From: Lachnospiraceae bacterium
GTDB lineage: Bacteria > Bacillota > Clostridia > Lachnospirales > Lachnospiraceae
DNA: 64,000 nt
Reading direction: 5' to 3'
Assembly (NCBI GenBank): GCA_017624235.1
Contig: JAGANL010000050.1
Span: 1-64,000, forward strand
The position numbers and the translations under genes were made by a program. Positions within the stretch are counted from its first letter, which is position 1. Every line of letters starts with the position of its first letter. The notes under the pieces were generated by a model. That model searched no databases, was not told the DNA's origin, and saw only the letters and a program-made list of their open reading frames with translations. Below are positions 1-64,000 of the stretch, piece by piece.

Positions 1-137
1 TCAGACCAGAGATTTGCCATCCGACTTCCTTCAGATTCCACCTCACGATGGACACCCTTGTCTTTGGCTGTATCCTTCCCACTACTAGGGCGGATTAGGG
101 ACTTTCACCCATTAGAAACGTGCGCCGCAAGGCGCAC
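1..137 (-). mobile_element. Group II intron, class C-like, 5' end only (runs off the left edge)
   Basis: Read on the minus strand, the segment begins GTGCGCC and continues with AATGGGTGAAAGTCCC, then AAGGGTGTCC and GGAATCTGAAGGAAG, ending at the edge with CTCTGGTCTGA. These are the conserved 5' end and domain I blocks of bacterial group II intron RNA, and the arrangement fits class C (IIC) introns. The first intron base should be position 137. The intron-encoded reverse transcriptase and the catalytic domain V would lie left of the window and are not visible. The element sits 9 nt behind an intrinsic terminator hairpin on the same strand, which is the known target preference of class C introns. 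Family identity rests on the motifs; class assignment also uses the target site. Confidence 0.85.
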
Positions 138-141
138 AACA

Positions 142-175
142 TAAAACGGCAGCACTCCTGCATGGATTGCTGCCG
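142..175 (-). terminator. Rho-independent terminator of the dipeptidase gene and intron target
   Basis: On the minus strand an 8-bp stem (CGGCAGCA / TGCTGCCG, 13-nt loop) is followed by TTTTATGTT. It lies 24 nt past the dipeptidase stop codon. The group II intron begins immediately after the T-rich tail. Confidence 0.85.
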
Positions 176-199
176 CACCTTTTCTATTCTGCTTTTCTG

Positions 200-1165
200 C
201 TAATGCAGTATCTCCCGATATACCCGAAGCACATTTTCTCCCATCACTGCATCTATTTCGGACTCCTTCCAGCCCTTCTTATGCAACGCATCCATCAGCC
301 GTTCTATGCTGGTCACATCCGGTAAAGCACGGTTCCCCGGTATCCCATCAAAATCACTCCCCAGTCCAAGGCATTCCATGCCTCCCACATTCGTGATATG
401 TTCTGCATGGCATACCACAGCCTCTAATACCTGTTCCGGCGTCCTCTGTTCATCTGACAGATCCGTCAGAAAATCTTCACAGAAATTTAATCCAATGACA
501 CCGCCTCTTTCTGCCAGCCTGCGTATCATATCATCTGTCATATTCCGTACCGCCGGGCAGATTGCCCGTGCATTGGAATGACTTGCCACAAATGGCTTTT
601 TCGTATGCTTAAGAACATCATAAAATCCTGCATCTGACAGGTGTGACACATCCGGTATCATCCCCAGCTTTTCCATTTCCTCCAAAAAACGGATGCCGGT
701 TTCTGTCAATCCATGTGTCGTATCGGGTGTCACAAAATCTGCTCCCAGATTCGGGTATCCCAGTTCATTCGGATAGTTCCAGGTCAGGGTCAGCATCCTG
801 ACACCCAGCCTGTAAAACTCCTGGAGTCTGGACAATTCTCCCAGACAGACCGCACCCTCCTCCAGTGTCAAAAGTGCCGAAAGCTTTCCCTTCCGCTCAT
901 TTTGTACAAAATCCAGCCAGGTATATACGGGTGCAATCCATTCGCGATTCTTCTCCATTTCTCTCTCATACAGCTTTACCAGTTCCCTGGCTGCCTCATA
1001 GGGCTCATGGGTTTTCTTCTTATTGATAAACAATGCAAAATTCTGCAGGCTGTAACCTGCCTGCTTCATCCTCTTTAAATCCACATGGCCGCTGTTGTCA
1101 TACAAATTCTCTCCGTTTGCGTACAATCTGCTGATCGTATCGCAGTGCATATCTACAATGTGCAT
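200..1165 (-). CDS. Membrane dipeptidase family protein (peptidase M19)
   Basis: A 321-residue metallodipeptidase of the renal dipeptidase (M19) family, which hydrolyses dipeptides, often including those with a D-residue, using a binuclear zinc site. The expected metal ligands are visible: HxD at H7/D9, a Glu at about 102-103 (TLEEG), His at about 176 (DVSHLSD), His at about 197 (ASHSN) and a GSDFDG motif near 270. Length is normal for the bacterial family. No signal peptide is seen, so it is probably cytoplasmic. The ATG follows a GGAAAGAGG ribosome binding site. The gene is monocistronic, ends at a terminator and is divergent from the cytidylate-kinase-like gene. Substrate is unknown. A D-containing dipeptide would fit the D-glutamate operon elsewhere in the window, but that link is only inference. 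Confidence 0.9.
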   Translation of the reverse strand: MHIVDMHCDTISRLYANGENLYDNSGHVDLKRMKQAGYSLQNFALFINKKKTHEPYEAARELVKLYEREMEKNREWIAPVYTWLDFVQNERKGKLSALLTLEEGAVCLGELSRLQEFYRLGVRMLTLTWNYPNELGYPNLGADFVTPDTTHGLTETGIRFLEEMEKLGMIPDVSHLSDAGFYDVLKHTKKPFVASHSNARAICPAVRNMTDDMIRRLAERGGVIGLNFCEDFLTDLSDEQRTPEQVLEAVVCHAEHITNVGGMECLGLGSDFDGIPGNRALPDVTSIERLMDALHKKGWKESEIDAVMGENVLRVYREILH

Positions 1166-1194
1166 CTTTTCCCTCTTTCCTTTCTTCTATTTCA

Positions 1195-1262
1195 TTTTGT
1201 CTGCAAAAATTCTTTCATTTGTCTGCAAAATTGTATGTTCTCTAATTGTTTGCAGATAATTG
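1195..1262. promoter_or_regulatory. Spaced repeats in the divergent promoter region
   Basis: Two copies of TTTGTCTGCAAAA start at 1196 and 1218, exactly 22 bp (two helical turns) apart. A degenerate third, TTGTTTGCAGATAA, starts near 1246. The ends TTTTG/CAAAA are inverted. The cluster sits between the divergent dipeptidase and cytidylate-kinase-like genes, where a regulator site would be expected. No regulator is identified. Confidence 0.4.
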
Positions 1263-1282
1263 TTATTTTTCATTTTATTTTA

Positions 1283-1291
1283 TGTTATAAT
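1283..1291 (+). promoter_or_regulatory. Extended -10 promoter element
   Basis: TGTTATAAT at 1283-1291 is a perfect extended -10 box about 60 nt before the ATG of the cytidylate-kinase-like gene. No good -35 hexamer is present, as is common for extended -10 promoters. The surrounding sequence is strongly AT-rich. Confidence 0.5.
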
Positions 1292-1349
1292 AAAAAAAAC
1301 ATTACTTGCAACTAAAAATAAATATCTTCCTTCGAAAGGAGGTCTGTCT

Positions 1350-1952
1350 ATGTATCGCATCATAACTATTGAGCGTGAATATGCCAGCGGCGGCAGCGAA
1401 ATCGGAAAACGGCTTGCCAAGGAGCTGGACTGCAAGCTCTATGACCGAAATATTCTGGTCATGGCCGCTGCACGGCTGGAAATCCCTCCGGCTTATATGG
1501 AAAATCTGGAAGAGACCGGCCCGGGAAGCATCCTGTTCAACCTGTCCCGCACCGTACTTGGCGGCTCCGGCCGCAAAGAGGAAAATACACCGCTCGCAGA
1601 ACGTCTCTTTCTGGCTGAAAAGGATATCGTAGAGGAAATCGTCCAGTCAGACCGCTGTATCATTATCGGACGGGCGGCCGGATATCTGCTAAGAGAGCAT
1701 GAAGACTGCCTGCGTGTCTTTATTCACGCAGATCGTGAAAACCGCATCAAGCGGGCCATCGAACGGGAAGGCTGTAAACCAGAAGAGGCCGAAGCTGTTC
1801 TGAAAAAGAATGACAAAAGACGGCGCAGCTTCTACGAATATCACACTTCTCTGACATGGGGCAATCGGGAGGATTTCGACCTTTGTTTAAACAGCAGTCG
1901 CCTCGGAATCGAAAAGTGCGTGTCCCTTCTACGGGACGCCGCACAAAACTGA
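1350..1952 (+). CDS. Cytidylate kinase-like family protein
   Basis: A 200-residue P-loop protein resembling the cytidylate-kinase-like family (Cytidylate_kin_2). The nucleotide-binding loop is at residues 11-20 (YASGGSEIGK) and is followed by a YDRNIL segment typical of the family. A later IIGRAAGYLL stretch and a basic lid-like region (RIKRAIEREG) also fit. The family is distinct from the true CMP kinase Cmk, and its substrate is mostly unknown. The ATG at 1350 is chosen because AAAGGAGG lies 6-7 nt before it; an in-frame ATG at 1260 lies upstream of the promoter and is unlikely. The gene ends at a strong hairpin and appears monocistronic. Confidence 0.85.
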   Translation: MYRIITIEREYASGGSEIGKRLAKELDCKLYDRNILVMAAARLEIPPAYMENLEETGPGSILFNLSRTVLGGSGRKEENTPLAERLFLAEKDIVEEIVQSDRCIIIGRAAGYLLREHEDCLRVFIHADRENRIKRAIEREGCKPEEAEAVLKKNDKRRRSFYEYHTSLTWGNREDFDLCLNSSRLGIEKCVSLLRDAAQN

Positions 1953-1985
1953 TATCAATGGTTTCTATACCTCTTGTAGAAGCAT

Positions 1986-2020
1986 CAGGGAGAGTTCTGG
2001 CGAACTCTCCCTGTATATTT
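1986..2020 (+). terminator. Rho-independent terminator after the cytidylate-kinase-like gene
   Basis: A 12-bp perfect stem (CAGGGAGAGTTC 1986-1997 with GAACTCTCCCTG 2002-2013), 4-nt loop, followed by TATATTTC on the plus strand. Confidence 0.8.
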
Positions 2021-2040
2021 CACATATTATCTTTTCTATG

Positions 2041-2782
2041 CTATTTTTTCTTCTTGTAAGCCTCGTAAACCTCATCACAATCAAACTCCGGAGCATATTC
2101 TGCTGCAATATGACACATGCTTTTGATTTCTTCCTCATCCTCCTCCAATGCCTCCGCAATTTCCTCCACGTTCTTTCCTTTGCGCAGCTTCTTACAAATC
2201 TGTTCTATCAGTTTATGGATTTCTCCCTCGGTTTTTCCGGCCTGTATTCCTTCTCGTATTCCTTCTTGTATGCCTTCCTGCCGTATCATTTCTTCTCTTT
2301 CCCACGACTTCATATAGCTGACACCTACTTCCTCATCGCGCTTTATTTCTTCCACCATCGTATGTATTTTCTGAAGAGTGGCACCTTTGGCATTTTCTGC
2401 CGTACTTTTCTCCATATATTTTAACATATCACTCAATTCCTGGCTAGAGTTTTCCTGTTTCCCTTTCGTATATAAATAGATGGTTTTCAGTCCATCCTCA
2501 TATTCCACGGTTGTATCTTCCTTGCATCGCGTTTCAAAAGTATAAACCATACGTCCTCTTTGAAACGGATCATAAGGGACAATCATAATCACTATTACAT
2601 TCTGCAATGCCGCATAATCTGCCCCGCTTTTTAATATTCTGGAATCAATGAGCGCATGATAATAACGGCTTCGTTTTGCCATAGAACTATTTTGATAGGT
2701 ATTTGGTTCTATATCATACTATCGCCTCCTGAAACAAAAAATCATCCAACAGGTTCAATTCCTCCAATTTTCTTTTCTCCAT
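2041..2782 (-). pseudogene. Rpn / PD-(D/E)XK nuclease family transposase, internally deleted
   Basis: The open frame (213 codons from 2682) matches the C-terminal part of the Rpn recombination-promoting nuclease / PD-(D/E)XK nuclease family transposase group: RSRYYHALIDS, PYDPF, a YTFETRC segment, LYTKG, SDMLKYMEKST, and the charged EGIREGIQAGKTEGE tail. Just upstream, in another frame, the normal N-terminus is still readable from an ATG at 2782 with an AGGAGA ribosome binding site (MEKRKLEELNLLDDFLFQEA), after which the frame breaks. Roughly 100 residues that normally lie between, including the nuclease core, are missing. I therefore call a pseudogene by internal deletion. The leftover C-terminal ORF could still be translated from 2682, but it has no visible ribosome binding site and no catalytic domain. 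Such genes are usually multicopy in Lachnospiraceae genomes. Confidence 0.8.
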
Positions 2783-3024
2783 AGACTGCTTCTCCTTTTC
2801 CTTCGAATGATAACAAAATAATAAGGTGGATTTCTGGTGATACACCGGAAATGTTTGATACGGCACAAACCGCAATAGATTTTAAATGTTCTTTTATGAT
2901 ACACGATATACGCAAAAATGTAAAGAACGATGTATAAACTTTGTTTACTTAATTATGACTTCGCAATTTAGCCATCGAGCCACCGCAAATTTAAAAAAGT
3001 CTGCAGCGTCCGATGGCCTGAACA

Positions 3025-4368
3025 TTACAAATTTCTCTTCTCTCCATGCACTACATAGAAAAAGTACCCCACGCACAATACAATCTGCACCACCGTAGAT
3101 GCCGGCGTGGAAAGTCCGATGAAAAACAGCCTTCCCCCTGCCATCCGGCTCATCAGATATGCTACGGGAATCCTTACCAAAAAGGCTCCTACAATTCCCT
3201 GTACCATGACAAATATAGTTTTGCCGCAGCCATTAAAATAGCCGATAAAGCAGAACAGGAACGAGGTCAATATACAGTCCACCGCATATGCCTTCAGATA
3301 GTCGGCTGCTGCCGCAATGACATCTCCCTCTCTGGCAAAAATGCCTGCCAGCAGATTGCCATGAAAAAAGGAAACATATGCCATCACCATACCGGCAATC
3401 AAAGAGGTTCCGATTCCGTAAAACAACGCCTTTACAGCCCGTTCCTTTTTCCCTGCTCCGATATTCTGCGCCACAAATGCCGACATAGACTGCATGTAAG
3501 CGGACGGCACAAGCATGATGAATGCACACAGTTTTTCGGCCACACCGACTCCCGCTGAGGCGATGACACCCATGGAATTGACAATCGCCATAATCACCAG
3601 GAAGGAAATGCTGACCAGTAGATCCTGCAAAGCAATCGGCGTCCCCAAGATCAGAATGCGTCCTGCCACTCTGCCATTCAACCGGACATCCTGTCTGTGG
3701 AAGTTAAAGGGAAGCGTCTTCTTCCGTATGATAGCAAATGACAGTACGACACTGATTGCCTGCGCCATCACCGTTGCAAGGGCCGCACCTGCCGCTCCCA
3801 GCCCGAAGCCTGCCACAAACAGCAAATCTCCTGCAATATTGAAGACACAGGCAATACTCACCGTAATAAGCGGCATCTTAGAATCTCCGATACCTCTGAA
3901 AATACTGCCTAACAGATTATAGGCCACAATAAAGATCATACCTGCGGAACAGATACGCACGTAATCCGCCGTCTGGTTCAATGCTTCTGCGGGTGCCTGC
4001 ATCAGTTCAGAAATCGGCCTGGCCCCAAAGACCATCAAAGCGGTCAGGACCAGAGCAAGGATGCCAAACAGACAGATTCCGCTTCCGATTGCTTCACCTG
4101 CCTCCTGCGGCTTCTTTTCCCCGATTTTCTGTCCGATCAGAATCGTAATCCCCATGGCAAGTCCTGTGATGACTACCGTTACCGTGTGCATAACCTGACT
4201 TCCGGTCGAAACCGCTGAAACATCCGCTGCCTCTGCAAACTGTCCTACGACCAGCAGATCGACACCACCGTACATTGCCTGTAGAAGCAGGGCAAACAGC
4301 ACCGGAAATGCAAACCGGATTAACGGCGAAAGAATCTTTCCCTCTGTAAACTGCTGTGTATTTTCCAT
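3025..4368 (-). CDS. MATE family multidrug efflux transporter
   Basis: A 447-residue polytopic membrane protein of the MATE (NorM/DinF-like) family, exporting cationic or other small molecules in exchange for Na+ or H+. Two MatE repeats can be followed, the first beginning with EGKILSPLIRFAFP and containing the typical MYGGVDLLVVGQF segment, the second around GRILILGTPIALQDLL. About 12 transmembrane segments are expected. The start at 4368 (MENTQQFTEG) is preferred because AGGAGG lies 8 nt before it; an upstream in-frame ATG at 4410 lacks a site. No partner gene is adjacent and the substrate cannot be told from sequence. Confidence 0.9.
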   Translation of the reverse strand: MENTQQFTEGKILSPLIRFAFPVLFALLLQAMYGGVDLLVVGQFAEAADVSAVSTGSQVMHTVTVVITGLAMGITILIGQKIGEKKPQEAGEAIGSGICLFGILALVLTALMVFGARPISELMQAPAEALNQTADYVRICSAGMIFIVAYNLLGSIFRGIGDSKMPLITVSIACVFNIAGDLLFVAGFGLGAAGAALATVMAQAISVVLSFAIIRKKTLPFNFHRQDVRLNGRVAGRILILGTPIALQDLLVSISFLVIMAIVNSMGVIASAGVGVAEKLCAFIMLVPSAYMQSMSAFVAQNIGAGKKERAVKALFYGIGTSLIAGMVMAYVSFFHGNLLAGIFAREGDVIAAAADYLKAYAVDCILTSFLFCFIGYFNGCGKTIFVMVQGIVGAFLVRIPVAYLMSRMAGGRLFFIGLSTPASTVVQIVLCVGYFFYVVHGEKRNL

Positions 4369-4463
4369 ACTACAATTCCTCCTGTTACTTTTGATGATAA
4401 GAACACACATGCGAGCGACGCCGTTATACGGCTAATTTCATCTCCGGAGCTGTGCATAATCGT

Positions 4464-4514
4464 ATAAAAAAAGCCGGATAACATACCGGGCGCCCCCGAC
4501 ATCTTATCCGGCTT
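4464..4514 (-). terminator. Rho-independent terminator of gltB-gltD
   Basis: Stem AAGCCGGATAA / TTATCCGGCTT (11 bp, 4471-4481 with 4504-4514), followed on the minus strand by a run of seven T. It lies 23 nt past the gltD stop. Confidence 0.85.
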
Positions 4515-4536
4515 TATAATTGCGATTACAAGCCCC

Positions 4537-6042
4537 TTACTGAATTACCATATTCGTGTATCCCATCAGGCTCTCATCCACTGCTCTGGCAGCCTCCCGT
4601 CCTTCGCGGATGGCCCACACGACAAGAGACTGTCCTCTGTGCATATCCCCTGCGGTAAAGACGTTCTCTGCACTGGTCTTATAAGCTCCCTCTTCGGTGG
4701 CCACATTGGTTCTGTGGTTTACATTCACCTTAAAGGCATCCGTAACGTACTTCTGGCTGCCCAGGAAACCTGCCGCAATGAGAACGATTTCCGCCTCCAG
4801 AACCTTTTCGCTTCCGGCTACCTCCTTCATATTCATGCGACCTGTTTCCTCATCCTTCTCCCAGGTCAGCTTCACGATTTTCACACCCTTCAGGCAGCCG
4901 TTCTTATCCTTGATAAACTCCTTGACCGTGGATTCATAGATACGCGGGTCATGTCCGAATACGGCAATGGCTTCCTCCTGACCATAATCGGTTTTGCACA
5001 CCTTCGGCCACTCCGGCCATGGATTGTTCTCCGCACGCTCGTCCGGTGCCTTCGGCATCATTTCGATCTGGGTGACGGATTTGCAGCCATGACGGATGAC
5101 GGTTCCCACACAGTCATTTCCGGTATCACCGCCGCCGATGATTATGACGTTTTTGCCTTTGGCATTCACATATTTTCCATCTGCGAAGTTGGAATCCAAA
5201 AGGCTTTTCGTATTCTGACTTAAAAAATCCACCGCAAAGTAAATTCCCTTCGCATCCCGGCCCGGTGCCTGGATATCTCTCGGATTGGAGGCTCCGCAGG
5301 CCAGAATGACACGGTCATACTCTGCCAGAATCTTAGCGGCCTTCACGTCCTTTCCGACATCCGTATTGGTTACAAAGGTCACGCCTTCTTCTTCCATAAT
5401 TTTAATCTTTCGCTCAATCACGCTCTTTTCCAGCTTCATATTCGGAATGCCATACATGAGCAGTCCGCCCACACGGTCATGCCGCTCATAAACCGTTACC
5501 GAATGTCCTCTTTTGTTGAGCTGGTCTGCTGCCGCCAGTCCGGACGGGCCGCTGCCGATGACAGCCACCTTTTTTCCGGTGCGTACCTTTGGAGGATCTG
5601 CTTTGGCATAGCCCTGCTCGTAGGCATTCTCAATAATGGCATATTCGTTTTCCTTAGTGGAAACCGGATCTCCGTTCAGCCCGCAGGTGCAGGCTGCTTC
5701 ACAAAGTGCCGGACAAACTCTGGAGGTAAACTCCGGAAAGTTATTCGTCTTTTTCAGACGGTTGTATGCCTGCTTCCAGTTTCCTGTATATACTAAATCA
5801 TTCCATTCCGGTACGAGATTGTGGAGCGGACAGCCCGATGCCATGCCGCAGATCATCATGCCTGCCTGACAGAACGGGACACCGCATTCCATACAACGCG
5901 CCCCCTGAAGCCTCTGCTTATCCATCGGGAGATGCTCATGGAATTCCTGAAAGTGCCTGATTCTGGATTTCGGTGCTTCCGCCTTGGAAACCACTCTCTC
6001 ATATTCTAAAAATCCTGTTGGTTTTCCCATCTTGATTACCAT
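4537..6042 (-). CDS. gltD: Glutamate synthase (NADPH) small subunit
   Basis: The beta subunit of glutamate synthase, which passes electrons from NADPH through FAD and iron-sulfur clusters to the large subunit so that 2-oxoglutarate plus glutamine give two glutamate. The N-terminus carries the cluster-binding cysteines (CMECGVPFC, a CPLHN motif, and VCPALCEAACTCG). FAD binding follows at VIGSGPSGLAA and NADPH binding at IIGGGDTGND. About 500 residues, normal for the family. It lies 38 nt behind gltB as the second gene of the operon and ends at a terminator. The start is uncertain between ATG 6042 and ATG 6030 (MGKPTGFLEY). The latter matches the usual family N-terminus; the GGAAAGG site is closer to the former. 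Confidence 0.95.
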   Translation of the reverse strand: MVIKMGKPTGFLEYERVVSKAEAPKSRIRHFQEFHEHLPMDKQRLQGARCMECGVPFCQAGMMICGMASGCPLHNLVPEWNDLVYTGNWKQAYNRLKKTNNFPEFTSRVCPALCEAACTCGLNGDPVSTKENEYAIIENAYEQGYAKADPPKVRTGKKVAVIGSGPSGLAAADQLNKRGHSVTVYERHDRVGGLLMYGIPNMKLEKSVIERKIKIMEEEGVTFVTNTDVGKDVKAAKILAEYDRVILACGASNPRDIQAPGRDAKGIYFAVDFLSQNTKSLLDSNFADGKYVNAKGKNVIIIGGGDTGNDCVGTVIRHGCKSVTQIEMMPKAPDERAENNPWPEWPKVCKTDYGQEEAIAVFGHDPRIYESTVKEFIKDKNGCLKGVKIVKLTWEKDEETGRMNMKEVAGSEKVLEAEIVLIAAGFLGSQKYVTDAFKVNVNHRTNVATEEGAYKTSAENVFTAGDMHRGQSLVVWAIREGREAARAVDESLMGYTNMVIQ

Positions 6043-6080
6043 ATCCTTTCCGATACCTGAAAAATGAAAGCTACAGCTCT

Positions 6081-9000
6081 CTACTTTCTGGTATTCGCAT
6101 AAAATGCTTCAATCTGTGCCTGCTCTGCGCTGAGTCCCTTTTCCTCCATCTGCACAATGGTCTTTAGCACACGTTCATAGTCATGCGGGATAATCTTCTT
6201 GAACTTCGGCAGATACTCGCCGAAATTGTCCAGAATCTCCTTGCCCTTTGCAGAGTTCGTATATGCCACATGCTCTTTGATCATATCCTTTAATTCCAGT
6301 ACATCATATTTATTTGTCAGCTCATAGGAGGATACCATTTCCTTGTTCAGACGGATATAAAGATCATTATCCTCATCCAGAACATAGGCAATACCACCGC
6401 TCATGCCGGCTGCAAAGTTCTTGCCGGTCCGACCAAGCACTACGACACGTCCGCCTGTCATATATTCGCAGCCATGATCACCGACACCCTCTACGACTGC
6501 AATTGCACCGGAATTACGTACGCAGAAACGTTCTCCTGCCACACCGTTGATAAAGACCTTGCCGCTCGTTGCTCCATACAGAGCCACGTTTCCGACAATG
6601 ATGTTTTCCTCAGCCTTGAAGCGGCTTCCCTTCGGCGGATACAGGATCAGCTTGCCACCGGAAAGTCCTTTTCCAAAGTAATCATTACTGTCGCCTACCA
6701 GTTCAAGCGTCAGTCCCTTCGGAATGAATGCACCGAAGCTCTGTCCGCCGGAGCCGTTGCAAAGGACGCGGTAGGTATCCTCAGCTACATCGTCACCACA
6801 GCGTCTGGTGATTTCCGAACCGAGAATCGTGCCGAATGCACGATCCGTATTCTTTACATCGATTTCCAGACTGCGCTTCTGTCCACTCTCCAGCGCCTTC
6901 TCCATCTGCTTTACAAGTACTCTTTCATCCGCTGTCTTTTCCAGTGCGAAATCATAAACCTGCTTCGGATCAAAGGTTACTTTTTCTTTCATGCCTTCAT
7001 ACGGATTTGCCAGAATATAGCTTAAATCAATCTTCTTCTGGCTCTCATCCAGATTGTCTCTGACCTTTAACAGCTCCGTATGTCCAACCAGCTCATCGAT
7101 GGTGCGCACACCCAGCTTTGCCATATATTCACGCAGTTCCTCTGCGATAAAGCGCATAAAATTGATGACATATTCCGGTTTGCCGCGGAAACGCTTACGC
7201 AGCTCCGGATTCTGTGTTGCCACACCGACCGGACAGGTATCCAGGTTGCAGACTCTCATCATCACACAGCCCATCGTTACGAGCGGAGCGGTTGCAAAGC
7301 CAAATTCCTCGGCTCCCAGAATGGCTGCAATGGCCACATCACGGCCACTCATCAGCTTTCCGTCCGTTTCGATACGTACCTTATTACGCAGACCGTTCAT
7401 AATCAGGGTCTGATGTGTCTCTGCCAGACCCAGCTCCCACGGAAGTCCGGCATTATGAATGGAGTTTCTCGGAGCTGCTCCGGTTCCTCCGTCATAACCG
7501 GATACCAGAATAACCTGTGCACCCGCCTTGGCTACACCTGCAGCAACCGTTCCGACACCTGCCTCGGATACGAGCTTCACCGAAATCCTTGCATTCTTAT
7601 TTGCATTTTTCAAATCATAAATCAGCTGTGCTAAATCCTCAATCGAATAAATATCGTGATGCGGTGGCGGAGAAATCAGGCCGACACCCGGTGTCGAATG
7701 TCTGGTCCTGGCAATCCACGGGTATACCTTTCCACCCGGCAGATGTCCGCCTTCACCCGGCTTCGCGCCCTGCGCCATCTTGATCTGAATCTCCTGTGCA
7801 CTGACTAAATAACGGCTGGTAACACCAAAACGTCCGCTGGCTACCTGTTTGATGGCTGAGCATCGGTTCAGTCCGTCCGGCCCCACGGTCAGTCTTTCAA
7901 TATCCTCACCGCCTTCACCGGTATTGGACTTGCCATGCAGCTGGTTCATGGCAATCGCCAGAGTTTCATGCGCTTCCTTGGAAATGGAGCCGTAGGACAT
8001 AGCTCCCGTCTTAAAGCGGGTCACAATGGAATCCACGCTCTCCACCTCTTCAATCGGGACACCCTTTTTCGGATAGTTGAAGTCCATCAGTCCACGCAGC
8101 GTCTTTACGGAATCCTCATCGTTTACCATCGCGGTATACTGCTTGAACATGCTGTAATCACCGCGTTTGGTCGATTCCTGTAACAGATGGATGGTAGCCG
8201 GATTGTACATATGCTCATCCCCGCCGCTTCTCATCTTGTGATGACCCGGGCTGTCCAGTGTCAGATCCGTAGCCAGTCCAAGCGGATCAAATGCCTTGGA
8301 ATGCAGATCATCCACCTGTTTTTCAATATCCTTCATCGTAATACCGCCGACACGGCATACGGTATTTGTAAAATATTTGTTCACCACATCATAATCGATA
8401 CCAATGGCTTCAAAAATCTGAGAGCCCTGATAGGACTGAATCGTGGAAATACCCATCTTGGAAGCAATCTTCACGATACCATGGATGACGGCATTGTTAT
8501 AATCATCCACTGCCGCATAATAATCCTTATCTAACATCCGGTTATCAATGAGCTCCTTGATGGACTCCTGTGCCAGATACGGATTGATTGCGCAGGCGCC
8601 ATAACCAAGCAGCGTAGCAAAATGATGTACCTCGCGCGGCTCGCCGGACTCCAGAATCAGCGCTACACTCGTTCTCTTCTTGGTATTGACCAGATGCTGG
8701 TTTAATGCAGAAACTGCAAGCAGGGACGGAATTGCCACATGGTTCTCATCCACACCACGGTCAGACAGGATCATGATATTCACACCGTCACGATACGCTC
8801 TGTCTACCTCTACGAACAGACGGTCAATCGCCTTCTCCAGACTGGTATTCTTGTAATAGGTGATCGGAACGACCTCTACCTTAAAGCCGTCCGCCTTCAT
8901 ATTCTTGATTTTCAAAATATCCGTATTGGTCAGAATCGGATTGTTGACCTTTAAGACATTACAGTTCTTCGGTGTCTCCTCCAGCACATTTCCTTCGGAA

Positions 9001-10628
9001 CCGATGTATACGGTCGTGCTGGTGACCACTTCCTCACGGATTGCGTCAATCGGCGGATTGGTAACCTGTGCAAAGAGCTGTTTAAAATAGTGGAACAGAG
9101 GATGATACGTATGGGACAGTACCGGAATCGGCGTATCCACACCCATTGCCGCAATGGCCTCTCCACCGTTTTTCGCCATCGGCAGGATGCTCGTCTTTAA
9201 CTCATCATACGTATAGCCGAAGGCCTTCTGCATACGCTGTCTCTCTTCGTAACTGAACTCCGGCACACGCTGGTTCGGAATCTTTAAGTCCTTTAAAGCC
9301 ACCAGATTATTATCCAACCATTCACCGTAAGGCTGTTTCTTGGCATAGGCTTCCTTGAGCTCTTCATCATCGATCACACGGCCCTTGACCGTATCCACCA
9401 GGAGCATCTTGCCCGGATGCAGTCTTTCCTTCAGGACAATCCTGGTCGGATCAATATCCAGCACACCGACCTCCGAGGAAAGGATCAGCGTATCATCATC
9501 CAGAATCATATAACGGGACGGACGCAGACCGTTACGATCCAGCACAGCGCCCATGACATCACCGTCAGAGAAAAGAATAGAAGCAGGGCCGTCCCACGGC
9601 TCCATCATCGTCGCATAATACTGATAAAAGTCCTTCTTGGTCTGGGACATGGTGCGGTTGTTTGCCCATGGTTCGGGAATGGTAATCATAACCGCAAGCG
9701 GAAGATCCATTCCGCTCATGACAAGGAATTCCAGCGTATTATCAAGCATCGCCGAGTCAGAGCCGGAGGCATTTACTACCGGAAGCACCTTGTGCAGCTC
9801 GTTGTGCAGATGCTCGGATTCCATATTCTCTTCTCTTGCCAGCATCTTATCCACGTTACCCCGGATCGTATTGATCTCACCGTTGTGTACGATAAAACGG
9901 TTCGGATGGGCTCTTTCCCAGCTCGGGTTGGTATTGGTAGAGAAACGGGAATGCACGATGGCAATCGCCGATTCGTAATCCTCGCTTTGCAGATCCGGGA
10001 AGAAGGTACGCAGCTGTCCGACTAAGAACATACCTTTATAAACCAGTGTTCTGCTGGAGCAGGATACCACGTAGGTCGTCTCGGTAGACTGCTCGAATAC
10101 ACGTCTTACGATATAAAGCTTTCTGTCAAATTCCAGTCCCTTTTGAAGGTCTGCCGGCTTTTTGATAAAGGCCTGCATGATGCACGGCATACATTCCACT
10201 GCCTTATGTCCCAGCACGGATGGCACGCAGGGCACCTCGCGCCAGCCTAAAAACTCCAGCCCTTCCTTTTCCACGATGATTTCAAACATCTTCTTCGCCT
10301 GATTGCGTTTTAACTCATCCTGCGGGAAGAAGAACATGCCGACACCGTATTCTCTTTCGTCGCCCAGTGTGATTCCAAGCGGTTTGGTAACCTTCGTAAA
10401 AAATTTATGTGAAATCTGCACCAGGATACCAACACCGTCACCGGTCTTTCCTTCCGCATCCTTTCCTGCTCTGTGCTCCAGGTTCTCTACGATCTTTAAC
10501 GCGTTCTCTACGGTCGTGTGGCTTTTCTGTCCCTTAATATTGACACAGGCACCGATACCGCAGTTGTCGTGCTCAAACTCGCTTCTGTATAAGGGAGCTT
10601 TCGGAACATTCTGCTTTGCATCAAACAT
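6081..10628 (-). CDS. gltB: Glutamate synthase large subunit
   Basis: The alpha subunit, 1515 residues from the ATG at 10628, which has a GGAGA ribosome binding site (GAAAGGAG). Cys23, in the motif DNCGIGACV, should be the N-terminal nucleophile of the glutamine amidotransferase (class II) domain after removal of a 22-residue propeptide. The order is amidotransferase (about 23-420), central domain, FMN-binding synthase domain (about 820-1200) with the 3Fe-4S cysteines in CNLDTCPVG, and the C-terminal GXGXG beta-helix domain with repeated G-rich turns. All key motifs are intact. It is the first gene of gltB-gltD and supplies the main ammonia-assimilation route together with glutamine synthetase, which is not in this window. 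The promoter is overlapped by a palindrome, suggesting direct transcriptional control. Confidence 0.96.
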   Translation of the reverse strand: MFDAKQNVPKAPLYRSEFEHDNCGIGACVNIKGQKSHTTVENALKIVENLEHRAGKDAEGKTGDGVGILVQISHKFFTKVTKPLGITLGDEREYGVGMFFFPQDELKRNQAKKMFEIIVEKEGLEFLGWREVPCVPSVLGHKAVECMPCIMQAFIKKPADLQKGLEFDRKLYIVRRVFEQSTETTYVVSCSSRTLVYKGMFLVGQLRTFFPDLQSEDYESAIAIVHSRFSTNTNPSWERAHPNRFIVHNGEINTIRGNVDKMLAREENMESEHLHNELHKVLPVVNASGSDSAMLDNTLEFLVMSGMDLPLAVMITIPEPWANNRTMSQTKKDFYQYYATMMEPWDGPASILFSDGDVMGAVLDRNGLRPSRYMILDDDTLILSSEVGVLDIDPTRIVLKERLHPGKMLLVDTVKGRVIDDEELKEAYAKKQPYGEWLDNNLVALKDLKIPNQRVPEFSYEERQRMQKAFGYTYDELKTSILPMAKNGGEAIAAMGVDTPIPVLSHTYHPLFHYFKQLFAQVTNPPIDAIREEVVTSTTVYIGSEGNVLEETPKNCNVLKVNNPILTNTDILKIKNMKADGFKVEVVPITYYKNTSLEKAIDRLFVEVDRAYRDGVNIMILSDRGVDENHVAIPSLLAVSALNQHLVNTKKRTSVALILESGEPREVHHFATLLGYGACAINPYLAQESIKELIDNRMLDKDYYAAVDDYNNAVIHGIVKIASKMGISTIQSYQGSQIFEAIGIDYDVVNKYFTNTVCRVGGITMKDIEKQVDDLHSKAFDPLGLATDLTLDSPGHHKMRSGGDEHMYNPATIHLLQESTKRGDYSMFKQYTAMVNDEDSVKTLRGLMDFNYPKKGVPIEEVESVDSIVTRFKTGAMSYGSISKEAHETLAIAMNQLHGKSNTGEGGEDIERLTVGPDGLNRCSAIKQVASGRFGVTSRYLVSAQEIQIKMAQGAKPGEGGHLPGGKVYPWIARTRHSTPGVGLISPPPHHDIYSIEDLAQLIYDLKNANKNARISVKLVSEAGVGTVAAGVAKAGAQVILVSGYDGGTGAAPRNSIHNAGLPWELGLAETHQTLIMNGLRNKVRIETDGKLMSGRDVAIAAILGAEEFGFATAPLVTMGCVMMRVCNLDTCPVGVATQNPELRKRFRGKPEYVINFMRFIAEELREYMAKLGVRTIDELVGHTELLKVRDNLDESQKKIDLSYILANPYEGMKEKVTFDPKQVYDFALEKTADERVLVKQMEKALESGQKRSLEIDVKNTDRAFGTILGSEITRRCGDDVAEDTYRVLCNGSGGQSFGAFIPKGLTLELVGDSNDYFGKGLSGGKLILYPPKGSRFKAEENIIVGNVALYGATSGKVFINGVAGERFCVRNSGAIAVVEGVGDHGCEYMTGGRVVVLGRTGKNFAAGMSGGIAYVLDEDNDLYIRLNKEMVSSYELTNKYDVLELKDMIKEHVAYTNSAKGKEILDNFGEYLPKFKKIIPHDYERVLKTIVQMEEKGLSAEQAQIEAFYANTRK

Positions 10629-10671
10629 CTCTTTTCTCCTTTCGTGTGGATCTTTCTTTGAACTTAAAAAT

Positions 10672-10703
10672 ACTATACACCCATTTTGTATACATGTAAA
10701 CAA
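10672..10703 (-). promoter_or_regulatory. gltB promoter overlapped by an 18-bp palindrome
   Basis: On the minus strand, -35 TTTACA (10695-10700), a 17-bp spacer and -10 TATAGT (10672-10677) form a good sigma-A promoter about 40 nt before the gltB start. The plus-strand 18-mer TTGTATACATGTAAACAA at 10686-10703 is palindromic at 8 of 9 base pairs and covers the -35 box, so it looks like a repressor or activator operator. Confidence 0.7.
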
Positions 10704-10784
10704 TTTATTTTTTCATATTGTCTGATTATTCGACATTTCTTCTTCTTGTTTTGTATTCTCAGTATTATTAACCATTTTGTATAC
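10681..10784. repeat. Pair of 13-bp direct repeats upstream of gltB
   Basis: CCATTTTGTATAC occurs at 10681-10693, inside the gltB promoter, and again identically at 10772-10784, 91 bp upstream. A long exact repeat in AT-rich leader DNA is compatible with two binding sites for one regulator. Confidence 0.5.
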
Positions 10785-10983
10785 TATGGATTTTCTGTAA
10801 ATACTTGAATTTTCTTTGTTCTGCTCGGTTCATTCAAGACAATTTATCCATTTACTTTTTTGAATTTTTTTGAAATATTGATATCATAACATCTTCTGAA
10901 ATCTATATTGTTTTAATTTTTTATACAATTATTTTTCCTAAATCTGGATCATATGAGAGATAAAAGCAGGACAGAAAACGGCG
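10785..10983. other. AT-rich intergenic DNA upstream of gltB
   Basis: Beyond the upstream repeat, this AT-rich stretch shows no ORF with a ribosome binding site, no riboswitch consensus I recognise and no inverted repeat of note. It separates the gltB promoter region from the terminator of the CPBP gene. Confidence 0.5.
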
Positions 10984-11016
10984 CAAAAAAAAGACGGAAG
11001 GTAAAATCCTTCCGCC
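10984..11016 (-). terminator. Rho-independent terminator after the CPBP gene
   Basis: On the minus strand CGGAAGG / CCTTCCG (10995-11001 and 11008-11014) with a 6-nt loop is followed by TC and a run of eight T. Confidence 0.85.
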
Positions 11017-11043
11017 CGAATCTTCTTCTATAAACGATAAGCC

Positions 11044-11583
11044 TTAAGAATGGAAATGCCGAAGCCCTGCAAGCAGCCCGCCTGCTGCCAGAATTCCTAC
11101 GATTGCCACTGCCGGCAGCATAGCTTGTGGTATCGTATCCGATGAATAGCTCACCAGAAAAACAGCCAGATTGGCTGCACCATGGAACAGAATCGGAGCA
11201 GCTAACGTATCAAAATGATGATAGACATAGCCTAACAAAAGTCCCATCACAAAAGCATAACAGCCCTGAATCATATTTCCGTGATACACGGCAAACAGCA
11301 CGGCCGATACAACGGCTGCTGCCTGCCACGGAATGCGTCTCACACAGATACGATAAACAACACCCCGGAAAATAAGCTCCTCCAATACCGGTGCCAGAAT
11401 GCCATATTTCACAACACCCTGTAACACGGACACTGCATACTGTGCCGTCCTTACCTGCCCGTATGTATCCGAGAGCCTGTCCAGACTCAGCCACGATACC
11501 AGTGCATTCAGTCCCAGACCGGCACAGACCGCACAGAACACCATGCAGCACCATTCCGCACGCTTCACATGCTTTCTATTCAA
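11044..11583 (-). CDS. CPBP family intramembrane glutamic endopeptidase
   Basis: A small polytopic membrane protein of the CPBP (Abi/Rce1-like) family. The catalytic motif EELIFRG is followed by the second motif FAVYHGN and the third around ILFHGAAN, as expected for an intramembrane glutamic protease. About five or six hydrophobic segments. In bacteria, members act in self-immunity or process unknown substrates. It is directly downstream of the chemoreceptor gene and its reading frame overlaps that gene. I place the start at the TTG at 11583, which overlaps the chemoreceptor stop by 8 nt; a TTG at 11625 would overlap by 50 nt without a ribosome binding site, and a GTG at 11568 is also possible. 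The start is not settled. Confidence 0.8.
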
Positions 11584-13012
11584 ATACACAAATATGTTCC
11601 TTTTCCAGACGCTCAGCCGTTGCAATCAGCTTACGGAAATCCCCGATCAGCTCTACCGAAAGGTTCTTTGCCTTCTCATATTCCCGTTTCGCCGCCTCCT
11701 GATTGCCTTTCTTCAGCTCATCGATTGCTGTAACCGCATAGCCATGGAAGCTGCGGTGCTTGCTGCCGATTCCATCCCATACCTGTCGTACCTCGGCATT
11801 CTTCGGAGAAACGGAACAATAAAAGTGTCCAAAGCCGCACTTCGTATCATTGGTCTGTAATGGCATAACCTCCTGCTTCTGAACCATCTCGTGCAGAGTA
11901 TCAAGCCATTTTTCGTGTGCCGAAACAGCCGCATTGACAAACGAGATGAACATTCGGTTATCCGGCATATAGAAGGCATCCTGTGCCAGTTTACCCATCT
12001 GCTTTGCCGTCGAATCCAGCTGCTCCTCGATCTTCTCCACCGGAGCAACCAGCTCATCGAGACGATTGCTGACTTCTACGATTTCCTCCGCTTCATCGTG
12101 GATTCTGCCGCATTCTTCGTCAATCACCTTGATCTGATTCTCCACCTCCTGGAAGGAACCGCAGATTTCCTCGCTGGCTGCCATAATAGAATCAATGGAC
12201 ATGCTGATCATTCCTACGCTCTCCTGATTCTCCTTATTGCTGTCCCAAACCTTCACCATACCGTTATCGATCGTCTCGAGAGAAGTAACCGTCGTATCCA
12301 CGCTCTGTGAGCTCTTTTCGGATGCACTCCGAATCTTGGCAACAAATTCACCCATATTATCCGTCAGCGTCTTAGTCTCATCTGCCAGCTGTCTGATCTG
12401 CTCTGCCACAACCGCAAAGCCTCTTCCGGCTTCACCTGCTCTGGCAGCCTCGATGGATGCGTTTAATGCCAACAGATTCGTCTGCGAAGAAATGGCATTG
12501 ATGGCAGCAATGACTTCATTCATATTTCCTACAATTTCCAACAGTTCTCCCATATCCTGCTGCATTTCCTTGGAATACTGAATGGTATTCTGGGAAATCT
12601 TCCTGATACTTTCCAGCTCTGTCTGGCTATTATCAATTTTACCCAGAATATCCGAGGAAGCAGAAGCCACCTCGCTGATGGTCTGGTTCAGACCTTCATG
12701 AGCAATCGCTACCTGACTTGCAATTTCAGAAGTGCTTGTGGTTACATCGTGAATGTTCCCCATGGAATCCTTCAGACGTCCGCTGACCTCCTGCATACAA
12801 TCAACTGTATCCACCACCTGAAGATTCAAAGCACTCATTCCCATGGACGCTCCCAAAGTATTTGCCATAGTCTCCTGAAATTCCCTGCGTCCGTTCATGA
12901 GGCGTTTGTGCACCTTCTGCAACTCCGGCATCGGTTCACTGTAAGAAACCGGCTGCATCTTAGCCACTGCCTCTACCATTCCCTGTCCTGCGTTTCTGTT
13001 AAAAAGTCCCAT
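11576..13012 (-). CDS. Soluble methyl-accepting chemotaxis protein with CZB zinc-binding domain
   Basis: A 478-residue chemoreceptor without membrane segments, so it should sit in a cytoplasmic signalling array. The MCP signalling domain occupies about residues 80-330, with the tip sequence around [29 protein letters not shown]. The C-terminal part (about 360-450) is a chemoreceptor zinc-binding (CZB) domain: [13 protein letters not shown] and HRSFH supply the conserved 3-His/1-Cys set. CZB receptors are known to sense zinc or oxidants such as hypochlorous acid through the zinc thiolate. The start at 13012 (MGLFNRN) has a GAGAGGG site 7 nt before it. It is followed by the CPBP protease gene in a probable two-gene operon. 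There is no ligand domain at the N-terminus. Confidence 0.92.
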
Positions 13013-13127
13013 TGTTTTCCCTCTCTTTATCAATCTTGTATTTTCTGATTACTTTCTCACCAGCGTCCTCACATTTACCATCAGTATACCACACTCTCAT
13101 CATTTGTGCATTTCTTTTTATCAGTAC

Positions 13128-13156
13128 TTGACATTTTTCTCTTTTTTTTGTAACAT
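13128..13156 (+). promoter_or_regulatory. Promoter of the thiT transcript
   Basis: TTGACA (13128-13133), 17-bp T-rich spacer, TAACAT (13151-13156), about 20 nt before the TPP aptamer. Confidence 0.75.
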
Positions 13157-13174
13157 TTTTCCTTGAAATAAAAT

Positions 13175-13302
13175 AACACGCCAGGGGAGCTTATTGCTGA
13201 GATGGAATGATTCATTCCGGACCCTCATTACTTGATCCGGTTAATACCGGCGTAAGGAGGCATTTACGGCCCCTCTTTGCGTATTGCTAAGGAGGTTTTT
13301 TT
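13175..13302 (+). promoter_or_regulatory. TPP (THI-box) riboswitch with translational expression platform
   Basis: The aptamer shows the family signatures: GGGGAGC, GCTGAGATGG, ACCCTC, then TTGATCCGG and TAATACCGGCGTAAGGA. P1 is ACGCC (13178-13182) with GGCGT (13249-13253). In the platform, CCCCTCTTT (13271-13278) can pair with the true ribosome binding site AAGGAGG (13289-13295). A second AAGGAGG at 13254-13260 abuts P1, and the aptamer 5' strand ACGCCAGGGG can pair with CCCC...GCGT. This gives a plausible switch that hides the ribosome binding site when TPP is bound. No terminator is seen, so control is probably translational. Confidence 0.95.
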
Positions 13303-13965
13303 ATGTTCTATGATGTTGTTGTAAACGATTGGGGCGAAACAACCTATGTCCCTACCACACTGGGCAATATTCTGCTTGCAGTCATCGTCCTCGCTCTGCT
13401 GGGAGCAGCCATGCTTTTTGCCAAAAAGCACAGTAAAAAGCTGTCCGTGAAGCAGCTTGCCTACTGTGCCGTATCGATTGCGCTCGGTACTGTTTTGTCA
13501 AACATCAAGCTTCTGGATCTTCCGACCGGAGGCTCTGTCACTCTCTTTTCGATGCTGGTTATCTGTCTTCCGGGCTACTGGTTCGGACTTGGTGCAGGTA
13601 TCATGACCGGTGCGGCATACGGTGTGCTCCAGATGTTAATTGACCCGTATATACTTTATCCGATGCAGCTTGTTGTGGACTATCTGCTCGCCTTCGGTGC
13701 CCTTGGCTTATCAGGACTTTTCACCAATGCCAAATTCGGTCTGGTCAAAGGCTACCTGGCAGGCATTCTGGGACGTTTCGTGTTTGCAGTCATTTCCGGA
13801 TGGATCTTCTTCGGTTCCTATGCCTGGGAGGGCTGGAGTCCCTTTGCATACTCTCTGGCCTATAATGCCATCTATATTTTTGCAGAGGCCGCAGTAACCA
13901 TCGTGATCCTGATGCTTCCTCCGGTTAAAAATGCCATGGGAAGGGTCAAGAAGATGGCTCTTTAA
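13303..13965 (+). CDS. thiT: Energy-coupled thiamine transporter ThiT (ECF S component)
   Basis: A 220-residue membrane protein with about six transmembrane helices matching ThiT, the thiamine-binding S component of the energy-coupling factor transporters. The family signature near the C-terminus is present (GWIFFGSYAWEGWSPFAYSL), as is the ALGTVLSNIKL helix. It works with the shared EcfA/EcfA'/EcfT module, which is not in this window. The TPP riboswitch directly upstream confirms the thiamine role. AAGGAGG lies 7 nt before the ATG. The 3' end overlaps the convergent patatin gene by 4 nt. Confidence 0.95.
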   Translation: MFYDVVVNDWGETTYVPTTLGNILLAVIVLALLGAAMLFAKKHSKKLSVKQLAYCAVSIALGTVLSNIKLLDLPTGGSVTLFSMLVICLPGYWFGLGAGIMTGAAYGVLQMLIDPYILYPMQLVVDYLLAFGALGLSGLFTNAKFGLVKGYLAGILGRFVFAVISGWIFFGSYAWEGWSPFAYSLAYNAIYIFAEAAVTIVILMLPPVKNAMGRVKKMAL

Positions 13966-14831
13966 TGATTCAGAAATTCCTTCAGCTCCGGGAAACGCTC
14001 TTTTGCTCTTTCCTTACCATGCTCATAATATTTCAACAGCTTTTCGACATTACATTCATGATTGGCCACTGTCATCCCCTTCGGTCGGATGACAAGGGCC
14101 TTTCCTTCTTTTTCCAGCTTTGCAATCGTTTCTAACGCTTCATTATATTTTCGTGCACGCTGTTCCACGGTTTGAATGAAAGCCGGATAAGCAGAGTACA
14201 CCCGCTTTATGGTTCTTGCATACAATTCCTTCGGCTTCTTGCGGTAATCCGCCTCTCTGGTAAGCACCACAATAATCTTTTTCCAGCCTTCCTCCAACGC
14301 CTTCTGAATCGGAATCGCATCTGCCATCCCACCGTCTAACATCGGCTCTCCGGCAATTTCCACGATTTTGGCAATTAACGGCAGGGAATTGGCGGCGCGG
14401 CATACCCGAAGCAGATGTTCTTCATCCTGAAAGGAATCATGATAGACCGTCTCTCCGGTATTACAGTTGACAGTACTGGTTATGAAACGGCTCGGAGAGG
14501 CAAAAAAAGCCTTAAAATCAAACGGTATGATCTGCCTCGGCAGCCGGTCGAACAAAAGATCCATATCAAACAGAGCACCCGTTTTCAAAAAGGTGCGAAG
14601 TCCCACATACTTTTCCTTCTTTAAATATAAGATATTACTCTCCACTACCCTGCCCTTCTGCCCCGATACATAGTTCATTCCTGCATAGGCACCTGCCGAA
14701 ACGGCAAGCACATTCGGAATCCGAATCCCCTGCTCCAGTAAAAAATCCAGCACTCCTGCCGAAAAGATGCTGCGCATGGCTCCGCCCTCTAACAGGATTC
14801 CTGTCTCTTTATACAAATGATTCTCTTTCAT
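13962..14831 (-). CDS. Patatin-like phospholipase family protein
   Basis: A 289-residue patatin-fold protein like RssA/YlbK/YjjU. The oxyanion loop is EGGAMRSIFSAG near residue 15. The nucleophile elbow reads AVSAGA near 43, so the first Gly of GxSxG is Ala, as in some members. The catalytic Asp is in LDGGMADAIP near 165. It should be a Ser-Asp dyad lipid acyl hydrolase, probably cytoplasmic or membrane-associated. Substrate is unknown. The ATG follows a TTGAGGTAAAA segment. It is convergent with thiT (4-nt overlap) and stands 62 nt after addA on the same strand, but not clearly in one operon with it. Confidence 0.85.
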   Translation of the reverse strand: MKENHLYKETGILLEGGAMRSIFSAGVLDFLLEQGIRIPNVLAVSAGAYAGMNYVSGQKGRVVESNILYLKKEKYVGLRTFLKTGALFDMDLLFDRLPRQIIPFDFKAFFASPSRFITSTVNCNTGETVYHDSFQDEEHLLRVCRAANSLPLIAKIVEIAGEPMLDGGMADAIPIQKALEEGWKKIIVVLTREADYRKKPKELYARTIKRVYSAYPAFIQTVEQRARKYNEALETIAKLEKEGKALVIRPKGMTVANHECNVEKLLKYYEHGKERAKERFPELKEFLNH

Positions 14832-14893
14832 TTTTACCTCAAACTTTCTGGATATGCCCGTTTCTTATCCTGATTGGTATTTCCCTCATATCG

Positions 14894-17800
14894 TTAGAGC
14901 ACACTGATTTCCTCCTGTAAAGCAAAAGAATAAATCAGCTTCTCCTTTACCCGTAACCCGGTCAGCCGCTGCAAGGCTTCCTCGTAATATTGCAGCTGCA
15001 CACGGTACCGGTCGACTAACTCCTGTCCCTTTTCTACCCGGTCTGTCTTGTAATCTACCAATACCAGTTCCCCATCCTCTTCAAAATAGACGTCTATGAT
15101 TCCCTGTACCAGCACCGTTTCCTCCTCCGGGAACTGCGCTTTCAAACGCTTTGCCGGAATACCGAGCACAAACGGACGCTCCCTGTAAATTTTCCCCTGC
15201 TGCTCCGCCTTCTGCATCCGGTGAGCTAACGCTGTCTTCAAAAACATTGCAACAGACGCCGTTCTTACACTCTCCCGGTAGGCTGCCGTCAGTCTTCCTT
15301 CCTCCTGCATCTGTCCCATCTGTTCCTCAATCTGACCGCACCACAGCTCCTCCGGCAGTCCGGTAAACGGCTGCAGATTTAAAAGCTCCATCACCCGGTG
15401 GTAAGCGCTTCCTCTGTCCGTACCGCTTACTGCCTCCTCCGTTCTGGCAAACCGGGGCAGATACGGTACCACTTCCGGTTCAGGATACCATTCCTCCGCT
15501 CCGGCATAAAAATCTTCATGCCCTGCTTTTTTCAATTCTGACACGGTTGTCTTGGTATAAAGCTCCTTCAGATTTTCATGCGGATAGACAAAACGCAGCT
15601 GCTTTTCCAGGGCTTCTACACACCCTGTCCCTTTGCTGCCGGATCGCAGCAGCTTTTCAAAGGAAAGTCTCTTTTCGGAGACGGCCCTCTGAATACGATG
15701 CTTCGTTTCTGACATCGCCAGTTCGCCTTCCGACACTATTGTCATATCGATGACATGCGCTTCCGTGTCACCTCCACAGCTTTGCTGCTCCCGGATACAG
15801 GGCAGCAGCAAAGCCAGATAGCAGCCTGCCGATAACAGCTCGCTGTAAGACAGCCGATGGCCTCCCTGCAGCTTTTGTGCATCCTCTATGACCCCCGTCA
15901 GAATCATTTTCTCTCTGGCTCTTGTCATAGCCACATACAGAACACGCAGCTCCTCGCCCAGATTCTCCTTCTTCAGTCTGGCTGCCATCACATTTTTACG
16001 CAGTGTATTCTGCCGTACCCGATGCTCCAGATCTACATATTCTGCCCCGATTCCCAGATTCACATCCAACAGAACCGTCTCTCTCGCATCCATCATGTTA
16101 AAACGCTTGGACAAGCCTGCCACAAAACAGATCGGGAACTCCAGGCCCTTGCTCTTATGGATGCTCATGATACGTACCGTATCTGCATTTTCATCCAGAA
16201 TGCTGGCCTCTCCGTAATCAATCTGATAACGCTCCATCTGCTCCATATAACGCAGAAAATGAAACAGACCGTAATAGCTGGTCTTCTCAAAATCCGCAGC
16301 CCGCGCCAAAAGCATCTCGACGTTGGCACGTCTCTGCTCTCCGCCCGGCATGGCGGCCACAGCATACAGATAACCGGTATCTGCCAGAATCGTGCGAATC
16401 AGCTTTCCTACCGGAGTATAGACGGTCATCGCACGATACCTGGACAACAGGTGTTCAAAACGCTCCCACTTCTCACAGATGGTTTTGCATTGTTTGCAAT
16501 CCTCCCCTGTCATGCCGTTCTGTTCCACAGACGTTTTGAACCTCTGTAATCTGTCATAAAGCGTTCCATCCGGCGGCAGACTTTTCTTCTGCTGCCGGCC
16601 ATCCGCTTCTTCCGTCTCCTTTTTTCTCTCTTCCGAATCCGTTCCAGGCACTGTACAGACCGCCCGGACATAAGCCAGTTCCTCCTCCGTAAAGCCTCCG
16701 AACATGGATTTTAATACGCCAAATAGCGGAATATCCTGTCTGGGATTATCAATCACCCGCAAAAGCCCCAGAAGCGTCTGCACCTCCTGCGCCGCAAAAT
16801 ACCCGGTCTTTGAGGCTGCATAGGCCGGGATCCCCGCTTCTGTGAGGACACGGACAAACACATCATCCCAGCCGCTGTTGGTGCGAAGCAGGATGACCAT
16901 ATCCCGATAGCTTGCCGGACGAAGCGCTCCGGTCGTCTGATCCGTCACCGGAAAATGTCCCACAAGCTGACGGATACGCTGTGCAATCAAAAGCGCCTCC
17001 TGCTCCTTTGCATCCATTCCTTTTGCCGCTTCCTGCCCCTCCTGTACGGAAGCCCGGTCAAACAAAAGCAGCTCCGTCCGGTAGATATCCTCTTCTTCCG
17101 GCTCCGGGTATGCCGCACCGGGATACAATGCGGCCGCCTCATCATAGGCCACACCACCCAGTTCCTTTCTCATAATGCGCTCAAAGACAAAATTGGCACT
17201 GTCCAATACCTGATGACGGCTTCGGAAATTTTTCTTCAGGTCGATACGTACACACGCAGGCAGTCCGTTGCCTGCGTAGCTCTCATATTTTTCCATAAAA
17301 AGCTCAGGTCTTGCCAGACGGAATTTGTAGATGCTCTGCTTGACATCTCCCACCATAAAACGGTTGAACCTTCCTTCCGCTTCTCCTGAAATGCTTCCAA
17401 GCAGTGCCTCCTGCACAAGATTAGAATCCTGATATTCGTCAATCAGAATTTCTGCAAAATATCTCCGGTACTCTGCCGCAGCCTCCGTCGGTTCATAGCC
17501 TCCGGCAGTCTTCTGAACGAGGATTTGAAGCGCAAAATGCTCCATATCCGCAAAATCAATGATATTTTTCTCCCGCTTTTTCTGTGCAAAGCGCTCCAAA
17601 AACTCTAAAGTAACATCAATCAAAGTATCCATCCGCTCTGCGGAATGCTGCATATCCGCAAGCATCCTCTCCGGCTGCTTGAAAAACCAGATGGTTCTCA
17701 CATCCTGCACCATATCCTTTACAGTTTGGCGCAGCGCCTTCACCTGTTCCCGCTTTCCGGCATCCACTGTTTCATCCTTTTTCCGGGAAAGCATCGTAAA

Positions 17801-18643
17801 TTTGATTCCCAAAAGCCGCTCATAAAAGGGCTGCATACCCTGTTCCTGCGCTCTTCTGAGTCCTTCCAGCAATTCCATATCCTGTTCCAGCATCTCTGCA
17901 TACATATAGGGGCCGTCCGGCTGCTCACAGATCCGTATGCCCTCCTTCAGAACGTCCTGTGCATCGTTAAGCCGCAGCTCTATTTCCTGCCAGACTCCTG
18001 CCATCAGCTCACTATTCGTAAGCTCCTCCAGGCTCTCGATCCGATTGTCCTGCCTGCGCTCCCTAAGCCACTCCTCCGGCCATGGCAGGCTCATGGAAAA
18101 TTCATACAGCTTCATGACCTGCTCGGCAAGCGCCTTATCGCTGCCGCTCTTTCCCATGGATTCCACCAGAGCATCAAAAGCCGGCTCCTTTGCTGCAAAA
18201 CGCTCCTCCAGAAGCTCCGCCATCACATCCTGCTTCATCAGGCGGATTTCTCCCTCATCCCCCACCCGAAAAGCAGGGTCTAGACCGATGTCATTAAAAT
18301 TATTGCGGATGACGAACAGGCAGAAGCTGTCGATCGTAGTAATCTGCGCATTGTGTATCAGCGCGGCCTGCTTCTGCAGATGGCCATTCTCCGGCTCCTC
18401 ATAAAGTCTGGCCTCAATGGCAAGGCTGATTCTCTCCCGCATCTCTGCTGCTGCCGCCGAGGTAAAGGTCACAATTAACAGTCTGTCGATGTCCACCGGA
18501 TGTTCCCTGTCCGTAATGAGCTGTACAATACGCTCTACTAACACCGCTGTCTTACCGGAGCCTGCCGCCGCCGATACCAGTATATTTTTTTCCCGCGTAT
18601 CAATGACCCGCTGCTGCTCCGGTGTAAAGTGCATCGCTGCCAT
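14894..18643 (-). CDS. addA: ATP-dependent helicase/nuclease subunit A (AddA)
   Basis: A 1249-residue UvrD-type helicase fused to a C-terminal RecB-like nuclease, the AddA subunit of the AddAB end-resection enzyme that processes double-strand breaks for RecA and degrades foreign linear DNA. Visible motifs: Walker A AAAGSGKTAVL near residue 30, helicase motif II IDEYQDSN near 400, and RIMSIHKSKGLEFP with the later VAMTRAREK. The nuclease motif is LVDYKTDR near 1200. Length is close to Bacillus AddA (about 1230). GGAGGA lies 8 nt before the ATG at 18643, which is 3 nt after the addB stop, so the two are translationally close. AddA itself looks intact, but its partner addB carries a premature stop. 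Confidence 0.95.
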   Translation of the reverse strand: MAAMHFTPEQQRVIDTREKNILVSAAAGSGKTAVLVERIVQLITDREHPVDIDRLLIVTFTSAAAAEMRERISLAIEARLYEEPENGHLQKQAALIHNAQITTIDSFCLFVIRNNFNDIGLDPAFRVGDEGEIRLMKQDVMAELLEERFAAKEPAFDALVESMGKSGSDKALAEQVMKLYEFSMSLPWPEEWLRERRQDNRIESLEELTNSELMAGVWQEIELRLNDAQDVLKEGIRICEQPDGPYMYAEMLEQDMELLEGLRRAQEQGMQPFYERLLGIKFTMLSRKKDETVDAGKREQVKALRQTVKDMVQDVRTIWFFKQPERMLADMQHSAERMDTLIDVTLEFLERFAQKKREKNIIDFADMEHFALQILVQKTAGGYEPTEAAAEYRRYFAEILIDEYQDSNLVQEALLGSISGEAEGRFNRFMVGDVKQSIYKFRLARPELFMEKYESYAGNGLPACVRIDLKKNFRSRHQVLDSANFVFERIMRKELGGVAYDEAAALYPGAAYPEPEEEDIYRTELLLFDRASVQEGQEAAKGMDAKEQEALLIAQRIRQLVGHFPVTDQTTGALRPASYRDMVILLRTNSGWDDVFVRVLTEAGIPAYAASKTGYFAAQEVQTLLGLLRVIDNPRQDIPLFGVLKSMFGGFTEEELAYVRAVCTVPGTDSEERKKETEEADGRQQKKSLPPDGTLYDRLQRFKTSVEQNGMTGEDCKQCKTICEKWERFEHLLSRYRAMTVYTPVGKLIRTILADTGYLYAVAAMPGGEQRRANVEMLLARAADFEKTSYYGLFHFLRYMEQMERYQIDYGEASILDENADTVRIMSIHKSKGLEFPICFVAGLSKRFNMMDARETVLLDVNLGIGAEYVDLEHRVRQNTLRKNVMAARLKKENLGEELRVLYVAMTRAREKMILTGVIEDAQKLQGGHRLSYSELLSAGCYLALLLPCIREQQSCGGDTEAHVIDMTIVSEGELAMSETKHRIQRAVSEKRLSFEKLLRSGSKGTGCVEALEKQLRFVYPHENLKELYTKTTVSELKKAGHEDFYAGAEEWYPEPEVVPYLPRFARTEEAVSGTDRGSAYHRVMELLNLQPFTGLPEELWCGQIEEQMGQMQEEGRLTAAYRESVRTASVAMFLKTALAHRMQKAEQQGKIYRERPFVLGIPAKRLKAQFPEEETVLVQGIIDVYFEEDGELVLVDYKTDRVEKGQELVDRYRVQLQYYEEALQRLTGLRVKEKLIYSFALQEEISVL

Positions 18644-18646
18644 GTC

Positions 18647-21600
18647 CTACTCCTCCTTTCCCTCTCTGCCGTCCACAGTCTCCAGAATCCGTTCCATGGC
18701 CTCGTCCTTCGTAAGCTCCAGCTTTCTCATCTGATACCCTTCGATTCTGGCATCAAAGCCGCAGACCGTCCGGTAGGCACAATACATACAAGAGGACTGC
18801 TGCCCTCTTTCATACGGATCAACACGAATGTCACCCGCAACGATCGACCGCCCGATCTCACGAATCTTCTCATTGACAAATTCGGATATCCGGTGAAATT
18901 CCTCCGTCCCTGCCACGCTGGATCTGGCGCTCAGGCTGCCGTCCTTTTTCCGTTCGGCCGGGATGACATCCGATTTTCCCGAAAACTCCTGGTCCAGCAG
19001 GTCCAACGTATCCTCCTCACAGTTGACTACACCGGTCATACTCAGCTCGCTCCGAAGCTTCGCCTGGATTTCCTCCACCGAAAGGCTTTCTCCATCGTTT
19101 CGTATCATCGGATCCGATACATGATAATACAGGACAGCTGCCGGAATAATCTGCTTGTCAGGATACCTTTTCTGAAGCATTCCCGAAGCAGCATTCAGAT
19201 AGACGACCAGCTGAAGCTGAAGCCCATAATACAGGGAAACAATATCAAAGCTCTTATTGCCCGACTTGTAGTCGATAACCTTCACATAGACCTTATCCTC
19301 CTTTTCGTACGTATCGATCCGGTCAATCCGACCCCTCAGCCGCATACGCTCTTCTTCACCGAGCGTAATGTTCACAGCCTCCAGATCCTCTGCCACCGAA
19401 AAGGACACTTCAAAATCCTGTGGGGAAAAGGCTCCCTTTTTTAACTGGTACTGCAAATTTTCTACCGTGCGGTTCAGAATCCTTCGCATACGGGTAATCA
19501 TATATTCGTTTCTGGCAGATGCAAACAGCACTGTCTCGCCATACTGCGCCGCATAAGCCTCCAATGCTTCTCCCACCAGCTCTTCCGCCTCTTCCCTGGT
19601 AAAATCAAACCAGCTCAGTCCTCTTTCCGTCAGAGCATCCGAAAATTTTTCCAATACCCCGTGGAATACGTTTCCCATATCCACATCTTCAAAGGAGTAT
19701 TCCTCCCTCTCCCGAAGCGTCATGCCGTATTTCAGAAAATGCGCATAGGCACAGGCAGCAAACTGCTCCAGTCTGCTGACACTGTTCACCAGCACCCTGC
19801 CGTATAAAAGAGACGCAATCTTCTCAGAAAGTCCCGTATTTTCATAAGAGAGAAAGACATGATCCGTTACCAGCTCGCAAAGCCTGCTCCACGCCTCTCT
19901 CTGTTCATAGGTCTGATACAGTGTGAAAAGCTCCTCCTCCTGTTCGACGGGCAGCTTATCGGCTGCAAACAGCCTGAGCCGGTCTGTCAGCAGCATCAGT
20001 CCGTCCGGCAGGGACTCCAGCTGCTCTAATGACATACCTGTCATAGCGCTTTCGACTGCAATTCCCGGGAAAAGCTTGCGCATCACCCCGATCAGATAGG
20101 AGGGCTTTCTGGCCTTTCCGTCACTTGTGCTGCGCGTATACGACAGTGTCAATTTCCCTGACGTCTTTGTCATATTCGTATACAGATACAGTCTTTGAAT
20201 GTACATCTTCTGTCTGGGCGTTGGAGACAATTCATAATCCGACTGCACGAGAAACTCTCTGTCAATATCTGACAGAATGCCGCCTCCCGTACTTCCCGCC
20301 GGAATATTCCCGTCATTGACTCCCAACAAAAACAGAGCCTTTACCTGTCTGAGACGGGTACGCTCCATATCTCCTGCCACGATCTTATCTACATTCTGTG
20401 GAATGATACCGACCTCAATTTCTGAAAATCCGGCGTCTAAGATGTCGGCAAATTCCTCACGTCCCATTTTTTCCTCGGCTAACAGCTCCTGAATCTGGTC
20501 CAGCAGCTCCATGACCAGCCGGTAAATCTGAGCATACTCTCTCTCCCGCTCCGGCTCCCCCTGTACCGCAAAACGCTGTGACATCCAAACACACTTCTTC
20601 TGCGCCTCGTTCTGTACCAGAAAACGATAAAGCGCCAGCACATGGCCGCCTGCGGTCTGCTGCTTTTCCATCAGGGGAGACAGCTCAAGCAATATCCTCT
20701 CCCGCAGTTCATTCAGGTATGCCAGCGTATCTGCCGCATCCTCCCTGTCCTGCAGCTGTCTGCTCCGTTTCGTAAACAGGCTGCTCCATGCCTTCCTGCC
20801 CCGGATGCCCACTGCCAGAACATAATTTTCCAGCACATCAATCTCTTCCTCGGAAAGGGAAGAAAAACCGCTGCGCAGAAAATGGAACATGGACTCATAG
20901 CTGAAGTGATTCCTCACAACGGACAGCGCCGACCGGATGTATTCTATCATCGGGTTGAGCAGAATACCATGCGTCCGATCGATAAAGACCGGAATCTCCA
21001 GCTTGGCAAACTCTTCTTCGATATAGGCATCGTAGCTGCCAAGATCACCTGCAATGACCGCAATGTCCCGGTAGCAGTAGTCCTCCTCCCGCACCAGCCG
21101 CCTGATCGCAAGCGCTGCATGGCGCACCTCTTCTCTCGGATTAGCCGCCTCCACGATACGGATATTGCTGCATTCCCCTTCATAGGGCTTTGACGGGTAA
21201 CGGAACAGTTGGCTTTCCAGATGCAAAAGCTCTGCATTTTCTCCAAAACGGGGATTTTTCCTTCCTCCAAGCACCACGTCCCTGCCTCGGGACACCCCGG
21301 CCTGTCTGGCCAGCTTTTCCAAAGAGATGGCTGTCTTCTTGCTCAGATAAAACAGCTTCTGCTCGCCGTCCTATTCAAACGGCTTCTCCCCCTCTCCCAG
21401 AAGCACGGTGAAAATGACCTCCCTGCAAAGTACCAGCAGTTCTTCTATGACCTGATTCTGCACCGGGGTAAAACCGGTAAAGCCGTCAAAGACCACCACA
21501 CTATCACGAATCAGGGAAGATTTCGGAAGCTGCGCCTTCAACAGTCCGAGCGTTTCCTCAGTCGTCACAAACCTGCTCTGGATATAATCCATGAAACCGC

Positions 21601-22090
21601 GGTACAAAAGCTCCAGATCCTTCAGCTTATAAAAAAGCGCCCCTCTGCCCCTGGCAAACTCGGTCAGCTTCGTCAGGTCATCCGGCGCAATGCTGTACTG
21701 CATAAACTCCGAAATGGCCGATTTGACCTCATGGATGTAGCCCAGCTTTTTCAGATTGGCACCGATGACCGGAAGCTCCTTCTCCAGATTCTGTGCCACC
21801 TTACGAAGCACAAGGCTCTTTCCCGTATCATCCAGCACAGGTACCGTATAGCCTCCCGTCTCTTCGAAAATGCGGTGGGAAAGGCGTCCGAAGCTGAGCA
21901 CATCAATATTCATAATGCCCTTTCTGGAATGTCTCTCTACCATATCCTTCTGTGTCTGCATCGTGAACTGATCCGGCACGATCAGCAGAAAATTCCGCTC
22001 CGGCTCCCGCAGGGAGCGCTCCACCAGCTCCTCATACAATGTATAACTTTTTCCGGCACCGGAAGGGCCAAAATAAAAACGCAGGCTCAC
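18647..22090 (-). pseudogene. addB: ATP-dependent nuclease subunit B (AddB), interrupted by an in-frame amber codon
   Basis: Together the two open stretches encode a full-length AddB of about 1147 codons, the partner of AddA with an inactivated helicase fold, an iron-sulfur cluster and a RecB-like nuclease. Walker A (GPSGAGKS) is at the N-terminus. The nuclease motif VIDYKSGNKSF and the cluster cysteines CMYCAYRTVCGF are at the C-terminus, with the first cysteine likely in FAACAYAHF. The frame is unbroken except for TAG at 21371-21373 (codon 240 from the GTG at 22090), between GEKPFE and DGEQKLFYLSKK. There is no indel, only a nonsense codon. The GTG at 22090 (SLRFYFGPSG) is preferred to the ATG at 22126 because it matches the family N-terminus and has a GGAAAGG site. 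Either AddAB is inactive here, the stop is read through, or the base is an error. Confidence 0.85.
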
Positions 22091-22169
22091 TGTAATACTT
22101 CCTTTCCTTCTGCATTTCAATTGCATATAAGGTAGTATAGCATGAAACCTGCGTTCTTTCCAAATGGAA

Positions 22170-23159
22170 TTACCGTAATCCCGGAATCAGAACTCTTTCC
22201 AGATCAGCCAGCATGATATCCAGTGCCCGGATACCGCCCTCTGCCGTATACCAGACTGCAGGATGCTCCAGATATACCACATTTCCGTTCTGGTATGCCG
22301 CCGTTCCCCTAATCAGTTCATTTTCCATAATATCCTGTGCCAGCTTTGCTCCATCGGTACCGATTGCCGCATCGCGATCCAGAACAAATACATAATCCGG
22401 CGCCTTTTCTACCACAAATTCAAAGGAAGCCTCATTGCCATGGGTAGCGGTGTCCATCTCTGCATCCACGCCGATATTTTCAAAGCCAGCTTCCCTTCCG
22501 ATGATAGAGCAGCGTCCATCGTTTCCAAGCACATTGAAGCCGCCGCTGGTGCACATACCGACTATGGCGCTCTTTCCTTCTGCTGCCGCCGAGATTTCCT
22601 CTATCCGGGAAGCAAAGCCATCCATCAGACCGTTTACCGCATCCTCCTTTCCAAACAGAGATGCAATCATCATGGCATTCCTTCTTACGCTTTCCGTTAT
22701 GCCGTCCTCCTTGTCCGTCGCCAGATAGATTACCGGTGCAATCTCACTCAATGCGTCATAGGATTTGCTCAGTCGTCCTCCAATGAAAATCACATCCGGC
22801 TCACAGGCCATAACGGCTTCCAGATCCGCCTCCTTGATGGTACCCAGATTGGAAACAGCTTCGTTTTCCATGTAACCCTGCAAATAGTCCAATGAGGTAG
22901 AAGCCGCACCTGCAATCCGCTCTCCCATTCCAAGACTGTCCAAAATATCCAATGCCGCCATATCCAGCACAGCAAGCCTCTGTGGATCAAAGGTCACCTC
23001 CAGTTGCGTTTCCTCACCGGCCCCATTCAGGGTCGTGACCGTCACCGTTTCTATTGTTTCGTTTTCCTTCGTGTCCGTCTTTTGTGTGCTGCTGTTTCCG
23101 CAGGCGGCAATCCCAAGAGAAAGCGCCGCTGCAAGAATCATAGAGGTTAATTTTTTCAT
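22170..23159 (-). CDS. yclQ: Siderophore/iron-chelate ABC transporter substrate-binding lipoprotein
   Basis: A 329-residue extracytoplasmic binding lipoprotein. The signal peptide ends in a lipobox (LGIAAC, Cys at 20), so it is anchored to the outer face of the membrane. The body is a periplasmic-binding (Fhu/Fep class III) fold similar to YclQ/FatB: DMAALDILDSLGMGERIAG, then ACEPDVIFIGGR, and the NVLGNDGRCSIIGREAGFENIG segment. It delivers a ferric catecholate or similar chelate to the permease pair encoded upstream. It is the last gene of the operon permease-permease-ATPase-binding protein, the same order as Bacillus yclNOPQ. The symbol is given by similarity of arrangement; the ligand is not proved. 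Confidence 0.88.
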   Translation of the reverse strand: MKKLTSMILAAALSLGIAACGNSSTQKTDTKENETIETVTVTTLNGAGEETQLEVTFDPQRLAVLDMAALDILDSLGMGERIAGAASTSLDYLQGYMENEAVSNLGTIKEADLEAVMACEPDVIFIGGRLSKSYDALSEIAPVIYLATDKEDGITESVRRNAMMIASLFGKEDAVNGLMDGFASRIEEISAAAEGKSAIVGMCTSGGFNVLGNDGRCSIIGREAGFENIGVDAEMDTATHGNEASFEFVVEKAPDYVFVLDRDAAIGTDGAKLAQDIMENELIRGTAAYQNGNVVYLEHPAVWYTAEGGIRALDIMLADLERVLIPGLR

Positions 23160-23208
23160 AATTTGTCTGCTCCTTTTTAAAAAGTACTGAAAAAGTTATG
23201 TTCAGAAA

Positions 23209-23961
23209 TCAATAATAAATCGACAGAGGCTTGCCGGAAATCTCCATAATTTCAAAATCCACTCCATAGATTGCCGACAGCGTCTCCCTGGTCATCACCT
23301 CCTTTACCGTGCCGAACTTTGCGACCCGTCCCTCCGAAAAAGCGCAGATATAATCGGAATAAAATGCGGCATAGTTGATCTCATGCAGCACCAGAATCAC
23401 CGTCTTCCCCAGTTCATCACAGAGTCGTCTTACGATTTTCATCATATTGGAGGAATGATAGATATCCAGATTGTTCGTCGGCTCATCCAACAGGACATAT
23501 TCGGTATCCTGTGCAATGACCATGGCTATATAGGCCCTCTGTCTCTGACCCCCGGAAAGCTCATCGATAAAGCGGTCCTGAAACGGTTCCAGCTCCATAT
23601 AGGCAATAGCCCGGTCAATCATCTGTTCATCCTCCGGCGTAAGCCTTCCGCCGGAATAGGGGAATCTGCCAAACGCAACCAATTCCCGCACGGTCAGCTT
23701 CACCTGAGTGTGATTGCTCTGTGTCAGAATAGCCAGCCGTTTGGACAAGTCTCTGCTCTTCCATTTCCGAATATCTGACCCCTCAAAAGCTACCAGTCCG
23801 CTGTCTCTTGCAATCAGCCGGGAAATCATTCCCATCACCGTCGACTTCCCGGCGCCGTTTGGGCCAATCAGGGAAATGACGCTTCGTTTTGGGATTTGAA
23901 AGCTGACCGAATCCACTACCGTCTTTCCGTCATATTTTTTGGTCAATTCTCTTACAAGCAT
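23209..23961 (-). CDS. yclP: Iron-chelate ABC transporter ATP-binding protein
   Basis: A 250-residue ATPase of the FepC/BtuD type: Walker A GPNGAGKS near residue 35, Q-loop LTQSNHTQV, ABC signature LSGGQRQRA, and Walker B with VLLDEPTNNLD. It powers the two permeases encoded just upstream (3 nt gap to the second permease). It has the usual length. As the third gene of the operon it presumably forms the TonB-independent Gram-positive iron-siderophore importer with them. Confidence 0.93.
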   Translation of the reverse strand: MLVRELTKKYDGKTVVDSVSFQIPKRSVISLIGPNGAGKSTVMGMISRLIARDSGLVAFEGSDIRKWKSRDLSKRLAILTQSNHTQVKLTVRELVAFGRFPYSGGRLTPEDEQMIDRAIAYMELEPFQDRFIDELSGGQRQRAYIAMVIAQDTEYVLLDEPTNNLDIYHSSNMMKIVRRLCDELGKTVILVLHEINYAAFYSDYICAFSEGRVAKFGTVKEVMTRETLSAIYGVDFEIMEISGKPLSIYY

Positions 23962-23964
23962 CGT

Positions 23965-24942
23965 TTACGCTCCTTTCCTGGAAAGCAGCAGATACAGGAA
24001 ATAAATACCGCCTCCCACCATAATAAATACACTGACCGGAACCGTATAGGAATACACACGCTCCACCAGAAGCTGCCCTCCCACCAGAATCATCATGCCA
24101 AACAGCACGGAGCCTGCAATCAGCTGTCCATGCCGGAAGGTCTTAAGAAGCTGTCTGGACAGATTTGCAATCACCAGTCCCAGAAATGAAATCGGGCCGA
24201 CCATTGCCGTTGCCACCGCAATGAACAAGGTCACTCCGAGCAAAAGCCGCCGGATACAGCGGTCATAGTCCACTCCAAGATTGATTGCCTGATTCTTTCC
24301 AAGCGTCATGACATCCAACAATTTCAGTTCCCTTCTCAGAACAAGCACGACCACTGCCATCACTACTACAGACAGGCCCATGATTTCTGAGTTGATATTG
24401 CTGAAGCTTGCTGTCAGCGCGGACAGAAGGGCATCATATTCATTCGGGTCCATTACCCGCACCATAGCCGTCTGTATACTGGAAAAAAGGGAGGACAGAA
24501 CCGTGCCAATTAACAGTACATACAACACATTGTGTCTGGTTTTCCTGAAAAAATAGCTGTAGACCACCGTTGCCGTAACTCCCATCAGGATCAGATCCAC
24601 AGCAAACGCAGCATTGGCATTGACAGCAAACAGGCTGCTGCTTCCCACTGCAAATACGACCGCCGTATGGATCAGCATATACAGAGAGTTCATTCCCAAA
24701 AGACAGGGTGTCACAATCGTATTCTGAATAATCGATTGAAACACGATGGATGCACCGCCGATAGCGAATGCGGTAATCAGCATGGCAGCCAGCTTTGGAA
24801 TTCTAAGCCGCATGGCATAACGGAATAACCTTTCATTCCCCCAATGCGCCTCCGCAAATAGATAGGCCGCTGCCGTCAGCAATACAAACAGAGCTAAGAT
24901 CAAAAGCTTTCTGCTATTGGTTCGGTATGCTGCGTGATTCAT
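23965..24942 (-). CDS. yclO: Iron-chelate ABC transporter permease 2
   Basis: A 325-residue FecCD-family permease with about nine transmembrane segments, beginning MNHAAYRTNS. The family pattern RIPKLAAMLITAFAIGGASIVFQ is seen near the N-terminus and the ATPase-contact region with GPISFLGLVIANLSR lies in the C-terminal half. The ATG at 24942 overlaps the stop of the first permease gene as ATGA and has a GGAGGAGG site, which decides the start against longer alternatives. It pairs with the first permease to form the membrane channel. Confidence 0.92.
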   Translation of the reverse strand: MNHAAYRTNSRKLLILALFVLLTAAAYLFAEAHWGNERLFRYAMRLRIPKLAAMLITAFAIGGASIVFQSIIQNTIVTPCLLGMNSLYMLIHTAVVFAVGSSSLFAVNANAAFAVDLILMGVTATVVYSYFFRKTRHNVLYVLLIGTVLSSLFSSIQTAMVRVMDPNEYDALLSALTASFSNINSEIMGLSVVVMAVVVLVLRRELKLLDVMTLGKNQAINLGVDYDRCIRRLLLGVTLFIAVATAMVGPISFLGLVIANLSRQLLKTFRHGQLIAGSVLFGMMILVGGQLLVERVYSYTVPVSVFIMVGGGIYFLYLLLSRKGA

Positions 24943-25988
24943 TGCACGCCCTCCTCCTTTCCTCCTGCAATCCGCGCTTTCCAGCAAATCGCCCTTTCCC
25001 CATGCTTCAACCGGTAAAGCAAAAGACCGATGAACAGAACGCTTCCCAAAATGCCGGCAACCAAGTCAATCGGCAGCTCGTAGGGCGCAATCACCACGCG
25101 TCCCAGCAGGTCACATGACAGTACAAAAACGGCACCAAATAACGCAGTGTCTGCCAGTGTCCCCCGAATCCTGTCCCCCTTGAACATGGCGACAACATTC
25201 GGCACGATCAGACCGATATACGGAACAGAACCGACCACCACCACGACAGAAGCCGTAATCATAGCCGCAATCGTCAGTCCCATAAACAACACCAGACTGT
25301 AGGATATCCCAAGATTCTCAGAGAAATCCTTTCCCATTCCGACAATGTTAAAATGATTGGCAAAGAGAAATGCCAGAATCACAAGCGGTACCACCAGATA
25401 AACCATTTCATACCTTCCCTTTAGAATCAGTGAGAAATGCCCTGCCAGCCAGGAAGACAGCGCCTGTGTCATCTCATATTTATAAGCCAGATAGCTGGTG
25501 ACACCGCCAATCACATTGGAAAACATGATTCCCACCAGGGGCACCATGACCACATCCCGAAACGGAATCCTCTGAATGAACCAGACAAAAAGCCAGGTTC
25601 CCAGAATTGCCGCAGCAAAGGCAAACACTGCCCTTCCCATTAGATTCGATCCAGGCAGAAATAAAAGTGCCAGCAAGATTCCAAGCTGCGCTGAGGAAAT
25701 CGTCGCTCCCGTGGTCGGTGATACGAATTTATTCCTGCATAGCTGCTGCATGATCAAGCCTGCCACACTCATTCCCACTCCGGTACAAAGCACCGCAAGC
25801 AACCTTGGCAGCCGCGAGAGCAAAAGAATCTCCATCTGCTCCATATTGCCCGCCACCAGTTCCTTCACCGTAAGATCCATCACTCCGACAAACAGAGAAA
25901 GAACGGACAAAATGACCAGACAGACGGCAAGCACAATTGTCATTTTTCTTTCTTTGATAACTGCTCCTCCTTTCACTTTGTGTTTCAT
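24939..25988 (-). CDS. yclN: Iron-chelate ABC transporter permease 1
   Basis: A FecCD-family permease (RLPRLLAVLCTGVGMSVAGLIMQQL, VGSVPYIGLIVPNV), first gene of the iron-chelate operon, about nine membrane segments. The start is unclear. ATG 25988 abuts the palindromic operator and has no ribosome binding site. The clear AAAGGAGGA site lies at 25965-25973, and the next canonical ATG (25943) is 21 nt beyond it, too far. An ATC at 25958 is the only start-like codon at normal spacing. I report the longest form. The 5' end and leader overlap the likely iron-responsive operator, so the gene is probably repressed when iron is plentiful. Confidence 0.9.
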   Translation of the reverse strand: MKHKVKGGAVIKERKMTIVLAVCLVILSVLSLFVGVMDLTVKELVAGNMEQMEILLLSRLPRLLAVLCTGVGMSVAGLIMQQLCRNKFVSPTTGATISSAQLGILLALLFLPGSNLMGRAVFAFAAAILGTWLFVWFIQRIPFRDVVMVPLVGIMFSNVIGGVTSYLAYKYEMTQALSSWLAGHFSLILKGRYEMVYLVVPLVILAFLFANHFNIVGMGKDFSENLGISYSLVLFMGLTIAAMITASVVVVVGSVPYIGLIVPNVVAMFKGDRIRGTLADTALFGAVFVLSCDLLGRVVIAPYELPIDLVAGILGSVLFIGLLLYRLKHGERAICWKARIAGGKEEGVQ

Positions 25989-26006
25989 AGTTAGTCATCT
26001 CTAACT
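25989..26006. promoter_or_regulatory. Palindromic operator, DtxR/IdeR-like
   Basis: AGTTAG-6-CTAACT is a perfect 6+6 inverted repeat placed 12 bp downstream of the iron operon -10 box. It resembles the TTAGG..CCTAA type sites of iron-dependent DtxR-family repressors more than a Fur box. Regulator identity is inferred from context. Confidence 0.6.
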
Positions 26007-26017
26007 TATGTTTTCTG

Positions 26018-26046
26018 ATGGTAACACAGATTTTGGAGATATGCAA
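26018..26046 (-). promoter_or_regulatory. Promoter of the iron-chelate transporter operon
   Basis: On the minus strand TTGCAT (26041-26046), 17-bp spacer, TACCAT (26018-26023). Transcription would start near 26011, just before the palindromic operator. Confidence 0.55.
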
Positions 26047-26081
26047 GGGCTATGGGGCTTTATGCAGACGGTAATTTCTCC

Positions 26082-26390
26082 CAGCCTGTAGCAGTTCAGC
26101 CCTCGCTCAGCCGTCGTTCTCCCTGCCCCGGGCTGCCGTTGGTGTGCAATGACCGCATACGGACTGGAGTTTTCTAAACAGAGCATGAAAGCGTTGACAA
26201 CCGACCGGGGCGTCTTCCATGTGCTTCCGTGCACAGGGAAGACTAAAATCGGCATCCATGCCGATTTTTCCCTCCGTATTGGGATGCTCTGTTAAGAAAA
26301 TTCACAGTCCTTCTGCAGGTCATTGCACACCAACGGCAGCCCGGGGCAGGGAGAACGACGGCTGAGCGAGGGCTGAACTGCTACAGGCTG
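26082..26390 (+). repeat. Long-hairpin element, copy A (309 bp)
   Basis: Arms 26082-26154 and 26318-26390 are a perfect 73-bp inverted repeat. Between them is the conserved head shared with two other loci: GGACTGGAGTTTTCTAA, a helix ACAGAGCA / TGCTCTGT, a variable strand of about 19 nt, CCGGGG, a hairpin GTCTTCC..GTGC..GCAC..GGAAGAC, a second hairpin AAAATCGGCA / TGCCGATTTT, then CCC and AAGAAAA..CAGTCC. The arms show no open frame with a ribosome binding site. The element fills the divergent gap between the iron operon and the glycerol-1-phosphate dehydrogenase gene, with the head oriented towards the latter. It could be a structured RNA or a small palindromic mobile element. Family unknown to me. 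Confidence 0.85.
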
Positions 26391-26410
26391 CTATTCCATT
26401 TTCTTCTAAA

Positions 26411-26459
26411 ATAGTTTATAATATTCTATAATATTTATATAATCAGGAGGTACAACTAC
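26411..26459 (+). promoter_or_regulatory. AT-rich promoter region and ribosome binding site of the glycerol-1-phosphate dehydrogenase gene
   Basis: Three overlapping TATAAT-like boxes (26417, 26427, 26438) follow the right arm of element A. CAGGAGG lies 9 nt before the ATG. No clear -35 exists outside the hairpin arm, so transcription may start at an upstream promoter within or before the element. Confidence 0.35.
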
Positions 26460-27797
26460 ATGTCCACATCCTTTTCCGACTATCTGAATCAGGAAATACA
26501 CTGCTCCTGCGGCAGGACACATATCTGCGACATCGACGACATTATCATTGAAGCCGGTGCTCTCACCGCCGTTCCTGCCCTGATCCAAAAGGGCGGCTAT
26601 ACGAATGTATGTCTGGTCGAAGACACCAACACAAAAGCAGCGGCCGGAGAGGCCCTGAAGGACATCCTTGCGAATGCCGGGATTGCCGCTTCTGTCGTCA
26701 CTCTTCGCGCGGAAGGTCTCCTGCCGGATGAATACGGCATCGGCTCTCTACTGACGCATGTTCCGGCGGACTGCGGACTTCTGTTAGCGGTCGGAAGCGG
26801 TACGATCAATGATCTCTGCCGCTTTGTCAGCTATAAAAAGAATATCGAGTATTTTATCATCGGCACGGCTCCTTCCATGGATGGTTTTACCTCCAATGTC
26901 GCTGCCATGATTACAGACCATACGAAAACGACCTATGAAGCACACAAGCCTAAGGCCGTGATCGGAGATCTGGATATTCTGTCCAAAGCTCCGATGGATC
27001 TGATTGCTGCCGGAGTCGGAGATGTCATCGGAAAGTATGTCTGTCTGACCGACTGGAAAATGGCACATCTGATTACCGGAGAATACTTCTGCGAAGAGGT
27101 GGAAGCTCTGGTGCGAAAATCCATTCAGAAGGTCAGCGATGCTGCTATGAAAATCGGCTCCCGCGATAAGGCCGCCATTGCCGGACTGATGGAGGGTCTG
27201 GTACTCTCCGGCATCGCCATGAGCTACATCGGCAATTCCCGCCCTGCCTCCGGCAGTGAGCACCATCTCTCCCACTACTGGGAAATGATGTTCTTACAGC
27301 ACGGGGAACACGGCGCATGGCACGGCACCAAGGTCGGGGTCGGAACGGTCACTGCACTGAGGCTCTACCAGCTTTTTGCCGAAGCAGAGCTTGATTTTTC
27401 TGCTCTTTCTGCCTATACTTTTGATGAGACAGCATGGGAAAAGGCCATCGCATGTGCATATGGCACGGCTGCTCCTTCCGTGCTTTCTCTGGAAAAAGAA
27501 GTGAAAAAAAACAGTACTCCGGAGGTACAAAACCGCCTTCAGGCACTGCAGACTCATCTGTCCGAAATCAAACAACTGGCAAAAGCGCTGCCTGCACCGG
27601 AGACCATCCGCGATATGCTGGAGCAGCTCGGAGCACCCTATGAGCCGAAGCAGCTTGGCGTGGACAGGCAGCTGTTCGTAAACAGCATCCTTTATGCCAA
27701 GGATCTGCGCAATCGCTACGGACTGCTTCAGGTACTCTACGACACCGGATTAAACCAGAAATTTGCAGAACTTATTGCGGACGAGCTTTATAAATGA
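26460..27797 (+). CDS. sn-Glycerol-1-phosphate dehydrogenase (AraM/EgsA family)
   Basis: A 445-residue metal-dependent dehydrogenase of the AraM/EgsA family, which reduces dihydroxyacetone phosphate to sn-glycerol-1-phosphate with NAD(P)H. Visible: nucleotide-binding AVGSGTINDLCRF near 115-127, the substrate loop GTAPSMDGFTS, the PKAVIGDLDIL segment, and metal-ligand regions GVGDVIGKY, SEHHLSHYWE and HGTKVGVG. Longer than Bacillus AraM (about 394) because of a C-terminal extension. CAGGAGG precedes the ATG. It is followed, with a 35-nt gap to the preferred start, by a HAD phosphatase, suggesting a small glycerol-phosphate module. The physiological use of G1P in this organism is unknown. Confidence 0.9.
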   Translation: MSTSFSDYLNQEIHCSCGRTHICDIDDIIIEAGALTAVPALIQKGGYTNVCLVEDTNTKAAAGEALKDILANAGIAASVVTLRAEGLLPDEYGIGSLLTHVPADCGLLLAVGSGTINDLCRFVSYKKNIEYFIIGTAPSMDGFTSNVAAMITDHTKTTYEAHKPKAVIGDLDILSKAPMDLIAAGVGDVIGKYVCLTDWKMAHLITGEYFCEEVEALVRKSIQKVSDAAMKIGSRDKAAIAGLMEGLVLSGIAMSYIGNSRPASGSEHHLSHYWEMMFLQHGEHGAWHGTKVGVGTVTALRLYQLFAEAELDFSALSAYTFDETAWEKAIACAYGTAAPSVLSLEKEVKKNSTPEVQNRLQALQTHLSEIKQLAKALPAPETIRDMLEQLGAPYEPKQLGVDRQLFVNSILYAKDLRNRYGLLQVLYDTGLNQKFAELIADELYK

Positions 27798-27832
27798 ACG
27801 CTGTTCCGAAAGCTTTCATGGAAAGGAAAATT

Positions 27833-28636
27833 ATGACAACAAATACTCTGTCTCAGAAAAAGCTGTTCCTGTTCGACATCGACGGCACCATTGCAGTCGG
27901 GAACACCCTGTACGACGGTTCCAGAGAGCTTCTGGAATACATTCAGTCCATTGGCGGGAAATCCTACTATATCACAAACAACTCCACCAAAAGCGGCAGT
28001 GATTATGTGAAAAAATTCCGGGAATGCTTTCAGCTGGACACCACCGAAGATCTGTTCATTACGGCTGGCTATCTGACCCTCCGTTTTTTAAAGGAGCACT
28101 ATGCAGAAAAGACCATTTTTGTACTTGGCACAGCCTCCTTTGTGGAAGACCTGCAACGCCACGGTCTGCACGTCACCCAACAGGTACAGCCCGATATTGC
28201 CTGTGTCGTAGCCGCCTATGACAGTGAGCTCAACTACGAAAAGCTCTGTCGCGCCAGCGAGGTGCTTCTGACCATGGATGTGCCCTTCTACGGTACGAAC
28301 CCGGATCTGCGCTGTCCGATTGATTTCGGTTTTATCCCGGACTGCGGCGCCATCTGCAACATGCTGACGGCAACGACAGACCGCATCCCCCAATACCTGG
28401 GTAAGCCGAACCGTACCGTGGTCGATCTGTGTATCGAAGCCTCCGGCTTTACACCGGAAGAAACTCTTGTAATAGGAGACAGGCTCTATACCGATATCGC
28501 CTGCGGAATCCATGCAGGAGTGGATACCTGCGTCCTGTTTACCGGAGAAGCCTCACCGGAGGATTTAAAGGATACCCCTTATCCCCCAACCTATGCTTTT
28601 CAAGACGTAAAAGAGCTGTTAGCGCATCTGCGCTAG
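27833..28636 (+). CDS. HAD-IIA family sugar/nucleotide phosphatase
   Basis: A 267-residue HAD superfamily subclass IIA hydrolase (NagD / phosphoglycolate phosphatase type). Motif I is FDIDGTI, motif II follows in ITNNSTKS, the cap lies in the middle, and the last motif is IGDRLYTDIACG. Start at ATG 27833 because GGAAAGGA lies 6 nt before it; an upstream in-frame ATG at 27794 overlaps the previous stop but has no site. Co-transcribed with the G1P dehydrogenase gene. Dephosphorylation of a glycerol or glycolyl phosphate is plausible but not shown. Its last codons lie inside the terminator hairpin. Confidence 0.88.
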   Translation: MTTNTLSQKKLFLFDIDGTIAVGNTLYDGSRELLEYIQSIGGKSYYITNNSTKSGSDYVKKFRECFQLDTTEDLFITAGYLTLRFLKEHYAEKTIFVLGTASFVEDLQRHGLHVTQQVQPDIACVVAAYDSELNYEKLCRASEVLLTMDVPFYGTNPDLRCPIDFGFIPDCGAICNMLTATTDRIPQYLGKPNRTVVDLCIEASGFTPEETLVIGDRLYTDIACGIHAGVDTCVLFTGEASPEDLKDTPYPPTYAFQDVKELLAHLR

Positions 28637-28645
28637 CAGCTCTTT
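28610..28645 (+). terminator. Terminator hairpin overlapping the end of the HAD gene
   Basis: AAAGAGCTG-TTAGCGCA / TGCGCTAG-CAGCTCTTT forms a near-perfect 17-bp stem with a TC loop. The last eight codons and the TAG stop are part of it. T-richness after the stem is modest, and it could also serve the convergent gene. Confidence 0.7.
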
Positions 28646-28681
28646 CCCGTTTATCCTCTTCTTACATCCGACCGTAAATAT

Positions 28682-29836
28682 CTAATAATTCTCCACCAGT
28701 CCGTTTACGATTTCCTCTGCTCTCTCATGAGAAATATTGGAAGAAATGGTATCTGCTGTTGTCTCATCATATTTTCGCGCCATAAATTCTGCCACATAGA
28801 CATAATTGTTTGCCTCATCCGTAATGACGGTCAGGTCACCTTCCTTACGGCTCTCATCATACATCCAGTCCTTTAAAGCAGACGGCACACCGGAATTGGA
28901 CGTATCCGTATGCAGTGATTGATCATTTTCCGCATCCTTATAATTTTCCTTCTGTGCTTCCGGCGCATACTCTGCACAGAGCGCATAAAATTCCTCTCCT
29001 GCACGCAGACGGTTCTCCATCTCCTCTGCTTTTGTCTGGATTTCCTTCATGGCCGTTTCCAGTTCTTCTTCGGAGGCGCCGTCTTCCACATCTGCCGTAA
29101 AAGCAAAGCTATGATAATCCACCAGATCATAGCTGGCCCTGTCAGCCTCATAGGTGTTCTGTATTTCTTCCTCAGACGGCGCATTCTGAGCAGCCAGCTC
29201 TTCATAATAAGCATTGGCCCGCAGACTCTGCTTTGCGTACTTCTCGACTGCATCCGCTGTAATATAGGCTCCATACGCCTGCTTATAATACTCTTCCCGG
29301 GACAGACCTGCGTTCTCGACCGCCGCATCAACGCTGCTCACAAAGCTTTCATAATCCTCGGTATCGTCGTAAGCAAATGCCTCTTCATCTGCCTTATCAT
29401 TCAATGCCTTGTTCCTCTTTAACTGTGCCAGTGTCAGCTCATCAAAAAAGTCCTTCCAGGTCTGCGTATCGGAATACTGCTGTTTGGACAGATCGCCGTC
29501 AAAATCCACACCGCCTCCACCGAAGGATGCCAGCATGGAGCGATAGCTGTTTACCAGATCATAATAGTAGTAGTCATATTCCTGCTGTGATACGGAATGG
29601 CTGCCTACCGTCACATAGGTTCCGTTTACGGCCTGATGCTTCCGGTAGACCGGCATCGCAACAGCCGCCGCCAGACCACAGATCAGAACAACGGCTAACA
29701 GGATGCCTCCTGCCTTCAACAGCTTTGCCTGCTGTCTGTCTTTCTTTTCCTGCACCTTCCTTTTCTCCTGTTTCAGATCATATTTCGTTTTGGTCTTTAT
29801 CACAGGCGTTTCCTGCGCTTTTTTCTCTTTTCCCAT
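28682..29836 (-). CDS. Membrane-anchored SurA/PrsA-like (parvulin-type) foldase, tentative
   Basis: A 384-residue protein with a basic cytoplasmic N-terminus (about 45 residues), one transmembrane helix (about 48-70, KAGGILLAVVLICGLAAAVAMPVY) and an acidic extracytoplasmic domain. The first part of that domain (YVTVGSHSVSQQEYDYYYYDLVN) looks like a SurA_N-type domain. The second part (DYHSFAFTAD..AEEMENRLRAGEEFYALCAEYAPEAQ..) has the layout of a parvulin peptidyl-prolyl isomerase, although key residues are weakly conserved. Probably an extracytoplasmic folding factor. The start at 29836 (MGKEKKAQ) has AAAGGAG about 10 nt before it. No neighbour shares its direction closely. Confidence 0.65.
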   Translation of the reverse strand: MGKEKKAQETPVIKTKTKYDLKQEKRKVQEKKDRQQAKLLKAGGILLAVVLICGLAAAVAMPVYRKHQAVNGTYVTVGSHSVSQQEYDYYYYDLVNSYRSMLASFGGGGVDFDGDLSKQQYSDTQTWKDFFDELTLAQLKRNKALNDKADEEAFAYDDTEDYESFVSSVDAAVENAGLSREEYYKQAYGAYITADAVEKYAKQSLRANAYYEELAAQNAPSEEEIQNTYEADRASYDLVDYHSFAFTADVEDGASEEELETAMKEIQTKAEEMENRLRAGEEFYALCAEYAPEAQKENYKDAENDQSLHTDTSNSGVPSALKDWMYDESRKEGDLTVITDEANNYVYVAEFMARKYDETTADTISSNISHERAEEIVNGLVENY

Positions 29837-30005
29837 TTTATGGATCTCCTTTCCTTTTTTTACGCAGCGTCGGTGTTCAACGGACATCGCACACCGACAT
29901 TAAGAAAAGATTATACCTCTAAATTGTGACCATACTGTGAACATTTCACCCAAAGGCTACCCCAAAAAACAGAGAACATACACCTCGGAAATTCGATGTT
30001 TGGCA

Positions 30006-30040
30006 CAAAAGAAAACGGTTCCGCTATTGCAGAACCGTTC
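30006..30040 (-). terminator. Rho-independent terminator after the uracil permease gene
   Basis: On the minus strand AACGGTTCTGC / GCGGAACCGTT with a 4-nt loop (AATA) is followed by TTCTTTTGT. Confidence 0.8.
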
Positions 30041-30065
30041 CCTTTCCTTTTTATTCCATATCGTC

Positions 30066-31340
30066 TTAATTCTCCAGTACGCTGTCCTCACCCTCCGGCA
30101 GAATAAATGCCAAGATAATTCCAACTACTGCTGCCAGTGCCAGTCCTGAAATCGTCACGGTTCCATAGACCGGGATGCTGTCACAGCCGATACCCAGTAC
30201 CAGAATGATTGCTGCTACCAGCAGATTCCTGCTGTTACCGAAATTCAGTCTGGAATTGATGAGGATTCTGACACCGACTGCGGAAATCATACCGTATAAA
30301 ACAATGCTGATGCCGCCCGTTACCGGAGACGGAATACTCGTAATAAAGCCTCCGAACTTACCGAATACGCCAAGGATAATCGCAAAGCAGGCCGCAATAC
30401 GGATTACGGCAGGATCATAAACCTTCGTTACTGCCAAAACACCGGTATTCTCACCGTAGGTCGTATTCGCCGGACCGCCCAACAGTCCTGCAAAGGCTGT
30501 CGCAACACCGTCACCCAGCAGGGTTCTGTGCACACCCGGGTCCTCCATAAAGTTCTTGCCGACAACCGCTCCATTGGTCGTAATGTCACCTACATGCTCA
30601 ATCATCGTAACCAGTGCAATCGGAGCAATCGCTAAAATCGCATCCAGTCTGAATACCGGTGCGCAGAACAGCTGCGCCATGATATCCGGGTCTGTAAAAG
30701 AGAAGAAATGTGCTTCTCTGACTGCTGTAAAATCACAGAAGCCAAGTGGCAGGCATACCAGATAGCCCGCGATGATGGCAAACAGAATCGGCATCAGATT
30801 AAAGATTCCTTTGGCAAATACCGATATGACAATGACCACTGTCAAAATCACAACCGTTACCAGAACCGATTTCAAACTGAATTCTCCGTTATAATAAAAT
30901 GCACTGCTGATTGCCGTACCGCTCAATCTGAGTCCGATTACAATAATGATTGGTCCTGTTACGATAGGTGGCAGGAGCCTATTGACCTTCTCATATCCGA
31001 ACAGCTTGATCATTCCTGCAAAGACCACATAGACCAGACCACCTATAATCAAAGCGCCCTTAACGGCAGCCAGCTTGTCCAGAAAATCCGGATCTCCCAT
31101 CCGGGAATCTCCGATGATTGCCATAATTCCTGCCATGAAGGCAAAGCTGGAACCTAAAAATACAGGAACCTTCCGTTTGGTAATCAGATGAAACAGCAGG
31201 GTTCCGACACCGGCACAAAACAGCGTAATCGACGTATTCAGACCGGTCAGTGCAGGAACCAGCACGGTTGCCCCGAACATGGCAAGAGTATGCTGGATTC
31301 CTAAAATAATTTTTTGCTTCATACTTCTTTCCTGATTCAT
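30066..31340 (-). CDS. uraA: Uracil permease / uracil-xanthine permease (NCS2 family)
   Basis: A 424-residue NCS2 nucleobase:cation symporter with about 14 membrane segments. The family signature NTTYGENTGVLAVTKV is present near 285 and matches uracil-type members, as does the N-terminal GIQHTLAMFGATVLVP. It imports uracil, or possibly xanthine. It begins 5 nt after the preceding PfkB-like gene, so the two are co-transcribed. A second start at 31322 with its own AGGAAAG site is possible. Substrate specificity is inferred from the signature only. Confidence 0.88.
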   Translation of the reverse strand: MNQERSMKQKIILGIQHTLAMFGATVLVPALTGLNTSITLFCAGVGTLLFHLITKRKVPVFLGSSFAFMAGIMAIIGDSRMGDPDFLDKLAAVKGALIIGGLVYVVFAGMIKLFGYEKVNRLLPPIVTGPIIIVIGLRLSGTAISSAFYYNGEFSLKSVLVTVVILTVVIVISVFAKGIFNLMPILFAIIAGYLVCLPLGFCDFTAVREAHFFSFTDPDIMAQLFCAPVFRLDAILAIAPIALVTMIEHVGDITTNGAVVGKNFMEDPGVHRTLLGDGVATAFAGLLGGPANTTYGENTGVLAVTKVYDPAVIRIAACFAIILGVFGKFGGFITSIPSPVTGGISIVLYGMISAVGVRILINSRLNFGNSRNLLVAAIILVLGIGCDSIPVYGTVTISGLALAAVVGIILAFILPEGEDSVLEN

Positions 31341-31344
31341 GTTG

Positions 31345-32274
31345 TTACAAATTTCCTCCGTCTTTCCAGATCAGGCTGTGCCACTGTTCGATCTGTTCCT
31401 CCGTCATAAAGCCATTGGAGGTTCCCATAAAGCCAATCTTATAGGATGCAAACAAAATGGCATTCTTTACAGCTGCTACTGCATTGCCTGTCTTAAAATA
31501 ATAGTGTAAAAAGCTGGAAAACAGCGCATTTCCGGCTCCTACCGTGTTGACGATCTTATTCGTCTTCACCGTTGGGAAGGGTGCAAAAATCTCATCCTCC
31601 TTGGAATAAAGCAGCACACCCTTTGCTCCCAGACCAAGCAGCACGATCTTTGGTGCATACCTGTCCACAATTCCTTTGACATAATCGTACGGGTCTTCTG
31701 TCAGGATATCATCACTCATATACAAAATATCCGCCGTCTTCAGAAATTCCTCATCGTCATATCCGGAACCCTCTCCGCTCATATGATCCCGTATATTGAC
31801 CGCAATCGGCTTTCCCGCTTCCTTTGCAAGCCTTAAAAGAGGTCTGCAGAAATTTTCATTCGAGAGCACCACCATTCCGGCTCTTCCAACCCGCTCCTCA
31901 AACAGCGCCAGATCATATTCCGTCTCAGGAACATCCTTGACATCCTCAAATACCTGCTGCTTTCTGTCCGGGCCACACAGCACGACCTCTGTCGGTGTCT
32001 GGGAAAGCCTTGGAAGCACATAGTCCGTCCGTAACAGCACCTCGCTGCCATACGGATTGATCATATCCGGCGAATCATGTTTCCCAATCATGGTCATGAA
32101 ATCCACATCATTCCCCAGCCATTCCAGTGCCAGCGACTCATTATAGGCATCTCCTCCGATACTGATATCAATCGTATTGGGCTGACTTGTAATGCTGGCA
32201 TATTCCACCGGAATCTGATCCACCTTGACGATAGTTTCCCTCTGTACAATGCCTGCTACCAGAAATTTATTCAT
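31345..32274 (-). CDS. PfkB-family carbohydrate/nucleoside kinase homologue with altered active site
   Basis: A 309-residue ribokinase-like fold protein. The N-terminal signature is SIGGDAYNESLALEWLG. The C-terminal signature, normally DTxGAGD with the catalytic Asp, reads NTVGAGNALF: both Asp are replaced by Asn, confirmed codon by codon (AAC and AAT). It may therefore have lost phosphotransfer activity and act as a binding or regulatory protein, or use a different mechanism. GGGGGC lies about 8 nt before the ATG at 32274; longer in-frame forms lack a site. It sits 5 nt ahead of an NCS2 uracil-type permease and 123 nt after pxpA, hinting at a pyrimidine/nucleoside role. Confidence 0.8.
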   Translation of the reverse strand: MNKFLVAGIVQRETIVKVDQIPVEYASITSQPNTIDISIGGDAYNESLALEWLGNDVDFMTMIGKHDSPDMINPYGSEVLLRTDYVLPRLSQTPTEVVLCGPDRKQQVFEDVKDVPETEYDLALFEERVGRAGMVVLSNENFCRPLLRLAKEAGKPIAVNIRDHMSGEGSGYDDEEFLKTADILYMSDDILTEDPYDYVKGIVDRYAPKIVLLGLGAKGVLLYSKEDEIFAPFPTVKTNKIVNTVGAGNALFSSFLHYYFKTGNAVAAVKNAILFASYKIGFMGTSNGFMTEEQIEQWHSLIWKDGGNL

Positions 32275-32397
32275 AATCCTGCCCCCTTTTTTAAGAATGA
32301 TTATGTTCCTGTCTTTAGTGTAACACAATCATTCCCGGTTTTGCACTACATTTCTTATTTTTCCTGTAGAATCTATCCGGCTACGACCAAATAGATT

Positions 32398-33165
32398 TTA
32401 CAACCTGCACAGGGGAACGATTTCTACTTCTGCCTGTGTCAGGGCACCTCTTATTTTCTCTACGAAGGCAAGCGCTTTTTCTCCATCGCCGTGCACACAG
32501 ATGGAATCTGCCTGAATGGGAATGTCCTTTCCGGTGACGGACTCTACCTTTCCTTCCACAATCATACGAAGCACCCGCTTTACCGCAAGCTCTTCATCCG
32601 TAATCATGGCTCCTTCCTTTGTTCGGGATACGAGAGAGCCGTCCTCCTCATAGGCTCTGTCAGCAAAGACCTCTCTGGCACATCTCAGTCCCATGCTCTC
32701 TGCTGCCAAAAGCATCTGACTGCCGGAAAGTCCGAGCAAGATTAGTTCCGGGTCTACGGCCTTCACTCCGGCACAGACAGCCTCTGCTAAAGCCGCATCC
32801 CTGGCCGCCATATTGTAAAGCGCTCCATGCGGCTTCACATGCTGCAGATGCACACCCTGTTCCTTACAAAAAGCCTGCAGTGCACCAATCTGATATATGA
32901 TATAGGCTCTTGCCTCGTCCGGTGACACATTCATATTTCTCCGCCCAAAGCCGAGCAGATCCGGGAACCCCGGATGTGCACCGACACCGATTTTCTTTTC
33001 TTTGGCCATTCTTACGGTCTTTTCCATGACAGACGGATCGGACGCATGAAAACCGCATGCCACATTTGCCGATGTAATAAACGGAAGGACACGCTCATCC
33101 ATTCCAATCGTATATGCGCCAAAGCTCTCTCCCAGATCACAGTTTAAATCTACCCGGTACATCAT
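32398..33165 (-). CDS. pxpA: 5-oxoprolinase subunit PxpA (LamB/YcsF family)
   Basis: A 255-residue protein of the LamB/YcsF family. With PxpB and PxpC it forms the ATP-dependent bacterial 5-oxoprolinase that opens 5-oxoproline to glutamate. The hallmark N-terminus VDLNCDLGESFG is present, followed by SANVACGFHASDP, GAHPGFPD and HVKPHGALYN. Length is typical. It is separated from the DUF1445 gene by 14 nt. All three Pxp subunits are in this operon, although pxpA is split from pxpBC by the DUF1445 gene. Confidence 0.95.
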   Translation of the reverse strand: MMYRVDLNCDLGESFGAYTIGMDERVLPFITSANVACGFHASDPSVMEKTVRMAKEKKIGVGAHPGFPDLLGFGRRNMNVSPDEARAYIIYQIGALQAFCKEQGVHLQHVKPHGALYNMAARDAALAEAVCAGVKAVDPELILLGLSGSQMLLAAESMGLRCAREVFADRAYEEDGSLVSRTKEGAMITDEELAVKRVLRMIVEGKVESVTGKDIPIQADSICVHGDGEKALAFVEKIRGALTQAEVEIVPLCRL

Positions 33166-33179
33166 TCATTCTTCCTTTC

Positions 33180-33962
33180 CTATTTCAGATCCGTATTTTT
33201 CACATCGGTAATCAGCATGTGTCCCGGTGAATGCGTTATCACAAAATCCGGTTTGACATCCATCACCACAGACTGCGGTGTCACCCCACAGCACCAGAAC
33301 ACCGGAACCTCTCCGTCCTTTATGGTGACACGGTCTCCGAAGTCCGGCCGGTCAATATCCTGTATCCCGATTACTGCCGGATCCCCGATATGAATCGGAG
33401 CGCCGTGTACTCTCGGCATCCTGTCTGTAACCGTTACCGCTTTTACAATCTGGTCGTACGGAACAGGCCGCATGCTGACCACCATCCTGCCATGAAAAAT
33501 ACCTGCCGGCTCGCACTCAATATTCGTAATATACATCGGTACATTGCAATGCTCCGTATTGTGTCTGATTTCAATTCCTGCATCAATCAGTTCCGATTCA
33601 AAGGAAAAGCTGCACCCGATGCAAAAGCTCACCAGATCTTCTCTCCAGAACTTTTCCACACTCGTATATTCTCCGGTCAGAATGCCCTTTTCATAGATTC
33701 TGTACTTCGGAATATCCGTCGCAATATCCGCTCCCGGAGCAATTTTCTTCAGATACCTGCTGCCTGCATCCGACACCTCAAGCACCGGACAGGATTTGGG
33801 ATTTCTCTGTGTAAACAGCAGAAAATCATACGCCAGCTCCTTCGGCAGCACCACCAGATTTGCCTGAGCGTATCCCGCACACATCCCCGAAGTCGGCCCT
33901 GTGATTTCTCCCCTCCGAATCTTCTCCCGTACCTTAGACGGACTTTCCTTTTCATATGCCAT
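33180..33962 (-). CDS. DUF1445 / YcsI family putative hydro-lyase (D-glutamate cyclase N-domain homologue)
   Basis: A 260-residue member of the DUF1445 (YcsI) family, with PSKVREKIRRGEITGPTSGMC at the N-terminus, NLVVLPKELAYDFL, and FCIGCSFSFE. Family members are annotated as putative hydro-lyases. The same domain forms the N-terminal half of vertebrate D-glutamate cyclase (DGLUCY/C14orf159), whose C-terminal half is DUF4392, and a DUF4392 gene lies in the same operon. The start at 33962 (MAYEKES) is chosen because it matches the usual N-terminus and has a GGTAAGGG site. It lies between pxpC and pxpA with short gaps (29 and 14 nt). A role in D-glutamate or 5-oxoproline chemistry is inferred. 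Confidence 0.9.
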   Translation of the reverse strand: MAYEKESPSKVREKIRRGEITGPTSGMCAGYAQANLVVLPKELAYDFLLFTQRNPKSCPVLEVSDAGSRYLKKIAPGADIATDIPKYRIYEKGILTGEYTSVEKFWREDLVSFCIGCSFSFESELIDAGIEIRHNTEHCNVPMYITNIECEPAGIFHGRMVVSMRPVPYDQIVKAVTVTDRMPRVHGAPIHIGDPAVIGIQDIDRPDFGDRVTIKDGEVPVFWCCGVTPQSVVMDVKPDFVITHSPGHMLITDVKNTDLK

Positions 33963-33991
33963 ATCATCGCCCTTACCTTTCTCCTGTTTTG

Positions 33992-34933
33992 TCAATTCGT
34001 CGCTCTTCTGAAACGACGCATCCAAGCCTCTTCCTTCCGCGCAATACGCTGCGCCTCTTCTATGCTGACTGCCTCAAAGGAAACCGTATCTCCCGGCATA
34101 CGCTGTGCCAGCTTTGGCAGGTCTGTGGAAATAACCGTGGCAATCTTGGCATAGCCTCCCGTCGTCTGATGGTCTGCCATCATGACAATCGGCCTGCCGC
34201 TTGCCGGAATCTGAACGGACCCAAAGACAATTCCGTCCGATACGATATCGACCCCTCCCCGGCTCTCTATCTGCGCTCCGTCCAGTCGGCATCCCATCCG
34301 GTCATACTCCTGCGTCACGGTATATTCTTCCGAAAAGAAGGTATGAATCCCTGCCTCCGTAAACAGATTTTCCTGCGGTCCCGGCACGGCCCGGAGTGTC
34401 ACATGTCTTTCGCCGCATTCCCGAATCTTTTCATAGCGCTTGTATAAGTTTTTCAGACATTTCTTCGGTTTCCGAAACGGAATTTCATCTCCGGCCCGCA
34501 GAGCACGTCCCTGCCATCCTCCGATGCCGCATTTTAAATTCGTAGAACAGCTGCCCATCACAGGCGGTATATCCAAACCGCCGGCAAAGGCAATATAAGC
34601 TCTGGCCCCCTCCCGGACAAGACCAAGCTCCAGGACCGCCCCTGCCTTTCCCAGAAGCGCCGTATAAAGCGGAATGTCTACACCATCCAGCTTCGGCTGC
34701 ATGTCTGCCCCGGTGATGCAAAAGAAACAGTCCTCCTGAAAACACAGGGAAGGGCCAAGCATGGCCGCCTCCAGGACTGCCTCTGTCTCATCATTGCCCA
34801 GCAGCATGTTCGCAATGCGGAAGGAACGTCTGTCCATAACACCCGACACGGGAAATCCCATGCTCTGATAGCCATAGCGCCCGGCATCCTGCACTGTAGT
34901 CAATGCCCCCGGCTGAAGTACCCGGATTCCCAT
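33992..34933 (-). CDS. pxpC: 5-oxoprolinase subunit PxpC (biotin-dependent carboxyltransferase-like)
   Basis: A 313-residue protein of the KipA/PxpC family. Signatures: LQPGALTTVQDAGRYGYQSMGFPVSGVMD at the N-terminus, IANMLLGNDE, then the MMADHQTTGGYAKIA motif near the C-terminus. The ATG at 34933 follows the pxpB stop by 1 nt (TGAAATG), so translation is coupled. Forms the PxpBC part of the 5-oxoprolinase. Confidence 0.95.
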   Translation of the reverse strand: MGIRVLQPGALTTVQDAGRYGYQSMGFPVSGVMDRRSFRIANMLLGNDETEAVLEAAMLGPSLCFQEDCFFCITGADMQPKLDGVDIPLYTALLGKAGAVLELGLVREGARAYIAFAGGLDIPPVMGSCSTNLKCGIGGWQGRALRAGDEIPFRKPKKCLKNLYKRYEKIRECGERHVTLRAVPGPQENLFTEAGIHTFFSEEYTVTQEYDRMGCRLDGAQIESRGGVDIVSDGIVFGSVQIPASGRPIVMMADHQTTGGYAKIATVISTDLPKLAQRMPGDTVSFEAVSIEEAQRIARKEEAWMRRFRRATN

Positions 34934-34934
34934 T

Positions 34935-35639
34935 TCAGACCCCTTCCTTTCTTTGCATGTCCTTTTCCATTTGCAAAAACTGCTCCTTAGATATCTGCAC
35001 AAACCGTATATAATCCCCAGCCTTATACAGAACCGGCTTATCCCTCTGCGGATCATACAGCTTTAACGGAGTTCTGCCGATTAACTGCCAGCCTCCCGGA
35101 GAAGACAGCGGATAGATTCCCGTCTGACTGCCTCCGATTCCCACGCTGCCTGCCTCAATTCTGGTACGCGGGCTTTTTAAACGCGGCGTTGCCAGTCGTT
35201 CATCCATACCGCCAAGATAGGGGAAACCCGGCAGAAAGCCCAGCATATGAATCCGGTAATCCCTGCCGCAGTGCAGGGCGATGACCTCCTCTGCCGATAA
35301 TCCTGTATGGGCTGTGACATGCCCCATATCCGGTGCATATTCCGCCTCATAGCAGACCGGTATTTCTACCACATGCCTTTCCCCCTCCACGACATCCGGT
35401 ATGTCAGCCGCATATTTTTCCAGCAGCCGGATCAGCTTCCCATATCGAATCCGCAACGGATCATAGCAGACAAGCAGGGATCGAAAGGTGGGAATGCTCT
35501 CCGTCACTCCGGCAATCGGATGACTGAACAGCTTCTGATACAGGCCGTTTACCCTGGCATTGACCGCATCATCAATCTGTTGTCCAAACTCCACACAGAC
35601 CGCACCGTCACCGGCATTCAAAATCCGATAATCTTCCAT
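34935..35639 (-). CDS. pxpB: 5-oxoprolinase subunit PxpB (KipI family)
   Basis: A 234-residue KipI/PxpB family protein. Signatures: GDGAVCVEFGQQID near the start, and HMLGFLPGFPYLGGMDERLATPR followed by GSVGIGGSQTGIYPL near residues 150-195. The start at 35639 (MEDYRIL) has GGAGG about 8 nt before it. It lies 40 nt after the DUF4392 gene and is translationally coupled to pxpC. Confidence 0.95.
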   Translation of the reverse strand: MEDYRILNAGDGAVCVEFGQQIDDAVNARVNGLYQKLFSHPIAGVTESIPTFRSLLVCYDPLRIRYGKLIRLLEKYAADIPDVVEGERHVVEIPVCYEAEYAPDMGHVTAHTGLSAEEVIALHCGRDYRIHMLGFLPGFPYLGGMDERLATPRLKSPRTRIEAGSVGIGGSQTGIYPLSSPGGWQLIGRTPLKLYDPQRDKPVLYKAGDYIRFVQISKEQFLQMEKDMQRKEGV

Positions 35640-35679
35640 CGATTTTCCTCCTCTCCTGCTGTTTCTTTTCATAGCCCTG

Positions 35680-36750
35680 TTATCCAATACGACTCTGATA
35701 ATATTTCTTTTCCAACGTTACGGCAAACCATTTCTCATTTTCATAGTGCAGCGCATAATCCACGCACTGCCTCATCAATCTTACGATGGTCGTAATCATA
35801 GGCAGTGAAAATCCGTCAATCCCCGGCAGCAGAGAACCGGTCATATCGATCATGCCGCTTCTGGCTGCCATAGTCAGTACATCCGCTTCCATCTGCTCAT
35901 CGTGCATGATGGAAATATCACCCTTCAGGTAAGCAATGGCTGCAATCAGCCCATAGCACCCCCAATCCGATACCGTTGCCGTAATCAGATTCTGTGCCGC
36001 CGTTTTCGCCAGTATTCCACCTCTGCAGCTGCACTGGCACTGTCCCAGATCCGTATAAGGAACATATTCCCGGATATGCTCTGCAATGGCTCCCATACCG
36101 ATCTCATTGCCCAAATCTCCAATGGCCATATTCCAGACTCCCAGTTCCTTTGCCTTTTCAAAAAGAACATCCATCTTAGCCTCAATCTCCGTACAATTCA
36201 CACCCACCGCATTGTGATAATGGCCATACAGATTTGCTCCCGGCGCTTCTGTTGCAATCACTGCCGACGGCAGGCACCTGCTCAGGATATCCTCTGCCTG
36301 TTCTGCCGCCTGTCCCGCATCCTTCGTGAAGGGAATCACTCCCATGGCCATCGGCATAGCAGACAGTGTTTTCATATCTTCATATAAATGCAGACCGATA
36401 TAAGGCGCACAGTTTTTGACTGCAATCACATTATCCTCAGGACACACAATGACCGGCTTGACCCCAAAGGCCGCTACCAGCGCACGCGCCAGTAAAATAG
36501 CACCCACAATACCGTCCGTTTCCGGCACCAGATGCGGCCGCAGAATAAACCCCGTCAGGATCAGCACCATATCTCCCGGCTTCACGGCCTCACACAAGCC
36601 CTTAGCGCAGTGCAGGGTTGTCGGTTCACCGGCAAAGGCCCTGCTTCCCTCATAGAGTACCCGGCATACACCATAGCCTCTCGGATCCAGATTCATGAGC
36701 TGATCCAAATTTTCTCCTACCTGATAAGCCGCCAGTTCTTCCTTTGTCAT
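35680..36750 (-). CDS. DUF4392 family protein, D-glutamate cyclase-like
   Basis: A 356-residue protein of the DUF4392 (D-glutamate cyclase C-terminal domain) family. In vertebrate DGLUCY this domain belongs to the enzyme converting D-glutamate to 5-oxo-D-proline. Visible features: an N-terminal GYGVCRVLYEGSRAFAGEPT, the LTGFILRPHLVPETDGIVGA segment, TEAPGANLYGHYHNAVG, and GDLGNEIGMGAI. The start at ATG 36750 has a CAGGA site; a GTG at 36774 is less likely. It lies between the D-amino-acid aminotransferase and pxpB, so the product 5-oxoproline would go to PxpABC. The family is known; the bacterial enzyme's activity is inferred. Confidence 0.85.
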   Translation of the reverse strand: MTKEELAAYQVGENLDQLMNLDPRGYGVCRVLYEGSRAFAGEPTTLHCAKGLCEAVKPGDMVLILTGFILRPHLVPETDGIVGAILLARALVAAFGVKPVIVCPEDNVIAVKNCAPYIGLHLYEDMKTLSAMPMAMGVIPFTKDAGQAAEQAEDILSRCLPSAVIATEAPGANLYGHYHNAVGVNCTEIEAKMDVLFEKAKELGVWNMAIGDLGNEIGMGAIAEHIREYVPYTDLGQCQCSCRGGILAKTAAQNLITATVSDWGCYGLIAAIAYLKGDISIMHDEQMEADVLTMAARSGMIDMTGSLLPGIDGFSLPMITTIVRLMRQCVDYALHYENEKWFAVTLEKKYYQSRIG

Positions 36751-36803
36751 ACAAAATCCTGCCCTTTCTTCCACTGAAAATGATGATTTGAAAATTTCAT
36801 TCT

Positions 36804-37667
36804 TTACAATATATCCAGCTTATAACCTGTTTCCCTCTCAAAGTCAGCCACGGCAGTCTCCTGAAGCTTATGCAGAAGCTCCGGTGCTTTCCCGCCTACC
36901 AGTTTTCCATCCACCTCACAGACCGGAACCGCCAGCGTACCTGCACTGGAAATAATAATCTCATCTGCTGTAAACAAATCCTCTACCCGGAATGCTTCCT
37001 CTTTATAAGGAATGCCTGCCTGCTCACAGATCTTGAGCAGATGCTTTCTCGTAATACCCGGCAGGATCAGATGATCGGTCGGCGCTGTGCGGAATACACC
37101 ATCCTTTAAAATATGTACGTTGCTGTGCGCACACTCCGTCACCCGCTCTCCCCTGTGGAAAACAGCTTCCTGACATCCTGCTTCCTTCGCCCTCTGGTTG
37201 GCCATGACAGAAGGAATCAGGTTCAGCGTCTTGATATTGCAATGCAGAAAACGTGTATCCTCCAGTGTAATGACCCTGTAAGGCTTCCTCAGATCGGTAA
37301 GCGGCATCTCCCGTATCGTAATCAACAGATTGGCCGGCTTTCCGTCCTCCGGGAAAGCATGATTCCGCATTCCGGTTCCTCTGGTAATCTGCCAGTAAAC
37401 CATCACCTCACCATCCGAATCCATCAGATCGACACACTTCTGAATCTCTGCCGTAAGCTCCTCTCTTGGCATTGTAAAAGGCATCTCCAACAGCCTTGCA
37501 CTGTTGTAAAACCTGTCCAGATGCCACTCCATTTCAAAGATATTACGTTTTGCCGCATAAGTAGCGTCATATACGCCATCACCAAAATACATGGCCCGAT
37601 CATTCATCGGCACCATCATGTCCTCAATCTCTCCTATTGTTCCATTGTAATAGCCCACTGTTTTCAT
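36804..37667 (-). CDS. D-amino-acid aminotransferase-like class IV aminotransferase
   Basis: A 287-residue fold-type IV PLP enzyme. It resembles D-alanine transaminase more than BCAT: FGDGVYDATYA near residue 30, the PLP lysine in CNIKTLNLIPSVMANQ near 150, the E in VTECAHSN near 180, and GITRKHLL near 210. Such enzymes transfer amino groups between D-amino acids and 2-oxo acids, making D-glutamate from 2-oxoglutarate. The start at 37667 has a GGAGA site 5 nt before it. It is the first gene of the apparent D-glutamate/5-oxoproline operon (53 nt before the cyclase). A terminator-like hairpin precedes it on the same strand. A branched-chain or aminodeoxychorismate lyase role is less likely from the motifs. 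Confidence 0.8.
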   Translation of the reverse strand: MKTVGYYNGTIGEIEDMMVPMNDRAMYFGDGVYDATYAAKRNIFEMEWHLDRFYNSARLLEMPFTMPREELTAEIQKCVDLMDSDGEVMVYWQITRGTGMRNHAFPEDGKPANLLITIREMPLTDLRKPYRVITLEDTRFLHCNIKTLNLIPSVMANQRAKEAGCQEAVFHRGERVTECAHSNVHILKDGVFRTAPTDHLILPGITRKHLLKICEQAGIPYKEEAFRVEDLFTADEIIISSAGTLAVPVCEVDGKLVGGKAPELLHKLQETAVADFERETGYKLDIL

Positions 37668-37703
37668 AATATTCTCCTTCCCGCTTCCTGCGCGTTTTGA
37701 CAC

Positions 37704-37733
37704 AAAAAAAGAGCCAGATACCTGATCTGACTC
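37704..37733 (-). terminator. Terminator-like hairpin in the leader of the aminotransferase gene
   Basis: On the minus strand GAGTCAGAT-CAGGT-ATCTGGCTC followed by seven T, 37 nt before the aminotransferase ATG. No minus-strand gene lies upstream within 1 kb, and the remaining 36 nt to the ATG are too short for a promoter, so it may be an attenuator. AAAAAGAGC further upstream can pair with GCTCTTTTT as an alternative. Confidence 0.6.
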
Positions 37734-37790
37734 CTTTGTCGCTCTTTTTCATTTCCTGTTCTCGCTGTACAGCCCATACATGCAAAGTGT

Positions 37791-37820
37791 TTGTACAGTT
37801 TTTCCTTTTTATGTTAGAAT
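37791..37820 (+). promoter_or_regulatory. Promoter of the DUF6062 gene
   Basis: TTGTAC (37791-37796), 18-bp spacer, TAGAAT (37815-37820) with an extended TG (TGTTAGAAT). About 50 nt before the ATG. Confidence 0.5.
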
Positions 37821-37870
37821 ATCTTTATGACAGTTTTTATAACACATCACAAACGAAAGGTCAAGACTAC

Positions 37871-38641
37871 ATGAAAGAAAAATTATATACCATTCCCTTA
37901 AACGATGCGGTAAATGCCGATCTGGAATGTCCCTTCTGTTTCATTGAGAGGAACGTGGAACAGGACTTGCTGGATTTTGTCCTGGGTTCCGGCTCCTCCT
38001 ATATGGAGAGTGATGTTCGGGAAATCACTGACAGAGAAGGCTTCTGCCGCACACATTTTAAAAAGATGTTTGACTACGGCAACACACTGGGAAACGCCTG
38101 GATCTTAAAAACACACTATCAGAAAATGAATACGCAAATGAAGGAACAGTTTGCTCACTTCAAGCCGCAAAAATCCTCCCTGATGGGAAAGCTCAAAAAA
38201 CCGGGCACCGGCTCGCCGCGCAAAAATGCCATCGGCATCTGGACCAAAGAACAGGAGAACTCCTGCTACATCTGCAAACGTTTTGCCGACACCTATGCCC
38301 GCTATCTCGATACCTTTTTCTATCTTTACGAAAAGGACGAAGCCTTCCGCGATAAGATCAGGAACAGCAAGGGCTTCTGTCTGTCTCACTTCGGCGATCT
38401 GTGCGAGGCTGCCGAGGATGCTCTGTCCGATAAACAGAAGGCCGACTTCTATCCTGAGATGTTCCGGCTGATGGAGAAAAATATGGAACGCATGGCAGGG
38501 GATGTATCCTGGCTGATTGAAAAATTTGATTACCGCAACAAGGATGCCGACTGGAAAAATTCCAGGGATGCCGTGCAGCGGGGAATGCAGAAGCTAAAGG
38601 GCGGGTTTCCGGCGGATGCTCCTTATAAACAGAACAAATAA
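37871..38641 (+). CDS. DUF6062 family protein with paired Cys motifs
   Basis: A 256-residue soluble protein that I match to the DUF6062 family of Clostridia, with no known function. It contains two similar blocks of cysteines and histidine: CPFC near residue 20 with FCRTHF near 58, and CYIC near 135 with FCLSHFGDLC near 172. The internal symmetry suggests a duplicated metal-binding module, perhaps zinc, but this is inference. The ATG at 37871 follows GAAAGG. It is flanked on both sides by minus-strand genes and has its own promoter. Confidence 0.8.
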   Translation: MKEKLYTIPLNDAVNADLECPFCFIERNVEQDLLDFVLGSGSSYMESDVREITDREGFCRTHFKKMFDYGNTLGNAWILKTHYQKMNTQMKEQFAHFKPQKSSLMGKLKKPGTGSPRKNAIGIWTKEQENSCYICKRFADTYARYLDTFFYLYEKDEAFRDKIRNSKGFCLSHFGDLCEAAEDALSDKQKADFYPEMFRLMEKNMERMAGDVSWLIEKFDYRNKDADWKNSRDAVQRGMQKLKGGFPADAPYKQNK

Positions 38642-38761
38642 TGGGCACAGTTCAGCCTGTGCCAGGCAGGAGTTAGTAGAAAAGATGCGAAAAGAACTGT
38701 CCTTGCATCCGTTTCTTCTTATCCTGCCCTCTTCACTCAGTCTGATAAAGGCTTCCAACCT

Positions 38762-39124
38762 CTAAACCGCATCTAAAGACGGATCCGGATCATCATCGTC
38801 ATCATCCGCATCTGCTGCCGGCTTCTGCTGTTCTGTCTCTGCTGGTTTTGATGATGCAGCCTCATCGTCCTCATCATCATCAAAAAATTCCTCTACCTTC
38901 TCCTTGGAACTATCCAGATCTAAAGACACATAAGAACGATCTGCCGCATCAGAATCCTCGTCTTCGTCCTCATCGAAATCACTTTCAAAATCATCAAAGT
39001 CGTCGTAATCCTCATCCTCGTCTGCCGGCTTCTGATTTTTATTCTGCAGGTAGTAGTAAGTTCCCGCTGCTGCTGCACCGATCGCTGCTGTAAAAAGAAG
39101 CAATTTTCCGAATTTTTTTGCCAT
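38762..39124 (-). CDS. Small membrane-anchored, highly acidic protein
   Basis: A 120-residue protein: an N-terminal hydrophobic helix (about residues 8-27, KLLLFTAAIGAAAAGTYYYL) and then an almost entirely Asp/Glu-rich, low-complexity tail (DEDEDYDDFDDFESDFDEDEDEDSD-type runs). It has no cysteines and no recognisable domain. A cytoplasmic basic MAKKFGK start followed by the helix suggests an outward or inward acidic tail on the membrane. GGAG precedes the ATG. Function unknown. Confidence 0.75.
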   Translation of the reverse strand: MAKKFGKLLLFTAAIGAAAAGTYYYLQNKNQKPADEDEDYDDFDDFESDFDEDEDEDSDAADRSYVSLDLDSSKEKVEEFFDDDEDDEAASSKPAETEQQKPAADADDDDDDPDPSLDAV

Positions 39125-39220
39125 ATGGAACTCCTTTCACGTTTGTTTTATTCTATTCTAATACTATTTTCTCAAAATGAAAAGAGAATATGTGTAAATT
39201 TCGCAAACCGATTCCAATCT

Positions 39221-40774
39221 TCACTCTTCGTGATATTCTTTTTCCGTATTTACATTCCATACATCATTCTTATCACGATATTGTCCACTTTTGATATGCT
39301 CTGCCGCGCGAAAGGCAGTGACCATCGAATGATCCATATTATTATAGCGATGCTGCCCGTTTCGTCCAATACAGAACAGATTATCATAGCGGTTCAAATA
39401 GGATATCAATTCCGGCATTTTCTCATAAGTCCCAAAATATGCGGGGTATGCCTTTTCAACCCTTTCTACATGATAATCCAGAACACTGTCTGCAACCGAA
39501 ATAAGTCCAGGCTGAATCAACTCATTCACCGCAAATTCTTTCCATTCCAAATCAGAATAGTGCCAACATTCATCTTCTTTTCCACAAAAATATTCCAGTC
39601 CAATCCATATATGATTCTGTGCATCCTTTACCAGATAGGGGGACCAGTTATTAAAAATCTGAATGCGTCCCATCCGTATGCGTTGATCCTGTACATAAAC
39701 CCAGCAATCCGGTATCAGCTTTCCGACCGCTTTCCATTTTGTTTTCTTTTTCCATAAAAAGTCAGAAAGCAGTATTCCAATCGTGACGAAACTGCGATAG
39801 GGAAGCCCTTCTGCAATGGAAGAAATCTTCTCCGGTACGCCCGGCAGCCCTCTTACCAAATCAGATAACGGCATGGATGATATACAATAATCTACAGGAA
39901 ACTTCAGCTCCCTTCCCTGCAAATTAGCACAAACCGCTGTAATTCTGTTACCGTCTGCCTCCAAAGCTGTCGCCTTACATCCGGTTATGATTTTGCCTCC
40001 CATTTCCCTGAATTTTCCGGCTGCCTCCTCCCACAGCTGTCCGGGACCATATTTGGGATATCGAAACTGTTGAATCAGTGAAGTTTCTACATTACCCCCT
40101 TTGCGCTTCATACCCGCATAAGATTGTATGTAGTTTTTTATCATTGCCATGACGGATAGGCCCTTTACTCTTTGAGCGCCCCAGTCAGCTGAAATCTCCT
40201 TCGGATGCTTTCCCCAAATCTTCTCCGTATAAGACTCAAAAAACATAGAATAGAGGGTTGTCCCAAACCGGTTCCTATAAAAGTTTTCGAGCGAATTTTC
40301 CGGCAGCTTATGAAAACAGGAGACAATATAACTGGTCGCAGCTATCACCGTTGTCAAAAATCCCAGTTTCTTTATTGTGGAAGCATTGAGTACTATCGGA
40401 TAATCAAACAACTTATTTCGATAAAAAATACTGGAACAGCGATGTCGATTTAACATCACACCATCTTCACACTCCGGATCCGGCCCATCCTTCATAAGTA
40501 TGGCCTCCCGCTCCAGTACCCTGTCATCCCATGCAGGTTTCCCCTGAGAAGGCAGAATTTTCTCCCACCACAAATTTACTTCCCTATCTTTGGAAAAGAA
40601 CCGGTGACCGCCGATATCCATTCGGTTTCCGTTATGGCAGACCGTTTTTGAGATACCTCCCAATTCCTCCGTTTCCTCCAACAGGATTACCTCATATTCC
40701 TTTCCGTCCTTTAGTAGCTCATAACCCGCTGTAATACCTGCCGGCCCTGCTCCTATAATCACAATGGTTTCCAT
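39221..40774 (-). CDS. FAD-dependent amine oxidase/UDP-galactopyranose mutase-like oxidoreductase
   Basis: A 517-residue flavoprotein with an N-terminal FAD-binding [14 protein letters not shown], then ELGGISKTV and [12 protein letters not shown], and a C-terminal [19 protein letters not shown] region. These fit the NAD(P)/FAD-dependent oxidoreductases that resemble UDP-galactopyranose mutase and protoporphyrinogen oxidase and are found in surface polysaccharide clusters. The exact reaction cannot be read. The ATG at 40774 ([13 protein letters not shown]) has AAAGGAGC before it. It is the last gene of a four-gene operon with two membrane glycosyltransferases, which supports a glycan role. AT content is visibly higher than in neighbouring housekeeping genes. 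Confidence 0.8.
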
Positions 40775-40827
40775 AAAACTCTGCTCCTTTACCATAAATA
40801 TGCAGCATATACCGATTGATTTCCTGC

Positions 40828-42276
40828 CTATCGAACCATCAGGCAAAACAAAACCGAACAAAGGACAAAGCCTGCTGTCAGACAGGAAATACTTTTTTTC
40901 ATTACCACATTCCCGCCTTCTTCATAAAGTCTCCCTGCCATCATTCCCGCCGGTACAATCATAAAAATACTATACCGATAGTCCATGCTGCAGCTATATG
41001 GTTCTCTCCAATAGAAATAGAAAGCCGCAAGCAGTGAAAGACAAAATACGCCAATCATATATTTCCATGCACCGGCCATTTTCTTTTTCCTGATTCCATC
41101 ATATACGGCAACAACGGTGACTACGGACAATCCCATTCCGCACAACAAAAGGAGCACCGGTACCATCACTGGAACGGAATAGTAAAACTCACCGAACAAC
41201 GCAGATTTCAGGAGATATACCGGAAGATTATAATCACTCCCTATATTTACATATGGTGTTTTCAATAAATTAGCAGTATCCAGCGTAAAAAACCTCTGAA
41301 CAAGCGGAACCTCTCCCCGGTAAAGTGGAGAATCCGATGTCAATTGGAGCACATAAGTCAACGACTGTGCAAATCTAAAATAATTTCGCATGCTGTACCA
41401 CAGCCCCAGCGGAAAACTAATAAGCGCAAAGGTCAGATATTTTAATCCAAGCAAAAGCCAACCTCCATGCCTGATTCTCTTGCCAAACTCATAAAGAAAG
41501 ATCACGGTCGTAAAAAGTGCCATAAGACCACAAGATATTTTTGTCATCATGGCCAAACCATAGGCTAATGCCAGAAGGAGTATATTGTTCCAGTCCGGTT
41601 TCTCCCGAAAACGCAGAGTCTGTAAAAAGAGCACTGTCATAAAAAAGTAAACCAAAGCATCACAATTTCCCCTTCCACCTGCCAGATAAGAAGCCGGAAG
41701 AAAAGCGGTCATTGCCGCAGCAATCACTCTCCCTCTTCCCTTGACACCACAGATTCCGCAAAGCGGTTTCAGGCATAAAAGAACCGCACAGGAAGCAAAA
41801 CAGGAAATAATCTTTGCTGCATCCACCAGATAAAAAGCTTCCTCACAGTGCAGAATATGATTCACCACTACCGAAACCACGCTTCCTGCAAGGTAAAAAA
41901 ACGGCTGCTGATAAAATTGAATCTCATTTGTCTGCGGCAATTGTCCCTGCCATATAAGCGTCAGCAGATAAGAGGCATGCCCTCCTGAAGAAATCGTGAA
42001 ATCCCCTAAATCGTGACTGCGTATCATACAGCCGGTAGATAACATATAACCAATATGCAGAACCATTCCTGCTGCAACGAAAGCTTGAAAAGCCCTTTCA
42101 ACCCCATCCTCCCCGTCCTTCAGACAAAACCACACACCAATGCCACCAAGCAAAACAACCATCATCAAATGAATATACTTTGTATTTCCATCAATACCAA
42201 GCAGCCGTACCGCCAGATAACAAAACAGAATACTGAAAAACAGGTTGATAAATCGAAAAACCGGATACTTTTTCAT
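40828..42276 (-). CDS. Polytopic membrane glycosyltransferase-like protein (ArnT/GT39-like)
   Basis: A 482-residue protein with 10-13 hydrophobic segments and the layout of GT-C glycosyltransferases that use polyprenyl-phosphate sugars. An acidic loop follows the first helices ([25 protein letters not shown]) and [13 protein letters not shown] resembles the YHPPL loop of this class. It is 12 nt behind the PMT-like gene. Substrate unknown; it most likely adds a sugar to a cell-surface polymer or glycolipid on the outer membrane face. Confidence 0.75.
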
Positions 42277-42288
42277 GAGGACAGGCTC

Positions 42289-43956
42289 CTATACAAATTT
42301 CCAGGTTGGAAACCATTGCAGTAAATGTCTGGTATAATCCACAGGTACCTGCATCCCGGAAAGCTGTGGATAAAACATCAAAAACAGCAGGACAGACAAG
42401 CACAGAAAAAAGGACATTTCATACTTCTTTCTGCGATGAACCAATGCATTTCCAATGATTAGGATTAAAAAAATGGTACAGATAAAATATTGATAAATAA
42501 ATACGGTACGATGCACAAACAGCCATGGAATCAGCATGGAGAAATATGCCACACTTAAGAACAACGCCCTCTTTTCTTTCTTTAAAAAGAAAAGATAGAT
42601 ATTATAAATAACTGCAGCTATTCCACTCCACAGAATAAGAGGATTTCCAAAGGTTGAAATCGAAGAAATCGTGCCATCAGCAAACCTTGTCACAGAATCC
42701 CACAGCGGTCTTCTGTCAATCACCCATTCATACCATAAAGACTCAAATGGATGAGCTGTTTTTACAGCACGATGATAATCCAGCATAAATTGAGCATTTT
42801 CAATGACAATCGTCAACAACCCTTTTCCCGAATTGCGCGATAAGTATGGCAGATAAGACCCCATATAAATTGCAAAAGGTATCACAATAAAACAAACCAA
42901 ACATACGGCAGCCAAAAACACGCAATGACTACGTTCCGTCTTATTCCATTTCCCTGTCTTCAGGCGGTATGCAAGAGCCATGAACAGAAGTACTGCTAAG
43001 CCGGCTGCTGCATAAAAACCGGTCCACTTTGTTGCTATGGCACAGCCCGTAGACACTCCGCACAAAAGCAGCCAGACAAACTCCTTTTTCCGATTTTCCT
43101 TCGTTCCAAACCATTGACCTAAAAAGCAATACATAAAGAGAAACATCTGGATAACAAAAAAGGCGATATGAATATCAATAGTAGCGATTCTGGATAAGGT
43201 AAAGTGCATAAATTCGGTACAATGAAGTATCGAACAAAAAAGTGCAACACGGCTGTCATGCCATAGCTTCCATGCAAAGCAATAAATGACAGGCACAAGC
43301 AAAATTCCCATGACCGCACTGGAAAAACGCCATCCAAACGGAGTCATTCCAAAAAAACGTATTCCAAGAGATATCATTAGCTTTCCAAGAGGCGGGTGTG
43401 AAATCTCATATAATGGTAAATCATGGATCAGTTCATATGCCGTTCTTCCGTGATAAATTTCGTCAAACATAGAATTATAATAGTAGGTTGCATATTCCGG
43501 ATATAGTTCCTGCTCATCAAAAAGCATGGGATATTCACCCACGTTAACCGGAAGGATTCGATTCCCTTTTTCATCCAGGAAAACAATTTCATGTATCTGT
43601 GCTTCCTCATCACAGGAAGCCAAATACAGATATCGTGAAGCTTTTCCAATATCAATACAGGTAGAATTCCAGCAAAACGGAGATTTTATCTTCTGTTCCT
43701 CTTGCAGCTTCATCCAACTTTCTCCATTCTCTTCGTAAAACCAAACGCTAAATGTTCTATTGGATTGATAGCCAAGATAAACTTCCATTTCAGAAATCCT
43801 TACATTTTTTCCAAAATCCAGTTGAATGGCATTCTGCTCCGATGCAGTCAGCTTCAAAAAGGATTCCGGCGCATCAGGACAACCAATCCGGTAAAAGAGC
43901 AAAAAAGCATAAAAAAGAGTAAGGATAATAATAGACAGATAGTTCTTCCCATTCAT
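42289..43956 (-). CDS. PMT-like glycosyltransferase family 39 protein with N-terminal beta-sandwich insert
   Basis: A 555-residue GT-C glycosyltransferase resembling protein O-mannosyltransferases (GT39). The catalytic loop DEIYHGRTAYE (near 170) and the second loop SHPPLGKLMISLGI (near 190) are present, followed by about nine membrane helices. Between the first helix and the catalytic loop are about 120 residues that look like a discoidin/F5-8-type C domain (SEQNAIQLDFGKNVRISEMEVYLG...RYLYLASCDEEAQIHEIVF). This is unusual for classical PMTs, although seen in some bacterial relatives. The start at 43956 has GGAGA 8 nt before it. Second gene of the four-gene operon. Confidence 0.82.
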   Translation of the reverse strand: MNGKNYLSIIILTLFYAFLLFYRIGCPDAPESFLKLTASEQNAIQLDFGKNVRISEMEVYLGYQSNRTFSVWFYEENGESWMKLQEEQKIKSPFCWNSTCIDIGKASRYLYLASCDEEAQIHEIVFLDEKGNRILPVNVGEYPMLFDEQELYPEYATYYYNSMFDEIYHGRTAYELIHDLPLYEISHPPLGKLMISLGIRFFGMTPFGWRFSSAVMGILLVPVIYCFAWKLWHDSRVALFCSILHCTEFMHFTLSRIATIDIHIAFFVIQMFLFMYCFLGQWFGTKENRKKEFVWLLLCGVSTGCAIATKWTGFYAAAGLAVLLFMALAYRLKTGKWNKTERSHCVFLAAVCLVCFIVIPFAIYMGSYLPYLSRNSGKGLLTIVIENAQFMLDYHRAVKTAHPFESLWYEWVIDRRPLWDSVTRFADGTISSISTFGNPLILWSGIAAVIYNIYLFFLKKEKRALFLSVAYFSMLIPWLFVHRTVFIYQYFICTIFLILIIGNALVHRRKKYEMSFFLCLSVLLFLMFYPQLSGMQVPVDYTRHLLQWFPTWKFV

Positions 43957-43991
43957 TCTGACATTCTCCTGCCATATCTCTGATGCTTCCT

Positions 43992-44639
43992 TCAACACAG
44001 AAGCTCTCTCCTGAACAGAAATATCACATGCCGGTTCTTTTTTTGTATTCCTCTTATTCCCTTAACAAATACCATGCCTACAGAACCAAACAGCAGGACC
44101 AAAGAAAAAATGAGCAGCGTTGGTGCCTCTCTGTCCCATGGAAAGCACTGGGATAATTTCTGTCCGCATATCCCTGATGAAACAATAAACAGCCAACCGC
44201 CATAGGAAAATACAGTATATTCCCAAAAGAACATGGAAAAGTTCAACACCACTCCATACTTATCCGAAATGTAGTAAAGGGTCGCCACCACAAACAGTAC
44301 AGCCAGCAAAATCCCCATACAGACAGCCTTTCCAGATAAAACAGCCAGAATGTCCAGTGGCGAGAAAATCAAAACCAGAAGCCGTATATCAAAATTCTTT
44401 TCTCCCCCGATCCATTTCATCCATAGATAGAACATCCAAAATGTACCGATATCCAACAGCAAATTAATCCATACCCCAGTCGGTACCATTTCCATCGTAC
44501 CAATGATAAACAATCTGACCATTCCGTGGACTACAGCAAGAAATGCAATAGGCAAATGTGATATTTGAAATTTTTTTAATGCGATAATCCATAAAAAAAT
44601 ACCGCAGAGGATTCCTGTCACAAGATATGTCGATATCAT
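43992..44639 (-). CDS. Integral membrane protein of the glycosylation operon
   Basis: A 215-residue protein made of about six to seven hydrophobic segments (for instance YLVTGILCGIFLWIIAL and LLVLIFSPLDILAVL) with a short basic tail. I do not recognise a family. It is the first gene of the operon that continues, 35 nt later, with the PMT-like protein, so it may belong to the same membrane glycosylation process. A GGGAG site precedes the ATG. Confidence 0.7.
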   Translation of the reverse strand: MISTYLVTGILCGIFLWIIALKKFQISHLPIAFLAVVHGMVRLFIIGTMEMVPTGVWINLLLDIGTFWMFYLWMKWIGGEKNFDIRLLVLIFSPLDILAVLSGKAVCMGILLAVLFVVATLYYISDKYGVVLNFSMFFWEYTVFSYGGWLFIVSSGICGQKLSQCFPWDREAPTLLIFSLVLLFGSVGMVFVKGIRGIQKKNRHVIFLFRRELLC

Positions 44640-44781
44640 AATTGCTCCCTGTTTCCTTCTCTAATTTGCCCATCCTCCGGACTTTGAACAGTAACGACTT
44701 TCCTACTGCCATACTACTTGAATCAATACAGCATTTATGGTACTATATAATGACCAAATAAGTCAACGGAGTGTCTCAATA

Positions 44782-45399
44782 ATGAATGAAAAATTTTTTG
44801 ATTTAAAAAAAGAAAAGCAGGACCGTATCCTGAATGCTGTACTGAAGGTCTTTGCAAAAAACGGCTACCGGAGGGCCAGTACGGATGAAATGGTAAAGGA
44901 AGCCGGCATCAGTAAGGGTCTTCTTTTTCACTACTTTGGTACTAAGGCCGGGCTGTATGAGTTTGTCTGCAGCTATGCAGTAAAATATATCGGTATGGAA
45001 TTATCCAGTATGCTCTCCGGTGATTCTACGGATTATTTCCTGCTGAAAAAACAGATTGAAGCAGTCAAATACCAGATTACTCTTACTTTTCCCTACATGC
45101 CTCTGTTTTTACAGGAAATGATGCGCAGTACGGATGGAATGGAAGAGCCTCTGGCTTCTGAAATTCAGGAAATACAGGCTTCCTACCGAAAGCTTATGGA
45201 GGATACACTGGCTCCTGCTGATTTCTCCGGCTGTGCTCCTTACCTGAATCCGGCAGATCTGGCCACTCTGACAGATTATATTATCAAAGGGGTCATGAGC
45301 GAAAACTACGGAACCAATGCCGAACCTTCCGCTGCCTTTGCCTATGAGCGCACGATTGCTCTTCTGACCATGCTCTCGGATCTAAGCAGGCGGGCATAA
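44782..45399 (+). CDS. TetR/AcrR family transcriptional regulator
   Basis: A 205-residue TetR-type repressor. The N-terminal helix-turn-helix is clear (DRILNAVLKVFAKNGYRRASTDEMVKEAGISKGLLFHYFGTKAGLYEFV) and the ligand domain is typical in size but unassigned. The ATG at 44782 follows CGGAG; a shorter-spaced upstream start at 44737 lacks a site. It is divergent from the glycosylation operon (143-nt gap), which makes that operon, or its own gene, the most likely target. Confidence 0.9.
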   Translation: MNEKFFDLKKEKQDRILNAVLKVFAKNGYRRASTDEMVKEAGISKGLLFHYFGTKAGLYEFVCSYAVKYIGMELSSMLSGDSTDYFLLKKQIEAVKYQITLTFPYMPLFLQEMMRSTDGMEEPLASEIQEIQASYRKLMEDTLAPADFSGCAPYLNPADLATLTDYIIKGVMSENYGTNAEPSAAFAYERTIALLTMLSDLSRRA

Positions 45400-45441
45400 C
45401 CCGGACTTTGTTCTGTACCGGTATCCACTTTCCAATTTTCA

Positions 45442-45497
45442 CAAAAGCAGCCACCCGACATGAAAATCTCTACCCGATTGCATGCCGGGTGGCTGCT
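45442..45497 (-). terminator. Terminator between convergent genes
   Basis: A 12-bp stem AGCAGCCACCCG (45446-45457) with CGGGTGGCTGCT (45486-45497), 28-nt loop, followed on the minus strand by TTTTGTG. It serves the Ser-Pro repeat gene and possibly the TetR gene. Confidence 0.7.
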
Positions 45498-45522
45498 TAT
45501 AGCATATGGTCTAATCCCGCTT

Positions 45523-46300
45523 CTACGGATTGCTGTCCGTATCCTTAATCAGAGTAATTACGCCATCCGAATAACACAGAACGGCACATTCATATCCGTT
45601 TTCCACATGCTCCAGCACATCTCCCCTAATTGCTACAACAAGGTTAACCGGAACGCTGCTTTCCTTGACTGTATCTAACAGCTTATAGGTATCCTTATCG
45701 CGGATTTCCATTTCCAGTTCAAACACATCCTCAATCACAGTATCCTTAGCAAGTGTCGCATGGATTGCATCGGCATATTGCTCAAAAAGCTCTAACAGAG
45801 CCGGACCGCACTGACTTGGAAAGGAGTTCATATGTGCATAACCGCCGTTCTGTATGCCCAATGCTGCTGTTAACTCCTGCTCCGGTGTTGTAGAGAACAC
45901 GGTCGCAATACTGCTTTTCTCTCTGTTATCCGTATAATGGGCAGGAATGGTGGAAACGATTTCTTTTCCATCTGCACCTGTTACCCTCGGCAGATAATTG
46001 TCCGGATTGGAATTACTCTTTCTCCAGTCCTCTTCCCTACGCTTCTTTTCCAGTTCCTTGCGGTGCTTGCTGTCCTTACTGTCTTCCACAATCGGCTGGG
46101 GACTCGCACTTGGCTCCGGACTCGCACTTGGTTCCGGACTCGCACTCGGTTCCGGGCTTTCGCTCGGACTCGGGCTCGCACTCGGACTCGGGCTTGCACT
46201 TGGCTCCGGGCTCGCATGATATGGTCAGCCCTGTCGTCACCAGGAAAAATAGAATCGATCGGTTCTCTTTCCAAAATCCCTTTTTCATCTGTTCATCCAT
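45523..46300 (-). pseudogene. Secreted/lipoprotein-like gene with Ser-Pro repeat linker, frameshifted
   Basis: The downstream 188-codon frame (from a GTG at 46089) encodes a soluble domain that I do not recognise, starting MEDSKDSKHRKELEKKRREEDW. Upstream, the same frame continues as a Ser-Pro-Glu-Pro-Ala-Ser repeat (about 46093-46216) without any start codon. A signal-peptide-like start (MDEQMKKGFWKENRSILFFLVTTGLTIS-C, ATG 46300 or 46288) lies just upstream in a frame one base off, and reads into a Cys-Glu-Lys-rich nonsense version of the repeat. The simplest reading is one exported protein with signal, Ser-Pro linker and C-terminal domain broken by a single-base frameshift near 46215. A sequencing error or programmed shift cannot be excluded. 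Confidence 0.65.
46093..46216 (-). repeat. Short tandem repeats encoding a Ser-Pro-rich linker
   Basis: Units of 6, 12 and 18 bp based on AGTCCG and GCGAGTCCGGAACCAAGT are repeated in tandem. In the gene frame they encode S-P-S-P and S-A-S-P-E-P repeats. Unit lengths are multiples of three, so copy changes would not alter the frame. Confidence 0.8.
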
Positions 46301-46331
46301 CCCCGTTTTGATATCGTTTTCGCTCAAAGCC

Positions 46332-47768
46332 TTACAGCCAAAGCTTTGCAAGCACTGCAAGTCCGTCTTCCATTTCCTGTTCTGTCAGTCCTGCATACCC
46401 AAGCAGAATCGTAGCAGGCTTTTCTGCACCGGACTTTTCCCTATTCTCCGCGCCAAACTCCTTCATACCGTAAACCCGGATTCCATGCCTGGCTGCATTC
46501 TCTTTCAGCTCCTCCTCTGTCCTTCCCCGCTGATCCGTCAGCAGCAGGTGAAGCCCTGCATTTTCGCCACTGATGGTAAAGGCCGCTTCAAAGGGCTTTA
46601 GCAGCCGGAGCATTTTGTCATGCTTTTCCCGATATACCTTGCGCATACGGTTCAAATGCCGTTCAAAATAGCCGCCGCCGATAAACTCTGCAAGCACCTC
46701 CTGCTCTGTACGCTGTACCGTAGAGGAAAGATAACTGCAATATTTGTGGTATGCCTGCACCAGCTGCCCCGGAAGTACCAGATAGCTGATGCGGATCGCC
46801 GGAGAAATGGACTTGGAAAAGGTTCCGATATAAATGACCTTATCCTGTCCGTCCGAGGACTGGAGCGCCGGAATCGGCTTTCCTTTATAGCGAAATTCAC
46901 TGTCATAGTCATCCTCGATCAGATACCTCTCCGGACGTTTGGATGCCCATTTCAGCAGCTCCATCCGACGTCCAATGGGCATGACCGTTCCGGTCGGGAA
47001 CTGATGCGAAGGCATCACATAGGCGAGATTGGCCTGACTTTCCTCCAGCCTGTCCGGCCGCATCCCATACGCATCCATTTCCACCTCTAAAATCTGATAT
47101 CCAAAGGAGGCAAACATTCGGCCTGCCTTACGATAGGTCGGATTTTCCAGGGCCACTCTGCGCACAAATGGCTTTTCCCGCTCCTGATCCACACCGTTTA
47201 ACAGCTTTTCTAACAGCATCAATAAATAATCATTCCCTGCACCGATAATAATCTGCTCCGGCTCACAGTTGACTCCTCTGGAGGAATGCAGATAACGGCT
47301 CAGCATCACGCGAAGCTTCAGATCCCCCTGCCCGGCTCCCGTCAGGAACAGCCTGTCTCCCTGTTCGCTGAACACCTTCCGGTAAATACGTCTCCATGTA
47401 TCGAATGGAAATTCCTGCAAGTCTACCGCACTGGTGGAAAAATCCACAAAATAGCCCGTTCTTGGTTCCTCCTGCTGCAGCTCCTCCCTCCGTCCGTCCA
47501 CCGGCAGATGATACAGTTCCTCCATGTGGCACACAAAATAGCCCTTATACGGCCGAGCTTCAATATATCCCTCCGATACCAGCTGCTCATAAGCCAGATC
47601 CACCGTACTCCTGGACACCTGTAAATATTCTGCCAAAGAACGCGTTGAGGGAAGCTTCTCATCATATAGAAGCTTCCCTGTCTTAATTTCCTGTTTGATA
47701 TATTCGTAAATCTGCTCGTAAAGATGCTTTCCTTCTCTCACATCGAGCGTTAATGTCATACTGTTCAT
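46332..47768 (-). CDS. MocR/PdxR-type transcriptional regulator (GntR HTH plus aminotransferase fold)
   Basis: A 478-residue fusion of an N-terminal GntR winged helix (YEQIYEYIKQEIKTGKLLYDEKLPSTRSLAEYLQVSRSTVDLAYEQL, about residues 15-75) and a class I aminotransferase-like PLP domain. The PLP lysine is in GTFSKSISPAIRISYLV and the aromatic/Asp pocket in YLIEDDYDSEFRY. Such MocR regulators sense PLP or an amino-acid adduct and control vitamin B6, taurine, GABA or cell-wall amino acid genes. The start overlaps the stop of the DUF2225 gene (TAATG), so it is in the glnS-DUF2225 operon, an unusual place for a regulator. Target unknown. Confidence 0.9.
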   Translation of the reverse strand: MNSMTLTLDVREGKHLYEQIYEYIKQEIKTGKLLYDEKLPSTRSLAEYLQVSRSTVDLAYEQLVSEGYIEARPYKGYFVCHMEELYHLPVDGRREELQQEEPRTGYFVDFSTSAVDLQEFPFDTWRRIYRKVFSEQGDRLFLTGAGQGDLKLRVMLSRYLHSSRGVNCEPEQIIIGAGNDYLLMLLEKLLNGVDQEREKPFVRRVALENPTYRKAGRMFASFGYQILEVEMDAYGMRPDRLEESQANLAYVMPSHQFPTGTVMPIGRRMELLKWASKRPERYLIEDDYDSEFRYKGKPIPALQSSDGQDKVIYIGTFSKSISPAIRISYLVLPGQLVQAYHKYCSYLSSTVQRTEQEVLAEFIGGGYFERHLNRMRKVYREKHDKMLRLLKPFEAAFTISGENAGLHLLLTDQRGRTEEELKENAARHGIRVYGMKEFGAENREKSGAEKPATILLGYAGLTEQEMEDGLAVLAKLWL

Positions 47769-48625
47769 TATTTTGCTGCTTTTTTCTCTTTGATTTTCTT
47801 TACCAGTTCTTCCTTTACGTCCCTTGCACGATCCTTCATTCTCGGATTGGCTCCGGGTGATACGATTACGCTGGCAATCAGCTTGCTCGCTACATCAAAC
47901 TGTTCAAAGCGCATCGCCAGTACGGCAATCAGGTAATCCACGGTACATTCATCCATACCGCACATCGGAAAGCCTTCACTCTGTCTGGCCGCCAGAAATC
48001 CATCAAAGGCATTCTTCAAAAACTCATTTTCCTGTGCCTCGATTTCTGCCTTCTTCTTATCGTAATCCGGCTCTTCCTTCTTCAGATGCTCTGCCTGTCC
48101 CCGAAGCAGCCATCCTGTCTTCAGACAGATATACGCTTTCTCACTGGCCTTCGTCTGCTTTACGATTGCATTGACCAGCGCCATCTTATAACGCTCCAAT
48201 GCCTCATCGTAGCTGTAGATTTCCTTTTCCTCCTTGTTAGCCGGCTTAAAGTTTGCACAGATATTTTCTTTGATTTTCTTCATCTGCGGGCCGGTCAGGA
48301 ACTTAAAATATCGGCTGAGTGAAGTATATCCGCAGTATGGACACATGATGACATCATATTTGAGCATATCAATCTGCTCATACCTTGGACGCATATCCTG
48401 ATCGGAACCGATCAGCTTGACTTTTCCCACCTTTACAGTCTTTACCTTAAATTCCTTATCACACACCGGACAGGTATGGCTCTTATCAAAGATAAAATCC
48501 TGCTCCTGCATGACAGGCGCTGCTGCTTTGGCGTCTGCTGCTTTCTCCTTCGGTGACTCAAAGAGACTCATCCCCTCCAGCTTACCGAGACCGAACTGCT
48601 CCAATCCTGATAATAATCCACTCAT
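47768..48625 (-). CDS. DUF2225 domain-containing protein
   Basis: A 285-residue DUF2225 protein. The N-terminal 50 residues are a linker, then a four-cysteine metal-site arrangement with CPVCDKEFKVKTVKVGK and CPYCGYTSLSRYF, followed by a helical TPR-like region. The function is not known. The start at 48625 (MSGLLSG) has a GGTGG site 5 nt upstream; ATG 48637 lacks one. It lies 17 nt after glnS and overlaps the MocR gene start. Confidence 0.88.
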   Translation of the reverse strand: MSGLLSGLEQFGLGKLEGMSLFESPKEKAADAKAAAPVMQEQDFIFDKSHTCPVCDKEFKVKTVKVGKVKLIGSDQDMRPRYEQIDMLKYDVIMCPYCGYTSLSRYFKFLTGPQMKKIKENICANFKPANKEEKEIYSYDEALERYKMALVNAIVKQTKASEKAYICLKTGWLLRGQAEHLKKEEPDYDKKKAEIEAQENEFLKNAFDGFLAARQSEGFPMCGMDECTVDYLIAVLAMRFEQFDVASKLIASVIVSPGANPRMKDRARDVKEELVKKIKEKKAAK

Positions 48626-48642
48626 ATTTTCCACCATTCCTT

Positions 48643-50325
48643 CTAATTATTCTTCGGAAGTACATAGGAACTCTTTAACGATACGATTCTGTTAAATACC
48701 GGTGCTCCCGGTTTCGAGTCCTTATAATCTACACAGAAATACCCCTGTCTTACAAACTGGAAGCTTTCATACGGTTTTGCCTCTGCTGCTGCCGGCTCCA
48801 GATAACACTCCTTTAATACCGTCAGAGAATTCGGGTTCAGATTCAGACTGCCGTCCTCATTGTATACACCCTTTTCCTCATCAATGATATTCTCATAGAG
48901 TCTTACCTCTGCTTTCACTGCCTCTTTGGCCGGTACCCAGTGTATCGTACCCTTTACCTTCCGTCCGGTAAAGCCCGTTCCGCACTTTGTCTCCGGATCA
49001 TAGGTACAGTGCACCTCGATGACCTTGCCGTTTTCATCCTTGACGCAGCCGGTACAGGTGACAAAATAAGCATTCATCAGACGTACTTCATTTCCCGGGA
49101 ACAAGCGGAAATATTTCTTCGGCGGCTCCTCCATGAAATCCTCACGGTCTATATACAGCTCTCTTCCAAACGGAACCTGTCTGCTGCCAAGCTCTTCATT
49201 TTCCAGATTATTCGCTACATCCAGAAGCTCGGTCTGACCCTCTGGATAATTATCAATAATCAGCTTCACCGGATCTAAGGCTGCCATCAGTCTCGGTCTT
49301 TTCAGCTTCAGATCTTCACGGATGCAGTACTCAAGCATTGCATAATCCACGGAAGAATTGCTCTTGGATACACCGCACAGCTCCACAAACATCTTGATGG
49401 ATTCCGGTGTAAAGCCCCTTCTGCGCAGTGCTGCAATGGATACCAGACGTGGATCATCCCAGCCGTCTACGATGCCTTCCTCCACCAGCTTCTTAATATA
49501 TCTCTTACCTGTGACCACATTGGTCAGGTACATCTTTGCAAATTCAATCTGCTTAGGCGGATGCGAATACTCTAACTCTCTCACCACCCAGTCATACAGC
49601 GGTCTGTGATCTTCAAATTCCAGGGTACAGATGGAATGCGTAATGCCTTCAATCGCATCCTCAATCGGGTGTGCAAAATCATACATCGGATAAATGCACC
49701 ACTTATCTCCGGTATTCTGATGAGACATATGCGCTACACGATAGAGAATCGGATCACGCATGTTGATATTCGGAGAGGCCATATCGATTCTGGCACGCAG
49801 TACCTTTTCACCGTCTGCGTATTTTCCTTCCTTCATCTCCGTAAACAGCTTCAGGTTCTCTTCAATGCTCCGTTTTGAATACGGGTCCTCTTTTCCCGGC
49901 TCCGTTAAAGTTCCTCTATACTCTCTGATCTCATCGGCCGAAAGATCCGATACATAGGCCTTTCCCTTCTGAATCAGCTTTACAGCGCCCTCATACATCT
50001 GGTCAAAATAGTTGGATGCAAAGAAGAGTCTGTCCTCCCAGTCAGCCCCCAGCCATGCGATATCCGCTTTGATGGATTCTACGAACTCCGCCTTTTCCTT
50101 GGTCGGATTCGTATCATCAAAACGCATGTTAAACTTTCCGCCATATTTCTGAGCCAATCCATAATTTAATAAAATACTTTTGGCATGTCCGATATGAAGA
50201 TATCCGTTCGGTTCCGGTGGAAATCTGGTGTGCACCGTATCGTAGACACCCTCTGCCAGATCCTTATCAATAATCTGTTCAATAAAATTTTTGGAAACTA
50301 CTTCTGTGTTCTCTACATTTGCCAT
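48643..50325 (-). CDS. glnS: Glutamine--tRNA ligase
   Basis: A 560-residue class I aminoacyl-tRNA synthetase. The HIGH motif is in [16 protein letters not shown] (near residue 35), [12 protein letters not shown] follows, the KMSKS-equivalent is VSKSN (near 270), and the C-terminal half is the beta-barrel anticodon-binding domain. It charges tRNA-Gln directly. The start at 50325 (MANVENTE) has GGAGCGG upstream; the longer form to 50355 is unlikely. The same window holds gatB of the amidotransferase route, so GatCAB is probably needed mainly for Asn-tRNA or both routes coexist. Confidence 0.96.
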
Positions 50326-50363
50326 CTTTTTTCCGCTCCTCAGGTAACATTTCACCCCGGCAG

Positions 50364-50389
50364 AAAAAGCCTGCCGGACAGGCTTTTTT
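50364..50389 (-). terminator. Terminator between hairpin element B and glnS
   Basis: AAAAAGCCTG-CCGGA-CAGGCTTTTTT is a perfect stem with T run in either direction. It would end transcripts of the DHH gene and of element B before glnS. Confidence 0.8.
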
Positions 50390-50468
50390 GCCTATATTAA
50401 AACTATACTACCACAGAACTTTAAAATAATAAAGAGCCAGAAATGCTTTTTTTCATTACCGGACAATC

Positions 50469-50746
50469 GTCCAGCCCATGCCGGGAACCGTCCTCCCTCC
50501 TGCGCTGCAAAGAAAATTTCGGGACATACAGCAGGACTGAGCGTTTTCTTAATGGAGCATTCAACACACAGGGGAAAATCGGCACGGATGCCGATTTTAG
50601 GCGCCACGTGCAAGGATGCACATGGGCGCCGCCCCGAACGGCTGTCACATAGGCTTCTGCTCCATTTAGAAAACTCCAGTCCGAATGTCGTCCCCAAATT
50701 TTCTTTGCGGCGCAGGAGGGAGGACGGTTCCCGGCATGGGCCGGAC
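50469..50746 (-). repeat. Long-hairpin element, copy B (278 bp)
   Basis: Arms 50469-50525 and 50690-50746 pair at 54 of 57 positions. The head, read on the minus strand, aligns with copies A and C: GGACTGGAGTTTTCTAA, helix ATGGAGCA / TGCTCCAT, variable strand of about 21 nt, CGGGG, hairpin GGCGCC..GTGCA..TGCAC..GGCGCC, hairpin AAAATCGGCA / TGCCGATTTT, CCCC, AAGAAAAC..CAGTCC. Every head helix differs from copies A and C by compensated changes. The copy starts 6 nt after the DHH gene stop (50753) and lies between it and glnS, oriented like both genes. Plus-strand ORFs across it are by-products. Confidence 0.85.
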
Positions 50747-50752
50747 AGTTCC

Positions 50753-52264
50753 TTATGCTGGCTGAAACATTTTGGCAAATACATCCGCTTCCACCACGGA
50801 AACATCCTTCCGGTCATCTCCGCGGACAATCAGATAATCCCCCGGTCTTCCCAGCATATATTTTTCCTCATCCCGCAGCGTAAAGACCTTGACTCTCCTG
50901 TCTAACCTTCGGGCATAGACAAACTCCTCGTCTATTGCCTCACATACCCCTGCATGCTCCAGCAAGAGCTTTATTTCTCCATTTAATTTGTTCTTTACAG
51001 TAGGTCTGTACTTTGCACGAAGAATACATTCCTCCGCACAGAATTTCTGAGGCAACACACGATAAGAATTTTCAAATTTCTCCCTGCTGATCGTATACAC
51101 TTCTCCCTTGACTCCAACCATGATATACATGTCCGGATCCACGGTCAGCTCCGTATCTCCCTCCAGGGTACGTATCGTAACCGGAGTTCCTGCCGGCAGA
51201 ATATCCGTACTGTGTACATAGCCTACCGGCAGATGACTGCTGCGGTAAAGCTGCATCTCTTCCAGATTCGTTTCATATTCCCGTGCATAAATAATGTCAC
51301 AAAGATCAAAATATTCATTCATTTTCTGACTGAAATAAGCTTCCGAATGCAGGGTTGGATAGTATTCCTCATACAATCCCTTACTGATAAAACCTCCTGC
51401 CTTCTCCAGATGTCCTCCACCGGAACCGACCTCAGCACATAAAAAGTTTGCCAGTTCACTGGCCTGAACCTCCTTTACACAGCTTCGTATCGACAGCTTA
51501 TACCCCTCCTGTACCTCATTATATACCACACAGGTACGAACCTCATCTACCTGAATGAGGAGGTCACTAATCAGACCCAGAATATTCGGATCACAGGGCT
51601 GGGAATGGATGATGGCATAATTATAATCATCGTTGAAAATATAACGAATCATAGCAATACCGGCAATTTCCAGCTCCTTTAGAGAAAGATTGGAATTGCG
51701 GAAAATCGTAATCAGACTCTTCTGATAGACAAGACTGTCCCTCATATCCATATCATGCGGATTGTAAATCTCCGCAAATTGATTCGTATCCGAATAAAGT
51801 CCATAGTACAGTGCTGTCCCAAGCTGCACATTATCCCCGATCCGGTATCCCTCTTCCCGAAGCATTTTCCAGACCAGAGTGGCACAGCTTCCCAGGCTCG
51901 GATCAATCCTGCTCAGTGCAATATCCTCTATTTCGATCTGGTGATGATCGATGATTGCTATATGTTCTGCCGGTATTCCGGTTACATTTCCTGCTCCGTA
52001 CTGACAGTCCACAGTAATCAGCAGTCCTTTCTGGAAATCCACCGGCGGCTTTACATACTCAATCGGAATGTTCAGCTTTTCCACCATCAGGGTCAGATTT
52101 GTCTTCTGTATCTGATTTCTTCCGCTGTAAACAAAGCGGGTATCCTTTCCCTGATCCCGAAAATAGCAATAAAGCCCATATCCTGATGCCAGCGCATCTC
52201 CATCCGGATTATCATGACATTGAATCGTAATCGGATTGTAAATTTCTAAATCTTTTAACTGCAT
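50753..52264 (-). CDS. DHH family phosphoesterase
   Basis: A 503-residue DHH/DHHA1 protein. The metal motifs are seen: HDNPDGDAL near residue 17, VDCQYGAG near 90, DHH (IIDHHQ) near 108, and the DHHA1 motif GSGGGHLEKAGGF near 285. The final 160 residues form a separate mixed domain. Relatives include NrnA-type oligoribonucleases/pAp phosphatases; this subgroup, with a C-terminal extension, has no settled function. It lies 61 nt after the GGDEF-EAL gene behind a terminator. Cytoplasmic. Confidence 0.88.
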   Translation of the reverse strand: MQLKDLEIYNPITIQCHDNPDGDALASGYGLYCYFRDQGKDTRFVYSGRNQIQKTNLTLMVEKLNIPIEYVKPPVDFQKGLLITVDCQYGAGNVTGIPAEHIAIIDHHQIEIEDIALSRIDPSLGSCATLVWKMLREEGYRIGDNVQLGTALYYGLYSDTNQFAEIYNPHDMDMRDSLVYQKSLITIFRNSNLSLKELEIAGIAMIRYIFNDDYNYAIIHSQPCDPNILGLISDLLIQVDEVRTCVVYNEVQEGYKLSIRSCVKEVQASELANFLCAEVGSGGGHLEKAGGFISKGLYEEYYPTLHSEAYFSQKMNEYFDLCDIIYAREYETNLEEMQLYRSSHLPVGYVHSTDILPAGTPVTIRTLEGDTELTVDPDMYIMVGVKGEVYTISREKFENSYRVLPQKFCAEECILRAKYRPTVKNKLNGEIKLLLEHAGVCEAIDEEFVYARRLDRRVKVFTLRDEEKYMLGRPGDYLIVRGDDRKDVSVVEADVFAKMFQPA

Positions 52265-52286
52265 CGTACTTCCTCCATACAGACAC

Positions 52287-52317
52287 CAAAAAGAGAACCC
52301 CTTAAACAGGATTCTCT
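52287..52317 (-). terminator. Terminator after the GGDEF-EAL gene
   Basis: On the minus strand AGAGAATCC..GGGTTCTCT with an 8-nt loop and TTTTTGG after it. Confidence 0.65.
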
Positions 52318-52325
52318 ACTTTGTT

Positions 52326-55037
52326 TCAAACAGTCTCCAGGATTTCCACGGCCTGCACATATTTTTTTTCAAAAGCATCCTGTGGCATGGGTCTGTCAAA
52401 ATAATAGCCCTGTATCAGACTGACCTTCATTCCCTTTAATACCTTATACTGCTCCTCGCTCTCAATTCCTTCCACGCAGACATTCACCCCAATCGCATCT
52501 GCCAGCTCCGAAACCATCTTGATAAAGGACTGGGAATAGCTGTCCTTTGCCAGATCCTTCACAAAGCTCTGATCCACCTTGATCACATCCAGCGGCATTT
52601 CCCGGATATGATTTAAGGACGAATAACCTGTTCCGAAATCATCCAGCGCAATGCGGGCTCCCAGCTTTTTAATATTTCCCAGAATCTCCTTCATCCGGTC
52701 CATATCGTTGATAGCCAGACTCTCGGTAACCTCCAAGGTCAGATTCCGGGGGGCGATTCCTGTCTCCCGAATCGTCTGTTCGATGATTTCCACAATATCC
52801 GGCTGCAGAAGCTGTACGACGGAAAGGTTCACATTGACCTTATAATTCGGCCTTCCGCTCTCATTCCACTTTCTGCAGGCCACACAAGCCTGCTTGAGCA
52901 CATGATTGCCGATCGGATTGATCAGGCCCAGATATTCCGCTAACGGAATAAATTCCGCCGGCGAAATAAATCCCAGCTCCGCACTGTTCCACCGGATCAG
53001 AGCTTCCGCTCCGGTACACGGGGTGTCGGGCAGCCTGTTATCCACAATCGGCTGGAAATAAACCTCAAATTCCTTATACCCGTCCACCGTAGCATCGCGC
53101 ATATTCTTTTCCATATCCAGACGCTTATTCGAGCCGGATGCAATATTATCGGAATACTGGGTCATCCGGTTCTTGCCGCCGCGCTTTGCCTCATACATGG
53201 CAATGTCGGCCTTCTTGATCAGCTCCTGTACATTATCGCCTTCCGTCGGGAAATTGACTACGCCCATGCTCATGGTACAATAATAATCGGCATCCTTTAA
53301 AAACCATGGTCTGCCAAAAATATCCCTTATTTCATTGATAATCCTGTCAAACTTTTGAAAGCTTGCAGGAGGAATGATAATGACAAACTCATCTCCACCC
53401 ATCCGGTAACAGGTATTATCGATTCCGTCTATTCTTTTCAGACTGTGTGAGATGGCTTTTAAGAGCACATCCCCATACTGATGCCCCAGGCCGTCATTGA
53501 TGTGCTTGAAATCATCCAGATCCAGATAGAGCAGCGCTCCCTCCGTACCATCCTTCTTTGCCTGATCAATATGCCATGCAAGATCCCGCTCACAGCACAT
53601 ACGGTTATATAAGCCGGTCAGGAAATCCGTATAGGCCTGCTGCTCAATCTTTCTTTGATAAATCTTCTTATCCGTAATATCATAAATCGCATACAGGGCA
53701 GCTTTCCTGCCGTCCACCCATCGTATGCCTGTATAATAAAGATCATACCAACGCTTTTTTTCCGTATGGCTGAACTCATAATTGCCATCGTTTCTGCCGG
53801 CCGAAGCACCTCTTTCCAGCAGAGCATCCAGCGTACCATCTTTCAATTCCTTCTCAAAGGTTCTTTTCAGAATGCGGTTGCCAAATAAAAACCGACCAGT
53901 CTCCTCATCCTTGACATAAATGGCACTGCCTACATGATCCAGAATATTTTCCAGTGTCTCATAGGAGCTGACCAGTGAATTTTTCTGAAGCCGTTTTGTA
54001 ATAATGCTCTGCATAATCTTAACGACATCATTGACAAACCGAATCTCATCCACCTGCCATCGTCTTTCTGCTTTGCACTGGCAAAAGGACGCATACATGC
54101 TGACCGTATCATTGAGCCGTATCGGCATGATAATCAGCGATTTTAAATGCATCCGCTTCATATATTCATTGTCAGCAGCCGAACATTCCGAAAGGGAGGA
54201 GATGACCAACGGCTTCTCTATCTCCAAAAGCTGTGGCTGATCCATTCCCCTTGTCTGGTCAAATACCGATGCAATACCATGATTGCACCACTCACCTACC
54301 AGATCAATGTATTTTCCCTGCTTATGCTTTCTGAAAATCTGACAGCTTGAAACCTCCAGATAACTGCCCGCCAGCTTCAGAATCTCCTGCAGGATTGCTT
54401 CTATGCCCTCGTCACTGTCCAAAAACTGTACAATTTCCGTAAAGGTTTCAATCCTGCGCAGCGACTCGCTCATTTCCTGTTCTGAGGTTCTGTCCCGCTG
54501 CCATTCCTTTTCTGCTTCCATACTTTGAAGCTTCATCGAAAACAACTTTCTGCTGATGGTTCCAAGCAGCTCTAAGGAGCGATACATTCTGTTTTCTGTC
54601 GTAACCGTCTTCATCCCGGTAAGCTGATGTTCCACAGCCCCTTCCTGCTCCGGAAACACAGCCAGAATAAACCAGCAGCAGAACACCCTGCCGGATACCC
54701 TCACCGCAAGCGCTGCCAGTCTCACATTCTCATACTCCGTAGGCTCTACGATCTGCTCCTCCAGAGAACCCTCTTCCGAGACACGACGGAACATCGCGTC
54801 CATCCGCTCTGCGGATACACAGCCCTGAATCCGTTCTTTCTCTGTCTTTTCGCCTGACCACTCTGTAACAGGATGCCCCTTCTCATCCACACAAAGTGCA
54901 AATACATCTTCTGCCCTGCAGAACCGTTTCTGCAGCTGCTCCATGTCCCCCTTTTCCAGCAGTCCTTCCACGGCATGTTTCTCATCCCTGCCTGAATTTT
55001 CTCTTATTATACCCTGCACCTTATAGCCTCCACTCAT
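52326..55037 (-). CDS. GGDEF and EAL domain protein with GAF and PAS sensors
   Basis: A 903-residue cyclic-di-GMP enzyme without membrane segments. In order: an N-terminal unassigned region (about 1-185), a GAF domain (about 195-345), a PAS domain (about 360-470), GGDEF (about 480-630) and EAL (about 650-890). The synthase motif RMGGDEFVI is intact, and the phosphodiesterase motif EALIRW, with the later EVTESLA and DDFGTGYSSL, is intact, so either activity is possible. The start at 55037 has GGGAAGAG before it; a GTG at 55040 is adjacent. Which signal is sensed cannot be told. Confidence 0.92.
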   Translation of the reverse strand: MSGGYKVQGIIRENSGRDEKHAVEGLLEKGDMEQLQKRFCRAEDVFALCVDEKGHPVTEWSGEKTEKERIQGCVSAERMDAMFRRVSEEGSLEEQIVEPTEYENVRLAALAVRVSGRVFCCWFILAVFPEQEGAVEHQLTGMKTVTTENRMYRSLELLGTISRKLFSMKLQSMEAEKEWQRDRTSEQEMSESLRRIETFTEIVQFLDSDEGIEAILQEILKLAGSYLEVSSCQIFRKHKQGKYIDLVGEWCNHGIASVFDQTRGMDQPQLLEIEKPLVISSLSECSAADNEYMKRMHLKSLIIMPIRLNDTVSMYASFCQCKAERRWQVDEIRFVNDVVKIMQSIITKRLQKNSLVSSYETLENILDHVGSAIYVKDEETGRFLFGNRILKRTFEKELKDGTLDALLERGASAGRNDGNYEFSHTEKKRWYDLYYTGIRWVDGRKAALYAIYDITDKKIYQRKIEQQAYTDFLTGLYNRMCCERDLAWHIDQAKKDGTEGALLYLDLDDFKHINDGLGHQYGDVLLKAISHSLKRIDGIDNTCYRMGGDEFVIIIPPASFQKFDRIINEIRDIFGRPWFLKDADYYCTMSMGVVNFPTEGDNVQELIKKADIAMYEAKRGGKNRMTQYSDNIASGSNKRLDMEKNMRDATVDGYKEFEVYFQPIVDNRLPDTPCTGAEALIRWNSAELGFISPAEFIPLAEYLGLINPIGNHVLKQACVACRKWNESGRPNYKVNVNLSVVQLLQPDIVEIIEQTIRETGIAPRNLTLEVTESLAINDMDRMKEILGNIKKLGARIALDDFGTGYSSLNHIREMPLDVIKVDQSFVKDLAKDSYSQSFIKMVSELADAIGVNVCVEGIESEEQYKVLKGMKVSLIQGYYFDRPMPQDAFEKKYVQAVEILETV

Positions 55038-55130
55038 CACTCTTCCCTGAATGTATTTTGTACCATTATTTTACATGAAAAAATGCCACATTGCAACACT
55101 TCTTCCCCTGCCCGATACGGCTTGGACTGC

Positions 55131-55160
55131 TTTACATATGCGGTGCAATTATGCTAGAAT
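55131..55160 (+). promoter_or_regulatory. Promoter of the polytopic membrane protein gene
   Basis: TTTACA (55131-55136), 18-bp spacer, TAGAAT (55155-55160), about 48 nt before the ATG. Confidence 0.65.
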
Positions 55161-55207
55161 AAGTCCATTGAAGAAATTCAAAATAAGAGGAAAAGAGTAG
55201 AAATTTC

Positions 55208-56620
55208 ATGTATTTGAAGCTTATGACCAACCAAAGAAGCTCCGAAAGAATCAAGGCATTTTTCTTTTATCTGACGCTGATTTTGTCGATGCTTTTTTTT
55301 GTATTCCTACAGCCGCTCGGAGAACCGCCGGATGAAAGCGGCCGCTATCTGATTGTACAGTATATCTGTCTGCACGGCACACTGCCCCACGGGGCAGACC
55401 CGGAAATTCTGCTGTTCGGCTACGGCGGCTCGTATGGCTTCCAGCCCATCCTGACCTATATCATTCAGGGATATCTGCTGCACTTTTTATTCCAGTTCTG
55501 CAAGGACGGTTATCTGCTGCTTCTGGCAGCCAGACTGGTCAATGTAGCCTTCGGCATCATCATGGCTGTTTATGTGCGGAAAACAGCAAAGCTTCTGTTT
55601 CAGGATACCAACTGGCAGTGGCTGTTCAGCATCCTTGTCATGTTCCTGCCGCAGAGTCTCTTCCTGCATACCTATGTCAACACGGATTCCATGGCCATGA
55701 TGTCCACCGCCATGATGCTCTATGCCTGGATAAAGGGGTATCAGACACATTGGGACAGGACTTCCTGTATCACGCTGTCTGCCGGAATCTCCCTCTGTGC
55801 CCTCTCCTACTATAATGCGTACGGCTTCATCCTTTGCAGCATCCTGTTCTTTGTCTACACCTGGATCGAATCCGATCCTGTGACCGGGAAAAAACATATA
55901 AACTGGAAAGGGCTGTTTCGACGCGGACTCTTCATCAGCGCCATCGTTCTGGTCTGCATCAGCTGGTGGTTCATCCGAAATGCCGTCCTGTACGACGGAG
56001 ACTTTTTAGGGCTGTCTGCACGCGCAGAATGTACCCTGGAAACCGCTACGGAAAAATACCATCCGCTGACCAAGGAAACCTACTATAACACAGGCTTTTC
56101 TCTCTGGTACATGATTTTTAAAACCGATTTTCTGGAGCTTCTGACAAACAGTACAATTGCCACCTTCGGGCCGATGAGTATTGTAACCTTCAAGCATATT
56201 TATACCGTCATCAAATGGCTGACCTTAATCAGCCTTGCAGGGCTGTTCCTTCCAAAAAGGTTCCGGGCAAGCTCTCCTTCCTGTGCGGAGCAGTTCCCTG
56301 CCGCAGACCGCAGAGCCTTATATGGGAACATGGTTTTGTGCATCCTCATTCCCATCGTGCTTTGTGTCGGCTACTCCTATCTGAGTGACTATCAGCCTCA
56401 GGGACGTTATATCCTGCCGATGCTGCTTCCGTTTGCATACTTTATGGCTCTTGGGCTCTCACGGATTGCAGGCTGCATCAAACATGCTGCCGCGGACCGC
56501 ATCATCGTAGTATCTGTTATTGCATTTTACTTTTATGCGCTCTGGATTACGCTGTTTAAGGTGGTCTTTCCGGTTTATTATCCGACCTCCATCTTAAACT
56601 ATATCCGCAATGTTTTGTAA
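55208..56620 (+). CDS. Polytopic membrane protein, DUF2142/GT-C glycosyltransferase-like
   Basis: A 470-residue protein with about ten hydrophobic segments. After the first helix an acidic loop with PPDESGRYL, and later regions (RNAVLYDGDFLG, DYQPQGRYILP), resemble DUF2142 and related GT-C transferases that act on surface polysaccharides. The ATG follows AGGAAAAGAG at slightly long spacing. It stands alone with its own promoter and terminator. Function is not established. Confidence 0.7.
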   Translation: MYLKLMTNQRSSERIKAFFFYLTLILSMLFFVFLQPLGEPPDESGRYLIVQYICLHGTLPHGADPEILLFGYGGSYGFQPILTYIIQGYLLHFLFQFCKDGYLLLLAARLVNVAFGIIMAVYVRKTAKLLFQDTNWQWLFSILVMFLPQSLFLHTYVNTDSMAMMSTAMMLYAWIKGYQTHWDRTSCITLSAGISLCALSYYNAYGFILCSILFFVYTWIESDPVTGKKHINWKGLFRRGLFISAIVLVCISWWFIRNAVLYDGDFLGLSARAECTLETATEKYHPLTKETYYNTGFSLWYMIFKTDFLELLTNSTIATFGPMSIVTFKHIYTVIKWLTLISLAGLFLPKRFRASSPSCAEQFPAADRRALYGNMVLCILIPIVLCVGYSYLSDYQPQGRYILPMLLPFAYFMALGLSRIAGCIKHAAADRIIVVSVIAFYFYALWITLFKVVFPVYYPTSILNYIRNVL

Positions 56621-56638
56621 TCTTTCGGCATCATTACA

Positions 56639-56686
56639 AAAAAGGCCGCCGCATCTTGGATTTTCATCTTTGATGCGACGGCCTTT
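56639..56686. terminator. Bidirectional terminator between the DUF2142-like gene and guaB
   Basis: AAAAAGGCCGCCGCATC pairs with GATGCGACGGCCTTTT (one bulged mismatch), 16-nt loop, A run before and T run after, so it can serve both convergent genes. Confidence 0.85.
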
Positions 56687-56729
56687 TATATGCTATTCAC
56701 TCATGTCCAGCAGTCTGCTGCCACCTTTT

Positions 56730-58249
<1,520 letters not shown>

Positions 58250-58253
<4 letters not shown>

Positions 58254-58747
58254 TCCGTAAAAACCTTTCTTGGCGCTATGTTCTGAATGGCTTTGATCAT
58301 CTGCGCATTCGGCTCAAAAATCACTTTTTTCTCGCCATTAAAATACATCACATATCTGGTATCCGGCTGATTTACCGTGCCTGTGCTGTAATCCACGGTC
58401 TTATAGCTTCTGTTCTTATATTCATCCAGACGCCAGGACGAAATCGGTGCAAGCACCTCCATACGCTCCAGATCAAATACATCTGCTTTCTTTCTTCTGC
58501 TCTTTGCCATCACCTTATCGATGGATAACTGCCTGTCCACATACAGATATTCAAATTCCAAATCTGCATTCAAATATACGAAATAAGCTGCTGCACCACA
58601 CAGCACCGCTGCAATGAGAAACGGAAGCAGCCCCATCAGCCCAAGCAGTCCCAGAATCACCGTAGCCCCGATTGTCACAATCCGCAGCACAGCCATTCCG
58701 ATGGGTGTCTTTCTTTTAATCAATACTTCTACATATGTGTCATTCAT
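58250..58747 (-). CDS. DUF6106-like membrane protein
   Basis: A 165-residue protein with two adjacent N-terminal hydrophobic helices (about 20-58, LRIVTIGATVILGLLG and LPFLIAAVLCGAAAYFVY) followed by a cytoplasmic domain of mixed strands (FEYLYVDRQLSIDKVMAKSRRKK, RYVMYFNGEKKVIFEPN). It resembles the DUF6106 family of Clostridia, whose role is unknown. The start at 58747 (MNDTYVEV) has GGAGG about 8 nt before it. It precedes guaB, and its coding end contains the guaB -35 box. Confidence 0.75.
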
Positions 58748-58831
58748 CCCTTTACCTCCACTTTTCGACATCTACTTTATAATATAGTACAAAGTATTTG
58801 GTGTTGCAAGACTGGGCGGATGGTTTCATGG

Positions 58832-59134
58832 AAATTTTATAGAAGGTCAGCCGTCCTGCCCCGTCTGCGCCCTCGCTGCTCCACAGCAAAAATCTGAATA
58901 CGACATTCGGACTGGAGTTTTCTAAATAGAGCACCCGAATTTTGGCATCCGTCCGGGGCGGCGTCCATGTGCATCCATGCACACGACGCCTAAAATCGGC
59001 ATCCGTGCCGATTTTTCCCTGGGCTATGAATGCTCTATTAAGAAAACGCACAGTCCTCCTGTAAGTATTCAGATTTTTGCTGTGGAGCAGCGAGGGCGCA
59101 GACGGGGCGGGACGGCTGACCTTCTATAAAATTT
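58832..59134 (+). repeat. Long-hairpin element, copy C (303 bp)
   Basis: Arms 58832-58901 and 59065-59134 pair at 69 of 70 positions; the one difference would be a U-G wobble in a plus-strand RNA. The head: GGACTG (58909-58914) with CAGTCC (59051-59056), ATAGAGCA (58926-58933) with TGCTCTAT (59031-59038), hairpin GGCGTC..GTGCA..TGCAC..GACGCC (58960-58990), hairpin AAAATCGGCA / TGCCGATTTT (58992-59015). It lies in the divergent gap between the DUF6106 gene and the next plus-strand gene, oriented towards the latter, and ends just before that gene's promoter. Confidence 0.85.
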
Positions 59135-59158
59135 TAGAAATACTTTCTATTCTGTTTC

Positions 59159-59187
59159 TTGTTTTCTCCCTCTATCCACGTTATACT
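59159..59187 (+). promoter_or_regulatory. Promoter of the membrane-anchored orphan gene
   Basis: TTGTTT (59159-59164), 17-bp spacer, TATACT (59182-59187), about 56 nt before the ATG and just outside the right arm of element C. Confidence 0.6.
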
Positions 59188-59242
59188 ATTTCTACAGCTT
59201 TACTATCTATGAGATTTACTCAAGAAAGGAATTTCACACACT

Positions 59243-59992
59243 ATGTCTTCCGCACACGAAAATATTCATGATGAAATCAAAGAACAGACTAAGAAATGGA
59301 AGGATATGACTCCGAAGCAGAAATGGGGTTATTTCTGGGAATATTATAAGATACCGACTCTGGTAGCCATCTGTATCATTGCTACGGTTATCGTCTTTGT
59401 CAAAGATTATATCGAAGGACAGAAGGAAACGCTGCTCTATGCCGTATTTGTCAACTCCAATCCCATGAATGACTACGAACAGCTTGCCGCAGCTTTTGCC
59501 TCCTATGCAGACATTGATCTGGAACAGAATCATGTGACGATCGACTCCTCCGTGCAGTCCGGTGGCTCCAATTACCAGATGGATATGGCTTCTACGCAGA
59601 AAATGATGGCCATGGTATCTGCCGGAACTCTGGATGTCTTTTTGGGCAGTGAAGCAGCTTTCTGTAATTATACGGACGCAGGCTATTTTGCCGACCTACG
59701 CACCATTCTGCCGGATGATATATTAAAAAGCTATGCGGATGATTTCTATTATTATACCTATGACCCCCAGGCCGCCAAAGCAGAGGCCGAGGAAGTCGGC
59801 GTACAGTACGAGGAATCAGACGGCCCATATGATACGCTCGAGCCTGTCCCGATTGGCATCAAAGTAACCGCTCTTCCCAATCTGCCGGAAAACACCTTCC
59901 AGAGTACGGATGACTGCATCTTCGGCATCTTTGCCAATTCTGAGCATACCGAGCTGGCACTGCTGTTCCTGAACTATCTGGAAGGGAAATAA
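59243..59992 (+). CDS. Membrane-anchored protein of unknown function
   Basis: A 249-residue protein with a charged cytoplasmic start, a conserved-looking KWKDMTPKQKWGYFWEYYKIPT segment before one transmembrane helix (about 38-56, LVAICIIATVIVFV), and a soluble extracytoplasmic domain. The outer domain has a faint periplasmic-binding-protein look (MMAMVSAGTLDVFLGSEAAFCNY), which may suggest ligand binding, but I assign no function. AAAGGA precedes the ATG. Monocistronic. Confidence 0.7.
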   Translation: MSSAHENIHDEIKEQTKKWKDMTPKQKWGYFWEYYKIPTLVAICIIATVIVFVKDYIEGQKETLLYAVFVNSNPMNDYEQLAAAFASYADIDLEQNHVTIDSSVQSGGSNYQMDMASTQKMMAMVSAGTLDVFLGSEAAFCNYTDAGYFADLRTILPDDILKSYADDFYYYTYDPQAAKAEAEEVGVQYEESDGPYDTLEPVPIGIKVTALPNLPENTFQSTDDCIFGIFANSEHTELALLFLNYLEGK

Positions 59993-60078
59993 AAATTTCC
60001 GGACATTGCTGCCGCTTTGGTCTTTCCCAACAGCGGAAGGGGTATCACCTTTGTGCATACAGCACTTTCACCGGATGC

Positions 60079-60759
60079 TTATGCTTTGGCCGCCGGATAC
60101 TCGTTGCACAGCAGACGGTAAGGAACCTCGTCCTCCTCGATTTTCGGGAAACGTCCTACGTTTTCATAAAAACGATTGTCGGTATTGTCATCATTACACA
60201 TGGACACTTCTCCAATCAATACATCTCCGGTTCCTTCCTTGACATCAAAATCATGATACTGATGCGGCCATAAGGTAATGCTTTCACCCGGCTTTAATTC
60301 CACTCCGGTTCCCGCCGGAACATAATAGGAACGCCCGTCAGAGTTCACCAATACATCGGTCTTTCCAAGTTCTCCGTTATCATCATTATATACATGAATA
60401 ATCAAGGTTCCGCCGCCGCGGTTAATGATATCCTCACTCTTTTTCCAGTGGAAGTGCATCGGAGAATGCTGACCCTCCTTGATCATAAGCAGCTTTTCGG
60501 CATACACCTTTTTGTACTTCGGATTGTTCTGATTGCCGTTACGCAGGGTAATCAAAGCAAAGCCGACCTTTTTAAAATCTCCCAAACCATAATCCGTAAT
60601 ATCCCAGCCGAGCATATTGTCACGGATTTCGTCATATTCCGAGCTCTTATCCGTCCATTCCTCCGGTGTAAAGTTACAGAATGGCGGCAGTTCAAAGCCA
60701 TGCTCCTTTACCAGTGCTTCCATTTCCCTGATTGCTGCATTGATTTCCGATCTCTTCAT
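60079..60759 (-). CDS. D-lyxose/D-mannose ketol-isomerase family protein
   Basis: A 226-residue cupin-fold sugar isomerase of the D-lyxose isomerase family, interconverting D-lyxose with D-xylulose (and often D-mannose with D-fructose). The metal ligands are in MHFHWKKSEDI near 105-115 and HQYHDF near 175. Length is typical. The start at 60759 (MKRSEINAAI) has GGAGG upstream. Divergent AraC regulator at 138 nt suggests sugar-responsive control. Confidence 0.9.
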   Translation of the reverse strand: MKRSEINAAIREMEALVKEHGFELPPFCNFTPEEWTDKSSEYDEIRDNMLGWDITDYGLGDFKKVGFALITLRNGNQNNPKYKKVYAEKLLMIKEGQHSPMHFHWKKSEDIINRGGGTLIIHVYNDDNGELGKTDVLVNSDGRSYYVPAGTGVELKPGESITLWPHQYHDFDVKEGTGDVLIGEVSMCNDDNTDNRFYENVGRFPKIEEDEVPYRLLCNEYPAAKA

Positions 60760-60896
60760 TTCATTTTCCTCCATTTCCGTCATGTGGCATTGACTATCCT
60801 TGTCTTTCATTATAAAATTATTCAAAACGTATTGCTATCATTTATATATACCGTACAAAATTGACAGAAAAAAAATCTTTAGAAGGTGAGAAAACC

Positions 60897-61775
60897 ATGA
60901 AAACACCCTTTGAATGGAGCGATGTTCCCTTCCACTCCAAAGAACGAATCGTACGTACTACGAAAGAACTTCAGATCCCGGGACTGCGCATGTTTGGAAA
61001 GCATACCATGACGAACGCAGTCTCTCCTCTGCCGCCCCATTTCCACCGCAACTCCTATGAATTTACCTTCGTCACAAACGGAGCGATTTCCTTTACCACC
61101 GAAAAGGATACCTATGAGTTAAACGGATACGACGTATTCATGACAAGGCCAAATGAAATACACAGCACAAATCTCCTTCCGCTCTCGGCCGGAGAAATTA
61201 TCTGGTTCCAGTTGGATATCACAGAAACGGACGAATTTCTCTTCCTCTCACCGAGGGCACGAGAACATCTGCTTTCCATGCTGTCTGCCTTAAAGGGGCC
61301 GCTCTTTTCCAGCAGTGGAAACCGCAGCCTGTCTATGCTCCGGCGTGCCTATGAGCTGTCCGCCTCTGTTTCCGACCGTTTCCAGTGCGCTGCCTGTCTG
61401 GTGCTGGCACTCTATGAATTATCCTCTGCCGCTCAAAAGGCGGTTCGCAGCGTAACCCCGGATATCGAGACTACACTCCGTTACATAAAGGAGCACATCT
61501 ATGATGAACTGTCCCTGGATGAGCTTGCCGGACTCTGCGGTCTTTCTGTTTCACAGTTCAAGCAGAAATTCAAAGCCCAGGTGGGAACTGCGCCCAGGCA
61601 TTACATCAACTATAAAAAAATACAGACCGCAAAAAAGCTGCTGAAGGACGGACTTCCTGTTACGGAAGTTGCCATGTCGCTGGGTTTTAACTCCAGCAGC
61701 TATTTTACGGTCGTATTCAAACGCTATAATGCGTGCAGCCCCTCTGAATATATACAGCAAAATCAGAACCGCTAG
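60897..61775 (+). CDS. AraC family transcriptional regulator
   Basis: A 292-residue regulator with an N-terminal cupin-like ligand domain (LPPHFHRNSYEFTFVTNG, DVFMTRPNEIHS) and a C-terminal pair of helix-turn-helix motifs (DELAGLCGLSVSQFKQKFKAQVGTAPRHYINY and VTEVAMSLGFNSSSYFTVVFKR). The start at 60897 has an AAGGTGAG site. It is divergent from the D-lyxose isomerase gene and most likely activates it in response to a sugar. Confidence 0.92.
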   Translation: MKTPFEWSDVPFHSKERIVRTTKELQIPGLRMFGKHTMTNAVSPLPPHFHRNSYEFTFVTNGAISFTTEKDTYELNGYDVFMTRPNEIHSTNLLPLSAGEIIWFQLDITETDEFLFLSPRAREHLLSMLSALKGPLFSSSGNRSLSMLRRAYELSASVSDRFQCAACLVLALYELSSAAQKAVRSVTPDIETTLRYIKEHIYDELSLDELAGLCGLSVSQFKQKFKAQVGTAPRHYINYKKIQTAKKLLKDGLPVTEVAMSLGFNSSSYFTVVFKRYNACSPSEYIQQNQNR

Positions 61776-61783
61776 CTGTTTTA

Positions 61784-63478
61784 TCAAATTTCAAATCGTT
61801 CCATCAGCTGTACCATGGTCTCCACCTGAGCCTTCTGCTCTTCGCTGACAGCCGCCGTTTCCTGTGATGATGCGGAATTGTTATCTACTACAGAAGATAC
61901 TTGGAACATTCCTTCCTCCACCCGGCGCATATGCTTCACATTTTCATTGAGTATCTGGGCAATCTGGCCCATCTTTTCTGTCGCCGCTTTGGCTCCCTCC
62001 ATGACATTTTCCATGCTGACTGCTGTTTCATCCGCAATCCGAATACCCTTATCCACTGCTGCCACGGTAGTCTCAATAAGCTGCGTAGTCTGGCCCGCCG
62101 CCTTTGCGGACTCCTCTGCCAGACTCTTGACCTGTCCTGCCACGACTGCAAAGCCTCTACCTGCCTCGCCTGCCCTGGCTGCCTCGATTGCTGCATTCAA
62201 AGACAACAGATTCGTCTGGCTGGCAATATCCTCAATGGCTCCAATGATGGTACTGATCTGCTCCGAACACCGGTTAATTTCCCGAATCGCTTCCTTCAAC
62301 TCCTGCATCTTGGCATTGCCTTCATTCAAGGTTTCTCCTGCCTGCGCTGCAATTTTTACGGATTCACTGGCTTCCACCGCATTTCGTTCCATATTCTGGG
62401 TCATATCCCGAATAACCTCTGCAAGCTCCGAAACCTGTCCCGCCTGTGTAGTGCTTCCTTCTGCAAGGTCCTGTGCCGCACTGGAAAGCTGTTCGGAACC
62501 CTTATCAATCTGATCGGAAACCTCCCGCAGCGTATTCAGAGTCTCCCGCATCTTGCCGCTGATGGCCAGAAAAGAATCCTTAATCTCTGTAAATTCGCCA
62601 ATATACTCCTTCTGAAACTGAATCTGGTAATTTCCGTTTCCCATCTGCTCCAGAATACGGGAAATCTCCTGAAGCATATCATGCAGATTCTGCTTCATAA
62701 AGGAAATGGATGACACCATCCGGCCGACCTCGCTGTCATCCTCCTTCAGATCCAGCCGTGTGCTGAAATCACCGCCTGCCAGTACAGTCATATCTGCAGA
62801 TACCTTTTGGATCGGATATAACAGCTCTTCTCTCGCAAACTTGATCGTCCGTACTACCTGCACTGCCACATAAAAGAAAGAAGCCATAAACAGAAGCTGT
62901 GCTATAAGCTGTATCACCTTCCAGATACTGGTGATTGCTGTCTTTCTTTCCTCTATCGTCTGAATGACCGCGCTGGTCTGTTCATTAATCTGCACGATCG
63001 TCTGCTCATACTGGTTGCCGAACACCTGCGCTCTTGCCGCTTCCAGATCCCCGTCCTTCACATTCTGCATGGCAGCCTCCTCAAGCGGCACCAGTCCGTC
63101 CGACATACCTGCGATCTGATCCAGAGCCGCCCAGTCCTCTTCGGACAGGTTGCATTTTTCCAGAACGGCTATTGCCTGTTCCCGGTTCTGATCCTGCTCC
63201 AGCTCCTTCATATAGGCATCATAATACTGCTGATCACCGGTCACGGCATAAGACTGCACGTCAGAGGTCAGCGTCTTGGAACCGAGCCGGTACTGGTTCA
63301 GCGCATCCACCGTATGAAGGAGCTCTGTCTGCTTGGATGTAAGAAAGGCATTTGCCATTACGGATAGCAGCATCATGACAATACCGGTTCCAATGGCGAT
63401 GAATGCCTGACGAACCAGTAATCTTAGCTGCGCCGCCTGTCCGTGCTTTGCGGTTTTCTGTTTCTTCTTCGTTCCCAT
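61784..63478 (-). CDS. Transmembrane methyl-accepting chemotaxis protein
   Basis: A 564-residue receptor: TM1 near 20-45, a four-helix-bundle-type outer sensor (about 45-180), TM2 near 185-205, HAMP (about 205-260), then the signalling domain with the tip [31 protein letters not shown]. The start at 63478 (MGTKKKQK) has GGAGG 7-8 nt before it. No che genes are adjacent; ligand unknown. Confidence 0.92.
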
Positions 63479-63550
63479 GTTTTTATCCTCCGTGCCCCAA
63501 AACAATTCTCTATTTCAATAATTGTACTAAAGAAAACACAACAGGTCAAT

Positions 63551-64000
63551 CTACAACAGTTCCTTCAATAATTTATTTACCATGCCAGGATCTGCTTTGC
63601 CCTTCATGGCTTTCATCGTCTGCCCTACCAGAAAGCCGATTGCTTTTTCCTTGCCGTTTCGATAATCCTCCACCGACTGCGGATTGGAAGCAATGATATC
63701 CTCCACAGTCTTGCGCAGTGCGCCTTCGTCATTGACCGTCTTTAACCCGTTCTCTTCCACATATTGCTCCGGATCGATATCCTCATCAAATATCTTTTCA
63801 AAGACCTCCTTCGCCACTGTTCCGTTGATGGCCCGGCTTTCCACCAGACCGATGAGCTTTGCCAGATTTTCCGGTGAGAAACGGATATCCTCCGGCTCCA
63901 TCTCCTGTTCCTTTAAAAGCCGCATCGTCTCTACCATCAGCCAGTTGCTGACCTTTTTGGGCTGGCCGCAAAGCGCAACGGTCTGCTCAAACAAATCTGC
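63551..64000 (-). CDS. gatB: Aspartyl/glutamyl-tRNA amidotransferase subunit B, C-terminal part
   Basis: The 3' portion of gatB; the gene continues past the right edge. The visible 149 residues are the helical GatB/YqeY tRNA-binding domain (PKKVSNWLMVE, IDPEQYVEENGL, NPQSVEDYRNGKEKAIGFLVGQTMKAMKGKADPGMVNKLLKE). GatCAB converts mischarged Glu-tRNA-Gln and Asp-tRNA-Asn. Confidence 0.95.
   Translation of the reverse strand, partial: ADLFEQTVALCGQPKKVSNWLMVETMRLLKEQEMEPEDIRFSPENLAKLIGLVESRAINGTVAKEVFEKIFDEDIDPEQYVEENGLKTVNDEGALRKTVEDIIASNPQSVEDYRNGKEKAIGFLVGQTMKAMKGKADPGMVNKLLKELL

Follow-up and report, generated by a model that had tools for sequence, protein, structure and literature searches.

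What is the long hairpin that recurs in a genome of a Lachnospiraceae bacterium? The stretch of DNA analysed here (the window) comprises positions 1 to 64,000 of contig JAGANL010000050.1. A sequence-only reading of the window had described three copies of a hairpin with long inverted arms around a common head. It had recognised no named family and had offered a structured RNA, a non-autonomous mobile element, or a retron-like template. The parts of the three copies are as follows (RNA strand).

26082..26390, minus: copy 1, complete foldback element (TwoAYGGAY head and two arms), from arm pairing and fold
26154..26317, minus: copy 1 head, RF01731, 85.0 bits
26082..26153, strand not assigned: copy 1 arm, the 3′ arm of the RNA, 72/72 positions paired with the opposite arm
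26319..26390, strand not assigned: copy 1 arm, the 5′ arm of the RNA, 72/72 paired
26253..26260, minus: copy 1 first hexaloop and closing pair, CATGGATG on the RNA strand, of the CsrA type CANGGANG, from sequence reading and motif counts
26224..26231, minus: copy 1 second hexaloop and closing pair, CACGGAAG on the RNA strand, from sequence reading and motif counts
50469..50746, plus: copy 2, complete foldback element, 57 arm positions aligned and 3 of them mismatched (arm alignment)
50527..50689, plus: copy 2 head, RF01731, 80.7 bits
58832..59134, minus: copy 3, complete foldback element, for which 16 bp replace 318 in the congener G001 (site comparison)
58902..59063, minus: copy 3 head, RF01731, 87.0 bits

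A TwoAYGGAY head between long arms

The arm alignments and Rfam matches showed that long inverted repeats around a common head are real at all three sites. It was found that the head is a named family after all, TwoAYGGAY (RF01731). The three heads match the model end to end, over all 168 positions, at 85.0, 80.7, and 87.0 bits for copies 1 to 3 (gathering score, 43 bits), and their membership in RF01731 is beyond reasonable doubt. Since Rfam models the strand opposite to the one first read, the RNA lies on the minus strand at copies 1 and 3 and on the plus strand at copy 2. The arms of copy 1 had been called a perfect repeat of 73 bp; there is indeed no mismatch, but 72 Watson-Crick pairs, not 73, lie outside the Rfam boundaries. 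The arm counts first given for copy 2 (54 identities and 3 mismatches) and copy 3 (70-nt arms with one mismatch, 99% complementary) were reproduced. Folded alone on the Rfam strand, copy 1 as an RNA reaches -249.8 kcal/mol, compared with -107.4 ± 4.9 for 100 shuffled sequences. Copies 1 and 3 are free of overlapping ORFs of at least 100 aa, the longest one over copy 1 being 84 aa. Among the three window copies, an upstream promoter-like match on the RNA strand was found for copy 1 only, and it is weak. As for the retron-like template, no observation speaks for it: the retron reverse transcriptase domain is absent from the six proteins flanking the window copies, two of which have no Pfam match. 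Elsewhere in the window are a TPP riboswitch (13173-13275, plus strand, 70.6 bits) and the edge of a group II intron (RF02001, D1-D4-3; 1-52, minus strand), cut by the window start.

Is the head kept as a structured RNA? Covariation was assessed on 34 of the 36 full copies of this genome (L045 and L055 were left out). In this set, 98.7% of 1390 cells are paired, and 18 of 41 pairs have changes on both sides (77 such cells), compared with at most 46.8% paired, 6 pairs, and 11 cells in slid-structure controls. This strong covariation agrees with the structured, RNA-like head that had been suspected. G.U pairs are very few even within the head. A T.T mismatch in the basal helix is retained in most copies in the alignments. 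I take its persistence, which homogenisation would tend to erase, as a sign of selection on the head, and the head is most likely maintained by selection. The two-hairpin organisation with AYGGAY-type loops that defines the family was found, with the Y positions relaxed (A-N-GGA-N). ANGGAN loops closed by a C-G pair, with the other positions free, occur in 36/36 first hairpins and 34/35 second hairpins of this genome. The GGA motifs of the two loops are 25-36 nt apart (median 26), and in 11 copies the second hairpin has a third CANGGANG in its 3′ strand. Pentaloops that lack GGA, for example ACGAT, are frequent in three other carrier genomes (G009, G023, and G024). One G023 copy (C32:6547-6732) has an extra nested hairpin in its second hairpin; this adds about 20 nt and gives the impression of a foldback inserted into the loop.

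Is the window exceptional? It is not: instead of three copies, the assembly of this genome (G000; 2.33 Mb in 51 contigs, 80% complete) has 37 RF01731 matches, 36 of them above the cut-off and one a fragment, and blastn found one further partial copy on contig C4. Inverted arms of 48-86 aligned positions with 0-8 mismatches are present on every full copy whose two flanks lie on the contig, 35 in all (L055, with its head at a contig edge, and the fragment L066 are not counted, and L067 was not used). Six copies (L036, L038, L057, L060, L061, and L064) have arms free of mismatch and gap. In seven other genomes, arms of at least 15 paired bases adjoin the head in 50 of 53 testable copies; this set took in 54 of the 57 matches outside G000, three partial ones being omitted, and one of the 54 has no flank to test. 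On named GTDB contigs, 111 of 122 pattern matches among the stretches listed have arms, against 10 of 111 for the control. The 11 matches failing the arm criterion comprise five chance-like ones with a poor inner helix, two at contig edges, three narrow misses, and one genuine case. The genuine case, L228 of Lachnospiraceae bacterium 28-4 (5249-5414), is a strong RF01731 head (117.8 bits) with no detectable arms, the one clear exception. The longest arms were seen in G328 (about 200 nt) and in one copy of G035 (about 220 nt). Since the hairpin is missing as a whole from the congener at four of the six sites compared (see below), the long arms are an integral part of the element.

The arms had been called private to each copy. 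They do differ between copies, yet a weak consensus is shared over 35 copies, with a mean identity of 0.47 (range 0.23-0.82, the closest pair being at 0.82) against about 0.28 for shuffled arms without realignment. Head identity between copies is 0.78 (0.83 for the head core). Within copies, 2201 of 2300 arm positions (about 96%) form Watson-Crick pairs. Thus, the arms share a weak consensus, with about half of the positions varying from copy to copy, and stay paired within each copy. The element departs from TwoAYGGAY as originally described (Weinberg et al. 2010, PMC2864571) in that the Rfam model ends at the base of the head, without the long arms, and the accessible part of that paper does not describe the copy number or the lineage-specific spread. 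Nor did the accessible parts of the literature on the family yield a description of long arms or amplification. The head is already known; what is added here is the long covarying arms, the finding that one lineage has amplified the element to dozens of copies, and the genome-scale link to CsrA and motility presented below.

Spread, unoccupied sites, and neighbouring genes

The element is almost certainly an amplified foldback repeat of about 300 bp. Against the 37 copies of G000, 2 were detected in the congener G001. Six G000 sites were compared with G001. At four of them (C2:19883, C2:21216, C3:33574, and window copy 3) the congener has both flanks without the hairpin, with 16-55 bp in place of 318-339; at C2:24171 and C3:21058, only the left flank aligned. 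Because neither arm is present at the four G001 sites, a simple inverted duplication of local sequence, which would have spoken against a functional element, was rejected there. The unoccupied sites suggest insertion without proving it, since on their own they could reflect either a gain or a loss. In the midpoint-rooted tree built from 164 heads, a single clade (support 0.705) unites the 36 of G000. Single clades were also formed by 19 G005 heads, 7 G009 heads, and 4 Kineothrix heads, and those of G023, JAIDPH, and CAMWMS are mixed. The single G000 clade, the four of six sites unoccupied in the congener, and the lack of an ORF of at least 100 aa over copies 1 and 3 favour the earlier idea of a non-autonomous, hairpin-like dispersed repeat.

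What could have moved the copies? Like MITEs and other foldback elements, the element is short, multi-copy, and intergenic, with inverted ends and no plausible gene. Unlike them, it has arms that covary copy by copy in this genome and no fixed terminal sequences, and it has neither a clear target duplication nor a known partner transposase (Y1 alone was searched). The longest direct repeats at the element ends average 3.97, compared with 3.70 ± 0.15 for permuted partners; a few copies have repeats of 7-8 bp, and there is no clear target duplication. REP elements with RAYT (Y1) transposases are likewise intergenic palindromic repeats in tens of copies. REPs are far shorter than the roughly 300 bp of the element, and a REP/RAYT origin was rejected since this assembly has no Y1 transposase. 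The Y1 transposase (PF01797) has no match in G000 (assembly 80% complete), G001, G023, or G032, and it is present in the carriers G005, G009, G024, and G035. Some mechanism of mobility would have spread the copies.

The same observations raise the possibility of a selfish, MITE-like foldback DNA element whose cruciform or single-stranded hairpin is the substrate of a transposase or recombinase. Its head would be kept for recognition as a DNA hairpin, and its CsrA-like loops would be incidental. The lineage-specific clades, the unoccupied sites, the lack of an orientation bias, the arms without G.U bias, and the scarcity of G.U pairs even in the head all suit this explanation. It accounts poorly for a CsrA-type core kept in two separate loops while the N positions vary, and for the near-confinement of the element to genomes with CsrA and flagellin. 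Moreover, no enzyme was found for it, the Y1 transposase being absent from G000 and three other carriers, and no clear target duplication. I regard it as a serious possibility that nevertheless falls on the improbable side.

Does the element serve the gene next to it? In Rfam, RF01731 carries the type label Cis-reg, with its function unknown. In contrast, the accessible part of the original description scores TwoAYGGAY as probably an RNA and probably not cis-regulatory, and reports it from the human gut, γ-Proteobacteria, and Clostridiales (PMC2864571). A cis-regulatory RNA of the downstream gene would agree with the Rfam label. It would also agree with two recurrences. In two genera, the same short-chain dehydrogenase-like gene follows a copy with identical register and orientation: the copies are C2:21216 in G000 (L037) and C29:30086 in G023 (L078). 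In addition, rpsF lies downstream on the same strand of one copy each in G000 and G005, at differing distances. The upstream sides of the C2:21216 and C29:30086 copies are unrelated. G001 has no copy at the C2:21216 site, which counts against such a role. Among 91 copies from 8 genomes, no gene family was consistently found as a neighbour. With simple ORF calls for 32 of the 37 G000 copies, the orientations relative to flanking genes are balanced: 11 copies have the same orientation and 11 the opposite one, while 8 have divergent and 2 have convergent genes around them. On the balanced orientation and the changing neighbours, cis-regulation was rejected and is considered very improbable.

Carriage by phages or plasmids was also rejected: a 191-base query of the head matched no phage or plasmid record. 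Of two pattern scans of viral contigs, one gave no match and the other five, four of which have no adjoining arms and one of which lies at a contig edge; neither of the two that were scanned against Rfam contains RF01731.

Two features of the arrangement of copies were observed in passing. In G035, contigs C5, C9, C10, C87, and C88 begin or end at the element or within 20 nt of it, as if recent, near-identical copies had broken the assembly. In several species, pairs of copies stand back to back on opposite strands with their 5′ sides facing and their heads about 100-300 nt apart (L232:3130-3730, L223:5818-6394, L176:1268-1773, G009 C33:53805-54433 and C47:139778-140356, G062 C123:25808-26314, and G389 C152:70082-70502). 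A shared divergent promoter or a paired insertion is possible.

Complementarity of the arms

What keeps the arms paired while their sequences change? If selection acted on the RNA of the Rfam strand, G.U mismatches should outnumber A.C mismatches. In this genome there are 38 G.U and 33 A.C arm mismatches, which is no G.U excess. Over eight genomes there are 131 and 103 (p = 0.08; 50 of the 54 copies outside G000 were taken in), and this slight G.U excess counts against template switching. In the 111 arm-bearing copies listed from named GTDB contigs, the counts are 207 G.U and 271 A.C (p = 0.004, for related sequences that are not independent). In the 20 closest pairs of copies, 249 compensated changes were found against 117 single ones, and 120 of the 249 are transversions; three of the pairs involve L044, whose arm indel inflates the single changes. 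Since a transversion cannot pass through a G.U pair, the compensated transversions support template switching. I therefore consider it somewhat probable, from these sequence comparisons, that template switching during replication is the main keeper of arm pairing. The selection that had been deduced from the good preservation of the copies fits the head, while the arms point more to homogenisation at the DNA level than to selection on RNA.

According to the accessible text of PMC7202029, quasipalindromes of E. coli are known to undergo template switching; that of PMC8794818 proposes that the process gives rise to RNA hairpins and maintains them. Like the quasipalindromes homogenised in this way, the arms of the element stay complementary while both change, transversions included. 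Unlike those treated in the accessible text of the two papers, the element has arms of far greater length, which enclose a conserved RNA head. With dozens of long hairpins per genome, it offers a natural set for measuring the maintenance of inverted repeats by template switching.

Long, nearly perfect, copy-specific arms might also suggest guide-like double-stranded RNA directed against phages or other genes. However, no second match to the outer arms of copy 1 was found in their own genome (40 of the 48 candidates were scored), and neither copy 1 nor copy 3, the two that were tested, has arms matching a phage record. A guide-like role was rejected on these grounds, and I give it hardly any credence.

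Carriers, CsrA, and a possible decoy

Which genomes carry the element? Among 61 relatives there are 8 carriers, all in the family of this genome (f1), and 65 of 397 genomes of that family are carriers. In the family census, at most six candidates per genome were scored with strict filters, so an apparent absence may be a missed copy, and copy numbers above six could not be recorded. A pattern scan of GTDB contigs gave at least 118 stretches. The 80 listed have mostly Lachnospiraceae, Acetatifactor, Roseburia, or Eubacterium titles, with a few others (e.g., Flavobacteriales and Metabacillus). The poor-helix matches in other taxa look like chance. An initial sequence pattern had given no matches in genome contigs.

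CsrA was found above the cut-off in 62 of the 65 carriers and in 146 of the 332 non-carriers (Fisher p = 3e-16, kinship ignored), and flagellin in 64 and 149, respectively (p = 2e-18, kinship ignored). Thus, within the family sample, the element is nearly confined to genomes with CsrA and flagellin. Since the two proteins co-occur in 206 of the 397 genomes, the data do not separate them. Three carriers have no detected CsrA; flagellin is present in two of them (G193 and G382) and is likewise missing from the third (G343). Since G193 and G382 are 93% and 91% complete, missing sequence may account for the difference between CsrA and flagellin. Hfq (PF17209) was useless as a contrast protein, with none of the 397 family genomes above the cut-off and a single sub-threshold hit.

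In G000, one ORF with a CsrA domain was found (58.7 bits), which was also compared with solved CsrA chains. This sole match, a 124-aa ORF at L134:4950-5324 on contig C18, encodes a CsrA-like protein that is long and divergent, and a flagellin gene follows closely downstream. The congener has a protein of this kind together with a CsrA of standard score. The leader of one flagellin gene contains an ACAAGGAGG Shine-Dalgarno sequence, which is not diagnostic of a CsrA site.

How might these observations be connected? I propose that a foldback repeat of about 300 bp, whose arms extend the basal helix of the TwoAYGGAY head, was amplified within a Lachnospiraceae-type lineage. The Rfam strand would be transcribed and fold into a long rod with two adjacent C-ANGGAN-G hexaloops, which one CsrA dimer could bridge. 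The summed copies might then act as a distributed CsrA decoy, a Csr-type sponge spread over the genome, as opposed to one concentrated CsrB-like RNA. With the head under selection, the arms would drift, and template switching within the hairpin (quasipalindrome correction) would be the main process that restores their pairing copy by copy. The match of the ANGGAN loops to the CsrA/RsmE hexaloop type counts for such a decoy, as do the frequency of CsrA among the carriers and the CsrA-like ORF beside the flagellin gene in G000. Against it count the GGA-less pentaloops of G009, G023, and G024, the three carriers without detected CsrA, the arm-less L228 head, and the equally good fit of flagellin. 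The balanced orientation also counts against it, since read-through would give the non-binding strand as often, and so does the single, weak promoter-like match among the three window copies. For the binding of CsrA to the head RNA, predicted from the loops, I see the chances as evenly balanced, and a physiological CsrA sponge is doubtful. The reading as a whole, that of a lineage-amplified foldback repeat whose RNA acts as a dispersed CsrA decoy while its arms are re-paired by template switching, is tentative, with slightly less in its favour than against. Its strongest form, a self-spreading RNA sponge of motile Lachnospiraceae in which copy number (2 in the congener, 37 here) would tune free CsrA while template switching continually rewrites the arms, is unlikely.

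The accessible text of PMC4894983 gives the CANGGANG hexaloop as a high-affinity CsrA/RsmE type. That of PMC4333381 reports that RMfam matched TwoAYGGAY to the CsrA motif, and proposes CsrA sequestration as a testable hypothesis. As far as found, this is the only functional proposal in print for a family that has been without an explained function since 2010. The element resembles sponges of the CsrB/CsrC/RsmZ type in its GGA motifs in CANGGANG-type hexaloops and in the presence of CsrA in its host genomes. It differs in having two such loops per element, dispersed over dozens of loci, and its transcription and CsrA binding are predicted. The titles and abstract openings of the papers listed gave no account of a dispersed CsrA-sponge repeat.

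The fit of flagellin leaves room for a partner other than CsrA, with which the RNA would function in motile Lachnospiraceae, the CsrA link merely reflecting csrA travelling with flagellar genes. Flagellin is slightly more frequent than CsrA in carriers (64/65 and 62/65), the two co-occur in 206 genomes, and GGA is absent from the loops of some subfamilies. Nevertheless, the loops match the CANGGANG hexaloop type, and the two carriers with flagellin and no detected CsrA are the incomplete genomes G193 and G382 (93% and 91%), in which sequence may be missing. I consider such a partner distinctly unlikely. A CsrA decoy is open to functional tests in named carrier strains such as Kineothrix alysoides KNHs209, in which, as in Lachnospiraceae bacterium 28-4, RF01731 was confirmed.
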